From Terramyces sp. JEL0728 (Eukaryota; Chytridiomycota; Chytridiomycetes; Rhizophydiales; Terramycetaceae), in contig JADIIU010000048.1 in NCBI GenBank assembly GCA_027603945.1, positions 1 to 64,000 on the forward strand: 64,000 nt of DNA, written 5' to 3'. Below are positions 1 through 64,000 of this stretch, one piece after another; positions within the stretch are counted from its first letter, which is position 1, and the number at the start of each line of letters is the position of its first letter. Made by a program: the position numbers and the translations under genes. The notes beneath the pieces are model-generated. The model made no database searches and had not been told where the DNA came from. It saw nothing but the letters and a program-made list of their open reading frames with translations.

Positions 1-528
1 AGCTGCTCTCATTTTGGAAAAAAAAAGATATTTTCCGACCCAACAATTTTCATTCCCCTTAAATAATTGGAATTGTATTTTTGATCTGCAATCTCTTTAC
101 TCTATTTAAATAATGGTTGGAAACGATTGCTTATCCACCTGTGTGTTACTTACAAAATAGTCTTTGCGAGATATCTCAAATATACTTTCAAATACAGCAG
201 TGCATGATACAATTTTGTGCACCGCAGAAGCTTCCTGAATGTTGATTGGTATCACAGTATTCTAAACGAGATTCCATTAAACTTGCCTTAACCCTATGAT
301 GTAGAGTATCCGAGCTTAAATCATGAGTGGAATCCACATAGCAAAAAAGTATCAAAATCACAAGGTGTTCAAGTGATTTGCACTAGAAATCACAAAGGAT
401 AGTACTATAAGGAGTCGGTTGTTTCCAGGTCTCTTCCGAAATTTAATCAGAATGGTTAGAACCGTAGATTTGAAGATGCATTAATACAATTACACGTGAT
501 AGTTTCATATCTGAGTCAGTCAAAAATT

Positions 529-1026
529 TTAAAAAATGGACAAATACAAAAAGCAAAAGGAGGAACTAGTTAAATGAGTTTGAGCAAATCGATAGAGAGT
601 CTTTCGAATTCCTTTGACAGCCTTTGACCCAACAACTTTTCCTCTGAATTCGTAGTATTTCTCTTCTTTCAATACAGTTGCTTTCTTTGTCGCACTTTTG
701 ATAATATCTAACCATTCTTTTCGGACTGTCTTCAAGTCTTCTTTGTCTTTCTTCAAGTCTGCTATTTTTTCTATTAACTCTTCCAAATCCACTTCTATCA
801 GAGGACAGTTCTTCCCTTAATATTTGCAAGCGGTATCTCATGGTGATGATCCTGCTTCTGTCTTCAACGGCATGCATAATAATCGATCGTTGCCCAAATA
901 TTGTTTTTGAATTATTGAAACCTTTTTAACTCCTAGAATATCACGTGAATTCTGAGACAAATGTGGCAATTTCGGTAATGTAATATGCCCTTTTAAAAAC
1001 TTATAGTTAATTTTGTATAAGAGCAT
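529..1026 (-). other. possible relic or fragment of a coiled-coil coding region
   Basis: On the minus strand 529-792 is open and would encode a lysine/glutamate-rich helical segment (repeated LKK, KEDLK and KEE runs) that could form a coiled coil. Two neighbouring frames are open over 566-877 and 838-1026. I could not join them into one gene with the short GT-AG introns used elsewhere here, and no known domain is visible. It may be a decayed gene, an exon of a poorly resolved gene, or chance. Positions 1-528 hold nothing I can support. Confidence 0.2.
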
Positions 1027-1446
1027 TCATACAAACTTATACAATTTTTCAAAGGGACACTTTAAACTTGCCTCCAATTCATTAGATAAATTTGTGTCAG
1101 CATTTGTGAACAAGCTACCCCTAACCCTATGACACGCAATTTCACCCTGAGTGGATAGGGCATTGCGTAGAGTGAAAATTGATTCAATAAAGTTAATTTG
1201 CATGCAGCTCATTACCAATTTTATAAGGCTCAGTTTGATTTTCAAGCCAGGATTGGACAGATTCAAGTAATCTACAACCACTCTTCAAAATCCATTCAGC
1301 ATGTGTGGTTAACTGAAATTCGCAAAGGACTATTCTATCTTGAGACGGTATTTGTTTTTAAAGAATGTAGAGATGGAATTCAATCTCTTGCTGTAATACA
1401 ATCATGTCTTTATCAAACAAAACCACGACGCGTTTCAAGATTCCAA

Positions 1447-4392
1447 ATGATCCCTATTCCAGCAATACCAGCTGCTTTGCAGAACCAATTAGTGGAAGTC
1501 GGTAAAGCAATTTATGTCTGCTCAAAGGACAAACGCTTTGGAGATTTGTTCAGCGAACTTTTATACAAAATTGAATTTATCACTTCAGGATTAGAAAATT
1601 TCAAAGCAGCATACAATCCAGAGATGGAAAGCAAACTTAAAAACCTGTTGAACGAGTTGAACGATATTTTAACTTGGATCCATGACTTGAAGAAACAGTC
1701 AGTGTTAAACAGGATTGTCAAGTTAAAAAAGACAGTAAACAAGATTAAATCGTTTGAAAACAAACTGGATTTACATCTACAAGTAACTTTTACTAACTAG
1801 ATGTTTGGAATTGTCGCATCAAATCTGAAAAGTGCCTCAATTCAAGATCTAACAGCACGAGGCATGGAAAAGTATATCTCTTTTAAATATAGTCTTGAAG
1901 TTTCGCTCAAAGAAGGATTTCAAGCTCAAGGAAACTCTATAGATCAAGTTATGGCCAATTTGGGAGTATATCAGACAAATATAGTGGATAACCAAGAAGC
2001 AATCACTAAAATTATCAAAGATCAATTGCTAGTTGGGTTTAATCAACCCATGAAAGAGTTGCTCGACCATTTACAGCAGAAATCTGGACGTGCAGTGAAA
2101 TCAGCATTCTTGTTTAAATCAATTACTACATAGTGTTCCTATAGGGGTTTGACAGAATTAAGAATATTTGTCCAACATTTAGAGAAATATCATGGAGCTC
2201 AAGATAAAACTGTTTTGAAAACTCATCCAGTTGGTTAGTTCCCATATATGAATATACTTCTGGATTCATTGAAGCAAACACTTTTCTACAGTTTGATTTT
2301 GTAATTTATAGTTTTTACTGAGAACGGGAATTTCAACTTTGGTACAATTTAAAACCACATCTGAACGTGGTTCCGCTGCTAGGAGCATGTTTGAACACCG
2401 ATAAGCCATTCTTTGTGATGCCGTTTTTCCAACATGGAGATGTATTCAGTTTTGTATTGAAAACCCCAAATACCTCCATGAAAGCAAGAGTTGGCTTTAT
2501 TTTGGATATAGCCTATGCAATGAATCATTTACATTACTTTAATATAGTCCACGGCGATTTGAAAGGGGATAATGTCTTGGTGTCCCATACTGGTAAAATA
2601 CTCTAATCAAGATGGAAAGTTCCACTGTGCCATCAGCGATTTTGGGCTGAGCTACTTGAAGGTATCTGCAGCATCAAACTCAATACATCAAAGGACCGAG
2701 GCAGTTCGTTGGATTGCGCCAGAAAGGTACAAGAGAGGTTCAAAGGTTACGGGAGAAATGCTGGATGTGTTTGCCTTTGCAATGACTTCATACCAAATAC
2801 TTGCCGGAAAACTACCCTTTTCTGAAGAGCCGAATGACGAGGTGGTAAAAGAATGGATCAAGGATGGAGAAAGACCCGACAAGCTCGAAAATATACCTGC
2901 TGGAGTGTGGTCGGTGATTTCGGATTGTTGGGCCCAGAATCCAATAGAAAGACCTGCATTTGGACAAATCACCTCCAAATTACAAAAAGAATACAAAAAT
3001 ATTACAGAGACTAAACCATCTGGACTAAACACCAAATCCCTGGATGGAAAGGATGAATCATCAACGGCGTGCAATTCACCTTCTGCAACAAGGGCAAGAT
3101 CCAATAGTAATCGCCAATCGCAGTCACCTCGATTCGCTATTAATGCGATAAACCTATTTGCCGAAGCATCCAGCTCGTTAAACAAAACTATCGGTGCAAT
3201 GTCGTCAACGTTCAGCTCAACCTTACAGTCATTTTCCAAGCCAGTTGAAGCAAGCAATGATATTCGTCCAAACATTATTGACAGCGCTAAAGTAAATCCC
3301 AAATCAATAAAAATTGCAAAAGCTAAATGTCAATATATACAACAACACGATAACGAAATGTCGTACAACAAAGGTGACTGTGTGTGTATAGTAGATCCGA
3401 GAAGTGCCATGTGGAAAGCATTTCGATTTTCAAATAGCGCTGAACAGGGAAATAGAAGAATGCTTGTCGTTGATTCAAATAATTTTGAACTCGTTCAAGA
3501 AAAAAGCGTGTTTTCCATTGAAACTCCGTTTTACAAATCAAAGCCTGGTGAACTGCAGCTATATCGAGGAGATCAAATTGAAATTCTGGAAAATACTTTA
3601 TATGACGGATGGGTAAAGGCAAAAAACATTGAAAATGGTCAGACTGGAATGACACTACTAAATATAATTGCGCAGGATGCCATTACGACTGTTCCAGCAA
3701 TAAATATTCAAGATTTTTCAACCGACTCGCACATTACTTATGAAGACAGAGCAACACCGTTGTACCTCGAAAAGAACAAGAACAGATGGAGATTATCGAC
3801 GAACGTGATCCATGAATCCAGAGAAGAGAGAATTAGTGAAGGATCTAGCATGCATTTTGTAGTTTCAAGCGATTTTGGATCATTTGAAAAATTTAATAGC
3901 AGTATCGATTTAAAAAGGGGGGACGTTATTGCAGTTACCAAAGTCTTTGAGGACCGATTGACAGTTCAAAATTTAACCACCAAACGCAGCGGATCGATTA
4001 GAACCAACTTGTCCTCACTGAGTGCGCTGAAAATTAACGAATGGGAAACGCTAGAAGTAACTGTTGTAGAAATAGTTAATCCGCCAAACAAGGGAGAAAA
4101 GGCATTGGTACTATCGAAAAAGGATCCAACTTTGCTGCAAGTTTATTTGCTGACAGCCGGATCATTCAGCACAGTACATCAAGGAAACACGCAGCCAATC
4201 ATCCAAGAGTACCAATTCAGATTTGTTACAAATAAAAGTCATCAGCCAAAGTTCGGGAACGAAGAGCTTGCGGTTGCCAAAGGTGATATAATCATGTTGA
4301 AAAATGTATTTGAAGACGGATACGCTTTCGCAACAAATATAAATACCACTGAAACTGGAATGATTAATGTACACCTATTAAGATTGCAATAA
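1447..4392 (+). CDS. helical-bundle (MLKL/HeLo-like) - TKL kinase - four SH3 protein
   Basis: The N-terminal part (ATG 1447, chosen because upstream in-frame sequence looks non-coding) is an all-helical region whose pattern recalls the four-helix bundle of MLKL/HeLo proteins. An 18-nt intron (1783-1800, TACTAAC branch) joins it to a further helical stretch ending near 2133. The kinase C-lobe starts near 2345: VVPLLGACL, catalytic loop HGDLKGDN, DFGLS and WIAPERY. A 19-nt intron (2593-2611) sits just before the DFG exon. Four SH3-like domains follow at about 3310-3480, 3520-3670, 3850-4030 and 4207-4390, each with the GD turn. Between 2100 and 2344 I could not recover a glycine loop or the VAIK lysine, so the N-lobe has either unresolved introns or decay. 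The stop overlaps AATAAA. The architecture suggests a signalling kinase, perhaps membrane-acting; this is inference. Confidence 0.65.
1783..1800 (+). other. 18-nt intron (multiple of three)
   Basis: It starts GTAACTTT and ends TACTAACTAG, joining CAA to ATG in the same frame. As its length divides by three it is revealed only by its internal TAG. It is the shortest intron placed in this window. Confidence 0.7.
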
Positions 4393-4396
4393 ATTG

Positions 4397-4664
4397 ACTT
4401 TGAATCAGTGTAATAATGTTGAACTGGCGGTGAAGCTTTTGAATCAGATGGTATTTCGCCTGTATGGCCGCAAAGGCTTCTCCATGACCGCCAAGGACGT
4501 CTGCAAGTGGAAATACAATTCTTTTTTCCTGCGATTGTAAATAAAACTGGTGTCTGGGCCAAACTCTGGTATTAGAAGCCTTCTCATCTTTGATTGGCGC
4601 TTATTTCTTGATGCAACTGTTGAACAATGGTCTCTGTGGTGATTTCATTGAGTCACCTGCATAG
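4397..4664 (+). pseudogene. possible degenerate RNase III-like fragment
   Basis: Two short open stretches (4397-4540 and 4545-4664) lie between the kinase and the thaumatin-like gene. The second would encode VLEAFSSLIGAYFL, reminiscent of the ADVVEALIGAYYL segment of Dicer/RNase III domains. There is no start codon and stops separate the parts, so at best this is a relic. The rest of the gap up to 4855 shows no coding signal. Confidence 0.2.
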
Positions 4665-4855
4665 AGTGGTGCTTATGTCCGGGTGGTACAGGCTAAACAT
4701 TTATCACCTTGTTGTCACGTTCTTTCTCGGTGTTCTTTGCCCTCCTTTTTAGAATCTTCATTTAGCTCAACCAAACAGTCACATGGAATATTATTCGTGA
4801 AGAGAAAGATCTGGGCGTACAAATTATAAATACTGCTAAAGATGTAGGGTTGTCA

Positions 4856-6047
4856 ATGATTTCCTTGTTGGTGTCTGGTGCATTTTGTCTTGTCTCTCAA
4901 AAGCGAAATACTGCTACTGCCGGACGTGTCATTAATGTGGTAAACAACTGTGCTGCTCCTGTAACCCTCAACTTCATTTCTGGTGCTATTGGCTACAGAG
5001 CCGGGTTGAACCAGTGTAACAGCGACGGTGATTGCTTGGATGGTGGTTCTTGCAATCTTCAAAACCATATCTGTTTCTTCAAGCAGCCTCAAATCAACGG
5101 CGGGAAAACTTTGAACCAGGGCCAATCCAACCAGCTCACTTTTCCATTCTACAACAACGAAGGGCCTGTTTGGAGCGGAAACATTGAAGGATGTACAGGG
5201 GCAACCTGTGGATCAAATGGCATCAACAAGAATCCAAACACTGCCAAAGCTGAATTTACTTTGCAAAGAAGAGATCTCGATTTCTATGATATCACTGTGA
5301 TTGATGGTAATTATCATTAACGTAGGCTTTACTATTCCAATGGAAATGCGCGCCGACGTACCTGACAGTGTCTTGACTTCTGATCCTTATTTCTGCACCA
5401 ATCCTGGAAGCCAATCTCCAAGAAACTCGCAACTCGGTGTTTGTAATTGGAACCAGCAACCTCCAACACCATACCAATTATGGGTATCTGGTGACCGTTT
5501 CTCCCCTTCTTGTTCTGCAGACAGAGATTGCCAGTCAGGTTTAAAGTGTGGGATCCCATCTCAAACCCCAGGATATGACCCTTCAAACGATTTGCACTGT
5601 GGTCAATTGTTAGGATACTGGTCGCCAGAAAAAGCGTGTGGGAATAACCAGTGTGGTATGAACTTGGGCAGTCCAAACAATGGATTCAACTTGGGTGTAT
5701 TATTTGGCTGTACAAATGGTATTCCTTCCTGCTACCAAGATGCTGCTCATACCAACCAAGGCTGTTGTGGATGTCAAAACTGGAATCAAGTGGGAATCAA
5801 AGTTCCAGGTAGCACCCAACAGTGTACTTTTGTAAACCCAAACTGGACCAATTTAGTTCTCCCTTACTTGAAGTGGATGAAGCAATCTTGTCCAACTTCC
5901 TATGTATATCCGTATGATGACAAATCAAGTACTTTTGTATGTGCTGTTTACCAACAAGGCATTGATCCGTTCCACCCTTCTGCAAATACAAACAATGTCC
6001 AATACACTGTGACTCTCTGTCCTGGGAACAGTAAAATCGTCCGGTAG
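4856..6047 (+). CDS. thaumatin-like secreted protein
   Basis: About 390 residues, two exons (4856-5306 and 5326-6047). Start is ATG 4856 and a short hydrophobic signal sequence (MISLLVSGAFCLV) follows. The thaumatin signature is visible: many paired cysteines, DITVIDGFTIPMEMR across the splice junction, CPTSYVYPYDDKSSTFVC and a terminal YTVTLCPG. The 19-nt intron GTAATTATCATTAACGTAG at 5307-5325 lies inside the diagnostic VIDGF motif; without its removal the protein stops early. A cysteine-rich insertion (about 5510-5640, CSADRDCQSGLKC) is extra to the simplest thaumatins. Such proteins bind or cleave beta-glucans and act outside the cell. An AATAAA lies just past the stop. Confidence 0.9.
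5307..5325 (+). other. 19-nt micro-intron, type example
   Basis: The sequence GTAATTATCATTAACGTAG has a GTA start, a CATTAAC branch-like motif and a TAG end. Removing it reconnects the thaumatin VIDGF motif, a strongly conserved family signature, so the splice is well supported. Confidence 0.9.
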
Positions 6048-6115
6048 GTTCTTTCAATAGAATAAAAATCATGCTTTTCAAATCGTGCAATGATATCAAC
6101 ACCGAAAAAGTCTTT

Positions 6116-7000
6116 TTATTTACGAAGTGTGCCTTTGTAGCAAGGTTCAAAGCAATCAACCAGATTGATTGTTTTTTCCAAATCAAAATGAACCAGATCC
6201 TTGGGTAAAGTTTTCAAACCCAAAACTTTGAGATTATCAATCAGCTTATCCGCTACAATTAATCAAACAAACCTAAATTTTGTTCTTTTTCACTCGGCTT
6301 GAATTGTCGTTTTTTGAATCTCTTGCTCTGCAGATCTTTTAGTTCCTTGATCAGCGTGGTATTTTCATAAAGTAACAAATCAAGAAACTTTGGTGAAGGA
6401 TTCTTTCTGCTTTCACTCAATATTTCTGGCAATTTTTGAATTTTTTCCAAATCCACATCCAACTCAACATTGATTTCATCATCCTTTTCTTTTAATTCAT
6501 CCAAATCAAAATCTATACATGAATTCCAGCTTACCAAAGTCCAAATCTACTCCTTTTGCACTCTTTTTTGTTCCATCAAACACATCTCCACTGATATCAT
6601 CATTTTCAAACACAAATTGAACACGCACACCAGTCAATGCCGATTCGTGACCGGAAAAGCAAGAGAATCCGGAATCAATTTGTGGAGCAAATGAACAAAA
6701 CAATCCATAATCCTTGAATATAACTGGCTCCTGTTTTTTGACATGTTTTGGGTTAATTTTACCCAGCTTTGGCTGATTGCTAATTTCTGGGGTGGGAATA
6801 ACCAACAGCTTTGATTCTGAAGGAACAGAAGAGTATAAAAAGTTTCCATTGTCATCACGCTGCACTGATACAAACTTTTCGTTTGAAAAGTACTTTTGAA
6901 AAGATGGATCTGCAGCAATAACATCTTTTTCAGTCTTTTTGATCTTTAGCTTTGGATTCCTTGCTTTGAGGATATTGTAAATTACATCAACTTCCGCCAT
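6116..7000 (-). CDS. BRD7/B​RD9-like DUF3512 protein without bromodomain
   Basis: Three exons: 7000-6535, 6512-6273 and 6252-6116, separated by a 22-nt intron (6513-6534) and a 20-nt intron (6253-6272). The middle carries DYGLFCSFAPQIDSGF, matching from memory the DYGPFSSFAPTYDSTF motif of human BRD7/BRD9. The C-terminus (ENTTLIKELKDLQSKR, then LADKLIDNLKVL) matches the end of the same DUF3512 region. In animals these proteins are chromatin-remodelling (ncBAF/PBAF) subunits that read acetyl-lysine through a bromodomain. Here none is present at the roughly 280-residue length, so it would be a scaffold rather than a reader. Its ATG is only 30 bp from the divergent gene at 7031. The stop overlaps AATAAA. 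Confidence 0.75.
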
Positions 7001-7030
7001 TAGATTGAAATTTTAAAAGAAATCTTGAAA

Positions 7031-7369
7031 ATGGGAAACTCTCACTCTAAAAGACAGTTGAACAAAGTCTTGACCAAGCCAATACCTTCGCAAGCTAGAG
7101 CAGCAAATTCGGAACAACTAAACACTCAACCCCCGCAGCCAATCCAGCCAAAAGTTGAGCAAGAAATCTCAAAAGCGAATCTAGACTTGCTCAAAAATAT
7201 GAAAATAACAGATGTTAAAGTAAATCTTGGGACGAATAACCATTTGGACATTTTGAAATCAAGACGAAATCAAGCAGAAACAGGTGTCACTGTCGATACA
7301 TTTGATTACAAGAATAGCAAGTATTACAACTTGCCTGTTTTTGAAGGTGACAGAGTAGTTTGGAAATAA
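7031..7369 (+). CDS. small protein with predicted N-myristoylation signal
   Basis: 112 residues starting MGNSHSKRQL at ATG 7031. Glycine at position 2, serine at 6 and following basic residues fit an N-myristoylation signal, so the product probably sits on a membrane. The middle is rich in proline, glutamine and asparagine, and the C-terminus holds a short acidic/aromatic segment (TVDTFDYKNSKYY). I do not recognise the family. It is divergent from the DUF3512 gene with only 30 bp between the start codons. The stop overlaps AATAAA (AAATAAATA), suggesting a very short 3' UTR. Confidence 0.6.
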   Translation: MGNSHSKRQLNKVLTKPIPSQARAANSEQLNTQPPQPIQPKVEQEISKANLDLLKNMKITDVKVNLGTNNHLDILKSRRNQAETGVTVDTFDYKNSKYYNLPVFEGDRVVWK

Positions 7370-7498
7370 ATATTTTTAAGTTGTTGCCAGGCAGACAGCT
7401 CATGCATGAATCAGCTTACTTTGCTCGATATAATATTTCAGAACAAAGCTGTTCTCAAAGGCGGTCAACTAACTGCATCATGCCGAAAACATTTGTTT

Positions 7499-8202
7499 TT
7501 AGTAAAATGAGTTTATTTCATTAATCATAAATTCATTTCCGTGTACAAAAGATTGATTCCCAAATGGAGCCAGCAAACACAATATTTCCAATTCAATCAA
7601 GCTACTTCCCAAAACAATTTCAACATTTCCAATACTTTTGATTTCTCTATAAACGCTGCAGATATAATCCAGTAATTTGTAGTTTACACGCTGTTTACCA
7701 CCATTCAACAAAAACCTTTTTGTTTCGTTGTATTCCTTTACAAAAGTGATAATTAGTTGGTTAATGTATGAGCTGTAAAAAGACATGTTTGTTGTATTTT
7801 GGAATAGGTGGGTCAAAAGAGGTTTGGATTGTTTAATGTGGTCAGCTAGGCTAGTATTGATTTTGAATAGTTCAAAGCAAGTGAAATCAAATACATGCTG
7901 TTGATACAATGTTTCAATTGGCTTTTGAAATACTCTTTTGTGCTGAAAATACAGTGTGTTTCTCTGTTTCCTTTTCTGGACTTTAGTTCTTTCTGCTTTC
8001 GCCTATTATCAAGAGGAGGTACTGGTATTGCAACAGAGTTTACTTTGAGGATTAATTGTTGGGCTTGAATTAGATGCAAGTTTTTAATCCTTTCATGTAA
8101 TTCTGCGTGTAAATTCCGTTTGAATGCTTCTCTTATTGATTCAGTTGTTGGATTGGTCAGGTAAGCAACCAGCATTATGAAATCTCGTGCAAGTATCTGC
8201 AT
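7499..8202 (-). CDS. hypothetical protein, two exons
   Basis: Exon 1 (8202-8023) starts MQILARDFIM; a 20-nt intron GTACCTCCTCTTGATAATAG (8003-8022) joins it in phase 0 to exon 2 (8002-7499). The product has about 227 residues, mostly alpha-helical in character, with a lysine/arginine-rich stretch just after the junction and a hydrophobic C-terminal part. I recognise no family and see no signal peptide or clear membrane segment. The single good splice solution, which extends the frame by about 165 codons, makes a real gene likely. Confidence 0.55.
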
Positions 8203-8322
8203 TTCGTTATTGAAATAACCCCGTGCTATTTATATGCATGTCTTCAAGACTTTCTTATCCGATTGGCCAACTTTAACTCTATTTAACTGAACAAACTTTG
8301 ACATAAAAAAGCAAATCACGAA

Positions 8323-9527
8323 ATGAATATTCCGATATTTTTATTCAGGATAATTTTGTTTTCACTGCTAATATTTCACTACTATTATGTTACTTCACCA
8401 CTAGTTTCACTTTACTTTTTGTTTACTCTAGAGTCTTGGTTTTATGCAATGAACATGGATATTCTTGCAAGACTAAAGATTGACCTCAACGTTGGTATTT
8501 GTTGCTGATCCATAGGTAACGAGAGATTAATCCATAGGTAATGAGAGATTAATCCATAGGTAACGAGAGATTAATACCAGGAAACGCCTATAAATTATAT
8601 ATAACAAGTAGCTGGCTGTCTCTGTTTTGCTTTGTGCTGACCCTACCGTACGGAGAATACGCTGGACTGCTACTCACAATCGTATATTTCATTATGCCAG
8701 TCAAATTCATGAGAAAAGAGCGATACGGATTCTTGCATTTGATTTACAAAATGTTTGTTTCTGAACCAATCGATTTACAGACTTTGTTAATAACGGATAT
8801 TTCAACTTCATTCTCAAAAATATTGGCACAGATTCCCATCCACTTGGCTTCGTTTACCAAACAGGACTCGCTTGTTTCGTTTATTGTTTGTATTCCGTAC
8901 CTCTTGCGGCTTAAACAGTGTCTAGGTGAAGCAAGGTTGCTCATAATTTACTCTAGGTATTAAACAGTTGATGTAGGTTTCTAAATCCTAATCAAAAGGT
9001 TGAACGATTACTAACTAGAGGCATAGCAATGTGTTGATGTTTAAAAAGATTCACTTGATGAACGCACTAAAGTATTTCTCTGCACTGCCGGTTGTGATAT
9101 TGGGGCATTTCGTAGGGAATATGGTTTTCATGAAGGATCTGCAAAAGAATGAAATTTACTATTCATGGCAAATTCATATTAATTCAGGATAGCTTGTATG
9201 TTTATCAACAGTACTTTTTCACTGTACTGGGATATTGTAATGGACTGGCACTTGTTTAATTTCATTTCGCTGTTGCCGACAAGTCCAACGATTCTGCGCA
9301 GCAATATGCAATTTCATCCAGCATTTTACTATATGGCAATCATATCAAATACGGCATTTCGATACTTGTGGATTCTGAAAATCTATTTTATCGAGAATAG
9401 TGAATTAGACTTTGGTTTGAATATCATAGAGATTTTTAGAAGATTTGTGTGGGTGTTTTTTAGGCTGGAGAGGGAAAAGAGTACAAATACACTGATTTCT
9501 GTAAAGGAAGAAGTTGTGGAATTTTAA
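8323..9527 (+). CDS. ERD1: Erd1-like EXS-domain membrane protein
   Basis: Exons 8323-8494, 8581-8956, 9021-9167 and 9188-9527 give about 344 residues (1035 nt including stop, a multiple of three). The C-terminal half is an EXS domain (ERD1/XPR1/SYG1 family): ALKYFSALPVVILG, FSLYWDIVMDW, then LEREKS near the end. Several membrane helices are evident. Yeast Erd1 is a Golgi protein that recycles phosphate and aids retention of glycosyltransferases and ER proteins; its length (362 residues, from memory) is similar. The first two introns are 86 and 64 nt and each looks like several micro-introns in tandem. The third, 9168-9187, is a 20-nt GC-AG intron whose removal restores the conserved tryptophan before IACMFINSTFSLYWD. 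The stop overlaps AATAAA. Confidence 0.85.
8495..8580 (+). repeat. tandem array of four micro-intron-like units (86 nt)
   Basis: Units lie at 8495-8515, 8516-8537, 8538-8559 and 8560-8580. Each starts GT, ends AG and is 21-22 nt. Units 2 to 4 are near-identical copies (GTAACGAGAGATTAAT then CCATAG or ACCAG), each with an ATTAAT branch-like motif; unit 1 shares the ATCCATAG end. There is no exon base between units. Removing all 86 nt joins NVG to NAYKLY and keeps the Erd1 frame. Confidence 0.85.
8957..9020 (+). repeat. 64-nt intron divisible into three micro-intron-like units
   Basis: Units at 8957-8976, 8977-8998 and 8999-9020 (20, 22 and 22 nt) each begin GT and end AG; the second and third carry CCTAATC and TACTAAC. 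Unlike the first array, the units are not obvious copies of one another. Total removal joins IYSR to HSNVL within the EXS region. It could also be spliced as one ordinary 64-nt intron. Confidence 0.6.
9168..9187 (+). other. 20-nt GC-AG intron
   Basis: GCAAATTCATATTAATTCAG has a GC 5' end, a normal ATTAAT branch-like motif and a CAG 3' end. No GT lies at a usable position, and only this excision rebuilds YSWIACMFINSTFSLYWD of the EXS domain. Confidence 0.75.
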
Positions 9528-9592
9528 TAAACACCATTTTCTAGGTATGCACCGATCTTTAGCGAGAAGGAAATGCAGGAATGATTACAGAT

Positions 9593-10550
9593 TTATTTAA
9601 CCGTCTCGCTTTCTCTGGTGGTGTACATATTAGAATTGAGCTGAATAGAATCAAATTTAGGCTGCTTCAAACCAAAATACTGAAACAGAAAAGGTTCAAA
9701 TCGCTGATCCACACACAAGATAATCACACTGGGCACAATATAGCTGAATATAATACAAGTTTGTGCAATCATGTCGTATACCAGTAGACATGGCCTGTGG
9801 ATAAAGAATTCAAAAAATACCTGTGTCAACAAAAGAAACCTTTCCCAAAAATGGAGCCCAAAAAGAGAGAAAAGTCAAGCAATTCAATACACAGCAAAAC
9901 ACCAGCCGCTGCTCTTTCTTTGAAGTCTTGATGACTGCATTGATTTTTTCAATGGTTTTGACAAACTTCCAATAAATGTTCAAATAGCAAAGAGTCAGAC
10001 ACACAATACTGTTGGATATGATAAATATAGTAACACTAAAGATAATTTGTGTTGTTAGTATTGGCTTGTAAAATGCAATTGTGCAGTAAGCTTGATTGGG
10101 TTGCTCGACATAGTTGCCAAGGTTATAAGAGATGATATCTGGCAGAACAGCTAGAAAAGCAGAGAATAAAGTGGTGCCGAGAATTGCAGTGTAAATCTGA
10201 CTTTTTGTCATTATGATTCCCCTTACAATCGCCAAATATCTTTCAATCGCAATCAGATCGTGAATTAGTATCCCCAAACAACAGATAAAGTAAGCAACGT
10301 ATCCATGTATCCTACATCCCAACATTCCCGTCGCAAAATCATGGAAATGGCTGTCGATTACATTGTAGATGAAAATAAACGTACACGACAATACGTTTAC
10401 ATAGCATAAATAGATTGGAAGAGTCAGATTCGGCAAGTACTGTTTCCCAAGCGTAATTAATACTGGTAATAGACATATTGGAATCCCTACTGCTCCTGTC
10501 ACCGCTAGAAGCGTAACGAATGATGTGTATCCTGTATATGGTTCGCTCAT
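9593..10550 (-). CDS. class A-type seven-helix G-protein-coupled receptor
   Basis: About 312 residues, two exons (10550-9840 and 9820-9593) around a 19-nt intron GTTTCTTTTGTTGACACAG. Start is ATG 10550 (MSEPYTGYTSF). Seven hydrophobic helices are visible. Helix 3 ends IAIERYLAIV, an ERY version of the D/ERY motif; cysteines before helix 3 (MLGCRIHG) and in loop 2 (AYCTIAF) can form the usual disulfide; helix 6 has FLSFWAPF. Helix 7 (TCIIFSYIVPSVIILCVD) has a degenerate NPxxY and no retinal-binding lysine at the place expected for opsins. It resembles the two tandem GPCRs at 54.6-56.9 kb, including the intron position after FxPFLxK. Ligand unknown. The stop overlaps AATAAA. Confidence 0.75.
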
Positions 10551-10816
10551 CAAGAAAAACACGTCATGTCAGACTTGCCTTTTGAAACTTTCTGTTAAAA
10601 TGGGAACAATTAGGCACTATGACTTTTATCCACGCAACGCAACGAAAATCGGGATGAAGCAATTTAGCCCTATTTAATCCTGAAAATATAGCGAATAAGC
10701 AAGGTAGAGTTGATTGTTGATGGGCAACATTACCCTTTATCTTACATAAAAATGCTCATAAAGATTCTTTCGGGAATGGAGAAAGCGCCGCAAGGGACCT
10801 CACAAAAGAAATAAAA

Positions 10817-12667
10817 ATGAGTGAAACTTCAATTCTTAAACTCATGACTGAAAAGCACCAGGGATTTACTTTGGCTTGGGAAAACCTTGGGTATGCCGTC
10901 AGAGACAAGAATGGAAAACCAAAGACAGTGCTATCGAATCTCAGCGGAATTGTAAAACCTGGAGCTGTTGTTGCTGTGCTGGGAGCGTCTGGTGCTGGTA
11001 AATCTTCATTTTTGAATACACTGGCTGGCCGAAACCCTTCAGCTCAAGTTACCGGACAAGTGTACATCAATGGAAGAACCGATATCTCCATGAAGCATGC
11101 TTCTCGTTACTGCACGCAAGAAGAAGCGCTGTTTGGGAACCTGACGGTCTACGAAACATTAATGTATGCAGCCGACTTTAATTTGCCTGATACTACCCCA
11201 AAACAAAGAAAGCACGAAATTGTAATGGAGTTGATTTCTGATTTCGGTTTAGAAGATGTAAAAAATACCATTATTGGGACTCCGCTGCTGAAAGGATGCT
11301 CTGGTGGTCAAGTCCGTCGTGTTAGCGTTGCCTCCCAAATGATTGGGCTTAAAAATGGTATTTTGTTTTTGGATGAACCTACTTCTGGTTTGGACTCTGT
11401 TGCTGCCGGTGCGATTATTAGCATTGTCAAGAATATTGCCTCAAAGGAGAATGCAACGGTAATTTGTACCATCCATCAACCTAGCACCGAAACTTTTGAA
11501 TTATTTACTCACATGTTGCTGTTGGGGCAAGGAAACACTGTTTACTTTGGACCAAGAGATGATGCCATTCAATATTTTGAAACTATTGGACATCCAATTC
11601 CAGTCAGGGCAAATCCTTCTGATGTTTACCTCTTGTTGACCAATATTGATTTCGATCACGATTTGGAAGTTGGAAAAGATAGATTAAATACTTTGACTAC
11701 TGCTTACATCAAATCTGCTCAAAGTCAAAAGGTGCTGACCGAAATCAAGCAACTGGCGGCAAATCCATTGCCTTACGAAAAAGGATCTGTTGGGTACGCA
11801 AATGGAGTTTTCTATCAAACAAAGACACTATTCTTGCGCGCACTATTAAATGCAACTAAAAATCCATTGTCGTACTGGATTCGTGTTGCAATGTATGTCT
11901 GCTTGGCAATTTTGATGGGAACTACTTGGTTGCGCATGGGAGAATTTCAAACTACGGTTACGGATAGATTGGCTGGATTGTTCTTTGCGGTGGCTTTCCT
12001 GGCATTCATGGCAGTTGCAGGAATACCGGCGTTTCTAGAGGAGCGCCATGTTTTCATGCGCGAATCTGCAAACGGATTGTACGGTGTAGGCTCGTATGTG
12101 CTTTCAAACACATTGATTTCTATTCCATTTGTATTCATCATTTCTATTTCATTTTCACTGGTAGCATACTTTTTGATGGGGCTGCAACAATCAGCAGACA
12201 AATTCTTTATTTTTGTTGGATATCTATTCTTGGCACTGATGATTGCGGAAGCACAAACCGTCTTTATTTCTGTTACTATTCCAATCTTTGTTGCGGCATT
12301 GACTATAACGGCGTTTGCTAATGGGTTGTGGATGGTTGTGCAAGGGTTTTTCGTACAAAAGTCCAATATTCCGGCTTTCTGGAGATACACCTTCCATCAA
12401 ATTGATTTCCAAAAGTACGCATTTGAACTGTTGGTTGACAATGAATTCAGAGGACTGACTTTTGACTGTGACGGCACTGCTCCAAACTGTGCTTGTATGT
12501 ACGAATCCGTATTGAATGATCAATGCCGGTTCACAGGCGAAGATGTTTTGAGCCACTATGATTATGCGGATATTTCATATTGGAAGTGGTCAGTCATTAT
12601 GGTCTCTATCTTTTTGTTTTTCAAGATATGCACCTATGTTGTGCTGAAACTGCAATCCCGTCGCTAA
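10817..12667 (+). CDS. ABCG-family (White/WBC) half-transporter
   Basis: 616 residues without introns, starting MSETSILKLM. The nucleotide-binding domain comes first: Walker A GASGAGKSS, signature CSGGQVRRVS, Walker B ILFLDEP, D-loop SGLDS and H-loop TIHQPS. A six-helix membrane domain follows, from about residue 360, with a cysteine-containing extracellular loop (TAPNCACMYESVLNDQC) before the last helix. This domain order and length are those of ABCG half-transporters, which dimerise to export lipids or hydrophobic compounds. Substrate cannot be read from sequence. The upstream region 10563-10816 holds no other gene and serves this gene and the divergent GPCR. The stop overlaps AATAAA (TAATAAA). 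Confidence 0.93.
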   Translation: MSETSILKLMTEKHQGFTLAWENLGYAVRDKNGKPKTVLSNLSGIVKPGAVVAVLGASGAGKSSFLNTLAGRNPSAQVTGQVYINGRTDISMKHASRYCTQEEALFGNLTVYETLMYAADFNLPDTTPKQRKHEIVMELISDFGLEDVKNTIIGTPLLKGCSGGQVRRVSVASQMIGLKNGILFLDEPTSGLDSVAAGAIISIVKNIASKENATVICTIHQPSTETFELFTHMLLLGQGNTVYFGPRDDAIQYFETIGHPIPVRANPSDVYLLLTNIDFDHDLEVGKDRLNTLTTAYIKSAQSQKVLTEIKQLAANPLPYEKGSVGYANGVFYQTKTLFLRALLNATKNPLSYWIRVAMYVCLAILMGTTWLRMGEFQTTVTDRLAGLFFAVAFLAFMAVAGIPAFLEERHVFMRESANGLYGVGSYVLSNTLISIPFVFIISISFSLVAYFLMGLQQSADKFFIFVGYLFLALMIAEAQTVFISVTIPIFVAALTITAFANGLWMVVQGFFVQKSNIPAFWRYTFHQIDFQKYAFELLVDNEFRGLTFDCDGTAPNCACMYESVLNDQCRFTGEDVLSHYDYADISYWKWSVIMVSIFLFFKICTYVVLKLQSRR

Positions 12668-12728
12668 TAAATTGTTTTCTTGTCTACGCGTAATTCAGAA
12701 TTCTCCGCATAGGATTGTCTTATTCCAA

Positions 12729-14198
12729 ATGGCAGAGTTAGTATTCCAAACAGGCTGGTTAACTTCGAACTGCATAGGATCCCCCGATACAATGGTTATC
12801 TTCAATGAAACCAATCCGACTGCATTATATCTGTCAAATATCGACTACAGTCCAATTCCATTTTGCGGGGTAGATCTGAATGATGTTGACGTGGGGTGTT
12901 GTCTTTCCTCGCTCAACCTTACATCTACATTTGGGTATTTGGGTTACTCGAGAAACTATTTGACTGCAGTTACGCTGGAACAATCCATACCGAAAGATGC
13001 AATTGGGCAATCTTATTGCCATATTCAAAGCATAAACAACGGCTCCCTCTTTGGGAATCAAGAAATGTATATCAAAACTACTGGAAAGTGTCTCGAAAAC
13101 CACTTGAAGTGCTACAATGACAGGCTGGAAATTTATAGCAGCTACAATTGCGCTGATGATCCGGAATATTACCTGCTGGGTTCACCAACAAATATCTCAT
13201 CACTGGTAGTGGGAAATGTTACAGTGTCGCAAATTGCAATAGCAAAAGGACTGATGGTTATTGTATGGACCGCATTTGTCCCAGGATTGGATCTAATCCC
13301 AAACTTTTCTGAGCCGCTTGAAGTAGTATCACTGCTACTATTTATTGCCTCAATAGTCGTGTGTTGTTCGCTAATGTGGTATTTGTTCAAAAAGTACAGA
13401 TTGAAAAAAAGAAGGCTGGACTATTGGCATATTATATGTACAGTAGTAATGATTCTGAAAATGGTTTTATATTTCATCTATCAGAATACTATATTCACGA
13501 GCGACCTGGGGATGAATGTGTACACGTTTATCATCACTCTCACTGATGTTGCCAGTTTATTATCCAACATAACCAGCTGTATGATTTTATTCACAATGTT
13601 CAACATAGTTAACCCGTGGGTCAAGACCGGCAGCATATCTGGTCTGGTTGTTGTTCATTTTGCATTGTACGGACTGATGTATTATTGTTGGTTTATTCAA
13701 ATATTTGACGTTGATTTATTTATGGCTATATATGGGATTGCCAATCTTGTAGGAAATGGATGGATTGTGTTTTCCATGTGCTTCAACTACATCTCTCCGC
13801 TATTAATTATTGGCAATGTAGTCAAAGTGCAATATTACAAGAAACGAGATACAGAAATTGGTACAATGCACAAGGACATGCACTATACCAACTGGAGATT
13901 GTACATTATTGTTTCCATTCAGATTTTGCTTGGAATTTTTATTAGTTTAACTGAATTTGATTTGCAAAACATTGCAAAAAGCGATAGACAGTATTTGGCA
14001 CTCGGTTCTGCTGGGGCGTATCTTCTCGCAGTCAATTTTGTTCTACTGGTAGCATTATTTGAAGAATTAACAAATATTACCAAAGCTATTATCGCAGTTA
14101 AAGAACCGAAACAGTCAAAGAAGCCGCTGAGGTTGCTTGATGCTGCCCAAGTATCTTCAGGAACTGTAGATAATAAGACGGTTTTAATAAAAAAGTAA
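12729..14198 (+). CDS. cysteine-rich-ectodomain 7TM receptor-like protein, copy 1
   Basis: 489 residues, no intron; ATG 12729 is chosen because all paralogs start at the same place (MAxxVFQTxW). Residues 1-200 form an ectodomain with eight conserved cysteines, including the CC pair of DVGCCLSSLN, several N-glycosylation sequons and FGxQEMYIKTTGKCLE. There is no cleavable signal, so helix 1 (EVVSLLLFIASIVVCCSLMW) must export the N-terminus. Seven helices follow, with KKRRLDYWHIICT between helices 1 and 2. The cytoplasmic tail carries LRLLD. I know no named family with this layout. It heads a run of three same-strand copies directly after the ABC transporter. Confidence 0.8.
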   Translation: MAELVFQTGWLTSNCIGSPDTMVIFNETNPTALYLSNIDYSPIPFCGVDLNDVDVGCCLSSLNLTSTFGYLGYSRNYLTAVTLEQSIPKDAIGQSYCHIQSINNGSLFGNQEMYIKTTGKCLENHLKCYNDRLEIYSSYNCADDPEYYLLGSPTNISSLVVGNVTVSQIAIAKGLMVIVWTAFVPGLDLIPNFSEPLEVVSLLLFIASIVVCCSLMWYLFKKYRLKKRRLDYWHIICTVVMILKMVLYFIYQNTIFTSDLGMNVYTFIITLTDVASLLSNITSCMILFTMFNIVNPWVKTGSISGLVVVHFALYGLMYYCWFIQIFDVDLFMAIYGIANLVGNGWIVFSMCFNYISPLLIIGNVVKVQYYKKRDTEIGTMHKDMHYTNWRLYIIVSIQILLGIFISLTEFDLQNIAKSDRQYLALGSAGAYLLAVNFVLLVALFEELTNITKAIIAVKEPKQSKKPLRLLDAAQVSSGTVDNKTVLIKK

Positions 14199-14300
14199 TT
14201 ATCATGCTGAAATTGAATTACCAATGTATTTGTAGTACCGATTCTCGTTACAAGCTCTAATCATCCTACGAGCACACGTCATTTTCATCAAAAATATCCA

Positions 14301-15770
14301 ATGGCACAAACAGTATTCCAAACAGCATGGCTGTCAACTAATTGCCAAGGACCTCCGGATACGATGATGACATTTAATGAATCTTATCCTTCTCTGCTAT
14401 ACTTGTCGAATATGGACTATAATCCAATCCCGTACTGTGGGGTTGATCTGAGCTATGTGGATATTGGATGCTGCTTATCTTCACTAAATATGACAAGGAC
14501 ATACAATTATCTGGGATATACAAGGAATTATCTAACTGATTACTCTCTCCAAGAATCCGTCCCAAAAAGTGCAAATGGACAATCTTATTGTTACATTTCA
14601 AGTATGAATGAAACTGCCCTATTTGGATATCAAGACATGTACTTTAAAACCTCTGGTGACTGTCTGGAGGATATTTTCAAATGCTACTCTGATAGAATAG
14701 AAATATACAGCGATAGCAAGTGCAGCGGGGCTGCAGAAATATATCAAACCCCCACTGCCTTATTAAACGTAAATTCGCAAATATTAGGAAACGTATCAAT
14801 CTCAGTATTAACGGAAACCGGCGGGACTATGGCCATCCAGTGGACAGCCTTTGTCCCTGGATTAGATTTGGTGCCAAATTATTCAGAACCGCTAGAGTTT
14901 CTTTCAATGGCATTGTTTCTATTCACTGTAATTTCGATATTTTCATTATTGGTTTGGCTCACACGAAAATACATTCAACGGAAGAGAAAGATTGATTTCT
15001 GGCACATGCTATGCACGATGGTCATTATTTTTAAAATGATATTGTACTTGGTATATCAACACACTATATTTACCGATCCACACGTTTTGGATGTTTATTC
15101 GTTTGTCATTACAATCACAGATTTCGCCAGTGTCATGTCAAACGTAACAAGTGTCATGATTTTATTTACAATTTTTACAGTAATCAATCCATGGATCAAA
15201 ACTGTGACAATTGCAGTTTTATTCATGATTTTCTTTGGACTGGAGGGACTTGGTTACTATACATGGTACTTGGAGCTGGTTCAACCAGAATTATTCATGG
15301 ATTATTATGATTTGTCTAATACTCTACAAAATGCGTGGTCTACACTCTCTCTGGTTTTCAACTACATTCCACCATTATGGATATTTGCCAATATAATTAA
15401 ACTGCAATATTTTAAACGCCGATCAAGGGAAGATTTCAGGGAAAAAAGCATATTTTTAATGAATAGAAATATATTCATTATTATTGCACTTCAGGTGGTG
15501 ACAGGGACTCTAATTTGCGTGATCAACTTCAACTTGTTCAATTTGGTAAATACTGACAGGCAATATTTAGCACTGGGGCAATTCGTAAATTACATTACGC
15601 ACTTGCATTTTGTACTTTTGATTGCGCTGTTTGAAGAGCTGACTAATGTAACCAAAGACATGGTCAGTGTTAAAATACAGCAACCGACAAAGCAAGTTCG
15701 GTTATTAGATGTAGCATTACCGGGTACTAGCGAAACAGTTGATCAAAAAACAGTAGTGTTAAAGAAATAA
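14301..15770 (+). CDS. cysteine-rich-ectodomain 7TM receptor-like protein, copy 2
   Basis: 489 residues, intronless, 102 bp downstream of copy 1. It starts MAQTVFQTAWLSTNCQGPPD. The eight ectodomain cysteines, the CC pair (DIGCCLSSLN), the FGYQDMYFKTSGDCLE segment and the seven helices align without large gaps to copy 1. The intracellular link is KRKIDFWHMLCTM and the tail contains VRLLD. Of the three clustered copies this looks closest to copy 1, consistent with tandem duplication. The stop codon lies in AATAAA (AAATAAAGT). Function as a receptor is inferred from topology only. Confidence 0.8.
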   Translation: MAQTVFQTAWLSTNCQGPPDTMMTFNESYPSLLYLSNMDYNPIPYCGVDLSYVDIGCCLSSLNMTRTYNYLGYTRNYLTDYSLQESVPKSANGQSYCYISSMNETALFGYQDMYFKTSGDCLEDIFKCYSDRIEIYSDSKCSGAAEIYQTPTALLNVNSQILGNVSISVLTETGGTMAIQWTAFVPGLDLVPNYSEPLEFLSMALFLFTVISIFSLLVWLTRKYIQRKRKIDFWHMLCTMVIIFKMILYLVYQHTIFTDPHVLDVYSFVITITDFASVMSNVTSVMILFTIFTVINPWIKTVTIAVLFMIFFGLEGLGYYTWYLELVQPELFMDYYDLSNTLQNAWSTLSLVFNYIPPLWIFANIIKLQYFKRRSREDFREKSIFLMNRNIFIIIALQVVTGTLICVINFNLFNLVNTDRQYLALGQFVNYITHLHFVLLIALFEELTNVTKDMVSVKIQQPTKQVRLLDVALPGTSETVDQKTVVLKK

Positions 15771-15833
15771 AGTGCTTGATTACGTCACCTTCAGCATTTC
15801 AATTTTGCTACCTACTGGTTTTTATTTTAAAGA

Positions 15834-17321
15834 ATGTCTCTTGTTTTCCAAAGCGGTTGGTATGCTGGTCGCTGTAGTGGGTCGCCAGATACAATGCTAA
15901 TATTTAACGACTCTAATCCTACACCTCAATACGCTATTAACGACTATTACTCTCCGATTCCTTATTGCGGTTTAGATCTAGTCTCTATTGATATTGGCTG
16001 CTGTATTTCTACAATAACACCGGTAGATCCACCTGATTATCAAAGCAGTTCGAACAATTATTTCACCAATAATTTGAAAGAATCAATCCCAAGGAGCGCT
16101 ATTGGCAAATCATTCTGTCATATACATGCTTCAAACAATGCATCACTATTTGGGTATCAAGATATGTATTTATCGTCGTCTGGTAAATGTCTGGAAAACT
16201 ACTTTAAATGTACAAATAATAATTTGGAAATATATAACGCAAGCGCCTGTACAGGATCAGTAGAGGTTTATTCAGTACTATCTAATGCAAATATACTCTC
16301 GGCAAGTATTGGTAACGTCACGCTATCCAAACTGGATGTTACTGATGGAGAAATGACAGCTCAATGGACAACATTTATTCCTTACGTGGATTTAATTCCA
16401 AACTTTAGCGAGCCGGATGAAATATTCAGTTTAATTGTTACCATTGCCGTGTTGATATCTGCATTTTATTCATTCTACTATTTGATTTTAGATTATCTCG
16501 CGCGCAAGAGAGCAATGGATTTTTGGCACATTTTATGTATTCTGGAATCAATTGTAAAGCTAACATTGTACACTGCTTACCAGTACACGATTTTCACCTC
16601 GGAAAACGCATTGAATATTTTTACATTGATACTGAATATTACCAATATTGGAAGTCTAATGTCAACAATAACCAGTTGTTTGATTCTAATCAGCATTGTC
16701 AATGTCAATTTGGTATGGGTAAAAATTGGCTGCGTTGTGTTTTTGATACTTTTGCATTTTGCACTTTATGGTTTGATTTACTATGCTTATACGATTGCCA
16801 TGATTGATCCTTCGATTTTTATGTCCGAGTATAGTTTGGCAAACACCCTTGGGAACTATTGGCTGGGTTTCGCTGTAGTTTTCAACTTTATTCCGCCATT
16901 GTGGATCCTAGGAAGAATCATCCGAGTTCAGTATTATAAAAGTAAAAGAGCTGAGGATAATTCAGCTGCTTTGCCATACAAAAAAGTCATTTTTCTTATC
17001 TTGGGTCAACTGATTACTGGAATTTGGGTCTTCCTGCTTAATTTTTCAGTTCAGTTATTTGTAACGGACGATAGACAGTTCCTAGGTTGTGCTTTCATCT
17101 CAAATGCGTTAATGACATTAAACTTGGTGTTGTTGATTGCCTTTTTCAAAGAATTGTCCAGAATGACAATGGAAATCGTTGAAGGGCCGCATAAAAAGCA
17201 AGAGGGCAAGCAAGTAAAATTACTTGATGTGGTTGCAAAGAATTCGATTCAGTCTGACACAGTTGTATCCAAAAATACTTTTATAATCGGAAACAGACCC
17301 GGCGAAACGTCAGAGAAATAA
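15834..17321 (+). CDS. cysteine-rich-ectodomain 7TM receptor-like protein, copy 3
   Basis: 495 residues, intronless, 63 bp after copy 2. It starts MSLVFQSGWYAGRCSGSPD. It keeps the CC pair (DIGCCISTIT), FGYQDMYLSSSGKCLE, the RAMDFWHILCI link after helix 1 and VKLLD in the tail. The tail is longer than in copies 1 and 2 (ends IIGNRPGETSEK), so coupling or turnover signals may differ. The stop lies in AATAAA. The next gene is on the opposite strand and ends 60 bp away (tail to tail). Confidence 0.8.
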   Translation: MSLVFQSGWYAGRCSGSPDTMLIFNDSNPTPQYAINDYYSPIPYCGLDLVSIDIGCCISTITPVDPPDYQSSSNNYFTNNLKESIPRSAIGKSFCHIHASNNASLFGYQDMYLSSSGKCLENYFKCTNNNLEIYNASACTGSVEVYSVLSNANILSASIGNVTLSKLDVTDGEMTAQWTTFIPYVDLIPNFSEPDEIFSLIVTIAVLISAFYSFYYLILDYLARKRAMDFWHILCILESIVKLTLYTAYQYTIFTSENALNIFTLILNITNIGSLMSTITSCLILISIVNVNLVWVKIGCVVFLILLHFALYGLIYYAYTIAMIDPSIFMSEYSLANTLGNYWLGFAVVFNFIPPLWILGRIIRVQYYKSKRAEDNSAALPYKKVIFLILGQLITGIWVFLLNFSVQLFVTDDRQFLGCAFISNALMTLNLVLLIAFFKELSRMTMEIVEGPHKKQEGKQVKLLDVVAKNSIQSDTVVSKNTFIIGNRPGETSEK

Positions 17322-17382
17322 ACAGCTTTTATTACAACAGATAAATTGCAGTGAAAAAGAGCTGTAAGCCATCAATGCATAT

Positions 17383-18246
17383 TTATTCTCCAAAAATATC
17401 AACTTTCCATGCAGAGCCAGGGTTAATGAATCTCTTTGGTTTAGTCTTGCCAAGCTCATTCAACAAATCAACATCTCCCTTTGGTAATTCAAATAAATCA
17501 ATGTTGTTTTTGATTCGCTCTTTGTTTGATGATTTTGGTATTGCAGATGTCCCTCTTTGTACAGCCCATGAAATCAACACTTGTGCAGGGGTTTTCCCAT
17601 TTCTTTTGGCAATTTCTGCAACTACTGAATCACTGATTATTGATTCTGGACTTGGTTTGCCGCCCAAAGGTGAGTAGCCGGTCATTACAATACCGTTTTC
17701 TTTGCAGTACTGTACGAGCTCATTTTGAGGCAGGTAAGGATGAAGTTCGACTTGATTAACAACAGGCTTGATTCTACAAGCAGGTAGCAATTGCTCAAGC
17801 AGTCGTACAGTGAAATTGGAAACACCGATAGACTTTGTCTTGCCTTGATCTACCAATTCTTCCATCTGCTTCCAAGTTTGCTTGATGTCGTTGATGTCCA
17901 ATTTAACTTCCTTAGTGACAGGATCCTGGGACACTGGCCAATGCATCAAGTACAAATCCAAGTAGTCCAATTGCAGATCTTTGAGGGTTTGATTACACGC
18001 ATTTTGGACATCATTGTGCTTGTCGTTCCACAATTTCGAAGTCACAAAGATTGTATTTCTGTTTACTTTTGAAAGCACGTCTCCTATTTCCTTTTCATTT
18101 CCATAGAATGCTGCGCAATCAAAGTGCTTGTATCCTGCTTCTAGAGCTAGTTCGACTGCTTTTCCAGCAGGTGCGTTGTCTCCTTGGTAAGTGCCGAATC
18201 CGACTGCTGGAAATGCATTTCCGTTTGATAACTTTAAATCTCGCAT
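17383..18246 (-). CDS. aldo-keto reductase, copy 1
   Basis: 287 residues, one exon, from ATG 18246. The AKR fold signatures are all present: the catalytic tetrad in DCAAFYGNE (Asp, Tyr), SKLW (Lys) and LMHWP (His), the second signature IGVSNFTVRLLEQLL, NQVELHPYLPQNELVQYC, and the NADPH-binding IPKSSNKERIKNN near the C-terminus. Such enzymes reduce aldehydes and sugars with NADPH; substrate is open. It is a tandem duplicate of the next gene (same strand, about 60 bp apart). It ends DIFGE, whereas its neighbour ends with a peroxisomal-type tripeptide, so the two may work in different compartments. The stop overlaps AATAAA. Confidence 0.93.
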   Translation of the reverse strand: MRDLKLSNGNAFPAVGFGTYQGDNAPAGKAVELALEAGYKHFDCAAFYGNEKEIGDVLSKVNRNTIFVTSKLWNDKHNDVQNACNQTLKDLQLDYLDLYLMHWPVSQDPVTKEVKLDINDIKQTWKQMEELVDQGKTKSIGVSNFTVRLLEQLLPACRIKPVVNQVELHPYLPQNELVQYCKENGIVMTGYSPLGGKPSPESIISDSVVAEIAKRNGKTPAQVLISWAVQRGTSAIPKSSNKERIKNNIDLFELPKGDVDLLNELGKTKPKRFINPGSAWKVDIFGE

Positions 18247-18307
18247 GTTTGAAAAATGGATAAATTTTAGTCGCTATCTGCACAATATGATGAAAACGAG
18301 GCTTTAT

Positions 18308-19195
18308 TTAAAGCTTACTGCCAAATAAATCAATTCCCCAAAAAGAAAGAGGATCAACATATCTCTTTGGTTTAGTGGTTCCCAATTCATTCAACAAATC
18401 AAAATCGCTTTTTGACAATTCGAAAACTTCAAAGTTGGATTTGATTCTATCCTGATTTGATGATTTAGGAATTACGACAGTGCCTCTTTGTACTGCCCAT
18501 GAAACCAAGACTTGCGCTTGAGTTCTACCGTTTCTCTTGGCAATATCAACTACTACAGGATCGTTTAATACTGATTCAGGGCCAGGTGAAGAGCCGAGTG
18601 GTGAATAGGCAGTAACAACAATATTGTTTGCAGCACAAAACTCAACCAAATCATTTTGCGGCAAGTAAGGGTGAAGTTCGACTTGATTGACAGCTGGCTT
18701 GATTCGGCATCCAGGAAGCAATACTTTTAATTGTTCAACTGTAAAGTTGGAGACTCCGATTGCTCTAGCCTTGCCTTCGTCTACCAATTTTTCCATAGCT
18801 TTCCAAGTTTCCTTGATTCCTGCAAGATTAATCTTGTTTTCTTTGGTAGTTGGGTTTTGAGTGATTGGCCAGTGAATCAAATATAAATCCAAGTAATCCA
18901 ATTGCAAATCTTTCAAAGTTTTTTCAAGTGCTTTTGGAACATCTTCTGGTGCATGCTTGTTGTTCCATAATTTGGAAGTAACGAAAATAGTGTCTCTGCT
19001 TTTCAAGTTGCCGAATACTTTGCCAATTTCAGCTTCGTTCTCGTAAATTGCAGCACAGTCAATATGCTTGTATCCTGCATCAAGGGCGATTTGGACTGCT
19101 TTTTCAACGACGGATGGTTCCGCTCTCCAGGTTCCTAACCCGACTGTTGGCATGTGTTTTCCGTTGGACAATTTCAATACACGATTCAAAACCAT
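18308..19195 (-). CDS. aldo-keto reductase, copy 2, with C-terminal SKL
   Basis: 295 residues from ATG 19195. The tetrad is seen in DCAAIYENE, SKLW and LIHWP, with IGVSNFTVEQLKVLLPG and IPKSSNQDRIKSN as in other AKRs. The protein ends DLFGSKL: the final Ser-Lys-Leu is a canonical type 1 peroxisomal targeting signal, absent from the neighbouring copy. The upstream 260 bp to the FLYWCH-like gene at 19456 acts as a divergent intergenic region. The stop overlaps AATAAA (TTTAAATAAAG). Peroxisomal location is inference from the tripeptide. Confidence 0.93.
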   Translation of the reverse strand: MVLNRVLKLSNGKHMPTVGLGTWRAEPSVVEKAVQIALDAGYKHIDCAAIYENEAEIGKVFGNLKSRDTIFVTSKLWNNKHAPEDVPKALEKTLKDLQLDYLDLYLIHWPITQNPTTKENKINLAGIKETWKAMEKLVDEGKARAIGVSNFTVEQLKVLLPGCRIKPAVNQVELHPYLPQNDLVEFCAANNIVVTAYSPLGSSPGPESVLNDPVVVDIAKRNGRTQAQVLVSWAVQRGTVVIPKSSNQDRIKSNFEVFELSKSDFDLLNELGTTKPKRYVDPLSFWGIDLFGSKL

Positions 19196-19455
19196 TTTGC
19201 AATCTTCCGAATTGGCCGTGTATTTAAAAGTTATGCGGAAAAACTATCTTGTAAGACAGGAAAAACTGCCAACCAATTCGGAGGATGTTGTTTCCTACTT
19301 GGTTTTTTGCTGTTCCCAACATTTTGTATCTATGTCGAATTAGTAGGTTATTGCTGTTGTTCAAGGATCGGGAATTATAATCTTTGATGCGAGTCGATGC
19401 TAGAATAAGCTCAAAATAAATAAGGACGCAAATCCTAATCTAAATTAGTGCCTGG

Positions 19456-22400
19456 ATGTCAGGAGATACAGAACACTGCTGGAATCAGTTTTCTCTTTCT
19501 TTTTCAAGATCAAAAATGCATCCACCATTCAGTGTGAATGGCCATCAATTCAGATTCACCAAGGAAAAGGACAAAACACTGATTTACAAATGTGATAGTG
19601 CTGGTTGTTTATCTGAGGTTGCCATCAGTATAGATTACAAAGTTATTGGCGAACCATCTCCACATGTTCACCACGCTTACAAAGATCTCAACGATTACTT
19701 GGTTAATCAAAAATATACTGCAGAATATGCGTACTCTCGATTGCAATTGGGAAGTGGGTCTGCTGTCCAGGAAGAAAATGCCAATATCCAAGGTGAGATG
19801 TTGACTGATGTTCAAACGCACCCATCTCTTGAAAACCAAATGTCATCAATTAGGCTAATTAAATTAGGGGAAACAGCGAATAGTGACAGTACTCCGGCAG
19901 CAGTGGAAATGTCAGATAACCACATGCAAAATACTTTATCCCCAGTGTTTGATGCACAACAGACTTTTGATTTAAACACAATTTCGCTGGACAGTCAAAT
20001 CATGGACGTAGAAGCGGATTTGGATGAAACTCTTGCATTTGTAACAAACCAAAACGAAGCGATTGATAGCTTGAATCACCCGCAATCAACAAATCAGGAA
20101 ATAGCTCTGGTCGACGAAATTGAATTAGATGACTACAAATACATATGCGCTTTGTTTGATCCTTCTGAAAAGCTATATGAATGTGCTTTTTCAGCCAAAT
20201 GCAGCTGCGAATCCTATGTTATCAAGAAAATGGACACTGGTAAATACAATTTACCAACTCTGCATTCAAAGTTTTGCCGAGCAACGAAAGCAATGTTCAC
20301 CAAGATGAACGAATCCAATGCTGTTGAATGGGTTGATGAATCTGCCAAGGTATTAAGTGCTAACATAGACGGTTAAAGAACTGATAAAAACAAAGAAGCC
20401 AGTTGTTCATGGAGGCCATGGATTTTATCATTACAAAACTGCAAAAACTAGGATTACATATAATTGTAAAGGCAAGAAAAAGTGTGGATGCACATCAATT
20501 ATAATCCTTGACACTATAAGGGACATTCTTTACAGCCCTACTGAACATTCAAGTGATTGTACTTTACCTCGGGATAAAGAGAACAATCTGGGCAGCATTA
20601 GCATAAATTCTGCACCGGTTGCTGCAAACATTGCCAGTGCAACAGATACTACCAAAGTACAGCAATCAAAGAAAAGCACTGTGGGTCCGAAAATAGGTAA
20701 ATACTCTACTGCATACGAGAACGATGGTAAACTACGTGTCCGATGGAAGGTGCGCTCAGAGCAGTCTCAAGTAATCACCAACTAATCAAGTTTCTCAAGA
20801 GCATTGTTATTCATCGCAAACCAATCGAAATTGAAGAGGGAAGATACAATTTTTCATTATGGAGGAGAGACAACATCTACTATTCGTGCAAAAACTCTCC
20901 ACTAGGTTGTAAATCAGTATTTAGATTCCAAACTGAAAAACAATTGTTTTACCATCCAACGGTACATACGATGGATTGCGATAAGAAGAATGACGAGATC
21001 GGATCAATGATATTACGAATGAAACTAAAAGAGCCGATTGTTTTGAACCAAAAGACATTTGAATTTCATGAAGAACAAGATGATTGCATTACTTTTAAAT
21101 GCAAAGTTGATGAATGTCCAAAAACGATCAAACTGCAATCGAATCAAATCATGGATGACTTAAGCACGCATCATTCGGCACACTGTAACCACAAAATGGA
21201 CGAATCAGAAAAGAGCAAGATCTTGGATGATTTATTGGCAGAGTCAAGTGCGCTTGTTTCGGAATTAAATCCAAAAGAGACGATAGCGGATATTCTTAAG
21301 CACCGTAAAGTGAACATCAAAGGGTTCGAGTATGTTTTCTGTACTTCCCGGCCTACTTATATCTACTACATGTGTCCTTACCGAAAAACACTTGATTGCA
21401 AAGCATCGATAAAGTTGGACTTGCTGGATAAGAAATGGTCGGATAGGGGATCTAGTCACACATCGCAATGCTCATTGTTGAATCAATTAGTTCATGAAAG
21501 GTATCCAACTGAAACTGTGGGTCAGCTGGAACCAGAACAAACCAAACCAGATGAAGAAATTATCGAAGGACTCTGCTCAAAACTACCAGTTGCAATAGAT
21601 GGGCATTTGATGAAACATACTTGGTCAGGAAAGTATATCCATTACCACTGTCCTAATAGATGGATTTCAGGAAGAATGTGTCCTGCACAATTAAAGTACA
21701 AAGTGGGAGATGAGAGGTGGAGCTTTAATGGAACAAACCACACTGAAAACTGCACACGCACACAAATGGAAGGAATGAAAACGAATGGAATTGTTGATTT
21801 GTACTCGGATAGTAGTGATAGTTCAGGTGAAGATTCAAAAAAAGAAAGCCCTAAACAAACAGTTACCCCGAGATCACCTGAGCAAATTCGAATATTGGAA
21901 CAAGTGGAAAACGGACAGTCTGCTATTGATGGACTCGTGCACAATAAAAAGACTTCAAACGGGAAATACATTTACTATGAAAATAAGACAAAGGCAGCTT
22001 TTGCGAGGCTTTTGCCTGATGACCCAGATTTCCATTTAGGTAACAGGCTGATTTATTAAATGATAGTGCATACACTGCCAGCACAAAGTCCGGTAAAGAA
22101 TCCCTAATTACAGAAAACCTGATTATTTCCAAACCCCACGGCCAATCTGAAACTTCAAATCCAGATTTTGCACCTGAACAACTCGCTCTAGTAAGTGATG
22201 CTAATTTTAGGTTAAACTAGTTGATGCAGGTCGTCCTATTATCCTAGACGGATTCCTGTTCAACAAGAAATCTTTTAGAGATAACTATGTTTACTATTAT
22301 TGTGTCAATAGCAAGGATGCCTTTTGTCCCGCATTTGCCAGATTTACTAGAGGAAATCCGATATGGCACGATAATGGGACAACGCACTCAAAGGAATGCA

Positions 22401-24059
22401 CGGAGAAGACTAATGAAAGTAATGAAGAATCTGAATTAGAACAAACCAGTGATCCATCTGGCGCGCAGGTTTCATATCAAGGAAGCTTGACGGAAGTAGA
22501 TCCAGAAGATAGTGATAAGGTATTTACAGCTAATTTCTGGTGATCCATGATATAGCAAGGGAAGAGAAATTTGTGTATGTTAATGGGTACAAATTCAAGA
22601 AATCTTATTGCAGCTCAGTCACTCATCATTATCAATGTATAAATAACAACAGAGCAGACGGCCCATGTCTTGCAAATATTAGACTAAATTTACATACAAA
22701 CACGCTTCTCAGTACTTGCTTGGAACACAGTAAATTATGCAAAGAAAGAGGAGATTGTGTCTATTCTAGACCCTCTTTTCCTAAAATAAGCAAAAACGAG
22801 CAATCTTCTCAAAAATTTGATGATTTGGAAATTACAATGAATGACGATGGCCCCAAAGTAACATTAATCTTAAATTTTAGGCTCCTCGGCGACAGTCCAT
22901 AGGCGAGCGTAATTCACAAAAGTTTGAAGACTTGGCAATAATGATGGACGATGATGGCCCAAAAGTATTCAGTTTGTAATCTTAGGCCCACTGTAAATTA
23001 ATAGGGAATTCTGGAGATAGTGACTTTAGGACTCAGCGGCAAGAGGGTCGCAAAAGCAAGAGAATGAGACGATCGTTTATTGAATGGGATACCATTTTCT
23101 GCAGTGACAGAGAAAAGAAGAGTAAGAAAAGGCGGCAGTTGGAAATTGACGGCGACAGTGATTCATCTGAAGATTGCGAATCTCCTCACCAAATATCCTC
23201 AAAAAAAACAATACCTGATGATCAATCAATTGCCCAAAGTGAGGAAACCACAAGCACTAGAAAGTCTTCCAGCCATAAGAAGCGGACAAGCTCTTCCAGG
23301 AATGAACCAGAAAGGAAACTACCAAAAAAATCTGAAGAGCAATTATGGGAAGAAAAAAACATCTTTGGGAGAAATTCTAAACAGAAAAAGAAAAACGAAA
23401 ACGAAGATAATCAATGGGCTGCTCTGTTGAGCAAATTTCCTGGATTTCAAAAAAAAGAGGATAGCAGTTTTGAAGAAATTCGAAATCCAGATATTTCAGA
23501 CACTTTTGCAGGCGATATTTTGGAAAACAGCGTATCCGGTGAACAATCTATAGAAATACCCCCTGATTTTAACAAAGTCAAAGATTTCTTTAATGATGGG
23601 CCAGAACTAGATGCGGAAATTGACTGGGAATTTTATGAGAATGATGAAAAAATGCAGGACAATGAGGATCAGGCAGAAGCAAGGAATGAGTCACATTCAA
23701 TAATTACAGTTTCTATTAGTAGTTCTGATGGTGACGTGGAAAAATTTAGAGCTGCTCGCAAAGATTACAAACGAGGACTGATCAAAGCAGAAATGAATTC
23801 GATGGAACAGTATCTCAACTTTGACTACGAAGCTGAAAGTGAAGGCGGTTTTACACCTGGTTGCAAAGAAACGTCGGACTACATGCGACAGTCCAGAAGA
23901 GCATCTGCACCGTTAATGCATCAAACAGCTGCGCCTGGATTTATTTCAGACATGCGAGAGTGCTTTAGTCCATTTACAAAGGCAGAAGGGGTAACAAAGC
24001 CATCAACCGAAACGCAACCACTATTTAAAAGCACAATTGTTATTTCCGATCCTGAATAA
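19456..24059 (+). CDS. large FLYWCH-type multi-zinc-finger protein
   Basis: Eight exons: 19456-20349, 20369-20770, 20791-22046, 22067-22190, 22211-22539, 22560-22857, 22881-22964 and 22986-24059, 4461 nt in total, exactly 1487 codons. About ten repeats have the FLYWCH-like pattern F/Y..YxC....C.....H...C; the clearest are near 20410-20560, 20820-20975, 21025-21190, 21300-21460, 21600-21760, 22235-22400 and 22565-22745. The repeat near 21920-22080 has lost its cysteines. The C-terminal third is low-complexity, acidic and basic by turns (KKSKKRR, SSSHKKRTSSS), as in nuclear proteins. FLYWCH fingers bind DNA or protein and occur in transposon-derived and chromatin proteins. Introns are 19-23 nt; 22047-22066 is GC-AG. 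One gene rather than several is supported by the unbroken frame. Confidence 0.75.
22047..22066 (+). other. 20-nt GC-AG intron in the FLYWCH-like gene
   Basis: GCTGATTTATTAAATGATAG is the only excision that carries the frame from DDPDFHLGN into the downstream open segment AYTASTKS. The flanking GT and AG combinations all give a stop. Confidence 0.6.
22811..22985 (+). repeat. tandemly duplicated small exon plus micro-intron
   Basis: Two consecutive segments encode KFDDLEITMNDDGPK and KFEDLAIMMDDDGPK, each followed directly after the lysine codon by a micro-intron (22858-22880, 23 nt; 22965-22985, 21 nt). The exon ends are clearly homologous and the intron sequences have diverged, so exon and intron were copied together. 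Confidence 0.7.
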
Positions 24060-24154
24060 CCTTGGTACTATACGTAACTTTATTAATAAAAAGCTATTAT
24101 TATTTATGTAGTTGATAGATCTGTCCACGTCACTTTTGCTTTTTGGAAAGTGGA

Positions 24155-25600
24155 ATGGCTTTAGTGTTTCAGACAGCATGGGTTAATACCGCATGTAATG
24201 GACCTCCAGATACAATGGCAATATTCAATGAAACAAATCCATCTTTGCTGTACGCAGCTTTCAATAAGCACTACCCAATACCGACTTGTGGGCTAGATCA
24301 AGATAATGTATATCTGGGATGCTGTTTCAATTCATTGGACCTGTCAAGTACGTTTAATTATCAAGGATTCTCCAGAAACTACTTGTCTCAGTATACTTTG
24401 CAAGAATCAATCCCCAAAAGCGCGATTGGAGCAACATACTGCACCATAACAGCCAGCAATCCTTTGGGATATTCTGAGCTGTATATTCTAAGCAATGGAC
24501 AATGTTTGGAGAACTTTAAATGTTTTGCAAACAGTCTGGAAGTTTATAGTCAATCAAAATGTGCAGGTGTCAAAGAGATATATTCGGTTAATTCATCTTC
24601 AACCAATATCGATTCTTCTACTCTTGGACCAGTAATAATTAGCCGATTTACAGCACAAAATGCAGAAATGGAAATAGTATGGACAGCAGAAATTCCACAA
24701 GAAGATTTCGTTCCAGATTTTTCTCAGCCTATTGAAATAGTTACTTTGCTATTGTTTTTATTTGTGTCTATATTTCATATTTACATGATATACCAGTTGA
24801 AAAGGAGGTACCAAAGCTCAAAACGCAAAATGGATTTATGGCATTTGATAGTAGTTATATTTTGGTTTTGCAAGAGCATATATTTTTTAATTTATGTCAG
24901 CACTGTATTTACGGATAATGTAGTTTTTGCAATTTGCACAGTAATATTGAACGTTAGCAGTATTGGCACATTTCTAACTTCCACCATTACTTGCTTTATA
25001 TTGTTTCAGATATTCAAAATTAATGGTCGGTGGATGAAAATCTGTCTGATTGGGTTTGTTGGAGCAGTACATTTATCGTTGTCAGCAGTATACTATATCA
25101 CCTATGCATTTCTGGTTATCGATACAAGGATATTCTTGTCGTGCTACACAATAGGAATAACATTATATGGCGTGTGGCAGACGATATCCCTTTGCTTTGA
25201 CTATATCCCACCATTCTACCTTTTATTCCAGCTAATCAGGCAGGAAAAGGACGTTTTGGAGCAATACCACAGCTCGAAATACAAAAAGTACAAAATAGAG
25301 CTGGTTGGGGTAATTGGTTTGCAATTGGTAACTGGAATATCCTTCTCGATTTGCAATTTCGGAAATAATCTCGTATCACATAACGACTACGAGTTTTACG
25401 GTATCATAGTCATTTCATATTCACTATATATCCTTCATACTCTTTTGAATGTGGTGCTTTTCCATTCGCTTGGTAAACTTACAAAGGAAATGATTGATCC
25501 GTCAGAAACACTTCAACAAGTTGGATTACCACTACAGAAAATAGTAGCTATCCCTACAAAGGTCATGGATGCGTCAACCATAATAAGCGCTGATCGATAA
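24155..25600 (+). CDS. cysteine-rich-ectodomain 7TM receptor-like protein, copy 4
   Basis: 481 residues, intronless, starting MALVFQTAWVNTACNGPPD at ATG 24155. It has the family cysteines, the pair YLGCCFNSLD, the conserved YTLQESIPKSAIG segment and the WTAEIPQEDFVPDFSQP stretch just before helix 1. The helix 1-2 link reads KRKMDLWHLIVV and the pre-tail segment LHTLLNVVLFHSLGKLTKEM. Copies 4 and 5 share features (IPQEDFVPD, KxMDLWHLIV, SLxxLTKE) not found in copies 1-3 and form a second subgroup. The large FLYWCH gene separates the two groups. Confidence 0.8.
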   Translation: MALVFQTAWVNTACNGPPDTMAIFNETNPSLLYAAFNKHYPIPTCGLDQDNVYLGCCFNSLDLSSTFNYQGFSRNYLSQYTLQESIPKSAIGATYCTITASNPLGYSELYILSNGQCLENFKCFANSLEVYSQSKCAGVKEIYSVNSSSTNIDSSTLGPVIISRFTAQNAEMEIVWTAEIPQEDFVPDFSQPIEIVTLLLFLFVSIFHIYMIYQLKRRYQSSKRKMDLWHLIVVIFWFCKSIYFLIYVSTVFTDNVVFAICTVILNVSSIGTFLTSTITCFILFQIFKINGRWMKICLIGFVGAVHLSLSAVYYITYAFLVIDTRIFLSCYTIGITLYGVWQTISLCFDYIPPFYLLFQLIRQEKDVLEQYHSSKYKKYKIELVGVIGLQLVTGISFSICNFGNNLVSHNDYEFYGIIVISYSLYILHTLLNVVLFHSLGKLTKEMIDPSETLQQVGLPLQKIVAIPTKVMDASTIISADR

Positions 25601-25876
25601 TGTCCGTTTTATTAAATAAAGCAGCTGAATCGTTTTGACTTTGGCTCCAGCATACAAGTTTCGGGAAGAATCATCGCCTATGTCCGATCTATATTAGCAC
25701 TTTATCCTTGGTTAAGCCAAGCACATTAAGGTTTGATTTTTCAAATGCCATCGGTATTGTTATCGCCTAATTGCCCCATACCACGCTGGTTAATAGGTAG
25801 CCATTCAATATTCCGAATAACAGCTGTAATAATTGTTACTGTTGGAAACGTCATTGAATAATTTCCATTAATTTTA

Positions 25877-27346
25877 ATGGGGCAATCTATATTACAAGCT
25901 GGATGGTCAGATAATAAATGCTCCACATCTCCTGAATCAATGATTGTTTTCAATGATTCTTTTCCAACACTGCTTTACAGCGCTACAAACACATATTATC
26001 CGATACCCTCATGTGGCCTTAATCCCGACAGTGTTCCAATAGGATGCTGTTTTTCATCGTTGGATTTGTCGAGCACGGATGGTTACCAAGGATTTACTAG
26101 AAACTCTCTGTCTCAGTACAGTTTAGCAGATTCGATACCGCAAAGCGCGTTAAATAACCAATTTTGCAGACTGCAGAGTGGAAACCAAGGTTCGCTGAAT
26201 GGATATATTGAAATGTATGTTGCCAACTCTGGTAATTGTTTGGAAGGAATTAAATGTTTTCAGGGCCATTTGGAAATCTATAGCAAACCTGGCTGCGTTG
26301 GCGATAAGGAATCATTCGCGATAACCACCGATGCTCTGTTGATAAATACTGCAACGCTCGGGTCTGTTTATCTGTCATATTATACAATTACGGGAGCTTC
26401 AATGCAGATTGTCTGGACGGCATATATTCCACAAGAAGACTTTGTCCCAGACTTGACAAACGGCCTTGAGATTTTCACAATGATATTCACCCTAGTAGTA
26501 CTAATATCCAATATCATTCTGACATGTTACCAGGTGAAGAGTTACAGAGAATCGAGAAGGAGTATGGATTTATGGCACTTGATAGTATTTGCTTTTTGGA
26601 TACTTAAGACGCTGTATTTCTTTTTCTATATATTTACTACATTCAACGATCCGCTGGTCCTCGCAATTGTAATTAGCATATTTAAATTCACAAATGTAGG
26701 GACACTGATGACATCAACCATCAGCTGCTTTATCCTGTTCAAGATATTCAACATAACATCAAAATGGATTGAGCGTTTATGTCTTGGAATCACGGTAATT
26801 GTCCATTTCGGCCTGTCGACTTTGAGCTACATCAGCGCATTTTTACAAATAACTGATCCACAACACTCGATGGTCTATTACAAACTAGGAAACACGCTCT
26901 ACAATATCTGGCTGACCATGTCCATTTGTTTAGACTACACGCCAATGTTTTATATTCTGGTTGTGTATTTCCGTAGGGAAATGGCATTCAGAGTACAAAA
27001 TGCAAATCAGAGAGTGCCACGGCACAAGAGACAACTGTTTGGAATAATCATCGTTGAACTAATCGCCGGTGTATCATTTTGTATATGCAATTTCAAATCA
27101 AATTCAGTTACCAACAACGACAATGATTACTATTGTATTTATGTATTAGCTTACACATTGTATGTGTTGCATACGCTGTTGAATGTAGTATTATACAAGT
27201 CTCTTACTAATTTGACCAAGGAATTAGTGAGTCCAACCGGATCTACTCAACCAATGGAACCAGTCGTCAAATTCCAAAATCTGCTTCAATATTCAAATGA
27301 GTCTCATTCGCAAGAGTCCCAGCAGAAAACTCTTTTGATAAGGTAA
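25877..27346 (+). CDS. cysteine-rich-ectodomain 7TM receptor-like protein, copy 5
   Basis: 489 residues, intronless, 276 bp after copy 4, starting MGQSILQAGWSDNKCSTSPE. It keeps PIGCCFSSLD, LNGYIEMYVANSGNCLE, YIPQEDFVPDL before helix 1, RRSMDLWHLIVFAFW and SLTNLTKELV at the end of the membrane part. Its tail lacks the xRLLD motif of copies 1-3 and is glutamine/serine-rich instead. The gap upstream (25601-25876) contains no gene. Confidence 0.8.
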   Translation: MGQSILQAGWSDNKCSTSPESMIVFNDSFPTLLYSATNTYYPIPSCGLNPDSVPIGCCFSSLDLSSTDGYQGFTRNSLSQYSLADSIPQSALNNQFCRLQSGNQGSLNGYIEMYVANSGNCLEGIKCFQGHLEIYSKPGCVGDKESFAITTDALLINTATLGSVYLSYYTITGASMQIVWTAYIPQEDFVPDLTNGLEIFTMIFTLVVLISNIILTCYQVKSYRESRRSMDLWHLIVFAFWILKTLYFFFYIFTTFNDPLVLAIVISIFKFTNVGTLMTSTISCFILFKIFNITSKWIERLCLGITVIVHFGLSTLSYISAFLQITDPQHSMVYYKLGNTLYNIWLTMSICLDYTPMFYILVVYFRREMAFRVQNANQRVPRHKRQLFGIIIVELIAGVSFCICNFKSNSVTNNDNDYYCIYVLAYTLYVLHTLLNVVLYKSLTNLTKELVSPTGSTQPMEPVVKFQNLLQYSNESHSQESQQKTLLIR

Positions 27347-27538
27347 TTGAAATTGACTGAAGGAGTAGGATAAAGTGAAAAAGTACATCAAATACATTAT
27401 TTCAACCAATTTTGCGTATTACGATTCGTTTATTGTTAAGACTATTTATCGTGGCAGAATTAGTTTGGATTATCCCACACAAAGCATATATCAAGGAATT
27501 GAATGACTCACAAGATGATTCTTAATTTATTAGATAAA

Positions 27539-27880
27539 TTAAACCACTTTGTGATTACCAATGATACATTTGTACAACATCAGGTTGAATCCCTCCAGTA
27601 TTTTGTCATCACCTCGTCGTATCTTTTTTGCAAACCCTTTCTGCTTATTATATATGACAAGATATTTGTATATTTGATTAATTAGTGATTCTAATTCTAG
27701 CACAAATATAGGGTTGTTTAATGCACCATTGTATCTGGGGTTGTCGAGCACTTGTTCGACTATAATCATTCGCTTTAGTAGTAGCTTCAGTAGGATATGG
27801 GTTGGCTTGTGCGAATGCGCTTTCTGGGATATCTTTAGTTCCTGTATAGTTTTTTTGAGTTGCAGTAAGAGTTCAGACAT
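27539..27880 (-). CDS. hypothetical short helical protein
   Basis: 113 residues from ATG 27880, leucine/lysine-rich and helical, with no domain I know. A further 27-nt GT-AG excision near the 3' end would lengthen it by a few residues, but nothing decides this. Between copy 5 and this gene (27347-27538), and from 27881 to 28301, no other coding signal is seen. Confidence 0.35.
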   Translation of the reverse strand: MSELLLQLKKTIQELKISQKAHSHKPTHILLKLLLKRMIIVEQVLDNPRYNGALNNPIFVLELESLINQIYKYLVIYNKQKGFAKKIRRGDDKILEGFNLMLYKCIIGNHKVV

Positions 27881-28301
27881 ATGAGGTTGTAATGACTGAA
27901 AATGTATAGGGCCTTTTTATGCTGATTTAAATTACCGAGGGAGGGGATAATAGTTCCCTGACGTTTTCGACGGAATGATATCACAGCCGCTATCGTTCTT
28001 TCTCCATTTACACAGACAGCCGTATGCCTCTGATATCTGCACAGTAAATGTGAGTTTGGAGAGTTTGGTAATGAATTTACACCCGCCTGGGATTATATTT
28101 AATAGGAAAACGTGCAGGGAACAAAGTTGCGTTAAAGAGCGGCGGGTCGGGATCTTTTTGACATTCTTTGGCTTCAGGATTGCACAAGTTCTCCTTTGAA
28201 AGACTCACCGCATTCGAAGCGTGATTAGCGCAATAGGATTACAAGTTTAAATAGAGCGCAGTATCCACTTGAATATCATGCAAGAAACGGCAACCAATCA
28301 G

Positions 28302-28776
28302 TTACTTTTTTATTTCCTCTAAAAACATATCATCAGCTTTATCTGCAATGGCCATCAACTTCTTCTGATCCTGCCACACTTTATAAAATCCCAGCAACTC
28401 CAAATTCCTTGTCTGTATTCTGCATTAACTAAATTTACCCTATGCACTCTTTCAATCTGTCATTCTCGCTGCTGCACATGGTTGTGAATCGCTTTAAATT
28501 AAAGGTAGTCAAGCAGATGCTGTATTCGTATTCAATATCAGCGCAATTCGACTGTGCAACTTCTTTAAGCAATTTGGATTGAGACTGGTTAAAGGATTGT
28601 TTCTGCATCAGCGCCAAGTTTAACTGTTTCTTTTCATTCTGGATGTATTCTGTCAGCATCTTGTTTTCTTCTTCTGTTTGCGGCGGACCCGACAGTGGAT
28701 ACCAAGGGTTTTCAAATACCTTGGAGTTGGCTCCTTCGTATTCTGGTTTCTGTGTTGTATTTTTGCTCCAAAACAT
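28302..28776 (-). CDS. twin CX9C (CHCH-type) mitochondrial-type protein
   Basis: Two exons (28776-28439 and 28419-28302) around the 19-nt intron GTAAATTTAGTTAATGCAG; 151 residues. The first cysteine pair is CADIEYEYSIC and the second CSSENDRLKEC, both with nine residues between, joined by a helical link: the twin CX9C helix-loop-helix of intermembrane-space proteins oxidised by Mia40. After the junction the sequence (IQTRNLELLGFYKVW) resembles, from memory, fungal twin-CX9C proteins with a QTRFLKALGY segment. The N-terminus has no cleavable presequence, as expected for this import route. Role, perhaps respiratory-chain assembly, is inferred. Confidence 0.8.
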
Positions 28777-29041
28777 TTTTCAAAAAAACAACTTTCTCAA
28801 TTTTTTAATTGCAGCAATTGGTATGCAGTCATTCGATTTGTCTCTAGATCCACTTTCTAATAATATTCGTCTCTGGTGATCATTTTTATCTTGAGTGCTT
28901 GCTCAATGACATCTGAATTCTGAATGGGCAACCGTAGAGTAATCACTTGAAAGGAGCTCGTCGATAAGTAACTGAGTGTTGTACTGCTAATGCAATCACC
29001 TGATCAATTAAAATGAAACCCCACTTTTTGAATCTTTGAAA

Positions 29042-29593
29042 ATGCTCCTGCCATTCAACTTTGAAAAATGGATATCAGAAAACAAGCACAAACTGCAACC
29101 GCCGGTAAACAACTTTTGTCTCTGGAATGAAAACAATTTCACAGTCATGGCTCTCGGCGGTCCAAATCTCCGAACCGATTACCATGTCAATCCAACAGAA
29201 GAGTATTTCTACCAGCACAAAGGAGATATGCTCTTGAAAATAGTCCACGAAGGTGAATTCAAAGATTTACCAATCAAGGAAGGTGAAATGTTTCTCCTCC
29301 CAGGTGAAATTTACTAATTCAGCAAACATCCCTCACAACCCATGCAGATTTAAAGACACGATTGGGCTTGTTATTGAAGTTAAAAGACCTGCAGGACAAA
29401 ATGATACTTTACGATGGTACTGTGAAGCTTGCAAAGAAATTGTTTATCAGGAATCCTTCTACTGTACTAATTTAGGAGTACAATTGAAGCCTGTTATTGA
29501 AAAGTATGCTAACGATGCGTCATTGCGGTAAATTATTGTTAAATTAGAACATGCAAATGTGGTCATGTTAATGCAGCCAAGGTATCTGAATAA
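29042..29593 (+). CDS. BNA1: 3-hydroxyanthranilate 3,4-dioxygenase
   Basis: Three exons (29042-29303, 29323-29527, 29548-29593), 170 residues. It opens the ring of 3-hydroxyanthranilate in the kynurenine route to quinolinate and NAD. The cupin iron site is visible: [20 protein letters not shown] supplies His and Glu, and [14 protein letters not shown] the second His. C-terminal cysteines (WYCEACK and TCKCGH) correspond to the second metal site of fungal and bacterial enzymes; the last pair reads C-x-C rather than the usual C-x-x-C. Introns are GTGAAATTTACTAATTCAG and a 20-nt GTAAATTATTGTTAAATTAG whose removal adds the terminal cysteines. Length is close to the yeast enzyme. The stop overlaps AATAAA. 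Confidence 0.92.
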
Positions 29594-29646
29594 AAACCGT
29601 CTGTCCTCATGGGATACATTAATATGTTGATAACCCAAGGTAGTAT

Positions 29647-31110
29647 TTATTTCAACTTTACAGTTGCGACTTCAGCAGTAGAACTTCCCATAGTGACAGT
29701 TGCTGCAGATACTTTCTTTTCATCTTTGGCAGTTGCCTGTTTCTTGCCCTTTGCATTAACCATCACTCTAGTTGCGTTTGCCATTTCTTCCAACAGCATG
29801 ATCAAAAAATAGAAATTCAAGCTGGATATGCAAGTATTTATACTTTGCAGTGCGAGGTACTGTCTATCGCTAAACGTCATTTTGTCCGCATCAAAATTGA
29901 TTAGACATGTAATGACTGCGGTTAGTAGCTGCAAGATAGCATAAATATAGACGCGTTGGTTGTTGTATTCAAATTTGTCACCCATCTTCTTTTTCTTGAA
30001 ATATTGGACTTGAAGCATTATAGAAAGGATCAGAATTGGCGGTAAAATAGCAAACCCTAGATAAATGATTTGCCAATAAAACCCAAGTGTGAGCGACACG
30101 CTGTACAGATCCATGAAATATTCTGGGTTGAATATTTGGACAAGCGAAATGTAATATGTCGCACCAAACAATCCAAAATGAAGCAAAACCCATATTGAAA
30201 TTGAAATAGTTTTAACGTACAGGGAAACCACTCTGAAAATGGAAAATAGAAGCTGCAAATTGGTAATAGAGAACATTAAGCTTCCTAGATTGGTAAGTGA
30301 GAGTATAAAGTAAACTAGATTCAGTAGATTGTCGTTTTCAAAGATTGTATTCTGGTAATACACGTTGCAAACAAGTTGGAGGAGCACCATTACCGCGCAA
30401 GAAATAAGCCAAATATCGGATCGTTTTTTACGCTTAATGTATTTTTGAACTGTCGAATAAAGTAGCCAGGTAATAGCCAGAATAGTCAATATGGCAAATA
30501 CTAGGTTTACAATTTCCAACTTTTCCGAATAGTTTGGGATTAGGAGCATTCCTGGATAATATGCGGTCCAAACTATCGACATTTCGCCATGCTCAATCTC
30601 TAAAATAGAGATGGATATGTTTCCCACGCTGAGAGAATTCATGGCACTGGATTCTGATGAAATCGAGTAATTTTCCACCAATCCTGAACAACCATCTTGA
30701 TTGTATATTTCGATCCGGTCTGCATAGCAAATGAATTGATTTTCCACACATTTACCCGAGTCTCTAATAAGCATTTCTTGGTATCCAAACAAACTATTGC
30801 TATCCATACTGTGGATATAACAATATTTGCCGCCAACAGCTTCTTTTGGTATAGATTGAGTAATAGAAAATTCCGAAAGGTAGTTGCGCGACACTCCCAG
30901 ATAATCAGAGGCATTTAACTGGTTCAAAGAAGAAAGGCAACATCCAATATCAACATCATATAAATCGAGTCCGCAATAAGGTATCGGATTGTACATGCTC
31001 GTTTCTACGTAGATGTCTGTAGGCACTGTTTCATTGAATACAATCATGGTATCTGGTACGCCAATGCAGCTGCTGGATAGCCATCCTGTTTGAAATACTG
31101 TTTGGGCCAT
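29647..31110 (-). CDS. cysteine-rich-ectodomain 7TM receptor-like protein, copy 6
   Basis: 487 residues, intronless, opposite strand to copies 1-5, starting MAQTVFQTGWLSSSCIGVPD. It has DIGCCLSSLN, LFGYQEMLIRDSGKCVE, the helix 1-2 link KRKKRSDIWLISCAV and seven helices ending YFLIMLLEEMANATRVMV. The tail is alanine/lysine-rich and lacks xRLLD. By its start and its DIGCCLSSLN motif it groups with copies 1-3 rather than 4-5. A deleted relic of the same family lies just upstream at 31323-31498. Confidence 0.8.
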   Translation of the reverse strand: MAQTVFQTGWLSSSCIGVPDTMIVFNETVPTDIYVETSMYNPIPYCGLDLYDVDIGCCLSSLNQLNASDYLGVSRNYLSEFSITQSIPKEAVGGKYCYIHSMDSNSLFGYQEMLIRDSGKCVENQFICYADRIEIYNQDGCSGLVENYSISSESSAMNSLSVGNISISILEIEHGEMSIVWTAYYPGMLLIPNYSEKLEIVNLVFAILTILAITWLLYSTVQKYIKRKKRSDIWLISCAVMVLLQLVCNVYYQNTIFENDNLLNLVYFILSLTNLGSLMFSITNLQLLFSIFRVVSLYVKTISISIWVLLHFGLFGATYYISLVQIFNPEYFMDLYSVSLTLGFYWQIIYLGFAILPPILILSIMLQVQYFKKKKMGDKFEYNNQRVYIYAILQLLTAVITCLINFDADKMTFSDRQYLALQSINTCISSLNFYFLIMLLEEMANATRVMVNAKGKKQATAKDEKKVSAATVTMGSSTAEVATVKLK

Positions 31111-31322
31111 TGGTAGCTCTTGATGACGTTTAATTAGTAAAGACGCGTAGAGTTAACCAGCATATAGCCTTCTAACATGTGATGAAATTTATATTAATAC
31201 ATTTTTTCAATTGTATAGTACCTTCAATTTACGTTGCCTATCTGGTTGCAATATTGGGGACTTTGATCCGACAGGTATATTCTGAACCAGAGTTCTATAA
31301 ACTGCATCTGGCAAAGACAATC

Positions 31323-31498
31323 TCACTGTTCTTTGGTTGAAACCGTCGCAGTAGAGCTTTTTGATGGCAATACCAGATCTAGCAACTTGGGTTTCTTTTG
31401 CCAATCTGGTAATTCAGCCATTAATAGTACCAGCAATAGAAAACTCGTAGCGTTTGCAACTTGTATGAGCCATGCAGTCTGAAATTTATCTGTGCCAT
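31323..31498 (-). pseudogene. internally deleted relic of the ectodomain-7TM family
   Basis: From ATG 31498 the DNA matches the family start (MAQ, then after a small frame break FQTAWL), then jumps directly to the family's end: VANATSFLLLVLLMAEL corresponds to the last helix and PKLLDLVLPSKSS to the LxLLD tail. Nearly the whole ectodomain and six helices are missing. It can still be read as a short open frame but is best seen as a deletion relic of a seventh copy. The gap 31499-31749 holds no gene. Confidence 0.75.
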
Positions 31499-31749
31499 GA
31501 TAGGGGTTGATGACGTGCATTGAAATATGGTGGACTATACCATCTGAATGGAACGATAAATTAGTGAATTTGGTTATCGTCTAATAAACTTTGCGGTAGC
31601 ATAAACTCACCATCAATAATAATATTGCAAAGTGTTACTTGTTCAATCGTCGCCAGATAAGCTCTATCCTGTTAAAACACAACGAACATTAGTTCGTGGT
31701 TCAGATCAGCAAAGTACTCAAATCAGAAATGTTTTTATTAAATATACAG

Positions 31750-32181
31750 TTACGATAATAAATTGTCTATATCCATAACTTTCGAAGAGTTGGTTTGGGT
31801 AGATTTGGGGCTTATTGGCACAGGGTGACTATCGTTTGTTTGGGTAGAATTCGGACTTATTGGCACAGGGTGACTGTACGGTAGAGGCACAGCTACGACT
31901 GCCATAGCTGGCCTTGCATAGAAGGACGAGAAAAACTCTTTTTGATCTACTTTTTCTTGCAGCTCTCTGATATATTTAACAGTGTTTTCCAGTATAGTGA
32001 GTTTTTGGAGGTAATCCTGGTTACGGTTTGATGGAACCATTGTTTTTAATTGCAGCATACAATTTGCAATGCGTTCTCTGCGTTTTCGCTCTATTGCCGT
32101 GTGTGATACCTTGCGAAGTTTTTCCTTCTGTTCTAGCGTTAATTGCTGCTTCGGAGACATGTTTCCGTGGTTCTCTTCCAT
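31750..32181 (-). CDS. bHLH transcription factor
   Basis: 143 residues, one exon, from ATG 32181. The basic region SHTAIERKRRERIANCM has the His, Glu and Arg of class B bHLH factors that read CACGTG E-boxes. Helix 1, a loop (VPSNRNQDYLQ) and helix 2 (LTILENTVKYIRELQEKV) follow. The C-terminus contains a near-perfect 15-residue tandem repeat built on SHPVPISPxSTQTN. No other domain is present. Small fungal bHLH proteins of this type regulate metabolism or development; targets are unknown. Confidence 0.85.
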   Translation of the reverse strand: MEENHGNMSPKQQLTLEQKEKLRKVSHTAIERKRRERIANCMLQLKTMVPSNRNQDYLQKLTILENTVKYIRELQEKVDQKEFFSSFYARPAMAVVAVPLPYSHPVPISPNSTQTNDSHPVPISPKSTQTNSSKVMDIDNLLS

Positions 32182-32330
32182 CCTTTTTATAGTCGAAAAA
32201 ATTAGAGATAGGAAAACGATAAGGCGAGTTGTGGCTTATGTTACCAACGTTTTAGTGGATAATCAAATCGCTATGGAGCGATACATGAGATTCTTTGTAT
32301 CGCACGTGTTCAAAATCATAGATTCAATTT

Positions 32331-32651
32331 TCAGAGTTTTCTCTCTCCATTTGCCCGTAATTTTTTAAAGTTTAATCCCGTTTTTGAATTTGTCATATGA
32401 AACACCTCCACACTTTTCAGTTCACTGATCACGCACAACTGCAAACATTCCACCATAGTGACGAAATGTATTGATAACTTGTTGATTAAAAAAAAGAGTT
32501 GGTGATTGATGTCCTCGTATTTCTCTTGCAAGCTGTCTAAGACCAAGTAATGGACAGAATTTAAATTCCGTATGGCCGGATAAATTGATAAGGAATTCCG
32601 TGTTTCAGATGGAACAATTTTTAGATTCACTCTGATAACCCTAATACTCAT
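32331..32651 (-). CDS. hypothetical small protein
   Basis: A 106-residue open frame from ATG 32651 with no recognised domain, signal or repeat, between the bHLH gene and the Iks1-like kinase. The composition is unremarkable. It may be real or a chance frame. The stretch 32652-32937 shows nothing else. Confidence 0.25.
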   Translation of the reverse strand: MSIRVIRVNLKIVPSETRNSLSIYPAIRNLNSVHYLVLDSLQEKYEDINHQLFFLINKLSIHFVTMVECLQLCVISELKSVEVFHMTNSKTGLNFKKLRANGERKL

Positions 32652-32937
32652 ACTGGTAACCGCTGGTTCAAAAGATCAATACCAACCCAATTACACATCT
32701 TTCAATTACATTTTATTTTCGCGATGATCATTGATAAGCTTATCGATGACGAACAATGAAACTCTTGTGCCGTCGTGCGACTAGAGAGAATCAAATAAAA
32801 ATATTTGTATTCAAATCAACGAGATTGGCGCAGGGAAATCAAAGCCGAGTATTATCACCAACATTAAAGAACTGCCGGTGGTTCTCATTGAGATGAATTG
32901 ATTCGTTGGAGTCTCGATTGGTTATTTACAAGATTTA

Positions 32938-34700
32938 TTACGAAGCACATTGCGGTGAATACCCACAAACAGCAACTGCACCACCAAAAGCAGCAACGAG
33001 CAGGTATTCGTTTCGAATCACGTACACTAGTATGCAAAGCCCTAGAATCGTAGTTTGAATTAACCAGTTCAAATTCACAGGGTAGCAGTAAAAAGACAGA
33101 GAAACCTAGATTAGCTAATAGTACCTGGTACGCAAGTGGAATCAAAACAAGTGCTTTTGTATTCCAAGAAACAGCGCGCACTGGTGGGATTGGTTCTGGT
33201 GTAGGCACAACCTTCTCTTCAATTACAGCAGGCTTAGTTTTATCTTTAATCAAATGGTCTGCTTCATCAGCATCCTGGTATTCATATATAGATCCATTAG
33301 GCGAATCAAACTCCTCGATATATTCTATTACTTCTTGTATGCTAGGTCTAGCTTCGCTCTTGACCATCAGCTTTCTAATGAGGGTTCTATATACCAATTT
33401 TACTCTTTTAGTTTCCGGCAAGTCCAGGTCTTTGGTTTGGAACTCTACAATTTCCTTTTTCAATAGATCAACATCTTCAGTTTGAGTGTATGGTACTGTA
33501 GAAAAACATATATAGTATAATAGTACACCTAAAGACCATATATCTGCCGATAAAGAGTGATTCGGCAGATACTGCCCGTTCACTTTGATCAGCATTTCAG
33601 GTGGCATGAATTCCAATGTGCCCGTTGCACCAGTCCGAACTCTTTCAATATCCGTATTCATCACTTCGCATTCTCCAAAATCGCTAATCATTATCCTTGG
33701 TATCCCGGCATCATTATAAGATAAAAGCAAATTTGGTGGTTTCAAATCTCGATGGATGATTCCATTCTGGTGTAGGTGGGATAGTCCTTGACATATATCA
33801 TGGAAAAGGCTTTTGATCTCCATTGGGTTCAGGAATCTAGTCTTTTTATCATTCAGCAGTCCGATGCCACCATTCGCAGGGGCATTTGATTTTGAATAGT
33901 CAATGTCGCTCAAGGTATTTGGAGGCCAGCTCTTGTTGATCTTTTCCGCTCTTTTCCGTTTAAGCTTCTTTCGTTCTTCAGGTGTCAAGTTTAGATTAAG
34001 CGTATCTTCAACTTCATCTGACTCTTGTATATTGATATATTCTTCCAAATTGCCTCCGTTTGCCAGTTCCATCAAGATAAACAAGCATGGCACTTCAGGC
34101 GCTGCAATTAATAAATATTACAAAACGTATTTAATTGTCTCGCTTCAATCCAGGCGTGCTTGTACTCTACAATATTCGGATGTTTAAGCTTTCCTAATAG
34201 AGTAACCTCCTTCAACATTCGCACAAGCCAAGAATGGGATTCGCCAACCGGTATCGCTTTTACAGCAAACATTCCGATGTTAACTCCTTGAAGTACATGT
34301 TGCGCAAGAAACACCGATCCTCGCTGCCCTCTACCCTATCATCAACAATACCTACCAGTTTCTTTTGCTCCACAAAGAATTTATCATAATAACCCTGATT
34401 AAGCGATTGGCTGAATTCTTGATGTGCCTCTTGCAGGAAATGAAAGTATTCGTTATGGATATACCTGGATTTGAGGACATTTCCACAAAGCGAGCAAGTG
34501 GAATCTAGCGGATTAGGCTTTGTCAAGATTAATCGCTTCTCGATCTGGTTGTACAGAACCAACTGCCCGCTGTGTGTTTCGACTAGTACTCTATTATTAG
34601 GGTTAGTATTTTGGTGAACTAGTTCCGAATGCTCTGCTTTATCTGCCGGTGGTTTGATTACCAGCAGTGCTTTTGATAGCTCGCTGTCCAGCGATTCCAT
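32938..34700 (-). CDS. IKS1: Iks1-like serine/threonine protein kinase with C-terminal membrane helices
   Basis: Four exons (34700-34356, 34335-34122, 34101-33125, 33105-32938), 1704 nt, 567 residues. An N-terminal zinc-like pair (STCSLCGNVL) precedes an HFLQEAHQEF segment typical of fungal Iks1 proteins. The kinase follows: GRGQRGSV glycine loop created by a 20-nt splice, FAVKAIPVG with the lysine, HRDLKPPNLLL, DFGECEV, MPPEML and DIWSLGVLLY, with an insert rich in KRKRAEK between the lobes. The last intron (33106-33124, 19 nt) opens a hydrophobic C-terminus with probable membrane helices (TTILGLCILVYVI and LLVAAFGGAVAVCG). The yeast protein's role is poorly defined. All catalytic residues are present, so it should be active. 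Confidence 0.85.
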
Positions 34701-34781
34701 TTTATTGTATGAATAATTTTGACCAAATAAATAAAACACAAGTCATGCTTAAGGATTAGTGATTCATCTAATCCGGAGAGT

Positions 34782-35490
34782 TTATTTATCTTTGATCAGT
34801 TTACCAAATCCAGTCGCTGAATCGCCAACAACAACTGCAACCACCACCAATACAGTAGATATCACCATAGCAATTGGAGACAGGAACCAGAAAAAGTATG
34901 GGATTGCAAAATACAGAGATCGAATGCCAGCTGTATAAAATGCAGACCCATTGTTCAGCATTTCAGATATATGCGCAGTCGTCTCACCAAAATCATCTAT
35001 ATCCTGATCAAAATCAATTTCGTCTTTAATATTTACTCCCATTTCAAATCCAGCGTGTAGCAAGTATCTAGCTGCTTGCAAGAAACAAAAGAACGCTGTA
35101 AAGTTGAATGTGATTACCAGGATTGCTTTGATTGGAGTGTATTTGCTGAAAACAATTGTATCATATACCGGATTGAATTTCTTGTTTCGTAGTTGCTCAA
35201 TACTGAGTACCAGCACCACCGCATTGAATCCGATTGTTATTGAAGCTTATTATCTATTGATTACCTGTTGCTAGAAATATAGTGACGAATATCCAATTCC
35301 GTAGTGTCTGGACAGTGAGCATATCCCCGCCGCTCTTTAATGATGTTTCCTTAACCCATGCTTTGCGGACATAGTACATCCATCCGCCAGTTGTCTTTTT
35401 AGGGCGAAAGTATACTTTGTAAAAGAAATATGCAGTGTAGAGCGCTAGCAAGCAACTAGCGATTGTGACGCACACTTGATCTCTATCCAT
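34782..35490 (-). CDS. DUF599-family membrane protein, copy 1
   Basis: 229 residues, two exons (35490-35265 and 35246 side: 35245-34782) around a 19-nt intron that restores IFLATASITIGFNAVVLVLS. Four hydrophobic segments are visible, with WMYYVRKAWVKE after the first and IRSLYFAIPYFFWFLSPIAM before the last. This layout is that of DUF599 proteins, whose function is unknown. It ends in AATAAA-overlapped TAA. The next gene on the same strand is a diverged tandem copy. Confidence 0.75.
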
Positions 35491-35526
35491 CTCGTGTTTT
35501 TTTGTAGTGAAATATAAATTGGTTTA

Positions 35527-36362
35527 TTAAAGAACCACAACCAGATTACTAATACTTTGCGCTTCACTTAAACTTCGCCTAGATGCTGCTAGTGACTGCA
35601 TTTCGATATATTCTTTCGGTGTTACAAGTCCTATATTGCCGTCTGATATCACCAACATGCAGACAACTACTATACTAGAAATCAATAGAGCTATGGGACT
35701 AAAGTACCAAAACACTATAGGCATGGAGAAGAATACACCTCTGATTCCCATTGTAAAGTAACTTGCACCAAAGTTCAACATTGAAGCTACGTGCTCAACT
35801 GTTTCTTTTGTATTTTCTCCGGGATGAAACCTCATTTCCTCGTCCATTTGTATTCCTAGTGAAAATGCAACGTGATTAAAGTATCTGATTGATTGGGTCA
35901 AACACTATCTTAGTCTGAATTACAAAGAACGAGAAAAAGTTGCAAGTCATCACGATTGCGGTTTTGTAGTAGACATTCGGACTGTACACTAGTTCAGCGA
36001 TATACGGATCCGTCACTTCTGAAGTTATATTTGACGATTGTATTATCATGTTGATTGCTGTGAACGCGATTGTCAGAACTGTAGTCGCTAGAAATGTTGA
36101 AACGACAATCCAGTTTCTATTTAGTTTCGGGATACCTCAGTGACTGGACTGCGAGAATATCACTGCCGTTTTTCTTGCTTTTCGTTACTTTTACCCATGC
36201 CCGTCGAACATAATAATTCCACCCAACCAGTGTACTGGGGTTTCTGTATACTAATCCATACACTATCCAAAATGCGTAGACACTTAGGACAAATGAAGAT
36301 ATTCCGATACATACGTTGGCCGTCGTATCATTTAGTAGCAAGTCTGTTGAATTTAAACTCAT
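35527..36362 (-). CDS. DUF599-family membrane protein, copy 2
   Basis: Three exons (36362-36136, 36116-35924, 35904-35527), 265 residues. It matches copy 1 along its length: GWNYYVRRAWVKVTKSKK, NWIVVSTFLATTVL, and IRGVFFSMPIVFWYFSPIALL. The two introns are both 19 nt (36117-36135 and 35905-35923); only the first corresponds roughly to the splice region of copy 1, so intron content differs between the copies. It has a longer acidic/serine tail and two possible N-glycosylation sites at the start. The stop overlaps AATAAA. Confidence 0.75.
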
Positions 36363-36699
36363 GCAAAGAATTTTTCAGGAATACATACCGTGTATCCCCC
36401 ATACATGGCTCGAACAACCATCGATCAATACTATCCTTGTTATTGAAAACGTTCCGTTTAACTGGACGCATTGACCGGCCGTTTTGGCATATCTCCTAAT
36501 CATTGGCTGGAGCCCGATAGTGCCGATAACAAACAATCAGCTAGTAGATACCAAGATAACAACAAACAGCGTGTTTGATAACTATCGGGATTACAAAGAA
36601 CACAGCCAACTTCTCGGCGGAGAAACCGGAATTTTAACCGCGAGACTAGCAAGTAGAATAAATATTGTTATTTATTAAATTTATACAATGGATATTTGG
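36363..36699 (-). other. unresolved interval with possible coding remnants
   Basis: On the minus strand an open stretch around 36380-36530 would encode IGLQPMIRRYAKTAGQCVQ and a following IVLIDGCSSHVWGIHG, and another around 36570-36650 a hydrophobic AVFFVIPIVIKHAVCCYLG. Neither has a convincing start or splice solution. They could be exons of a missed gene, a 5' part of the DUF599 copy 2 gene, or a relic. Confidence 0.2.
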
Positions 36700-37014
36700 T
36701 TAATTTATAGTTTTCTTGTTTTTCTTTCCACTCTTTCGGCGACAAAAAGATGGAAACGATATTTGGCTTGGTGATGACAATGAAGAAGGAGAAGATCCAA
36801 ATTCATATGTGCTAGTTGTATGTATAGATATGTCGTCTGCAAAATATTCGATAGTCGAGTATGGAATTTTAGTTGAATTGAGTCTATCCCAGTCAAACGA
36901 GTTTGGTTCTATTGAGCAAAATTCGGTTAGTTGGCATTTTTCGCTGCAGTATAGGCAGTCTGATGGGACTTGTTTGTCACAGACGAGACACCAACTTGTA
37001 AAATATTCAGACAT
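36700..37014 (-). CDS. Ecl1-family small zinc-binding protein, copy 1
   Basis: 104 residues from ATG 37014, one exon. The N-terminus MSEYFTSWCLVCDKQVPSDC leads into LYCSEKCQ, the CxxC...YCSxxC pattern of the Ecl1 (extender of chronological lifespan) family. The middle is acidic and serine-rich and the end is basic (RRKSGKKNKK). Members in fission yeast promote survival in stationary phase and bind zinc. Two relatives lie at 43837 and 44400, on either side of the phosphatase cluster. Confidence 0.7.
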   Translation of the reverse strand: MSEYFTSWCLVCDKQVPSDCLYCSEKCQLTEFCSIEPNSFDWDRLNSTKIPYSTIEYFADDISIHTTSTYEFGSSPSSLSSPSQISFPSFCRRKSGKKNKKTIN

Positions 37015-37901
37015 TCAGGGGTTGACGGGAAACGGAAGCTATTTAAAGTAATCAGGAGGGCCACTTTAAGGAAACGTGAGCGATTCCTACAGGTCACACA
37101 AAGGTGGACCCGAGTATCCCAGGTCACTTGAACAATAATGAACACAAAAAAACCAAAAAATTTAGAGTAATTGCAGCCGTACTAAATCAGCAATAGAATG
37201 GAACCGCAACGTACTTTTAGCAATCTTTTTTTTGTTCCTGTTCCTATCGGTTTTGCTGGCTGATATAAAAGGGCTCTTTTGTAATCATTATCAGCTGAGA
37301 AAATCCCCCCAATCGCCACATCTCTTGCCCAAATAAGGGATATTGCGAAAGGAAAGAAATAAAAGGTGTCATCAAAAGGACATATGTTTGCGATTATGCT
37401 GCTTTGATTTAGCTTGTATGTGCTGGTAGCGGCGATAGGGAATTAATAGTTGGGTTTGAGACCGTCAAAGCCACCACACAGCAGTTATTGGCAAAACCAT
37501 AAAAGAAAACGTTGTGTTCAAAAAGAGTAGAGATGGGTGATCGCACTCATCACTCCCATCAAACTCTGCCTCTAGGTGCAAATTCCAACTTGTTCATTGA
37601 CATTCATTAATTTTAAATGAAGTCACAAGACCATGGTACATCTCATGAGCAAAAGTCATAATGACAATTTAATGTTGGTCTATTCTGGCATAGACGCACA
37701 TTTCTGCGACCTGCTGTCAGCGGATATGTATAGATCCTTGCATCGCTACTCGATTAACCGCAAGTGGTTGCTCGTTTGACTGATTAATGCACAAATCAGT
37801 CTCATCACCAACCGAATAGTTGAGTTGAAAATCAATGAATAAAGTACCGAAAAAGTATCTAAAAATCTATTCTGCAGCTCATTCTGTCTATTGAAAAGCA
37901 G
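37015..37901. other. intergenic, no gene seen
   Basis: This 0.9-kb stretch has no open frame with recognisable features on either strand and no tRNA-like fold that I can see. It should contain the promoter of the Ecl1-like gene and the 3' flank of the first phosphatase gene. Confidence 0.6.
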
Positions 37902-38898
37902 TTAAAACTCTATGGTTCTTTGGTCTAATACAGTCGTAACATCATCAACATCTTTCAGCGACTCTAGGAATGGTATCAAGGAGAGCAACTCGGTATCTTG
38001 TCTGTCGTCATACCAGCTAGTAATTGGAATAGCGTTTGCAGGGTGGAACAAATAGCAAGTATGGAGATTATCCACTATAATCACATCTTTCAGTGCTCTT
38101 CCTAGTAATCCTAAATCCTACCATTAATCCCAAGTACTTTGACATAGATTCCTTTGTGATGGACGCAGTGCTCTCTGAATAGTCTATGCTTTACTACTTT
38201 GTGTGTGTCAATTTTATCAATCACCGAATTCGCATACTATTGTTAATGGAATATACCAATGATACTGATGCGGTAAAAACAGCAATTTCATAGTATTTAG
38301 ATAAAGTAGAAAGAAACAAGTCGAGACCAGGTCGTAGCAAAACATTCAATTTGACTATTTTGTTTCCTAAATCCAATTGTAAGTGGATATCTGCATCCGC
38401 AACGGGTTTGAATGACGAATGGACTAGAGTTTCATCCAAGTCAAGCACCAGCAATTTCTTTCCTTTGTGTTTCTCGTCTTGCGGAGGTAAAATATTCGTC
38501 ATTCCCTACCATTAACTAAAAATACCGAGATAGACATGGCTGTTGCTGATCTGCTGACACTTGGCATTGTATTTGCTCTATCCAATACTTGATTTCCACC
38601 AAAACAAGAAGCAAAGCAAGAGAATATCGATTCCTTTTCCACAATGATTACTTGTTTTGGTTTTTTAAAATCCATATCAAATTCAGGTTCTTGCAAATCA
38701 GCTGAAGCTAGCAGTTACTCTTTGTAAACCTTTCTTCATGGAATGTCTGCTTTTAAAATCCTTATGAGTAAGCGTTTTTCTTTGTTTTACAGTCTCGACA
38801 ATTGGGAGTAATTCCAGCTCGGCTGTTTCTGTAAAGTCATTGATTTTAATTTCCTTGTCTTGCAGTGTTAATGAATCCAAATTCAGTTCAGAATCCAT
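37902..38898 (-). CDS. FCP1/NIF-type (Psr-like) phosphatase, copy A
   Basis: Five exons (38898-38730, 38707-38526, 38505-38257, 38236-38138, 38117-37902), 915 nt, 304 residues. The HAD phosphatase core is clear: [16 protein letters not shown] with nucleophile Asp, VFTASVSL, and IIVDNLHTCYLFHPANAIPI as the third motif, where the usual DNSP reads DNLH. The N-terminal region has SCFASCF, a cysteine patch shared by all four copies, which may be lipid-modified as in yeast Psr1/Psr2. Introns are 22, 20, 20 and 20 nt. Unlike copies B-D it has no intron after HSSFK. Substrates of related enzymes are phosphoserine/threonine proteins. Confidence 0.88.
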
Positions 38899-38961
38899 TG
38901 AAAAGATTTTTCAATGTGGACCATTTATACTTTCTTGCCATTTTGGGATGGATATAAAATC

Positions 38962-38999
38962 AACCATTCGGATAGTAGGAATTGGCTATCCGAATGGTT
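38962..38999. repeat. perfect inverted repeat upstream of copy A
   Basis: AACCATTCGGATAG (38962-38975) and its reverse complement (38986-38999) flank a 10-nt spacer, so a 14-bp hairpin or a palindromic protein site is possible. It lies between copies A and B, about 65 bp upstream of the copy A start. Confidence 0.6.
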
Positions 39000-39024
39000 T
39001 GGTAATATTATTCCTTCATCTTCA

Positions 39025-39074
39025 AAAAGCCGATTAAAAGTATCCAATCACATTAAAAGCCGATTAAAAGTATC
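39025..39074. repeat. 20-bp direct repeat, 30-bp period
   Basis: AAAAGCCGATTAAAAGTATC occurs at 39025-39044 and again at 39055-39074, just past the 3' end of copy B. It may reflect a local duplication or paired regulatory sites. Confidence 0.55.
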
Positions 39075-39090
39075 ATATTAAAAAGTTTAT

Positions 39091-40065
39091 TCAAGTACTA
39101 CACATTTGATTTAAAACTAGTGAAACATCTTCGATGGATTTCAAGTCTTCCAAAAACGGTAACAATTCATGCAGCTCTGTGTCGTTCGGATTATCAAACC
39201 ATCCAGTGATAGGTATGGCATTAGCCGGATGGAACATGTAGCAAATAGGAGAGTTGTCTACTATAATAACATCCTTCAGCTCTCTTCCCAGCAAAGACAA
39301 ATCCTGGAATTAATATCGTTTACTTTGACGTAATTGCCCTTATGGTGGATACAATGCTCTCTAAACAGACGGTGAGTAATGACTTTGTTGGTATCAATGA
39401 AATCTATAACTGGATTCGCATACTGAAATTAATCGTAATTACCAGAGGGATTGAAGCTGTAAAAACAACAATTTCAAATACTTTAGAAACTTGCTGTAAA
39501 AACTCTCTACAGCCTGGTCTTACAAGCACATTAACTTGATAATCAACATTATTCATTTCCAGGTGAATTACATGATCTGCTTTAGGAATGGGCTAAAATT
39601 AACTGCATTTACTTTGAATGAAGTATGAATAAGCGTTTCATCTAAATCCAATACCAGCAACTTTTTACCATAATGCTCTGGCTTCTGTTGTGGTAAAAAC
39701 GGCTTCATTTCCGACGAGGGCGATAATGCACTTGGTCTTGATAATGATAGTTTGGCTAACGGAACTGCTGTGGCTCTAGTTACTATATTTGATGCTGCTA
39801 GACATGGAAATATACATGAAAAAAAGTTTAATAGTGGTGGGAATGAATTGTCTTCCTTTGGACTTTCCATTGGTTTCGTTGCTGGAATATAACTTGAATG
39901 TCTGACACCGGCTTGCGATATTCGTTTCTTTGTTCGCTCCAGTGTAACTGAATCCATTTCGTCATTTGGCTCTGTGAATTGAGTTGCTATGTGGGTGTAG
40001 TCGTCTTCTTTGTCGATTTTTAGGTTTGACAGGTCTGCTACAGTCTTGTCCAATTCACTAGTCAT
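39091..40065 (-). CDS. FCP1/NIF-type (Psr-like) phosphatase, copy B
   Basis: Four exons (40065-39613, 39592-39443, 39422-39324, 39303-39091), 304 residues. Core motifs [24 protein letters not shown] and IIVDNSPICYMFHPANAIPI are intact. The N-terminal patch reads FFSCIFPCL. All three introns are exactly 20 nt, and two sit at the same codons as in copy A. The intron after HTSFK (39593-39612) ends in a normal TTTTAG, unlike its counterparts in copies C and D. An N-terminal serine-rich, acidic region probably gives regulation or localisation. Confidence 0.88.
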
Positions 40066-40382
40066 TTAGGTTTGAAAAAATAAGAGTGCTTTTTGTTTAA
40101 TAGTGTGACACAAAGTATCAATTTTCTGTGGCTGGTCTTTCACTTTCCTTTGGCTGTGATCCAAAGAAAGGTAGTTGAGTGTACAAACTATCGGCAATAA
40201 GCTATTGGTAGTTGTCGGCAATAAACTACTCGCAACCAGTAATAAACAGTCCGAATTTGAATTGAGCATGCGAGGTTGTCTTGAAGCCAAAAAGACTTTA
40301 ATGCTCGCACGAATACATAGCCATCCGCATTGTTGGCATGAGAGGGAGAGTCAAATACAAAACAAAATCATAATTTTACATT

Positions 40383-41597
40383 CTATTCTTCTAATGTGGT
40401 ATCCAATACAATCTGAAAATTGTCTACATCTTTTAAATCTTCAAGGAACGGTATCAACCCAATCAACTCTGTATCATTCTTATCATCGTACCAACTGGTA
40501 ATAGGAATAGCATTCGAAGGCTGAAACATGTAGCTAGACGGTAAATTGTCAATAATTGTACAATCTTTGATATCTCTGCCTAACACAGACAAATCCTATG
40601 TTAATTGAGGTTACTTTGACGTAGATGCCTTTATGGTTTACACAATGTTCTCTGTACAACCTATGCGTTATCACATTATGTTTGTCGAGTATATCCAAGA
40701 CGCTATCAGCATACGTAGCTATTGACGCAGTGAAAATGATAATCTCGTAATACTGAGCAAGATGGGTAAGGAATTCGTCAACACCTGGGCGTTTCATTAC
40801 GTAGATCGTTTGCATAGATTTGTTGAATTCAAAAGATGTTACAAAATCTGGTTCAAGGATAGGCAAAAGTTAATTCAAATGTACTTTAAACGAAGAGTGG
40901 ACTAGCGTTTCATCTAAATCCAGCACAAGCACTTTTTTGCCTTGGTTCTGTGGATTTACTGGTGGGATTACTGATGCATGGTCAGTCTACGTTATATTCA
41001 GTGTACTTTTTCTGGCTTTGTTGATACTGGCTGTAATTCTATCGAAGGCACTTTATGCAGTGATTTTGGGAATAGACATGGGAATAGACATGAAAACCAG
41101 TCACTGCTTTTTTGTTGTGGTTTATACTTGTATTCCTTTGTGTCCATTGGGTCCTTTATGGCGGGTTGAATTTCAATGCTCTCCTTGTCCTCTTGGACAC
41201 TGTTGCTTTCCTCAACATCTTTTTCTTTTCTATCAACTGTGTATTCATGAGTATTTTCCTGCACATCGTAATCCAAAGTATAAATGTCATCAAGAATATC
41301 TCTAGTTTCTACTTGTACCAATTCTACTGCTACTGTTTTCAATTTAATTGGAATTTCAGCTTCTGCTACCTCAGTTGGAGTTTGAGTTTCTTCAAGGGAT
41401 ATGGTGGTTAATTCTAATTGAACTATTTCCACTTGCTGGTCTTGAATTTGATATTCAGCTTCTGCTTTTTGAATTTCAGCTTTTACCACCTCAGTTGGAG
41501 TTTGAGTTTCTTCAAGGGATAGGGTGGCAATGTCTACTTGAACTGTGTCTATCTCCATTTCAGGTACAATTTCATTAGATATATCTCTTTGTACCAT
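40383..41597 (-). CDS. FCP1/NIF-type (Psr-like) phosphatase, copy C
   Basis: Exons 41597-41007, 40986-40885, 40863-40615 and 40595-40383, 1155 nt, 384 residues. It has the longest N-terminal arm, with a tandem repeat built on LEETQTPTEV and many glutamates, followed by WFSCLFPCLF. The catalytic core has [24 protein letters not shown] and IIDNLPSSYMFQPSNAIPI. The intron after HSSFK (40864-40884, 21 nt) starts GT but ends TG, while frame and homology demand this excision. The intron present in A, B and D before the YAxxV segment is absent here. Start is ATG 41597; no earlier in-frame ATG exists. Confidence 0.85.
40864..40884 (-). other. non-canonical GT-TG micro-intron, copy C
   Basis: Read on the minus strand it begins GTACATTTGAATTAAC and ends TTTTG before the CCT codon. 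Copies B and D have an intron at the same codon. No AG lies at any position that would keep the frame. Confidence 0.7.
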
Positions 41598-41785
41598 GAA
41601 AAATTTCCAACCTTTCAATGTCCCAAATTGGGTTTATTCAGGGACCAATTTGAAAGAAGAAAGAGCAGAGCCGAACCAGGCTAGTTATAAGCCGAACAAT
41701 TACTGGAATCTCGGCAACTTTTCTAATTGAAACCAGCACAGTTCATGTAAAATGCATTTATTATACCGTGATTATTAAAACACTA

Positions 41786-43014
41786 TTAATCTGAATTGTT
41801 GTCTAATACAGTCTGCACATTGTCTACCAATTTCAAATCCTCCAAGAATGGAATCAAGTCTAGCAATTCAGTGTCGGATGGATCATCGAACCAACTTGTA
41901 ATTGGTATAGCATTAGATGGATGGAACAGATAGCATGAAGGAGAATTATCAATAATTATTGTATCTTTGATTGGTCTTCCTAATAATGACAAATCCTACA
42001 ATTAATTTCACTTACTTTGACATAGTTGCCCTTGTGGTGGATACAGTGCTCTCTAAATAGTCTATGCTTTACTACTTTGTGTGTGTCAATAATATCAAGA
42101 ACTGGATCAGCATACTAGCATTAATCAGAGTTACCATTGAAAGCGATGCTGTAAATACTACTACTTCATACTGGTTTCCTAATCTTTCCAAAAACTCGTC
42201 CAAGCCCGGCCTTTTCAGAACGTATACTTTGTGTATGGTGTTGTTGATCTCAACAGACACTATGAAATCTGCTTTGGGAACAGGCAAAGGTTAATAAAAA
42301 GTACCTTAAAGGAAGAATGAACTAGCGTTTCATCTAAATCTAATACCAGAATTTTCTTTCCTAAATCTTCGCCATCCATTGCAGGCAGAAGTGGTGGGGG
42401 CTCAGACTATCATAAATTAAAAATTACCGAAGCAATTTGAGATTGTGGAACTGCCATTGTGGCCATAGCAATAGAAGGAGCTCTCTGCAACGGCTCACTC
42501 TTTGGTTTGGTGAAAATACAAGGAAATAGACAGGAAAAGAACGACGAGCAAGTTGAAGCTTGATGGACCGGCTCAGTTTCAATCTCTGCCGGAGCTTCTT
42601 TAGTAGAACTCTTTGCAGGCTCAACCTTTGATGAATGGCCCACTAATTTAGGAATAAAATACCTTCCATTTCCATTCTCTTTTTTGATTCTTCAATTTTA
42701 GCTTTTACGGCTGAAGTTGAAGGTGCTTGGGTAACTTGGGTGATTATCGATGCAGGCTCTACTTTTTCTGCAGTTATTTTATCCTTGTCGCTCTCTTCTT
42801 TGTTTGTCTCTTCCTTATTTTCTACTTTCTTTTCAGTTTCAGCCGGTTGCTCTTCAGGGAGCGATACTGGCGCTTTTTCTTCTACTGTGTGCTCTCCAGC
42901 TTGAGCGCTATTGTCATCAGCTATTTGCTGCATCTGCACTCCGCCAACAATGTCAGACTTTTTATCAGTAATATCTGTTAAAATTACATCCGTTTTTTCC
43001 GTTTGTACGTCCAT
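41786..43014 (-). CDS. FCP1/NIF-type (Psr-like) phosphatase, copy D
   Basis: Six exons (43014-42663, 42642-42428, 42406-42305, 42284-42135, 42114-42016, 41995-41786), 1128 nt, 375 residues. The N-terminal arm is acidic ([19 protein letters not shown]) and is followed by [13 protein letters not shown]. Core motifs [24 protein letters not shown] and [19 protein letters not shown] are intact. It is the most intron-rich copy; introns are 20, 21, 20, 20 and 20 nt. The third (42285-42304) is GT-TG, as in copy C. Start ATG 43014 follows from frame; upstream sequence has no in-frame ATG. Confidence 0.87.
42285..42304 (-). other. non-canonical GT-TG micro-intron, copy D
   Basis: Minus-strand sequence GTACTTTTTATTAACCTTTG separates TCCTTTAAG from CCTGTTCCC. 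Sliding the boundaries cannot produce an AG end. Same position and same 3' TTTG as in copy C. Confidence 0.75.
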
Positions 43015-43836
43015 ATTAATTATTAAATGCGTATTTGACTGTGAGGGGACTTGAAATGGGTGAGCTTGGTTGAGAGGAGTAATGTAGGAAATTTTAACTA
43101 CCCTTCTCAAAAATTGCAAGAATCGCTTTTCAAGTTCGTGTCAAGAATCAGCCACACTTGAAAATAGAAAGCGTGGGATCTGAATTCAAAAGGGATTAAA
43201 GCCGAGCGAAATATCACATTCGCTGGACAAAAAAGGTTGTCGAAAGCCTATTTTTTGATTAGTGATTTGATTAATTATTTTCAGTTGCCTTGAATAGGTG
43301 CCTGGCCATTGGTGTTTGACTTGGGCTTGTATTCTTGTTTGAGCAATTTTAGCTATGTTGGCTGGGTTATCGATTTTGATAAAAACTAGCGGATAATTTG
43401 AGTAAAATATACCACTGATTATCAGAGCAGATTGTATCTGGCTGATAAGAGTAAATTATAATGAGAATATATATTCTTTCAAAGCAGTACTGGATCGCTG
43501 TGTTAGCACGCTTTTGACGAAGCGTTCACCAGATCTAGTTGAGATATTCAGGTAGATCTGAGCTTATTTGCTATTTAAATACCATCTCCTTGATTGCAGT
43601 CCACTTTGAACAAGTCCATTTCAATACTATAAGAAACTCAAAAATTCGCGATACTTGAGATCCGTCATTGCGGTTACCATAATGCACTCTACCGAACCAT
43701 ACCTACATTCCTACCACTAATGTTCTTTCAATCCCTCCAGAACTCGTAACTTTTATATCGCGTTGGCGCTCGGATGTTGATAGCAAAACGACAAGGGTCA
43801 AAGATATTGATAGCAAATACAAAAAGAATAAATAAC
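43015..43836. other. intergenic, no gene seen
   Basis: About 0.8 kb with no supported open frame or RNA gene. It separates the phosphatase cluster from the second Ecl1-like gene and presumably carries the copy D promoter. Confidence 0.55.
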
Positions 43837-44106
43837 TTATATTGAAAACTTTCTTTTAGGCTTGTTCCTCCTCCTCTGGAATTTAGGAAACTGTATCTCT
43901 TCTTCAGATATTGATATTGTGGTATCGTCTGAAATTACAGAGGCATCGTCCAAAAACCAATCATCGATTGTCTGCAGTTGGTCAGCCAGATTTGCTTGCG
44001 ATCTTGTTAATTGCAGGTCTTTAAGGACGCAGTTTTCCGAGCAGTAAACGCAATCGGTTGGTATATGTTTATCGCAAATTATGCACCAGGATAGATGATA
44101 GTCCAT
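43837..44106 (-). CDS. Ecl1-family small zinc-binding protein, copy 2
   Basis: 89 residues, one exon. It starts MDYHLSWCIICDKHIPTDC followed by VYCSENC, then an acidic middle (DDWFLDDASVISDD) and a basic end (FQRRRNKPKRKF). It lacks the intron that copy 3 carries after the matching codons of the N-terminus. The spacing of cysteines is identical in all three copies. Confidence 0.7.
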   Translation of the reverse strand: MDYHLSWCIICDKHIPTDCVYCSENCVLKDLQLTRSQANLADQLQTIDDWFLDDASVISDDTTISISEEEIQFPKFQRRRNKPKRKFSI

Positions 44107-44399
44107 TTATAAAAGATTTTGTTTTTGGTTGGTTTTATATAGGCAACGTGTTGCGATTGAACGTGTAATATAAGTAATAATGTGGAGGGCTGATGAACAA
44201 ATGCTCTAAATTGTACTATTATGACGAAAATTTCACAATAATTTTCAATGGATAATATGCCTCATTTCTGTAGTCTTATTGCGCAATTTTCGTTTTCTTA
44301 ACCAGCACTAATAAATTCCTGCAACTCCCGGTGCTTGCAACGAATCGGACTAGCATGTATCGATTGAAATATGAATGAATAAATATTTATTGACAGAAT

Positions 44400-44635
44400 T
44401 TACATATGCTTTTTCCCCTTTCTCCTTGACAACTTGGGAAACTGTACAGATTCTTCGATAGAATCGTCACTGCTCGAATCATCGCAGTACATATCATCTA
44501 GTGAGTTTTGCAGCGAAAGACAAAAGTCCTTGTAGACACATTTATCTGAGCAGTAAAGGCAATCGGTGGGTACCTGCTTGTTACAGATAATACACCTATC
44601 ATTAGATTCGATTACCACGATAAAAAGTAATCCAT
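44400..44635 (-). CDS. Ecl1-family small zinc-binding protein, copy 3
   Basis: Exon 1 (44635-44616) encodes only MDYFLSW; the 20-nt intron GTAATCGAATCTAATGATAG (44596-44615) then joins it to CIICNKQVPTDCLYCSDKC. The restored start aligns residue for residue with copy 2 (MDYHLSWCIIC), which supports both the splice and the start codon. 71 residues, acidic middle, basic end (RRKGKKHM). An AATAAA lies about 14 nt past the stop. From 44636 to 45005 nothing else is seen. Confidence 0.75.
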
Positions 44636-45005
44636 TTGATGGGAAAATTGTAATTCGAAAGAAAGGCAAATATTACGATCACGTTTTATAGTCATACGAG
44701 AAAATGGTGAAGGCACAACTAAACGTGCCGGGAAATTACAATGCTCTAAACAAGGCAGATTCATTGGCCAATCATAAAGATCAAAGGTCACATCTCCGCC
44801 AATTACTGATAATGTGTCAGGCTTTGATTCAAAAGTTGGATTTCCTCATCGCATGACCATGCTGATCGGAACCAAACGGGATTTGGCTGAAAGAAAAGTT
44901 TGTTAGCGAGAGCTTATTTCATCTTGGCCATCCTTTCAATCTGATTGACATAACATAAATGGTGAAAACTCTTTATTAATCACTAGTCGCAATGAATATA
45001 CCACA

Positions 45006-45757
45006 TCAACTTGAACCAAAGTTCCTAGCCGCGATCTCTTTAAGCATCTTTAACGTCTGCTCTTCCTTCTTTTGTCGCTCCTTTATACGCTCTTCCATCT
45101 GCTCTGCCTTTTCTTTTTGTATTCTCATTCTCTTGGATTTCTGCTGAGCTTCTTTTGCTGCCTGTCGTAGTATTTCTTCATTGAAATCATCGTCTCCAAA
45201 TATATCCGAATCTTTCATTGCCGGATCTACCTCATTCTCTTGCTTGTGATACGCAGTAAGCATCTTTTTCTTTTCCAACAGAGCTTCTCTATTATCAGAA
45301 TGGGTTACTTTCCAGTCTTTTTAGGCACTAGTTCTTCCAATACTACTTCTTGATATTTTCTGAATCGCTTTCGCCCCAGCTTTTCTTCATACCGATCTAC
45401 TGCTTTCATTTCCTGCTCTTCATCCCAGTCCAAGTTGCTTACTTTCGAAGCTAATAACTTTGCTTTCTCTTTTGCTCTCTTCCTTTCATTCATCTCTTCA
45501 ATCGCATCCTTTGCTTTCTGGCTCATTGGCATGACTGGGTGAGAATAATATCGCTGATCAAGTCTCTTTTTGTTGTATTTCTCAGTAACTACATGTCAGA
45601 TAAAAGTACACTAGGTTAGCAACAACTATCCCTTGTCGAATAATTTCCACAATTTCTCTTGCGACAGCTCCGCTACTATTTTCTTCTTTTCAATCCGAAC
45701 CCACAGATCGAATTCTCTTTTCACTTGTTCGTAATCATCCCTTCCGATATGTTCCAT
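45006..45757 (-). CDS. conserved nuclear-type charged coiled-coil protein
   Basis: The well-resolved part has two exons (45532-45309 and 45288-45006) joined by the 20-nt intron GTAACCCATTCTGATAATAG, giving 168 residues rich in Lys, Glu and Arg. The core DWDEEQEMKAVDRYEEKLG and LEELVPKKTGKEALLEKK recalls a conserved eukaryotic family with FEEKMGKKRYRKYREV and LVPKATGREAMLE, whose function I do not know. The same frame continues upstream to about 45583 (YNKKRLDQRYYSHPV), so MPMSQ at 45532 is not the true start. ATG 45757 begins a plausible first exon (MEHIGRDDYEQVKREFDLW) up to about 45625, but I found no clean splice between the two. Confidence 0.6.
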
Positions 45758-45802
45758 CAGTGAAAAAAATCGGGGGAAGCGCGCAATTGTTTACTAAATT
45801 AA

Positions 45803-46807
45803 ATGGTGGAATATACAGTTTGTGAAACCAAGCCCGTTTCCGCTGCGTATGGGCTGTTCTCTACAACAGTATGGCTGCTGTTGATGTCTCCCATGTTGAT
45901 TGCATATCCATTGTTTTTTGCGCTGTGTTACTACTACCCAATCCTGCGTCTGCCATTACTAGGGTATTTGGCATGGATCTTTGTTCTTGACAGAGGAGCT
46001 CTGATTACAGGACGTAAAAGCTCTTTTAAACGTATTTATTGGAATTTCCCACATTGGAAAGGATTCGCAGGATACTTTCCTGCCAAACTGGTCAAAACAG
46101 CAGAGCTTGATCCTGCTAAAAAGTATTTGTTTGGGTTTCACCCGCATGGACTGTATGGTATTTCGTTGTTTGCCTGTTGCTACAATCAAGACCAGTGGTT
46201 GCAAAAGTCAATGTTCCCCGGGATTGACTTGTTGGTATGCACACTTCCTGCAAACTTTTACATTCCTTTCTGGCGCGATTGGTTATTGGCTGTAGGGGTG
46301 GGAAATTCATCTGCAGAATCAATTAGATATCGAATCAACCATGGGGATCCAGGTACCGGGATGGTTATTGCAGTTGGAGGACAAGAAGAGTTCCGCCATA
46401 TGAGACCGGGCACTCTGGATTTAGTGTTGAAGAATAGAAAAGGGTTTGTCAAAATCGCTATTCAAACCGGTGTTTCTTTGGTGCCAATCTTGTCATTTGG
46501 AGAAAACGATCTATATGAACCAATCCAGAACAGAAAAGTCAAGAAAATCATGAACAGTGTCTTTTACACTCTGTTTAAAGCTTCTGCGCCATTGATTTAC
46601 GGGAGATGGGGGACTCTGATTCCAAAGAAGAAGCCTATCTATTGTGTAGTTGGCAGGCCACTGGAAATCAAAGAAGCGAATCCGCATCCTACTACCGAAG
46701 AGATTAATCGCGTCCACAAAGAATATCTCCAAAACATGCAGCAGTTGTACGATGATTTCAAAGACATTTTCCACAAAGATAGGGTTAAAGATATGACATT
46801 TGTCTGA
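45803..46807 (+). CDS. DGAT2-family acyltransferase
   Basis: 334 residues, no intron, ATG 45803. Two N-terminal membrane helices (LLLMSPMLIAYPLFFALCYY and following) precede YFPAKLVKTAELDPAKKYLF, the active-site FHPHG, and RKGFVKIAIQTGVSLVPILSFGE, the diagnostic block of the DGAT2/MGAT family. These ER enzymes transfer acyl-CoA to diacylglycerol (or monoacylglycerol or wax alcohols) to make storage lipid; zoospores rely on lipid stores. Which acceptor is used cannot be told. The divergent neighbour's candidate start is 45 bp away. The stop TGA overlaps AATAAA. Confidence 0.92.
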   Translation: MVEYTVCETKPVSAAYGLFSTTVWLLLMSPMLIAYPLFFALCYYYPILRLPLLGYLAWIFVLDRGALITGRKSSFKRIYWNFPHWKGFAGYFPAKLVKTAELDPAKKYLFGFHPHGLYGISLFACCYNQDQWLQKSMFPGIDLLVCTLPANFYIPFWRDWLLAVGVGNSSAESIRYRINHGDPGTGMVIAVGGQEEFRHMRPGTLDLVLKNRKGFVKIAIQTGVSLVPILSFGENDLYEPIQNRKVKKIMNSVFYTLFKASAPLIYGRWGTLIPKKKPIYCVVGRPLEIKEANPHPTTEEINRVHKEYLQNMQQLYDDFKDIFHKDRVKDMTFV

Positions 46808-46927
46808 ATAAAAGCTGTTGCACTTGAAGCAGTTTCGAATTACAAGAGCAGTTCAAAGCTATCGCGTCACCAATGTCTACCGAATAAAGCCTAAATATAA
46901 TGAATACCAGGTATATATTAAACATAA

Positions 46928-48061
46928 TTAAATAAATTGCCATTGAACGTAACATAAACGTCCAATCTCGGAAATTCTATTGTAAACACCTAATGCCTGC
47001 CAGACAGCCCCGTTACCATCAATGTTATCTACCCCGACACAGCCTTGGCATTTGTCAACTACAGTTGCGACGATGGATTGGCCGTTTGGAACAATAGTAA
47101 TTTGGACCTTTCTTCCACAAGCATCTGTACCGGTTGGGAAAAAGTCGAGAGATAGAGCAACTACAGGAGTGCTGCCAAGGTTTGGGTAGGCGGTGTATGG
47201 AGGACATGCACTCCCAGGATCAGAGCTGTATCCAGTCAAAGTTGAATACTTGATACCACTAGAAACAGATGATTGAGGTCTAACGCAAGTTGGGGCAGCA
47301 GAGGAGGCCAAGTAAGACGGGGTTTGGGTAATTTGACATCCATTGGGAGAAAAGGCAGATTGACAGCCTGCACTACAGTAATTGTTGTCATTGCCACAGT
47401 TTCCAGACGAGGAGCAACATTGTCCGTAAATACAGCTAACACCTCCTCCACAAGAACCGCCAGGTCTAAGATTGGTAATTCCAGAAGCAATACCAGGCAC
47501 TGAAGCAGGGATTGGCAGAGAAACCGACTGGGAACCGGATGAGGATCCAGCTGCAGGCACACATTGGGAATACCAAACACTTTGAACAACACAGGAACCA
47601 GATGCACAAGTAGTTGCACCAGTGTATCCCTGGCCACCACATTGCCCATACAATGGGACGGATGCTCCAGTGTTTCCAGTGCTGGCAGGCGCGCTTCCAG
47701 ACGATCCAGATGAAGACCCTGGAAGACACTGGGAATACCAAACACTCTGGACTTGACAGGAACCAGACGAACACAAAGTTGCACCAGTGTATCCCTGGCC
47801 ACCACATTGTCCGTACAATGGTACAGATCCGCCAGAACCACCACTAGATGATCCAGACAAAGACCCTGGAAGACACTGGGAATACCAAACGCTCTGAACC
47901 TGGCAAGTGTATCCAGCTACGCAGGTAGTAGAACCATAGTAGCCCTGGCCACCACATTGTCCATACCCTGAAACTGCACTGGCTGAACCGACGACTGATC
48001 CAGACGAATAATATTGAGCTCTATATAGTGATAGTAACGCAAAAGTATGGACAGAAAACAT
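46928..48061 (-). CDS. secreted 3xCBM1 - CBM18 - expansin-like protein
   Basis: 377 residues, one exon, with a short hydrophobic signal ([15 protein letters not shown]). Three fungal cellulose-binding CBM1 modules follow ([11 protein letters not shown]...WYSQC), linked by Ser/Gly-rich spacers. Next is a hevein-type chitin-binding CBM18 ([20 protein letters not shown]), then a double-psi beta-barrel domain ([44 protein letters not shown]) as in expansins/loosenins and barwin-like proteins. No glycosidase site is seen; such proteins loosen polysaccharide. It lacks the intron that its two relatives carry right after the VDKC codons. Confidence 0.9.
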
Positions 48062-48434
48062 TGAAACTTTTTGGAACGGAAAAAGAGTGGTTATTTATAT
48101 ACAAATCCTTAATGGGATCTCGGAAATAATGATCAGTCATAAAAATAAAACTTTTTGGGGATTTTTGTCGTGATCCACAGCTTATATAAATACCAGAAAT
48201 CGCCACTACCGTTTTGCACAAAGTTTAAATAGTTTAGTTCCGGTACTGAATATGGCAAATCCGATACCCTCCAAATTAAAACAGCATTTAAAATTAAGTT
48301 CGGAGAATTAAAAAGGAACCGCACTGATACTCACCAATAAAAAAAATAAGAGATCGCACTTAAGGCAAGTGCCACCCATTGGGATTCTCAGTTTGAAGGA
48401 TTTTACCAAAATGATAGATGAACAGGAAATATAT
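48062..48434. other. intergenic, no gene seen
   Basis: 373 bp between two expansin-like genes of the same strand. No coding frame is supported. It should carry the promoter of the gene at 46928-48061. Confidence 0.5.
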
Positions 48435-49705
48435 TTAAATAAACTGCCATTGCACGTAGCAAACTCCTCCGATTTCTAATTTTCTCTCCAACAATCCAAG
48501 AGACTCCCAAACCTGATCGTTCGCGTCGATATTGTCAACTCCGATACACCTACTATTAATTTGCAATTACCCTTCGCAGATATCGACCACGGTAGCAATT
48601 ACAGACGGCCCATTCGGAACAACTGTAATCTGAATTTTTTTGTAGCATGCATTAGCCTGAGCATATATTGCAGGAGAAAGTGCAACTACTGGGGTACCTA
48701 ATGGAGAGAATTTGGTATATGGTGGACAAGCGCTTCCAGGCGAAGGATCATAGTTTGTTAATGTAGAGTACATTTTCCCACCAGTTGTAGAAATGGATGA
48801 CGGTGGTCGAATACATTGCGATTCAGTGTCAGCACCGTAAGCTGGAGGAGTAGATACTTGACAGCCATTTGGAGAGAACAATGCTTGGCACCCTGATCCA
48901 CAGTATTGAGCGCTATTTCCGCAGTTACCAGACGATGAGCAACATTCTCCATAGATACAAGCAACACCATTTCCACAGGAACCACCGGGTCTCAAATTGG
49001 TTTTGGCTGTTGCATAGTTAAAAAGAGATGAAGCAACTGCTGGAAGGGCTGCAGGTACAGGTGCAGAATACGCTGGTGGCGAGGCAGACTGTGTAGCGTG
49101 AGTAGATGAGGAATTAGGAAGACATTGAGAGTACGATTGGCTTACTACTTGACATACAGAGCTTGGGCTGCATGCAGTAGGTCCGCTATATCCAGCACCA
49201 CCACACTGGGCATAGTCGGCTGCAGTCTCTTGATCACTGTTGGAAGTGGTCGTCGACAAACGTATTGGAGCACTAACAGGCGAAGGCTGACTTTGAATTG
49301 CGGTGTCGTCCATACATTGAGAATACCAATCATTCTGTGCAACACATTTGAGTCCGGTAGCACAAGATGTAGATCCAGTATAACTATTTCCACCTAAATT
49401 AGTAGTAATTTACCGCATTGTCCAAATGCTGCGACTGATCTGGAAGAGCCGCTTGATCCAGGATCGGAGTTATCAGACCCAGATCCAGATGAATCTGCAC
49501 TGTTTGAGCCAGGAAAACATCCAGAGTAATAATCATTGAAATATTTACAGGTATACCCGTCCACGCAAACAGTTGCTCCGGTATAAGCTACTCCGCCGCA
49601 TTGTCTATATGCAGCAACGAGTGTAGCAGATCCAACAACCACTTTGTATGATCCAGTATTCTGCGCGTTCAACGAGGAGATCGAAATTAAGATTTCAAAT
49701 AGCAT
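48435..49705 (-). CDS. secreted 3xCBM1 - CBM18 - expansin-like protein, second copy
   Basis: Exons 49705-49414, 49393-48571 and 48549-48435 give 409 residues. A signal peptide (MLFEILISISSLNA) leads to three CBM1 modules; the second is split by the 20-nt intron GTAAATTACTACTAATTTAG after its FGQCG start. A CBM18 ([20 protein letters not shown]) and the expansin-like barrel follow. The last intron (48550-48570) has tandem 3' sites (AATAG and TAG three bases on); homology with the other copies favours the longer, 21-nt form giving CEGCIGVDNID. The third CBM1 is diverged (YAQCGGAGYSG...YSQC). Likely acts on plant or chitin-rich substrate outside the cell. Confidence 0.88.
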
Positions 49706-50126
49706 ATTAAAAAGTCATTTTTCGTCCTTTTTATCCATATCTCTGACCCCGAATCTCGAGTTCACAGAAATAGACAGAAATTCCAAAAATAAGGATTGCA
49801 TGGTCTCAAACGTTGATTCGACCATATTTTCATCTATTATTGTAATCATTTCTTTACAAAGGTGTTATAGGATATTTTGAGTCGAAACAATTGATTGAAA
49901 GTTTGCAATGCGCGCTTTAGATTTCATCCTTATTTGAACAGACCGCAATTATTGAGCTTGACGATCACAATCCGAGTAATTGAACCGTTTGCAATTGATT
50001 CATGACAGAGCCTGAATCAATTGCAAAACTACAATCCGAGATGAATGTAACTAATGATATACCAGTGCCTTGGAATACTCGGCCAGCCTTGTTATTTCAT
50101 GTACCGATGATTGAATAAAAATTATA
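49706..50126. other. intergenic, no gene seen
   Basis: About 420 bp without a supported open frame, between the second and third expansin-like genes. An imperfect inverted pair built on CAATTGATTCA/TGAATCAATTG is present near 49990-50025. Confidence 0.5.
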
Positions 50127-51196
50127 TTAAACAAAATGCCATTCTACATAACAAACTCCGCCAATTTCAAGTTTTCTGTCAAGCAATCCAAGTGATTCCC
50201 AAACCTGATCATTTGCGTCAATATTTTCAATTCCAATACACCTTGATTAAAAAATGATTACCCGACACATTTGTCCACTACAGTAGCGATTACGGAGGGA
50301 CCATTTGGAACGACAGAGATTTGGATTTTCTTGTAGCAGACATTCATGTGCGCATAAATATCCAGCGACAGTGCAACAATTGGAGTGCCCAACGGAGAGA
50401 ATCTTGTGTATGGCGGACAAGCACTTCCAGGTGAAGGGTCATAGTTTGTCATTGTTGAATACATTTTACCGCCTGTAAATGAGATTGATGATGCTGGTCT
50501 TATACATGCCGCTTCAGTATCTGGCCCATAGAGTGGTGGAATTGATACCTGGCAACCGTTTGGAGAAAGCGATGCTTGGCAACCTGATCCACAGTACATT
50601 GCAGAGTTCCCACAGTTTCCAAACGCGGAACAACATTCACCATATATGCACGCGGTACCACTTCCACAGGAACCGCCAGGTCTCAGATTAGTCTTGGCAG
50701 TAGGGTAGTTGAATGGCGATGGGTTATTTACTGGCGGAGAAACAGGCACAGTGCTAGCAACAGGCGGTTTAGCGGTTACTTGAGGATTGTTTGATCCAGT
50801 TCCAGTTCCTGGTGCATTAGACGCTTGAATGCACTGTGAAAACCACTGGCTAGAATAATTGCACTTGAGTCCAGATTGGCAGCATTTTTTCCCTGTAAAT
50901 CCTTGTCCTCCACATTGAGCAAATAATGCTCCACATCCGGTTGATGGTGTTGAGCTCGGAGTTGTAGGTTTTGGGACAGTAGTTTTTTGCGTATTGCCAG
51001 ATCCAGGTAAACACTGCGAAAACCATTTGTTTGGAGGAGATCCAGCAGAACAATGTGATCCTGCTGCACAACACGTAGCGCCAGTCCAACTTGCACCACC
51101 ACATTGTCCCCATACTGGCGAACAAGCTGACCGTTTAAATGCAAACTGTTCAAAATCTTGCGCATAGATTCCTAGGTACAATATAAATGCAAGCAT
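50127..51196 (-). CDS. secreted 2xCBM1 - CBM18 - expansin-like protein, third copy
   Basis: Two exons (51196-50262 and 50241-50127), 349 residues. Signal peptide MLAFILYLGIYAQD, then two CBM1-like modules (WGQCGGASWTGATCCAAG...WFSQC and FAQCGGQGFTGKKCCQSG...WFSQC), a Thr/Pro/Ser linker, CBM18 (CGSGTACIYGECCSAFGNCG) and the barrel domain. The extra cysteine (CC) in each CBM1 would give a third disulfide. The 20-nt intron GTAATCATTTTTTAATCAAG lies at the same codon as the last intron of the second copy, showing common descent. The end GGVCYVEWHFV closes the barrel. Confidence 0.88.
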
Positions 51197-51495
51197 ATTT
51201 ATTAATTACACAAGTCACCACTACTTTATATTTGATTTGAAAAAGACTTGAAATAAGGGTGCTCTGACGCGCATATTAAATCATCATGATCAGTGATTGA
51301 TTGGTGCCATATTCAAGATATTAAAAATTTGATTGATTAGACAAAAGGTGGTATTTAATTGATCTAATGTCCTTATATCTGTAACTATGGAGAAACCAGG
51401 AGATATGATCTTATCGGCAGAATGGTCAGCAATTTAATATTTACGAATTCTTTAGTCGCTAGTTGACATATTCTTTAGTGTACTCTTGCTTGAAA

Positions 51496-52161
51496 ATGCC
51501 CACACAGATTAATCTTTTTCAAAGTATATCCAATTTATCTGCAAATTTTGTCAAATTGAGCAAAGGCAGGTTTCAAGTTTCTGTTTCTGAAAAAATGAAC
51601 TTGCTGACCCACACAAATATCCAATCGTTCGAGTACATTCTCAACTACATTTTCTTTTTCTACTTGCTGAATGTATCTATTAATTATAACCGAATAACAG
51701 AAAAGACAATCCTAAAGAAACAAAAGGAATTTGAGAAACTCAAGCAGGAATTGGAGTTACTCAACGAAACTAGAAGGAATTTAAAAGCTCAGTTGGAAGA
51801 TGTTGAGTATAGTTCTGATCTACATAGAGGAGAGGAGCCGGGGTTGTCTGTCGAACCAATACAGGAACAATTGAATTCAGAACAACCAGTGATACAGGAA
51901 ATACAAATTGAAAACGATACAGACACAGACGTAGACAATACTTCCACTCACGATTCATTTGAAAGCGAAACAAAAACGCTCGGTGAAAATACCATTTCAG
52001 AACTGCGCCAAATGATTATGGAGTACAAGTACATGTCGCAGGAGTTGAGTCAGCTGGAAATGGAGAATACAGAAATTGTTCATTTGTTGGAACAGTCGTC
52101 CAAGCGGAAATTGGAGTTGTTGTTTCAATTGTCTATCCGTAAAAAGGAAATAAAAGGCTAA
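51496..52161 (+). CDS. coiled-coil protein with a possible membrane segment
   Basis: 221 residues from ATG 51496 (MPTQINLFQS). A hydrophobic, aromatic segment (FEYILNYIFFFYLLNVSI) near residue 50 could span or touch a membrane. It is followed by long coiled coils (KQKEFEKLKQELELLNETRRN and later ELSQLEMENTEIVHLLEQ) separated by an acidic stretch. No family is recognised. The region 51197-51495 holds nothing else. Confidence 0.5.
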   Translation: MPTQINLFQSISNLSANFVKLSKGRFQVSVSEKMNLLTHTNIQSFEYILNYIFFFYLLNVSINYNRITEKTILKKQKEFEKLKQELELLNETRRNLKAQLEDVEYSSDLHRGEEPGLSVEPIQEQLNSEQPVIQEIQIENDTDTDVDNTSTHDSFESETKTLGENTISELRQMIMEYKYMSQELSQLEMENTEIVHLLEQSSKRKLELLFQLSIRKKEIKG

Positions 52162-52268
52162 TGGTTTGATTTTATGATCGTTGGTGTTGCAGAGCTCTTG
52201 CTTAGATATTAGTCCCCACAGTTGATAAAAGACGGGTCTATATGTTTGGATAAGTGTTTATTGAGAAT

Positions 52269-53383
52269 TCACTTGAATCGGCCAACAGCAAGACCATGCT
52301 CATTATAATCCTGTCTGGAAATGTAATCCCTTCCTCCACTTCCAAAAATCAACTGCAATTAAAATAAATTACTTTAGAGACAATAGCTCCACCAAGAAAA
52401 GTAACATCAGCTGGCCTCTCTTTGTACATGGTCATATATTCAGGTATTCTCAACCACTTGATTTCTTTAGGCTGGTACTCGTTCGAAGTCTCTGATGAGG
52501 CAATCAGCTTCGCAGTCTCAATTTCAAACCGTTCTTTTAAACCTACATTAAAAATAATAACCTTGGAGATTAGATGTTCCCCCACAAAGGACAATAGATT
52601 CCCATAACCCCACTCGTCGTGAAGGTTCGCCTGTGGAGTTAATTACAAGCTTCAATGCTTCATGAATACCCATGCAATTCTTTCCAATCAAGTGCGGGTA
52701 AAACAATACTTCGCAGCACTTGTGCCGTAAATCACCAATAGTAACGCTTTCTCCCTGCACTGTTAATGTAACTGGTTGAATAGGATCTCTAGTCATCACT
52801 ACACAGCTACGCTCTTTTAATTCAGTGATAAACCCTTGATCTTTTTTGTATTGTCGTTTCAGGACATCGTCAATGTCTTTACCGCCGATAGGAATACTCT
52901 TTTGACAAGCGTGAAGTATACTATTATCAGTGATTGGTGTAATATCTGTTGAAGTATGCCCAATATCAATTACTACACCTGTAACCACCCCAATGCCGTA
53001 GAGTGAAGCTAATGGCTGATCCAGCATGTACAACGCGGGAACATTCAACTCCTCAAACATCATTTTTACTACTTGTTCAATTTCATTTCTGCTCCATTTG
53101 ATTGGGACATTTAAAAGTACTGGTGATTCGTTTTGCAGGAAATTTACTCCATTCTTTAAAAATAAAGTAATTCTGGGTTAATAAAAAGTACAGGAATTCC
53201 AATAGGTTTCCTGTTGGCAGTCCATCGGGGAAAACTTGTTTGTTTTTTATATTCGATAGAGCAGACTAGGTTAAAGCAACGTACGAATTTAGGGAGCTGA
53301 GTGTAGTCTGGAGTACCTAGATATGTCTTGAAAGATCCTGGATCAAGGACTATAATATTGGAATCTCTAGGATGAAAGTTCAT
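52269..53383 (-). CDS. ARP9: actin-related protein, Arp9-like
   Basis: Five exons (53383-53285, 53265-53192, 53172-52562, 52542-52373, 52352-52269), 1038 nt, 345 residues. The actin fold is recognisable: IIVLDPGSFKTYLG, FPDGLPTGN, NESPVLLNVPIKWSRNE, MMFEELNVPALYML, VVIDIGHTSTDITPI, LCGGTSNLQG and a terminal RDYISRQDYNEHG. The phosphate-loop glycines are partly changed, as in nuclear Arps. WLRIPEYMTMYKERPADVTFLGGAIVSK resembles Arp9 of fungal SWI/SNF and RSC remodellers. Introns are 19, 19, 19 and 20 nt. The first two together repair a double frame shift, so the model is strongly constrained. With the DUF3512 protein at 6.1 kb it would be the second remodeller-type subunit in the window. Confidence 0.85.
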
Positions 53384-53438
53384 GAAAAATTGAAAAATGA
53401 AATTGGGAAAAAGTCTTTAAAAAAAGTTTATTCTAAAA

Positions 53439-54188
53439 TCATAAATTTTCATCTGAGGGAGGATTAAGTTGAATAGTTGGCGGATTCAATACTGGCGTTG
53501 CCGGCGGATTCAAAAGAGCAGTTGAAGTATTCTCTGTTGAAAACCCAAGTGTTGATGGGATAGGGCTTCCATATTCCATCCTGGGTGATCCATTACTATT
53601 TCTACCGAGTGTATCATGATGATCTATGCTTCTTTCATACTCTCCACTAGCTCTATTTAATATCCCGCTGTCGTTGGATAAATCCCCTGCAATTTCATCA
53701 TACTCTGGTGGAGCTCCAACAGTAACAACCGCATTTGAGGTAAGAAACGATCGCACTGTTCTGACGGTTTGTTGCTCTTCATTTCCATCCATAATATAAA
53801 CAATGGTCTCTCTTGACGGTACTGGAGTCAAACTTTTATCCGTTACGCTTAACCGTAAATTAGAAGGTCTTGAGAGTTGTCGAAGAGAAAACTGGGAGTT
53901 TGTTCTAATAGAGTTAATTTCTTCTAAATCCTGCGAGAAAAATCTAGGGCTACTGGTAGATTCGGTATCGGAATCTCCTTCATACGCTACCTGCACTTCT
54001 TCGGCAGCTTCTGTTATTATCGGTTTTTGGGATTTGAACTGTACATATGGAACTAGTCGAACTATTAGACATGATAGGAGGATTAGGACGATCGTAGCTA
54101 CGGGAACTATAAAATAAATAGAAGTCGCTGAAAAAGACATTTGGGTATCGTTATTCGGCGAGGGAGTTGGGGTGGTCTGATTGTTCAT
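53439..54188 (-). CDS. single-pass membrane protein with long cytoplasmic tail
   Basis: From ATG 54188 (MNNQTTPTPS) about 249 residues: a short polar start, one membrane helix (FIVPVATIVLILLSCLIV), then a serine/proline-rich tail with PPEYDE and repeated LNPPxTP/Q motifs that could bind WW or SH3 domains. The SH3-bearing kinase at 1.4 kb is a conceivable partner. Upstream, 54208-54554 is open and would encode a cysteine-rich, glycosylatable segment (SNCSIELSCDQMTVSYYYSNITYT) with no usable ATG, which looks like the missing ectodomain. A 31-nt GT-AG excision (54177-54207) would join the two in frame, but the first exon with a signal peptide is unresolved. Confidence 0.5.
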   Translation of the reverse strand: MNNQTTPTPSPNNDTQMSFSATSIYFIVPVATIVLILLSCLIVRLVPYVQFKSQKPIITEAAEEVQVAYEGDSDTESTSSPRFFSQDLEEINSIRTNSQFSLRQLSRPSNLRLSVTDKSLTPVPSRETIVYIMDGNEEQQTVRTVRSFLTSNAVVTVGAPPEYDEIAGDLSNDSGILNRASGEYERSIDHHDTLGRNSNGSPRMEYGSPIPSTLGFSTENTSTALLNPPATPVLNPPTIQLNPPSDENL

Positions 54189-54656
54189 TTTTTGCAAGGT
54201 TTCACACCATGCCTAAAAAAGAAGCAGCCTTTGAAAAATGGCTGGATATGGAATATATTGGGCTTGAAAATGTTTTATTGCAAAGCTTAGATAAGCAAGA
54301 TTGTGTGTAGGTGATATTCGAATAATAGTAACTCACGGTCATCTGATCACACGAAAGTTCAATGCTGCAATTCGATTTCGCACTAATCAAGGCTGTGCAG
54401 TAAACTATTTTGATCTAGTAACAATTGGCGAACTCCCGAGTTGACATGCATACTTGCGTTTCAACGGTACTATCACTGCGATTTGATTCCCGACAGCTTT
54501 TGGAATGTGGAAGCACGCGCTAGTGTTATTATACTCTTTGGAGTAACAGCCAAATCAAAAATACTGCAGTGTTGATTAAAATTTTCCAACAGGCTATGGT
54601 TTTCGACAATGACAGACAATAGCATGACATAATCTTCCTTGGCAATTTCAATAATT

Positions 54657-55621
54657 ATGACAGATGTATATCCAGGCTACACAGATATTGCAGTTATACA
54701 AGTAGTTTATTCAGGCATAGGCATTTTTGCTTGTTCAATACCAATCATTGTAACTTTTCGCAAACAGTATCCAGCAAACCTACTTTTCCCAATTTCCCTG
54801 TGCTATATTAACTTATTGGCATGCCTGTATGTCTTTATATTCAACATTTTAAATGCAAAAGCGCACCATTTTGTGCCGGAAGGTGTGTTGTGCAGGATAT
54901 ACGGGTATATCGGATATTTCTTGTGCTGCTTAGGGATCCTGATTTATACATTGACTTCAATCGACAGGTACATGGTTATAGTGTACAGTTTCAATTTGCC
55001 GGATACGTTGATTAAATGCTCGATAGCTGTCTGCACTGTAATATCGTTCCTGATGGGGATCCTGCCAGAATTAATCGATCCAGAAAAAGTATCAATGGCT
55101 GTGCAGCCATCACATTCATATTGTACACTGTCATACCCCATGTCTAATTTGATCCCAGTAAAAACAGTTTACTACATGACATTGTTAATAATCGGATCTA
55201 CTCTCGGAATAATTGTATTCTGCTATGTAAATATTTACAAAAAGTTTAAAAATACAGTAAAAAAGATTGGGAAAGTAATGTCGCTTGTGAACAAGGAGCG
55301 GAAATTGGTTTTGTGTTGCGCGATCAACTGCAGTACTTTTATGTTTTTCTGGACACCGTTCTTGCTCAAAGTAGAATCCAATTAATGTAGATTTTGTATG
55401 AATTCAACACTCGAATGGCGATCAATATGTATTACGATGCTTTTACCAATTTTTGTATCATTTGCAGCTATATTATTCCTTCCTTCATGATAATTATATT
55501 TGACGCCAGAATACACACTTATATCAGAAACTTTTTTGGATTAGAAGGACGCAATAGTCAAGCAACCGCTAACAGCAATCAATTTAATTCCAGTGCTCAA
55601 TTTCAATCTGAAATGGTGTAA
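54657..55621 (+). CDS. class A-type GPCR, tandem copy 1
   Basis: Two exons (54657-55370, 55391-55621), 314 residues, ATG 54657 (MTDVYPGYTD). Seven helices. Helix 3 ends TSIDRYMVIV (DRY intact); cysteines in GVLCRIYG and SYCTLSYP form the usual link; helix 6 has FFWTPF; helix 7 ends SYIIPSFMIIIFDAR in place of NPxxY. No lysine at the retinal position. The 20-nt intron GTAGAATCCAATTAATGTAG follows FxPFLLK, the same codon as in the GPCR at 9.6 kb. The C-terminal tail is Asn/Ser/Gln-rich. Rhodopsin-type receptors are rare in fungi. Confidence 0.8.
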
Positions 55622-55889
55622 TCCATAGTCTGATCATTCTTAATAAAACTTACTCTGTAAAGGAACCATGATTATTTGAATGTGCGCATTTCTCACAGTC
55701 TTTGTGCTATGGGAAAGTAAGGTGAGGAAATTACACAGTAGGGACAAGCCATCTTTAGCATAGATGGAATAAACCAAATCAAAATAGGTACTGCAGAGTG
55801 CACTGTGATTAAATTCTTGCTACATCCCGTGGTTTTCAATAATGGCCGATAATAGCATGACATAATCTTCCTTGGCAATTTCAATAATT

Positions 55890-56857
55890 ATGACTGATGT
55901 ATATCCAGGATTTACAGATATTGCAATTATGCAAGTAGTGTGTTCAGGCATAGGAATACTTGGCTGTTCAATGCCTATCATTGTAACTTTTCGCAAACAG
56001 TATCCAGCAAACCTACTTTTCCCAATTGCCCTCTGTTATGTTAATTTATTTGCGTGCTTGTTTATTTTTGTATTCAATATATTAAACGCAAATGCTCATC
56101 ATTATGTCCCGGAAGGAGTGCTGTGCAGGATATGCGGCTATATCGGATGTTTCGTGTGTTGCTTGGGGATCTTGATCTATACATTGACTTCGATTGACAG
56201 GTACATGGCTATAGTGTACGGGTTTAATCTGACGAATACGTTCATTAAATCTTCAATTGCTTTCAGCACTGTACTTTCATTCTTTGTTGGGATCCTGCCA
56301 GAATTAATCGATCCAGAAAAAGTATCAATGGTTGTGCAGCAATCGCAGCTGTATTGCACACTGTCATACCCCATGTCTAATTTTATTCCCGTGGAGACAG
56401 TTTTCTACTTGTCGTTGTTGATTATCGGGTCTACACTTGGAATAATTGTATTCTGCTATGTAAATATTTACAGAAAGTTTAAAAATACCGTCAAGAAGAT
56501 TGGGAAAGTAATGTCACTTGTGAACAAGGAACGGAAATTGGTTATTTGTTGTGCAGTCAACTGCAGCACTTACTTGTTTTTCTGGACACCCTTCTTGTTC
56601 AAAGTAGAATCCAATTAATGTAGATATTGTATGAATTCAGCACGCAAACAAAAATTAATACTTATTTCGATTCTCTGGCCAATTTTTGTATCGTTTGCAG
56701 CTACATTACTCCCTCCTTCATAATAATTATATTTGACGCCAGAATACACACTTATATCAGAAACTTTTTTGGATTAGAAGGACGCAATAGTCAAGCAACC
56801 GCTAATAGCAATGACATCAATAATAATATTGAATTTCAATCTGAAATGGGTAGTTGA
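55890..56857 (+). CDS. class A-type GPCR, tandem copy 2
   Basis: Two exons (55890-56603, 56624-56857), 315 residues. It is closely similar to the preceding gene throughout (TSIDRYMAIV, PELIDPEKVSM, FFWTPFLFK, HTYIRNFFGLEGRNSQ). Its intron is base-for-base identical to that of copy 1, and about 40 bp before the start (AGCATGACATAATCTTCC and following) are also identical, so the unit was duplicated with its promoter about 1.23 kb apart. Differences cluster in the extracellular loops and the end of the tail, where ligand or coupling may differ. Confidence 0.8.
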
Positions 56858-57037
56858 ATATTCTACTTAATAAACCAAATCTTAAAGAATCCAGACGCGT
56901 TCTTTTGTGATACTCGAAGGGATAGTCTCAAACTATACCATAAGATGGTACCTCGAATGCGGGTATTATCAATGGCTTTTGTTTGAAACAATGACTCGTC
57001 ACAATAATATTTGTTTGTCATAGATAAAATTCTTTCA

Positions 57038-57876
57038 ATGAGCATTGCTGATATAGTCAAGTACGGATTAACAACACTAATAATTATTGTAATTATAGTT
57101 TGTATTGCGTTGATTTTGCCGGTACTTTATACAAACCTCATTCCAGTACATTTTCGAAGCAAGGTGATGACACTGGTAGTCATCGTGGTTCTGACAGGAT
57201 GTATTAATCTTAATCAAATATATAATCATATTCCGTATCTGGACCGAGTGGGATCAGTATTAGCACACTTTACATTGTACTTGGGAAACTTGTTTGACAT
57301 TGGAATCTTGAGTGTCTTTTCGGTATTAAATCCAAACATCACACTGCTAAGAATAAACTTACTAACAGGATTTGTTACGATTATCTATTTGGGATCAACT
57401 TCGGGGGAAGTCATAAAGTTATTCTACGGCGATACATTTCCAGATATTTTGTCGACCATGAATAACTATGGCGGGATTACAATAGCAATTAGTACCATAC
57501 TTTATGTATATATTTCTAATGGTAGGATAATATACAAACAACTTATCTGGCGCGATTAATCCTGGCAGCCAAATCAAAACAGAGTCCGGAAACAATAAAG
57601 TTTTTCCAAACGGTGATTACTAATATGATTGTTCTGTCGATTGGAGATTGGTTTGGGGTGATTGTATTCGCATATGCGATAAAACTAGGAGCATCCAGTG
57701 ACTTGTACCTTCTACTATGTATGTTTGCAGAGACTTATACCGGGATACATGGATTATTGATGCTTACTTTATTCAACAAATTAAAGAAATTTGCCTTTAT
57801 CGAAAAGGGAAATATCGTAAAGAAGAGTACGAGCTCGCTTCCCAAAGCATTCTGGAAGATATTAACTAAAAAATAA
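57038..57876 (+). CDS. unknown seven-helix membrane protein
   Basis: Two exons (57038-57521 and 57569-57876), 263 residues, ATG 57038 (MSIADIVKYG). Six to seven hydrophobic helices are visible, starting TTLIIIVIIVCIALILPVLY, with few charged residues and short loops; it lacks a DRY motif and the disulfide cysteines of the GPCRs next door. I do not recognise the family. The intron is 47 nt, long for this window; its last 19 nt (GC...ATTAATCC...AG) look like a micro-intron by themselves. Phase and continuity support the excision, but other 3' choices cannot be ruled out. Confidence 0.55.
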
Positions 57877-58112
57877 TGGCCATTTGTGCAAGATAGGTAA
57901 AAAATGAACTGTTTCCTTTGCACCTATTATTTCGCGCCATATCCATTACAGCAGAAAGGTAATATATAAATTCAGAGTGGTATTTATTATCTATTTTCTA
58001 GGTGCAACTTCAATTTCATCTTGTGAAAAATGCGGTTTCAATGCATGCGAAATATTCTCGTTTTTTGGGATGCTATTCTGAGAATTCTCAATCTCTGTTA
58101 ATTCCATTTGGT

Positions 58113-59076
58113 TTATTTTCTCTCTCTAGTATTAATAATGAATACCTTCCTGCTCTTGAAGAATACAAACCCTACAATGATTACCAATAGTGCTAATGCC
58201 ACTGATATGATGTAGATATACTCTAGTTTCAATCCCAATACTTTTTTCGTTTCTTGTGAGAGATCAGTTTGGTTGCTGAAGCTAAAATACTGGTAGTTTG
58301 CCATTTGTTGGACTTCTTGGGGGATATCAGTATCGAAATGATTAAAACTGAAATCAAGTACATATAAATTTACAAGTTTTGAGATTTCTTTTGGTATTGG
58401 TCCTGATAAATCGTTGTTGTCCAAGTAAAAGAATTCCAAATTAACGAGATTTCCAACATCTGGGGTCACTTGACCAGTCAAATTACATGAAGTTGCGGAA
58501 AAGAATTGCAAGTTGGTTAAAGAGGATATTGCAGGGAAAGGCTGCCCAACGATTTGATTGAAATCCAGGGAGATCTCTTGCAAGTTTGAGAGTTTCGGGA
58601 ACCAAGCAGGAAAGGTGTCAACAAAATAATTGGCTCCAATATAAAAATATTGTAATTGTGTCATTGAACTAAGATCAGGAATTGTTCCTTCCAGACTGTT
58701 GTTTGTCAAGTCAATCAGGTATAAGTTTGGCAAATTTGTAATCCATGATGGAAAGTTGCCATTGATGTTTGTATCGAATAGAGTTCTACATTAGCAAAAA
58801 TTACAATTCCATTAAATTTGTCAAACTAGACAAATTCGGGAGAACTCCTGGCTTCAAGTCCATGTTGTCGGATAAATTGAGTTTCTTTAAACCAGAAAGC
58901 TGGCCCAATTCTTTTGGTATTGTGCCAGTTAGTGAAGTTCCGTTCAAGTATAGTTCAGTTATTGAATTTTTTACACATGCGATATGTGGATCATTGCAGC
59001 AGTTTCCTGTTAGTGTTCCATTAAATTGCAGAGCTGGTAAAATGGTGCTATTAAGCAAAGCGCAATCCGAAGACAT
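58113..59076 (-). CDS. leucine-rich-repeat single-pass membrane protein
   Basis: Two exons (59076-58805 and 58785-58113) around the 19-nt intron GTAATTTTTGCTAATGTAG; 314 residues from MSSDCALLNS. The start has an LRR cap with paired cysteines (NCCNDPHIAC). About seven plant-type repeats follow (LxxLxLxxNxLxGxIP, e.g. NNSLEGTIPDLSSM, NNDLSGPIPKEISK), then a membrane helix (IYIISVALALLVIIVGFVFF) and a short basic tail. No kinase is attached. A signal peptide is expected but not encoded from this ATG; an upstream exon (59080-59200) is likely but unresolved. The stop overlaps AATAAA. Confidence 0.8.
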
Positions 59077-59384
59077 TTGCCAAAACTTTGAAAAATCTCA
59101 ATTTCAACAAAGCTTTAAGAGTGGTCGGGGACCTTCCTTTTTCAGATCCCAAAAACAGCTGGCCATTTACAAGTGTATCACAAGGAATCCACTAGAAGAT
59201 GGTCGGTATATACATTCGGCTTGTTGATCTGGAGATTATTGGTCTTTTGACAATTTTCAAAGAGCGCTTCCAAACTGACACTTTACAATAGACACCAAAT
59301 GACATGCATTAATCATGAACGATTAACCCACTGATTTTTGTTCTCAATGAAATTTACTCACTCTTTTTTCAGACTTTACGGAAT

Positions 59385-59756
59385 ATGATTACCATAGTTG
59401 ATAAGAATTTCGTCAAAGGACTAATTGAAAAGCCAAGTGTACTCTACATTAACAGCAGGGCTTAATCATCGATGTTCGGGAAAAGGATGAAGTCGCTGCT
59501 GGAACGATTCCAACTGCAAAAACTATTTCGGTAAACGAGTTGGAAGAAGCTCTTTCACTAACGCCTGGCGAATTTAATCAAAGGTATGGATTCAAACTAC
59601 CTTCAAAAACCGATCAGTTGGTATTATTTTGCCAGTCTGGTAGGAGAAGTGCTAGAGCTAGTGCAATCGCTGACCGCAAGGGATATCTAGAGTATTATCA
59701 ACTAATGTAGTATTAAAGATTACTCGGGTAGCTGGAACGACTGGGCCAGCAGCTAA
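59385..59756 (+). CDS. rhodanese-domain sulfurtransferase
   Basis: Three short exons (59385-59438, 59459-59691, 59711-59756), 110 residues. Conserved LIIDVREKDEVAAGTIPTA, the active-site loop FCQSGRRSARA with catalytic cysteine, and the closing YSGSWNDW typical of single-domain rhodaneses (GlpE type). Both introns are micro: a 20-nt GTACTCTACATTAACAGCAG with alternative 3' AGs three bases apart, and the 19-nt GTATTATCAACTAATGTAG, whose removal alone yields the GSWxDW end. Each exon is too short to stand out as a gene by itself. It likely moves sulfur to cyanide, thioredoxin or another acceptor. Confidence 0.85.
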
Positions 59757-59841
59757 GTTAATAAAAAGATGTACGATTACTTTCACTCAGACTGCAGCAG
59801 CAAGGAATACTTTTTCCGTTTTGAGATTCAGAAAAAAAGCT

Positions 59842-59912
59842 GCCGGCTGGGAGGTTTGAACTCTCGACTTCTTGTTTACGAGACAAGCGCTCTACCACTG
59901 AGCTAAGCCGGC
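59842..59912 (-). tRNA. tRNA-Thr (anticodon CGU)
   Basis: The minus strand folds as a cloverleaf: acceptor GCCGGCT pairs with AGCCGGC, D arm GCTC/GAGC, anticodon stem CTTGT/ACAAG enclosing CTCGTAA (anticodon CGU, codon ACG), and a T arm around TTCAAAC with one A-C mismatch. No intron. CCA is not encoded, as usual in eukaryotes. The TAGCTCAGTGG box A-like part and the GTTCAAAC part serve as internal promoter. Confidence 0.88.
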
Positions 59913-60023
59913 CACCAAATCCTGGGAAAGATGACTTTAACAACATATATTTAAGTAAATGTTGCTAAGAACAACTGATTTTAGGAACATTGAATCAAAG
60001 AAAGAAAAAAATTATAAAGTGGT

Positions 60024-63000
60024 TTATTCATCAATTGAAGATAGCGTCTTTTTGAAAAAATCACTGGTTACTTCAATGGGAGTTGAGAATTGCTTGAGCA
60101 TTTCCTCGATCCCTGTTGGAGACATTACCTTTTTGGCATCTTCCAACTTCATCGATTCAATAAACTCCATATCAAGGCTTGAACTAGCAGTCATTTTAAC
60201 GAGCTCCACTAGAGTATCCTCTTCTTGTGTCTGTAGTTGCTGTCGCTTATCATTGTAATCAAATTTGTACAGTTCCATCTGGAAGCCAGTTTCAATTGGA
60301 CGTGGCAGTGGATAGGTATATAAAGGGATATTTTGGCATTGAAGATCAACTTTGTACTCGACTCTTCTACCTTGTTCTTCTTCGACTTTATCCATGAAGG
60401 AAAACACGGACCTGGTATCATCATCATTTGGCAACTTGAACATTGAGTGACAATTGAATAGTAAATTATCAAACACAATGTGTGCATTTTCCCTGTCGGA
60501 TTCGTCAATCGCCACCAAATACATGCCGAGCTCTGCTAAATCATACTTGGCTAGCACTAATCTACATTACAAATAAATTACTCATTGATTTGAGAAAAGA
60601 AAGTTTCATACAATGCCAATCTTCCAGAAAAATTCTTCAAGAAATATTCTTTAAGTACACCTATAATTTCCTGATCGGACGTCAAATTAACTATTCCATT
60701 CATCATGTAACGTTTATCTTCGTTTGTAAAAATCAATTGACGGCGATTTTTGAAAAAGGTGGTGATTGAATGAACCAAAAACTGGCTTGAATAATTTTTG
60801 ATATTGATCGGTTTGCATTTAATAATGCTATTGATAAATTGATTCACTTTGAGCTCTTCGATTATATTGTTTGATGGCGGTAAAAATTCTTCCTTGTTCT
60901 TGATTCTTGTTTCAATAAAGATGTGTAATATTCCAGTGATTGATCCTAGCACATCGTGATTAGAGGCTTCTTTTTTGAATATTGTTTTGAAATTATTCAA
61001 TATACCCATTCGGCCGTCATTTCTGAAAGAGATTGAGTTTGAAATTGATGGAGTGAATTTAGAAGATCCAGTGGCAATGCTTGTATTTCTTCTCTTGATT
61101 GAAATCTTGTGCAACAGTTGCTGAATAGAATTTGTAGATGGTGCCAGCGATTTGAAGGACTGCGAAGTTTTAATTCTAGAATGAGATTGTGGTAGTTTAG
61201 AGACTATAATCATATCGCACAGTGATTGTTTAACAATTTGTTTTACAGAATCTTGATCTTTGAAAAGCGTAAATTTTGGGCTTGAATATTTGAGGATGCC
61301 GGCATTGTGAATTACATTTGCCATTTCCTGTTTTAAATCAGAGAAGGATTTCCATTCATATTCATCTGGAATGGATTCTGAAATTGATTCCAAGGGCGAA
61401 TGCCTGTTGATTCTTTTAACAACCTTGAACTTTCCGTCTGCATTTACTGCAACAACCATTAATACATTGCTTTTTACTGATTCCATAAATTTAGCGTAAT
61501 CGCTTTCATCTTCTAGTAAGATTAGCGCGATATCATTAGATTCTAGAATTGTTTTATCATAAAGTATTCTGTAGTAAATTGTACTTTTTTCTGCGTCTAC
61601 ATATGCTGGATACTTTTGCAAACTATTGTCCTTGATCTTCAAGTGTTTGATTAATCCAAGTAGTTCGGCTGTTTTCTTCGAGTCCATTTGGAAATAAAGG
61701 GTTTTACCAGAGTGCAGCAACACAAATCCTTCATCGCTTTTGTATAGATCAGTGTCCTTCAGCAAGTAATGGCCTGCATTTACAAAATCTGATTTTCCTT
61801 TTTTCAGCACTTGTATGAATTTTGAAAATATTAATAAAATAACTGGTTGGGAATAGTATCTATCCTTGTACAATTGAACCTCCAGTGCATCAAAGTCGGT
61901 CAGAAAGGTAATTCGCTCACCGTCATATGTGAATTGGAAATTTGCTTGGGTTTTTATGTGGATTTGCTGCATCATGTTTTCCATATGGTTCGCAACTAAA
62001 GAATGATTCAATTTCTTTGCTGATCTGACGGATAATTCATAGGTATCTTTTATAATTTTTTCATTTCCAGAATATTTGTACAAAGCTTCAAACAAGCTTT
62101 GGTATCCTATAATTCTTCCTGTTGGTTTTTGAAGCTCGTCGCCAAGATATTTGGTTTTGCCAGTCTTTTGCTCCCACATTTGTTCGATCCTGGCCACGAA
62201 TTTTCTAAATTCTGGTGTGTTTACGTGCTTATTATTCTTGCTCTGATCCGGTTTCGAATTCTTCATTCGGTCTTGCTTAATGTATCGCAGTTGATCATGG
62301 GCCAGCGTAAAGGCAGTTGTTGGGGGGATGATTAATTTGATGTGCATCTGGAATATTTGACACATCACAAGAGGTGTGCCAGCGTTTTCCAAGTCAGTCA
62401 GGTACGCCTTGTGGGCAGCCAACAGATTCGATACCGGAATGACTGTAAATTTGATGATACTCTGACTAGCAAACCCCGCGTTTTTCCAGTTTAATAGAAA
62501 TTCGTTATACGCAAAATCAAGAAATTCCAAGCACTGCACAAAATTCTTTTCTGTCTCAATCATTTCATATAATTTGGCATTTTGGGCATGCAAGTCGTAC
62601 TTTGGCTCCATCAATCTTGATTCTGCAGGTTTGCAACGGGTTTTTGGTAACAATCCTTGAGATTAAATCTACTTACCATTGTCCATTAGATACTTGCTAT
62701 CGTCTACATAATAATTCCAAATATCTTCAGCAGGTTTATCCAAGAGTGGTTGAAATGCTTTCCAAATCTTTGAACCTGTAGAGCCCACGTACACATCCAC
62801 CACAGCATTATTAAAGAAATCCTGAATTAGATTGATTTACAATTAATGAGTTTCGCAATTGAATAACACTGTCAACAGAGGAAATATTCAACCTGGTCGC
62901 GTTTTCAATAAATTTCCCAATGTGCCCATCTATATTTTCAGCTACGGTCTTGCTAGAATCATAAAAGTCCAAATTTGGAAACGGTTTCAAGTATTCCTTT

Positions 63001-63450
63001 AAAAAGTATTCACAGTATATCTCGTTGCTATTGCAAGCAGGAGCGATAATATTCAGCACTCCCAATATCCCTATAACTAGTCCAACGACTTTGTCTGAAC
63101 TATTCTGGTATACTAGTACAAGTGCAAAATCCTGCTGAACGTACAGTTCTCGGAAAGTGGTTATTTCAATCAGCTTATCCAAATGAGGTGTTGAAGATAA
63201 TTCTCGCGTCCAGCCGTTAGGTAATAGCAAGGAGTAAATCTAGATTATTTAATATTTACCTGGTTTTCTTTAGGAGCAAATTCCATGCTCGAGCGGAGAC
63301 TTGAAAGCAGCTTGTTGATCATGTCTTGACGCGTCAATAAAAAAGGTAAAAACTAACCATGTAAGGAAATAATTGCGACAAGCTAGTAGAGAAATCCTCA
63401 ACCAGTTCATTGCATTGAAGCCTTGGACTAAAGAACACGGAACATAACAT
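60024..63450 (-). CDS. RhoGEF (DH-domain) protein
   Basis: Six exons (63450-63354, 63324-63260, 63239-62841, 62821-62677, 62655-60582, 60561-60024) total 3318 nt, 1105 residues. A DH domain lies near residues 240-440: YEMIETEKNFVQCLEFLDFAY (CR1-like) and LQKPTGRIIGYQSLFEALYKYS (the LQKPxQRI motif of CR3). A PH-like region follows (GERITFLTDFDAL to TAELLGLIKHLKIK). The N-terminal part contains helical segments upstream of the DH. Later regions have no family I can name. DH-PH proteins activate Rho-type GTPases and so direct actin and polarity. Introns from 5' are 29, 20, 19, 21 and 20 nt; the first is the least certain. ATG 63450 is a choice by frame. The stop overlaps AATAAA. Confidence 0.75.
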
Positions 63451-63490
63451 CAAGCCATACAAATTATATTTTGATATACAAAGATTAACA

Positions 63491-64000
63491 TTAATTGAGA
63501 GTTTGGCTTTCCAAGTAATAACTTGAAACATCACTCTCGCTTTTAGCAGTGCCAGTCTTGATTAAAGTCCTTCGTTTTGATATGATGTTTAGCGCATTGG
63601 CCAGAAATAAAGTTGTTGGCAAGTCAAAATAAAAGACATTGTACAGGGCAACATTATTCGCACTGAATTCCGCAAACACCGAGACATATACCACTTCCAC
63701 CAGTAAATAAACTCCAAAGGTGTAGATTTCAAAGTCGACAATGCTTTTGATCATATCAAAAGTGGCCATATTGCCTCCTCTTTGATAAATGTAGTGCGCA
63801 AGATGTAAGAATAGCACAACTTCGAATATAACTGAAACCAGATGTTCCTGATACACTTGGCCGGTAGTAAACACAGTCTGGCACGGTCCCAAATGGTTAT
63901 CTGCATTGTATAGCACTGCTCCGGTAACAAATACTGCGTTATACCCGTAAGACGCGAAACGTACCCCCAGAACGAAATACAAGAAATAGTAATGTTGGGG
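63491..64000 (-). CDS. polytopic membrane protein, 3' part, runs off the window
   Basis: An open frame enters from the right edge and ends at 63491, at least 169 codons. Four to five hydrophobic helices (VRFASYGYNAVFVTGAVLY, LVSVIFEVVLFLHLAHYIY, FGVYLLVEVVYVSVFAEF, DLPTTLFLANALNII) lead to a basic, serine-rich tail (SKRRTLIKTGTAKS). The pattern suggests another seven-helix protein; the missing 5' end prevents a family call. It is head-to-tail with the RhoGEF, whose ATG is 41 bp beyond this stop. Confidence 0.6.
   Translation of the reverse strand, partial: PQHYYFLYFVLGVRFASYGYNAVFVTGAVLYNADNHLGPCQTVFTTGQVYQEHLVSVIFEVVLFLHLAHYIYQRGGNMATFDMIKSIVDFEIYTFGVYLLVEVVYVSVFAEFSANNVALYNVFYFDLPTTLFLANALNIISKRRTLIKTGTAKSESDVSSYYLESQTLN

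Follow-up and report, generated by a model that had tools for sequence, protein, structure and literature searches.

The window analysed here, a 64,000-nt stretch of the chytrid Terramyces sp. JEL0728, contains an EXS-family (Erd1-like) gene running on the plus strand from an ATG at 8323 to a stop codon ending at 9527. Behind its first exon lies an 86-nt interval (8495-8580) that reads GTATTTGTTGCTGATCCATAG / GTAACGAGAGATTAATCCATAG / GTAATGAGAGATTAATCCATAG / GTAACGAGAGATTAATACCAG. The features of the gene are as follows.

8323 to 8494, plus strand: exon 1 of the EXS-family (Erd1-like) gene, an open frame from the ATG at 8323; Pfam PF03124 matches the joined protein
8495 to 8515, plus strand: unit 1, 21 nt, branch motif CTGAT, motif score 4.3; brings an in-frame TGA if retained
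8516 to 8537, plus strand: unit 2, 22 nt, a duplicate with branch motif ATTAAT, motif score 1.7; no open frame if retained
8538 to 8559, plus strand: unit 3, 22 nt, motif score 2.5, a duplicate nearly identical to unit 2; retention leaves no open frame
8560 to 8580, plus strand: unit 4, 21 nt, motif score 6.1; could be one more micro-intron, or else the seven codons (NERLIPG) that open exon 2
8508 to 8575, plus strand: 22-bp tandem repeat, 3.1 copies, in register ATCCATAG / GTAACGAGAGATTA
8936 to 9020, plus strand: second intron, a probable chain of four diverged units at 8936-8956 (21 nt), 8957-8976 (20 nt), 8977-8998 (22 nt) and 8999-9020 (22 nt)
9168 to 9187, plus strand: single GC-AG micro-intron of 20 nt that bridges the frames, motif score 10.1 with the GC unscored
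9188 to 9527, plus strand: last exon, closed by the stop codon; positions 227-328 of the EXS profile match 9180-9476

Joining the flanking exons gives an EXS-family protein by PF03124 (70.1 bits without unit 4, for a 233-aa part; 70.8 bits with it, 240 aa). The closest protein in our search, from the chytrid Globomyces pollinis-pini, shares 36% identity, and further EXS matches lie on contig C80 of the assembly. Elsewhere in the window, a 250-aa frame on the minus strand (9810-10562) matches the rhodopsin-family receptor model PF00001 (60.1 bits), a receptor type unusual in a fungus, and other tandem repeats occupy 31789-31875 (45 bp x 1.9) and 47699-47974 (147 bp x 1.9).

The second intron of the gene can be divided into AG/GT-chained units of 21+20+22+22 nt. 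From 36 open parses, six were chosen by hand and scored against the homologue profile: removal of all four units was best of the six (179.3 bits), a runner-up that likewise includes the pair of 21 and 20 nt reached 177.3, and a parse without tandem introns was lowest (161.2). Four-unit removal leaves a junction without gaps against Globomyces and a 15-residue loop; a simple motif made this loop measurable in 8 of the 31 homologues, and 5 of those share the value. Units 1, 3 and 4 are weak as motifs (-0.2, -2.0 and -4.0), so the four-unit reading rests on the protein, and 8936-9020 is probably a chain of four micro-introns. Because the intron at 9168-9187 combines a GC donor with an otherwise good consensus, GC donors seem to be used in this genome.

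At the first interval, the split into 21+22+22+21 nt proposed in an earlier note on this DNA proved exact. All four units run from GT to AG, carry a branch motif CTGAT or ATTAAT, and abut with zero nucleotides between them, so that the AG/GT boundary is re-formed at each join, as the note had also said. Units 2 and 3 differ by a single base; unit 4 equals unit 2 over its first 16 nt and ends in ACCAG, not CCATAG. The branch A stands at -8 in units 1-3, a position with a frequency of 3% in our fitted intron model (described below), and at -7 in unit 4. Tandem Repeats Finder reported the repeat at 8508-8575 with period 22, 3.1 copies, 95% matches and a score of 129, and exact searches of the 15.0-Mb assembly for units 2 and 3 returned 2 matches, both in the array at 8495-8580. 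The note had proposed that one micro-intron was duplicated in place. Duplication in place is supported by the 22-bp repeat; the copied block, however, straddles an AG/GT join instead of comprising one whole intron, given that the repeat is in register ATCCATAG / GTAACGAGAGATTA.

When introns of 17-24 nt were allowed across 8455-8583, exactly two readings were open, with either units 1-3 or all four units removed, and both contain at least three consecutive zero-exon introns. Among the 15 combinations that keep at least one unit, the only open one is retention of unit 4 alone. Removal of every unit, which had been thought necessary for the EXS frame, is therefore not required: unit 4, if kept, reads NERLIPG in frame. 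The more basic proposal, tandem micro-introns with no exon between them, is supported as far as the abutting units are concerned and is joined by similar chains genome-wide and in conserved genes, with the reservation that unit 4 may be exon.

Intron lengths were estimated in a 264-kb sample of the 15-Mb assembly (the 64-kb window and 100 kb each from the start of contigs C1 and C2) by counting GT...AG gaps that join two stop-free coding stretches against control dinucleotide pairs. Counts at 19, 20 and 21 nt were 120, 156 and 56, compared with 47, 41 and 13 for GC-AG, one example of the controls. Gaps of 41 nt were slightly high (90 versus 62-80 over six control pairs); apart from these, no length outside 19-21 nt was in excess in this sample when no motif was demanded. 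The fitted intron model has the donor GTA, the branch motif YTRAY, whose A usually lies 6 or 7 nt before the intron end, and the acceptor YAG. Gaps with a good motif numbered 51, 94, 19 and 10 at 19, 20, 21 and 22 nt, 1 at 23 nt, and about one or two per length beyond that, up to 160 nt; the longer motif gaps listed are, in our reading, either noise or real micro-introns with an in-frame extension on the upstream side. No intron class above 22 nt was visible in the 264-kb sample, and a spliceable intron in this fungus seems to measure 19-22 nt. By sequence, the target units have the form of a spliceosomal (U2-type) micro-intron of this genome, a GT...branch motif...AG segment of 19-22 nt that interrupts a reading frame, and units 2 and 3, at 22 nt, sit at the edge of the length range.

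Intron patterns with no exon between them are in excess across the genome. At the loosest threshold, the 264-kb sample held 6 consensus-intron pairs at distance 0, three of them at the target locus and one (window 22191) later rejected, against a mean of 0.45 per distance over 1-60 nt. In the whole assembly, back-to-back intron patterns gave 10+16+16+10 = 52 matches (44 sites) against 0+0+1+0 for the reversed patterns, which are a weak control for intron density. One pattern with 16 matches at 13 sites at zero exon gave 2 matches with a 2-nt exon and 4 with a 6-nt exon (two near-identical copies), so that the exon-length controls cover two distances for one pattern. Exon-start bias was not supported as the source of zero-exon pairs, since GTA directly follows just 2 of 202 single introns. 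Four frame-consistent chains fall within the sample (the target, L012, L013 and L018), a count that extrapolates very roughly to ~200 chains in the genome.

Of the 44 pattern sites, 21 were examined with ~3 kb of sequence and 11 as short stretches. A chain above thresholds was present at 16 of the 21, and 13 of these 16 were frame-consistent on whole-chain removal; the remaining 5 showed no chain above thresholds within their 3-kb flanks. Seven of the 11 short stretches held a chain, one of which had already been seen in L039, and four held none above thresholds; among these chains are one of six diverged units (C12) and one of three (C28). Near-identical copies of gene stretches also occur in the assembly (G000:C11:199732 and C106:554; C90:5101 and C90:15824), and the C90 pair, read for intron change between recent duplicates, lacks a complete second unit.

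Frame consistency was assessed in 29 chain candidates, among them those of the 264-kb sample and chains encountered incidentally, with alternative parses of the same place and L041 (the L031 region repeated) set aside and the target entered with three units. After whole-chain removal, the best upstream and downstream phases agreed in 23 of the 29, and 20 had coding signal on both sides; six were frame-inconsistent. Among rejected candidates, the window stretch 22191-22229 fits in frame only if its second piece is exon, and in L034 the frames point to the first piece as exon. Because one unit reads as exon at both places, the pattern alone is no proof of a chain. Frames were also inconsistent at L039:1462, at L045:1500 and at the minus-strand stretches 1877 and 2507 of L031. 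A further minus-strand stretch of L031, at 1810, belongs to the 23 and, having no downstream coding signal, falls outside the 20.

The longest chains comprise seven units. Two such chains lie in L031 (contig C128), one of them among the 20, and one seven-unit chain holds five identical 20-nt copies; at some loci, misassembly could account for copies that are identical. L031 is also the densest place we encountered: one strand carries four chains, each of 3-7 units, in ~1.3 kb (1416-2704, about G000:C128:22045-23333), and the opposite strand another three chain-like stretches.

Conserved proteins fix several chains in position. Alignment of the protein after whole-chain removal to solved proteins gave gap-free junctions for Arl2 (20+20), proteasome alpha6 (at C30:14748; 21+20+20+20, 81 nt, the last three units identical), pyruvate carboxylase (20+22), GID4 (19+20) and haem peroxidase (21+22). 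The HDAC6-like chain (20+20) was gap-free against the first repeat of HDAC6 and showed a two-residue gap, seven residues past the junction, against the better-scoring second repeat. For CDC23 (21+19) the one line of support was equal-length ranges, and the MATH-domain stretch had no match among solved structures. Pfam matches span the chain junction in the MATH, POT1, SNF2, importin-beta N, mitochondrial carrier and SPX stretches; the match in the CBS stretch was under the cut-off, and the HEAT protein had no above-cut-off Pfam match across its junction. Over 93% of its length the proteasome alpha6 fragment has 100% identity to Terramyces sp. JEL0728, and it shows 95% identity to Boothiomyces macroporosus, both of the Terramycetaceae (Rhizophydiales). 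A Terramyces protein model in the database carries the alpha6 sequence minus the chain.

Splicing signals were scored in 26 hand-listed units from chains of at least three units, taken outside the pattern pair that had found each chain; several of these units are near-copies of one another, and the chains C12 and C28 lay outside the frame test. YTRAY was in place in 17 of 26 units (12 of 19 non-last and 5 of 7 last units) versus 5.5% in shuffled interiors, with about two thirds expected, as a product of frequencies, under the model fitted to single introns, and 5 of 11 middle units carried the strict branch motif. GTA was kept in 23 units and YAG in all 26; the non-last units retained donor, branch site and acceptor in 16, 12 and 19 of 19 cases. 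If a chain were one intron, its inner signals should decay. That they are mostly kept supports selection on each unit, as does the finding that introns of greater length are not visible in the sample.

In aggregate, we consider it quite probable that 8495-8580 is a chain of at least three, and perhaps four, spliceosomal micro-introns with zero exon between them. In the mechanism that we propose, a 22-bp segment across an AG/GT join would have been copied in tandem, each copy starting with GT, ending with AG and acquiring its branch site ATTAAT where copies meet. Since every copy has these three elements, each could be excised as its own ~20-nt intron, in any order, leaving the protein unchanged. 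Because the spliceable length seems to be 19-22 nt, an added piece must itself be a complete intron, and a ~20-nt intron growing by one such length would be tolerated on that condition only. The same process may have given rise to the chains of 2 to 7 units elsewhere in the genome. From the sequence we infer that units would be removed one at a time under a ~20-nt limit, that this limit would be a property of the spliceosome, and that chain growth would be neutral for the protein. A reasonably likely generalization is that, under a strict ~20-nt limit, intervening sequences would be quantised, becoming larger only as exonless chains of introns (reaching at least seven) that are spliced singly, with duplications acting as protein-neutral gains.

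The history of the target array depends on unit 4. We lean slightly towards a version in which the introns are units 1-3 (65 nt), with unit 4 belonging to the exon, so that copying would have joined exon-derived GTAACGAGAGATTA to intron-derived ATCCATAG and made new introns that are part exon, part intron. The open frame through NERLIPG fits this version, and so does the loop containing unit 4, which measures 16 residues with the unit and 9 without it, when the same alignment columns hold 15 to 148 residues in 29 homologues (two others were not measurable); the argument from length is weakened in that the shortest loop (P0040) is doubtful in alignment. Exons behind other chains often begin with GT as well: 10 of the 20 good chains, counting the target with unit 4 as exon, compared with 15 of 202 single introns (Fisher p 4.7e-6 with the target; 9 of 19 without it; three cases in one locus, L031), which would follow if the copied segment frequently crossed the 3' splice site ahead of an exon starting with GT. 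At the other end, AG closes the exon before the chain in 6 of 20 cases versus 39 of 202 for single introns (p 0.25). The homologue profile, however, gives a tie (179.3 with unit 4, 179.8 without), the pairwise score against Globomyces is slightly better without unit 4 (565 versus 559), and among the four units it is unit 4 that scores highest as an intron motif (6.1).

That same score speaks for a second version, to which we give tentative credence, in which all four units are introns and units 1 and 4 (both 21 nt) are the older pair, once adjacent, whose shared AG/GT boundary was copied twice at a later time. Two-unit chains of unlike units do occur elsewhere, yet the resulting loop of 9 residues would be shorter than in all 29 measured homologues.

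The simplest reading of the repeat is a single ordinary intron, 65 or 86 nt long, with a 22-bp minisatellite inside it and its inner AG/GT sites unused. Fission yeast offers a precedent in one intron reported to span four 24-bp AGGT duplicates (PMC4974935). Units 1-3 have their branch A at -8, an uncommon place for it in a 20-nt intron of this genome, and this counts against unit-by-unit removal at the target. We nevertheless regard an ordinary intron as unlikely, because no intron class above 22 nt is visible in 264 kb (with the 41-nt count slightly high) and because the non-last units of longer chains mostly retain donor, branch site and acceptor. That a single genome holds many chains might also suggest a dispersed intron-like mobile element (introner) inserted beside itself, which we judge highly improbable: near-identical copies dispersed genome-wide define an introner, whereas zero-mismatch searches for three array unit sequences across the genome found each only within its own array, so that growth looks like local duplication and not transposition.

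If chains of separately spliced micro-introns are the correct reading, this genome would be a natural laboratory for intron birth and multiplication. The origin and multiplication of introns are a long-standing open question, and cases caught in the act are few; here one genome presents many chains, whose units span the range from identical to fully diverged, and conserved proteins fix the position of some chains. The genome also makes testable whether very small intron size sets both an upper and a lower limit, leading to growth in whole-intron steps.

No report of exonless micro-intron chains was found in the literature searched, most subscription papers being outside its reach. Nucleomorph introns are very short with a narrow length range. 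Tiny introns of ciliates such as Stentor (PMC9505925) likewise combine very short length with a narrow range, as here.

Recursive splicing, with its zero-nucleotide exons or ratchet points, resembles the target in that a juxtaposed AG/GT permits stepwise removal with no exon left (PMC8605326). Ratchet points as described there lie within long introns and need a cryptic exon, whereas each target piece, at ~20 nt, resembles a complete intron by itself; the juxtaposed AG/GT is present at the target, and a long host intron with a cryptic recursive exon is absent (total 65-86 nt). Stwintrons are complex fungal intervening sequences removed by consecutive splicing reactions, which for the target is a proposal, and they are nested, so that an inner intron interrupts a splice element of the outer one (PMC5639578). 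The target units, in contrast, stand side by side, each with its own contiguous donor, branch motif and acceptor.

Closer to the proposed mode of growth, introns of Cryptococcus have been gained by repeat expansion with exon sequence between them (PMC2395259). As here, copy number creates extra introns, and it differs among Cryptococcus strains; those repeats (~107 nt) carry exon ends, so that their introns stay separated by exons, whereas the target units are exonless. Tandem duplication with AGGT is a recognized source of introns, the single fission-yeast intron across four 24-bp copies included (PMC4974935). As proposed for the target chain, a segment with AG/GT provides a new intron with its GT and AG while leaving the protein as it was. 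In the known cases, however, an exonic segment becomes one intron, whereas at the target the copies lie beside an existing intron, measure about one intron length and form chains. Tandem AGGT duplication as an intron source is thus already known, and what appears to be new here is the exonless chain of micro-introns.
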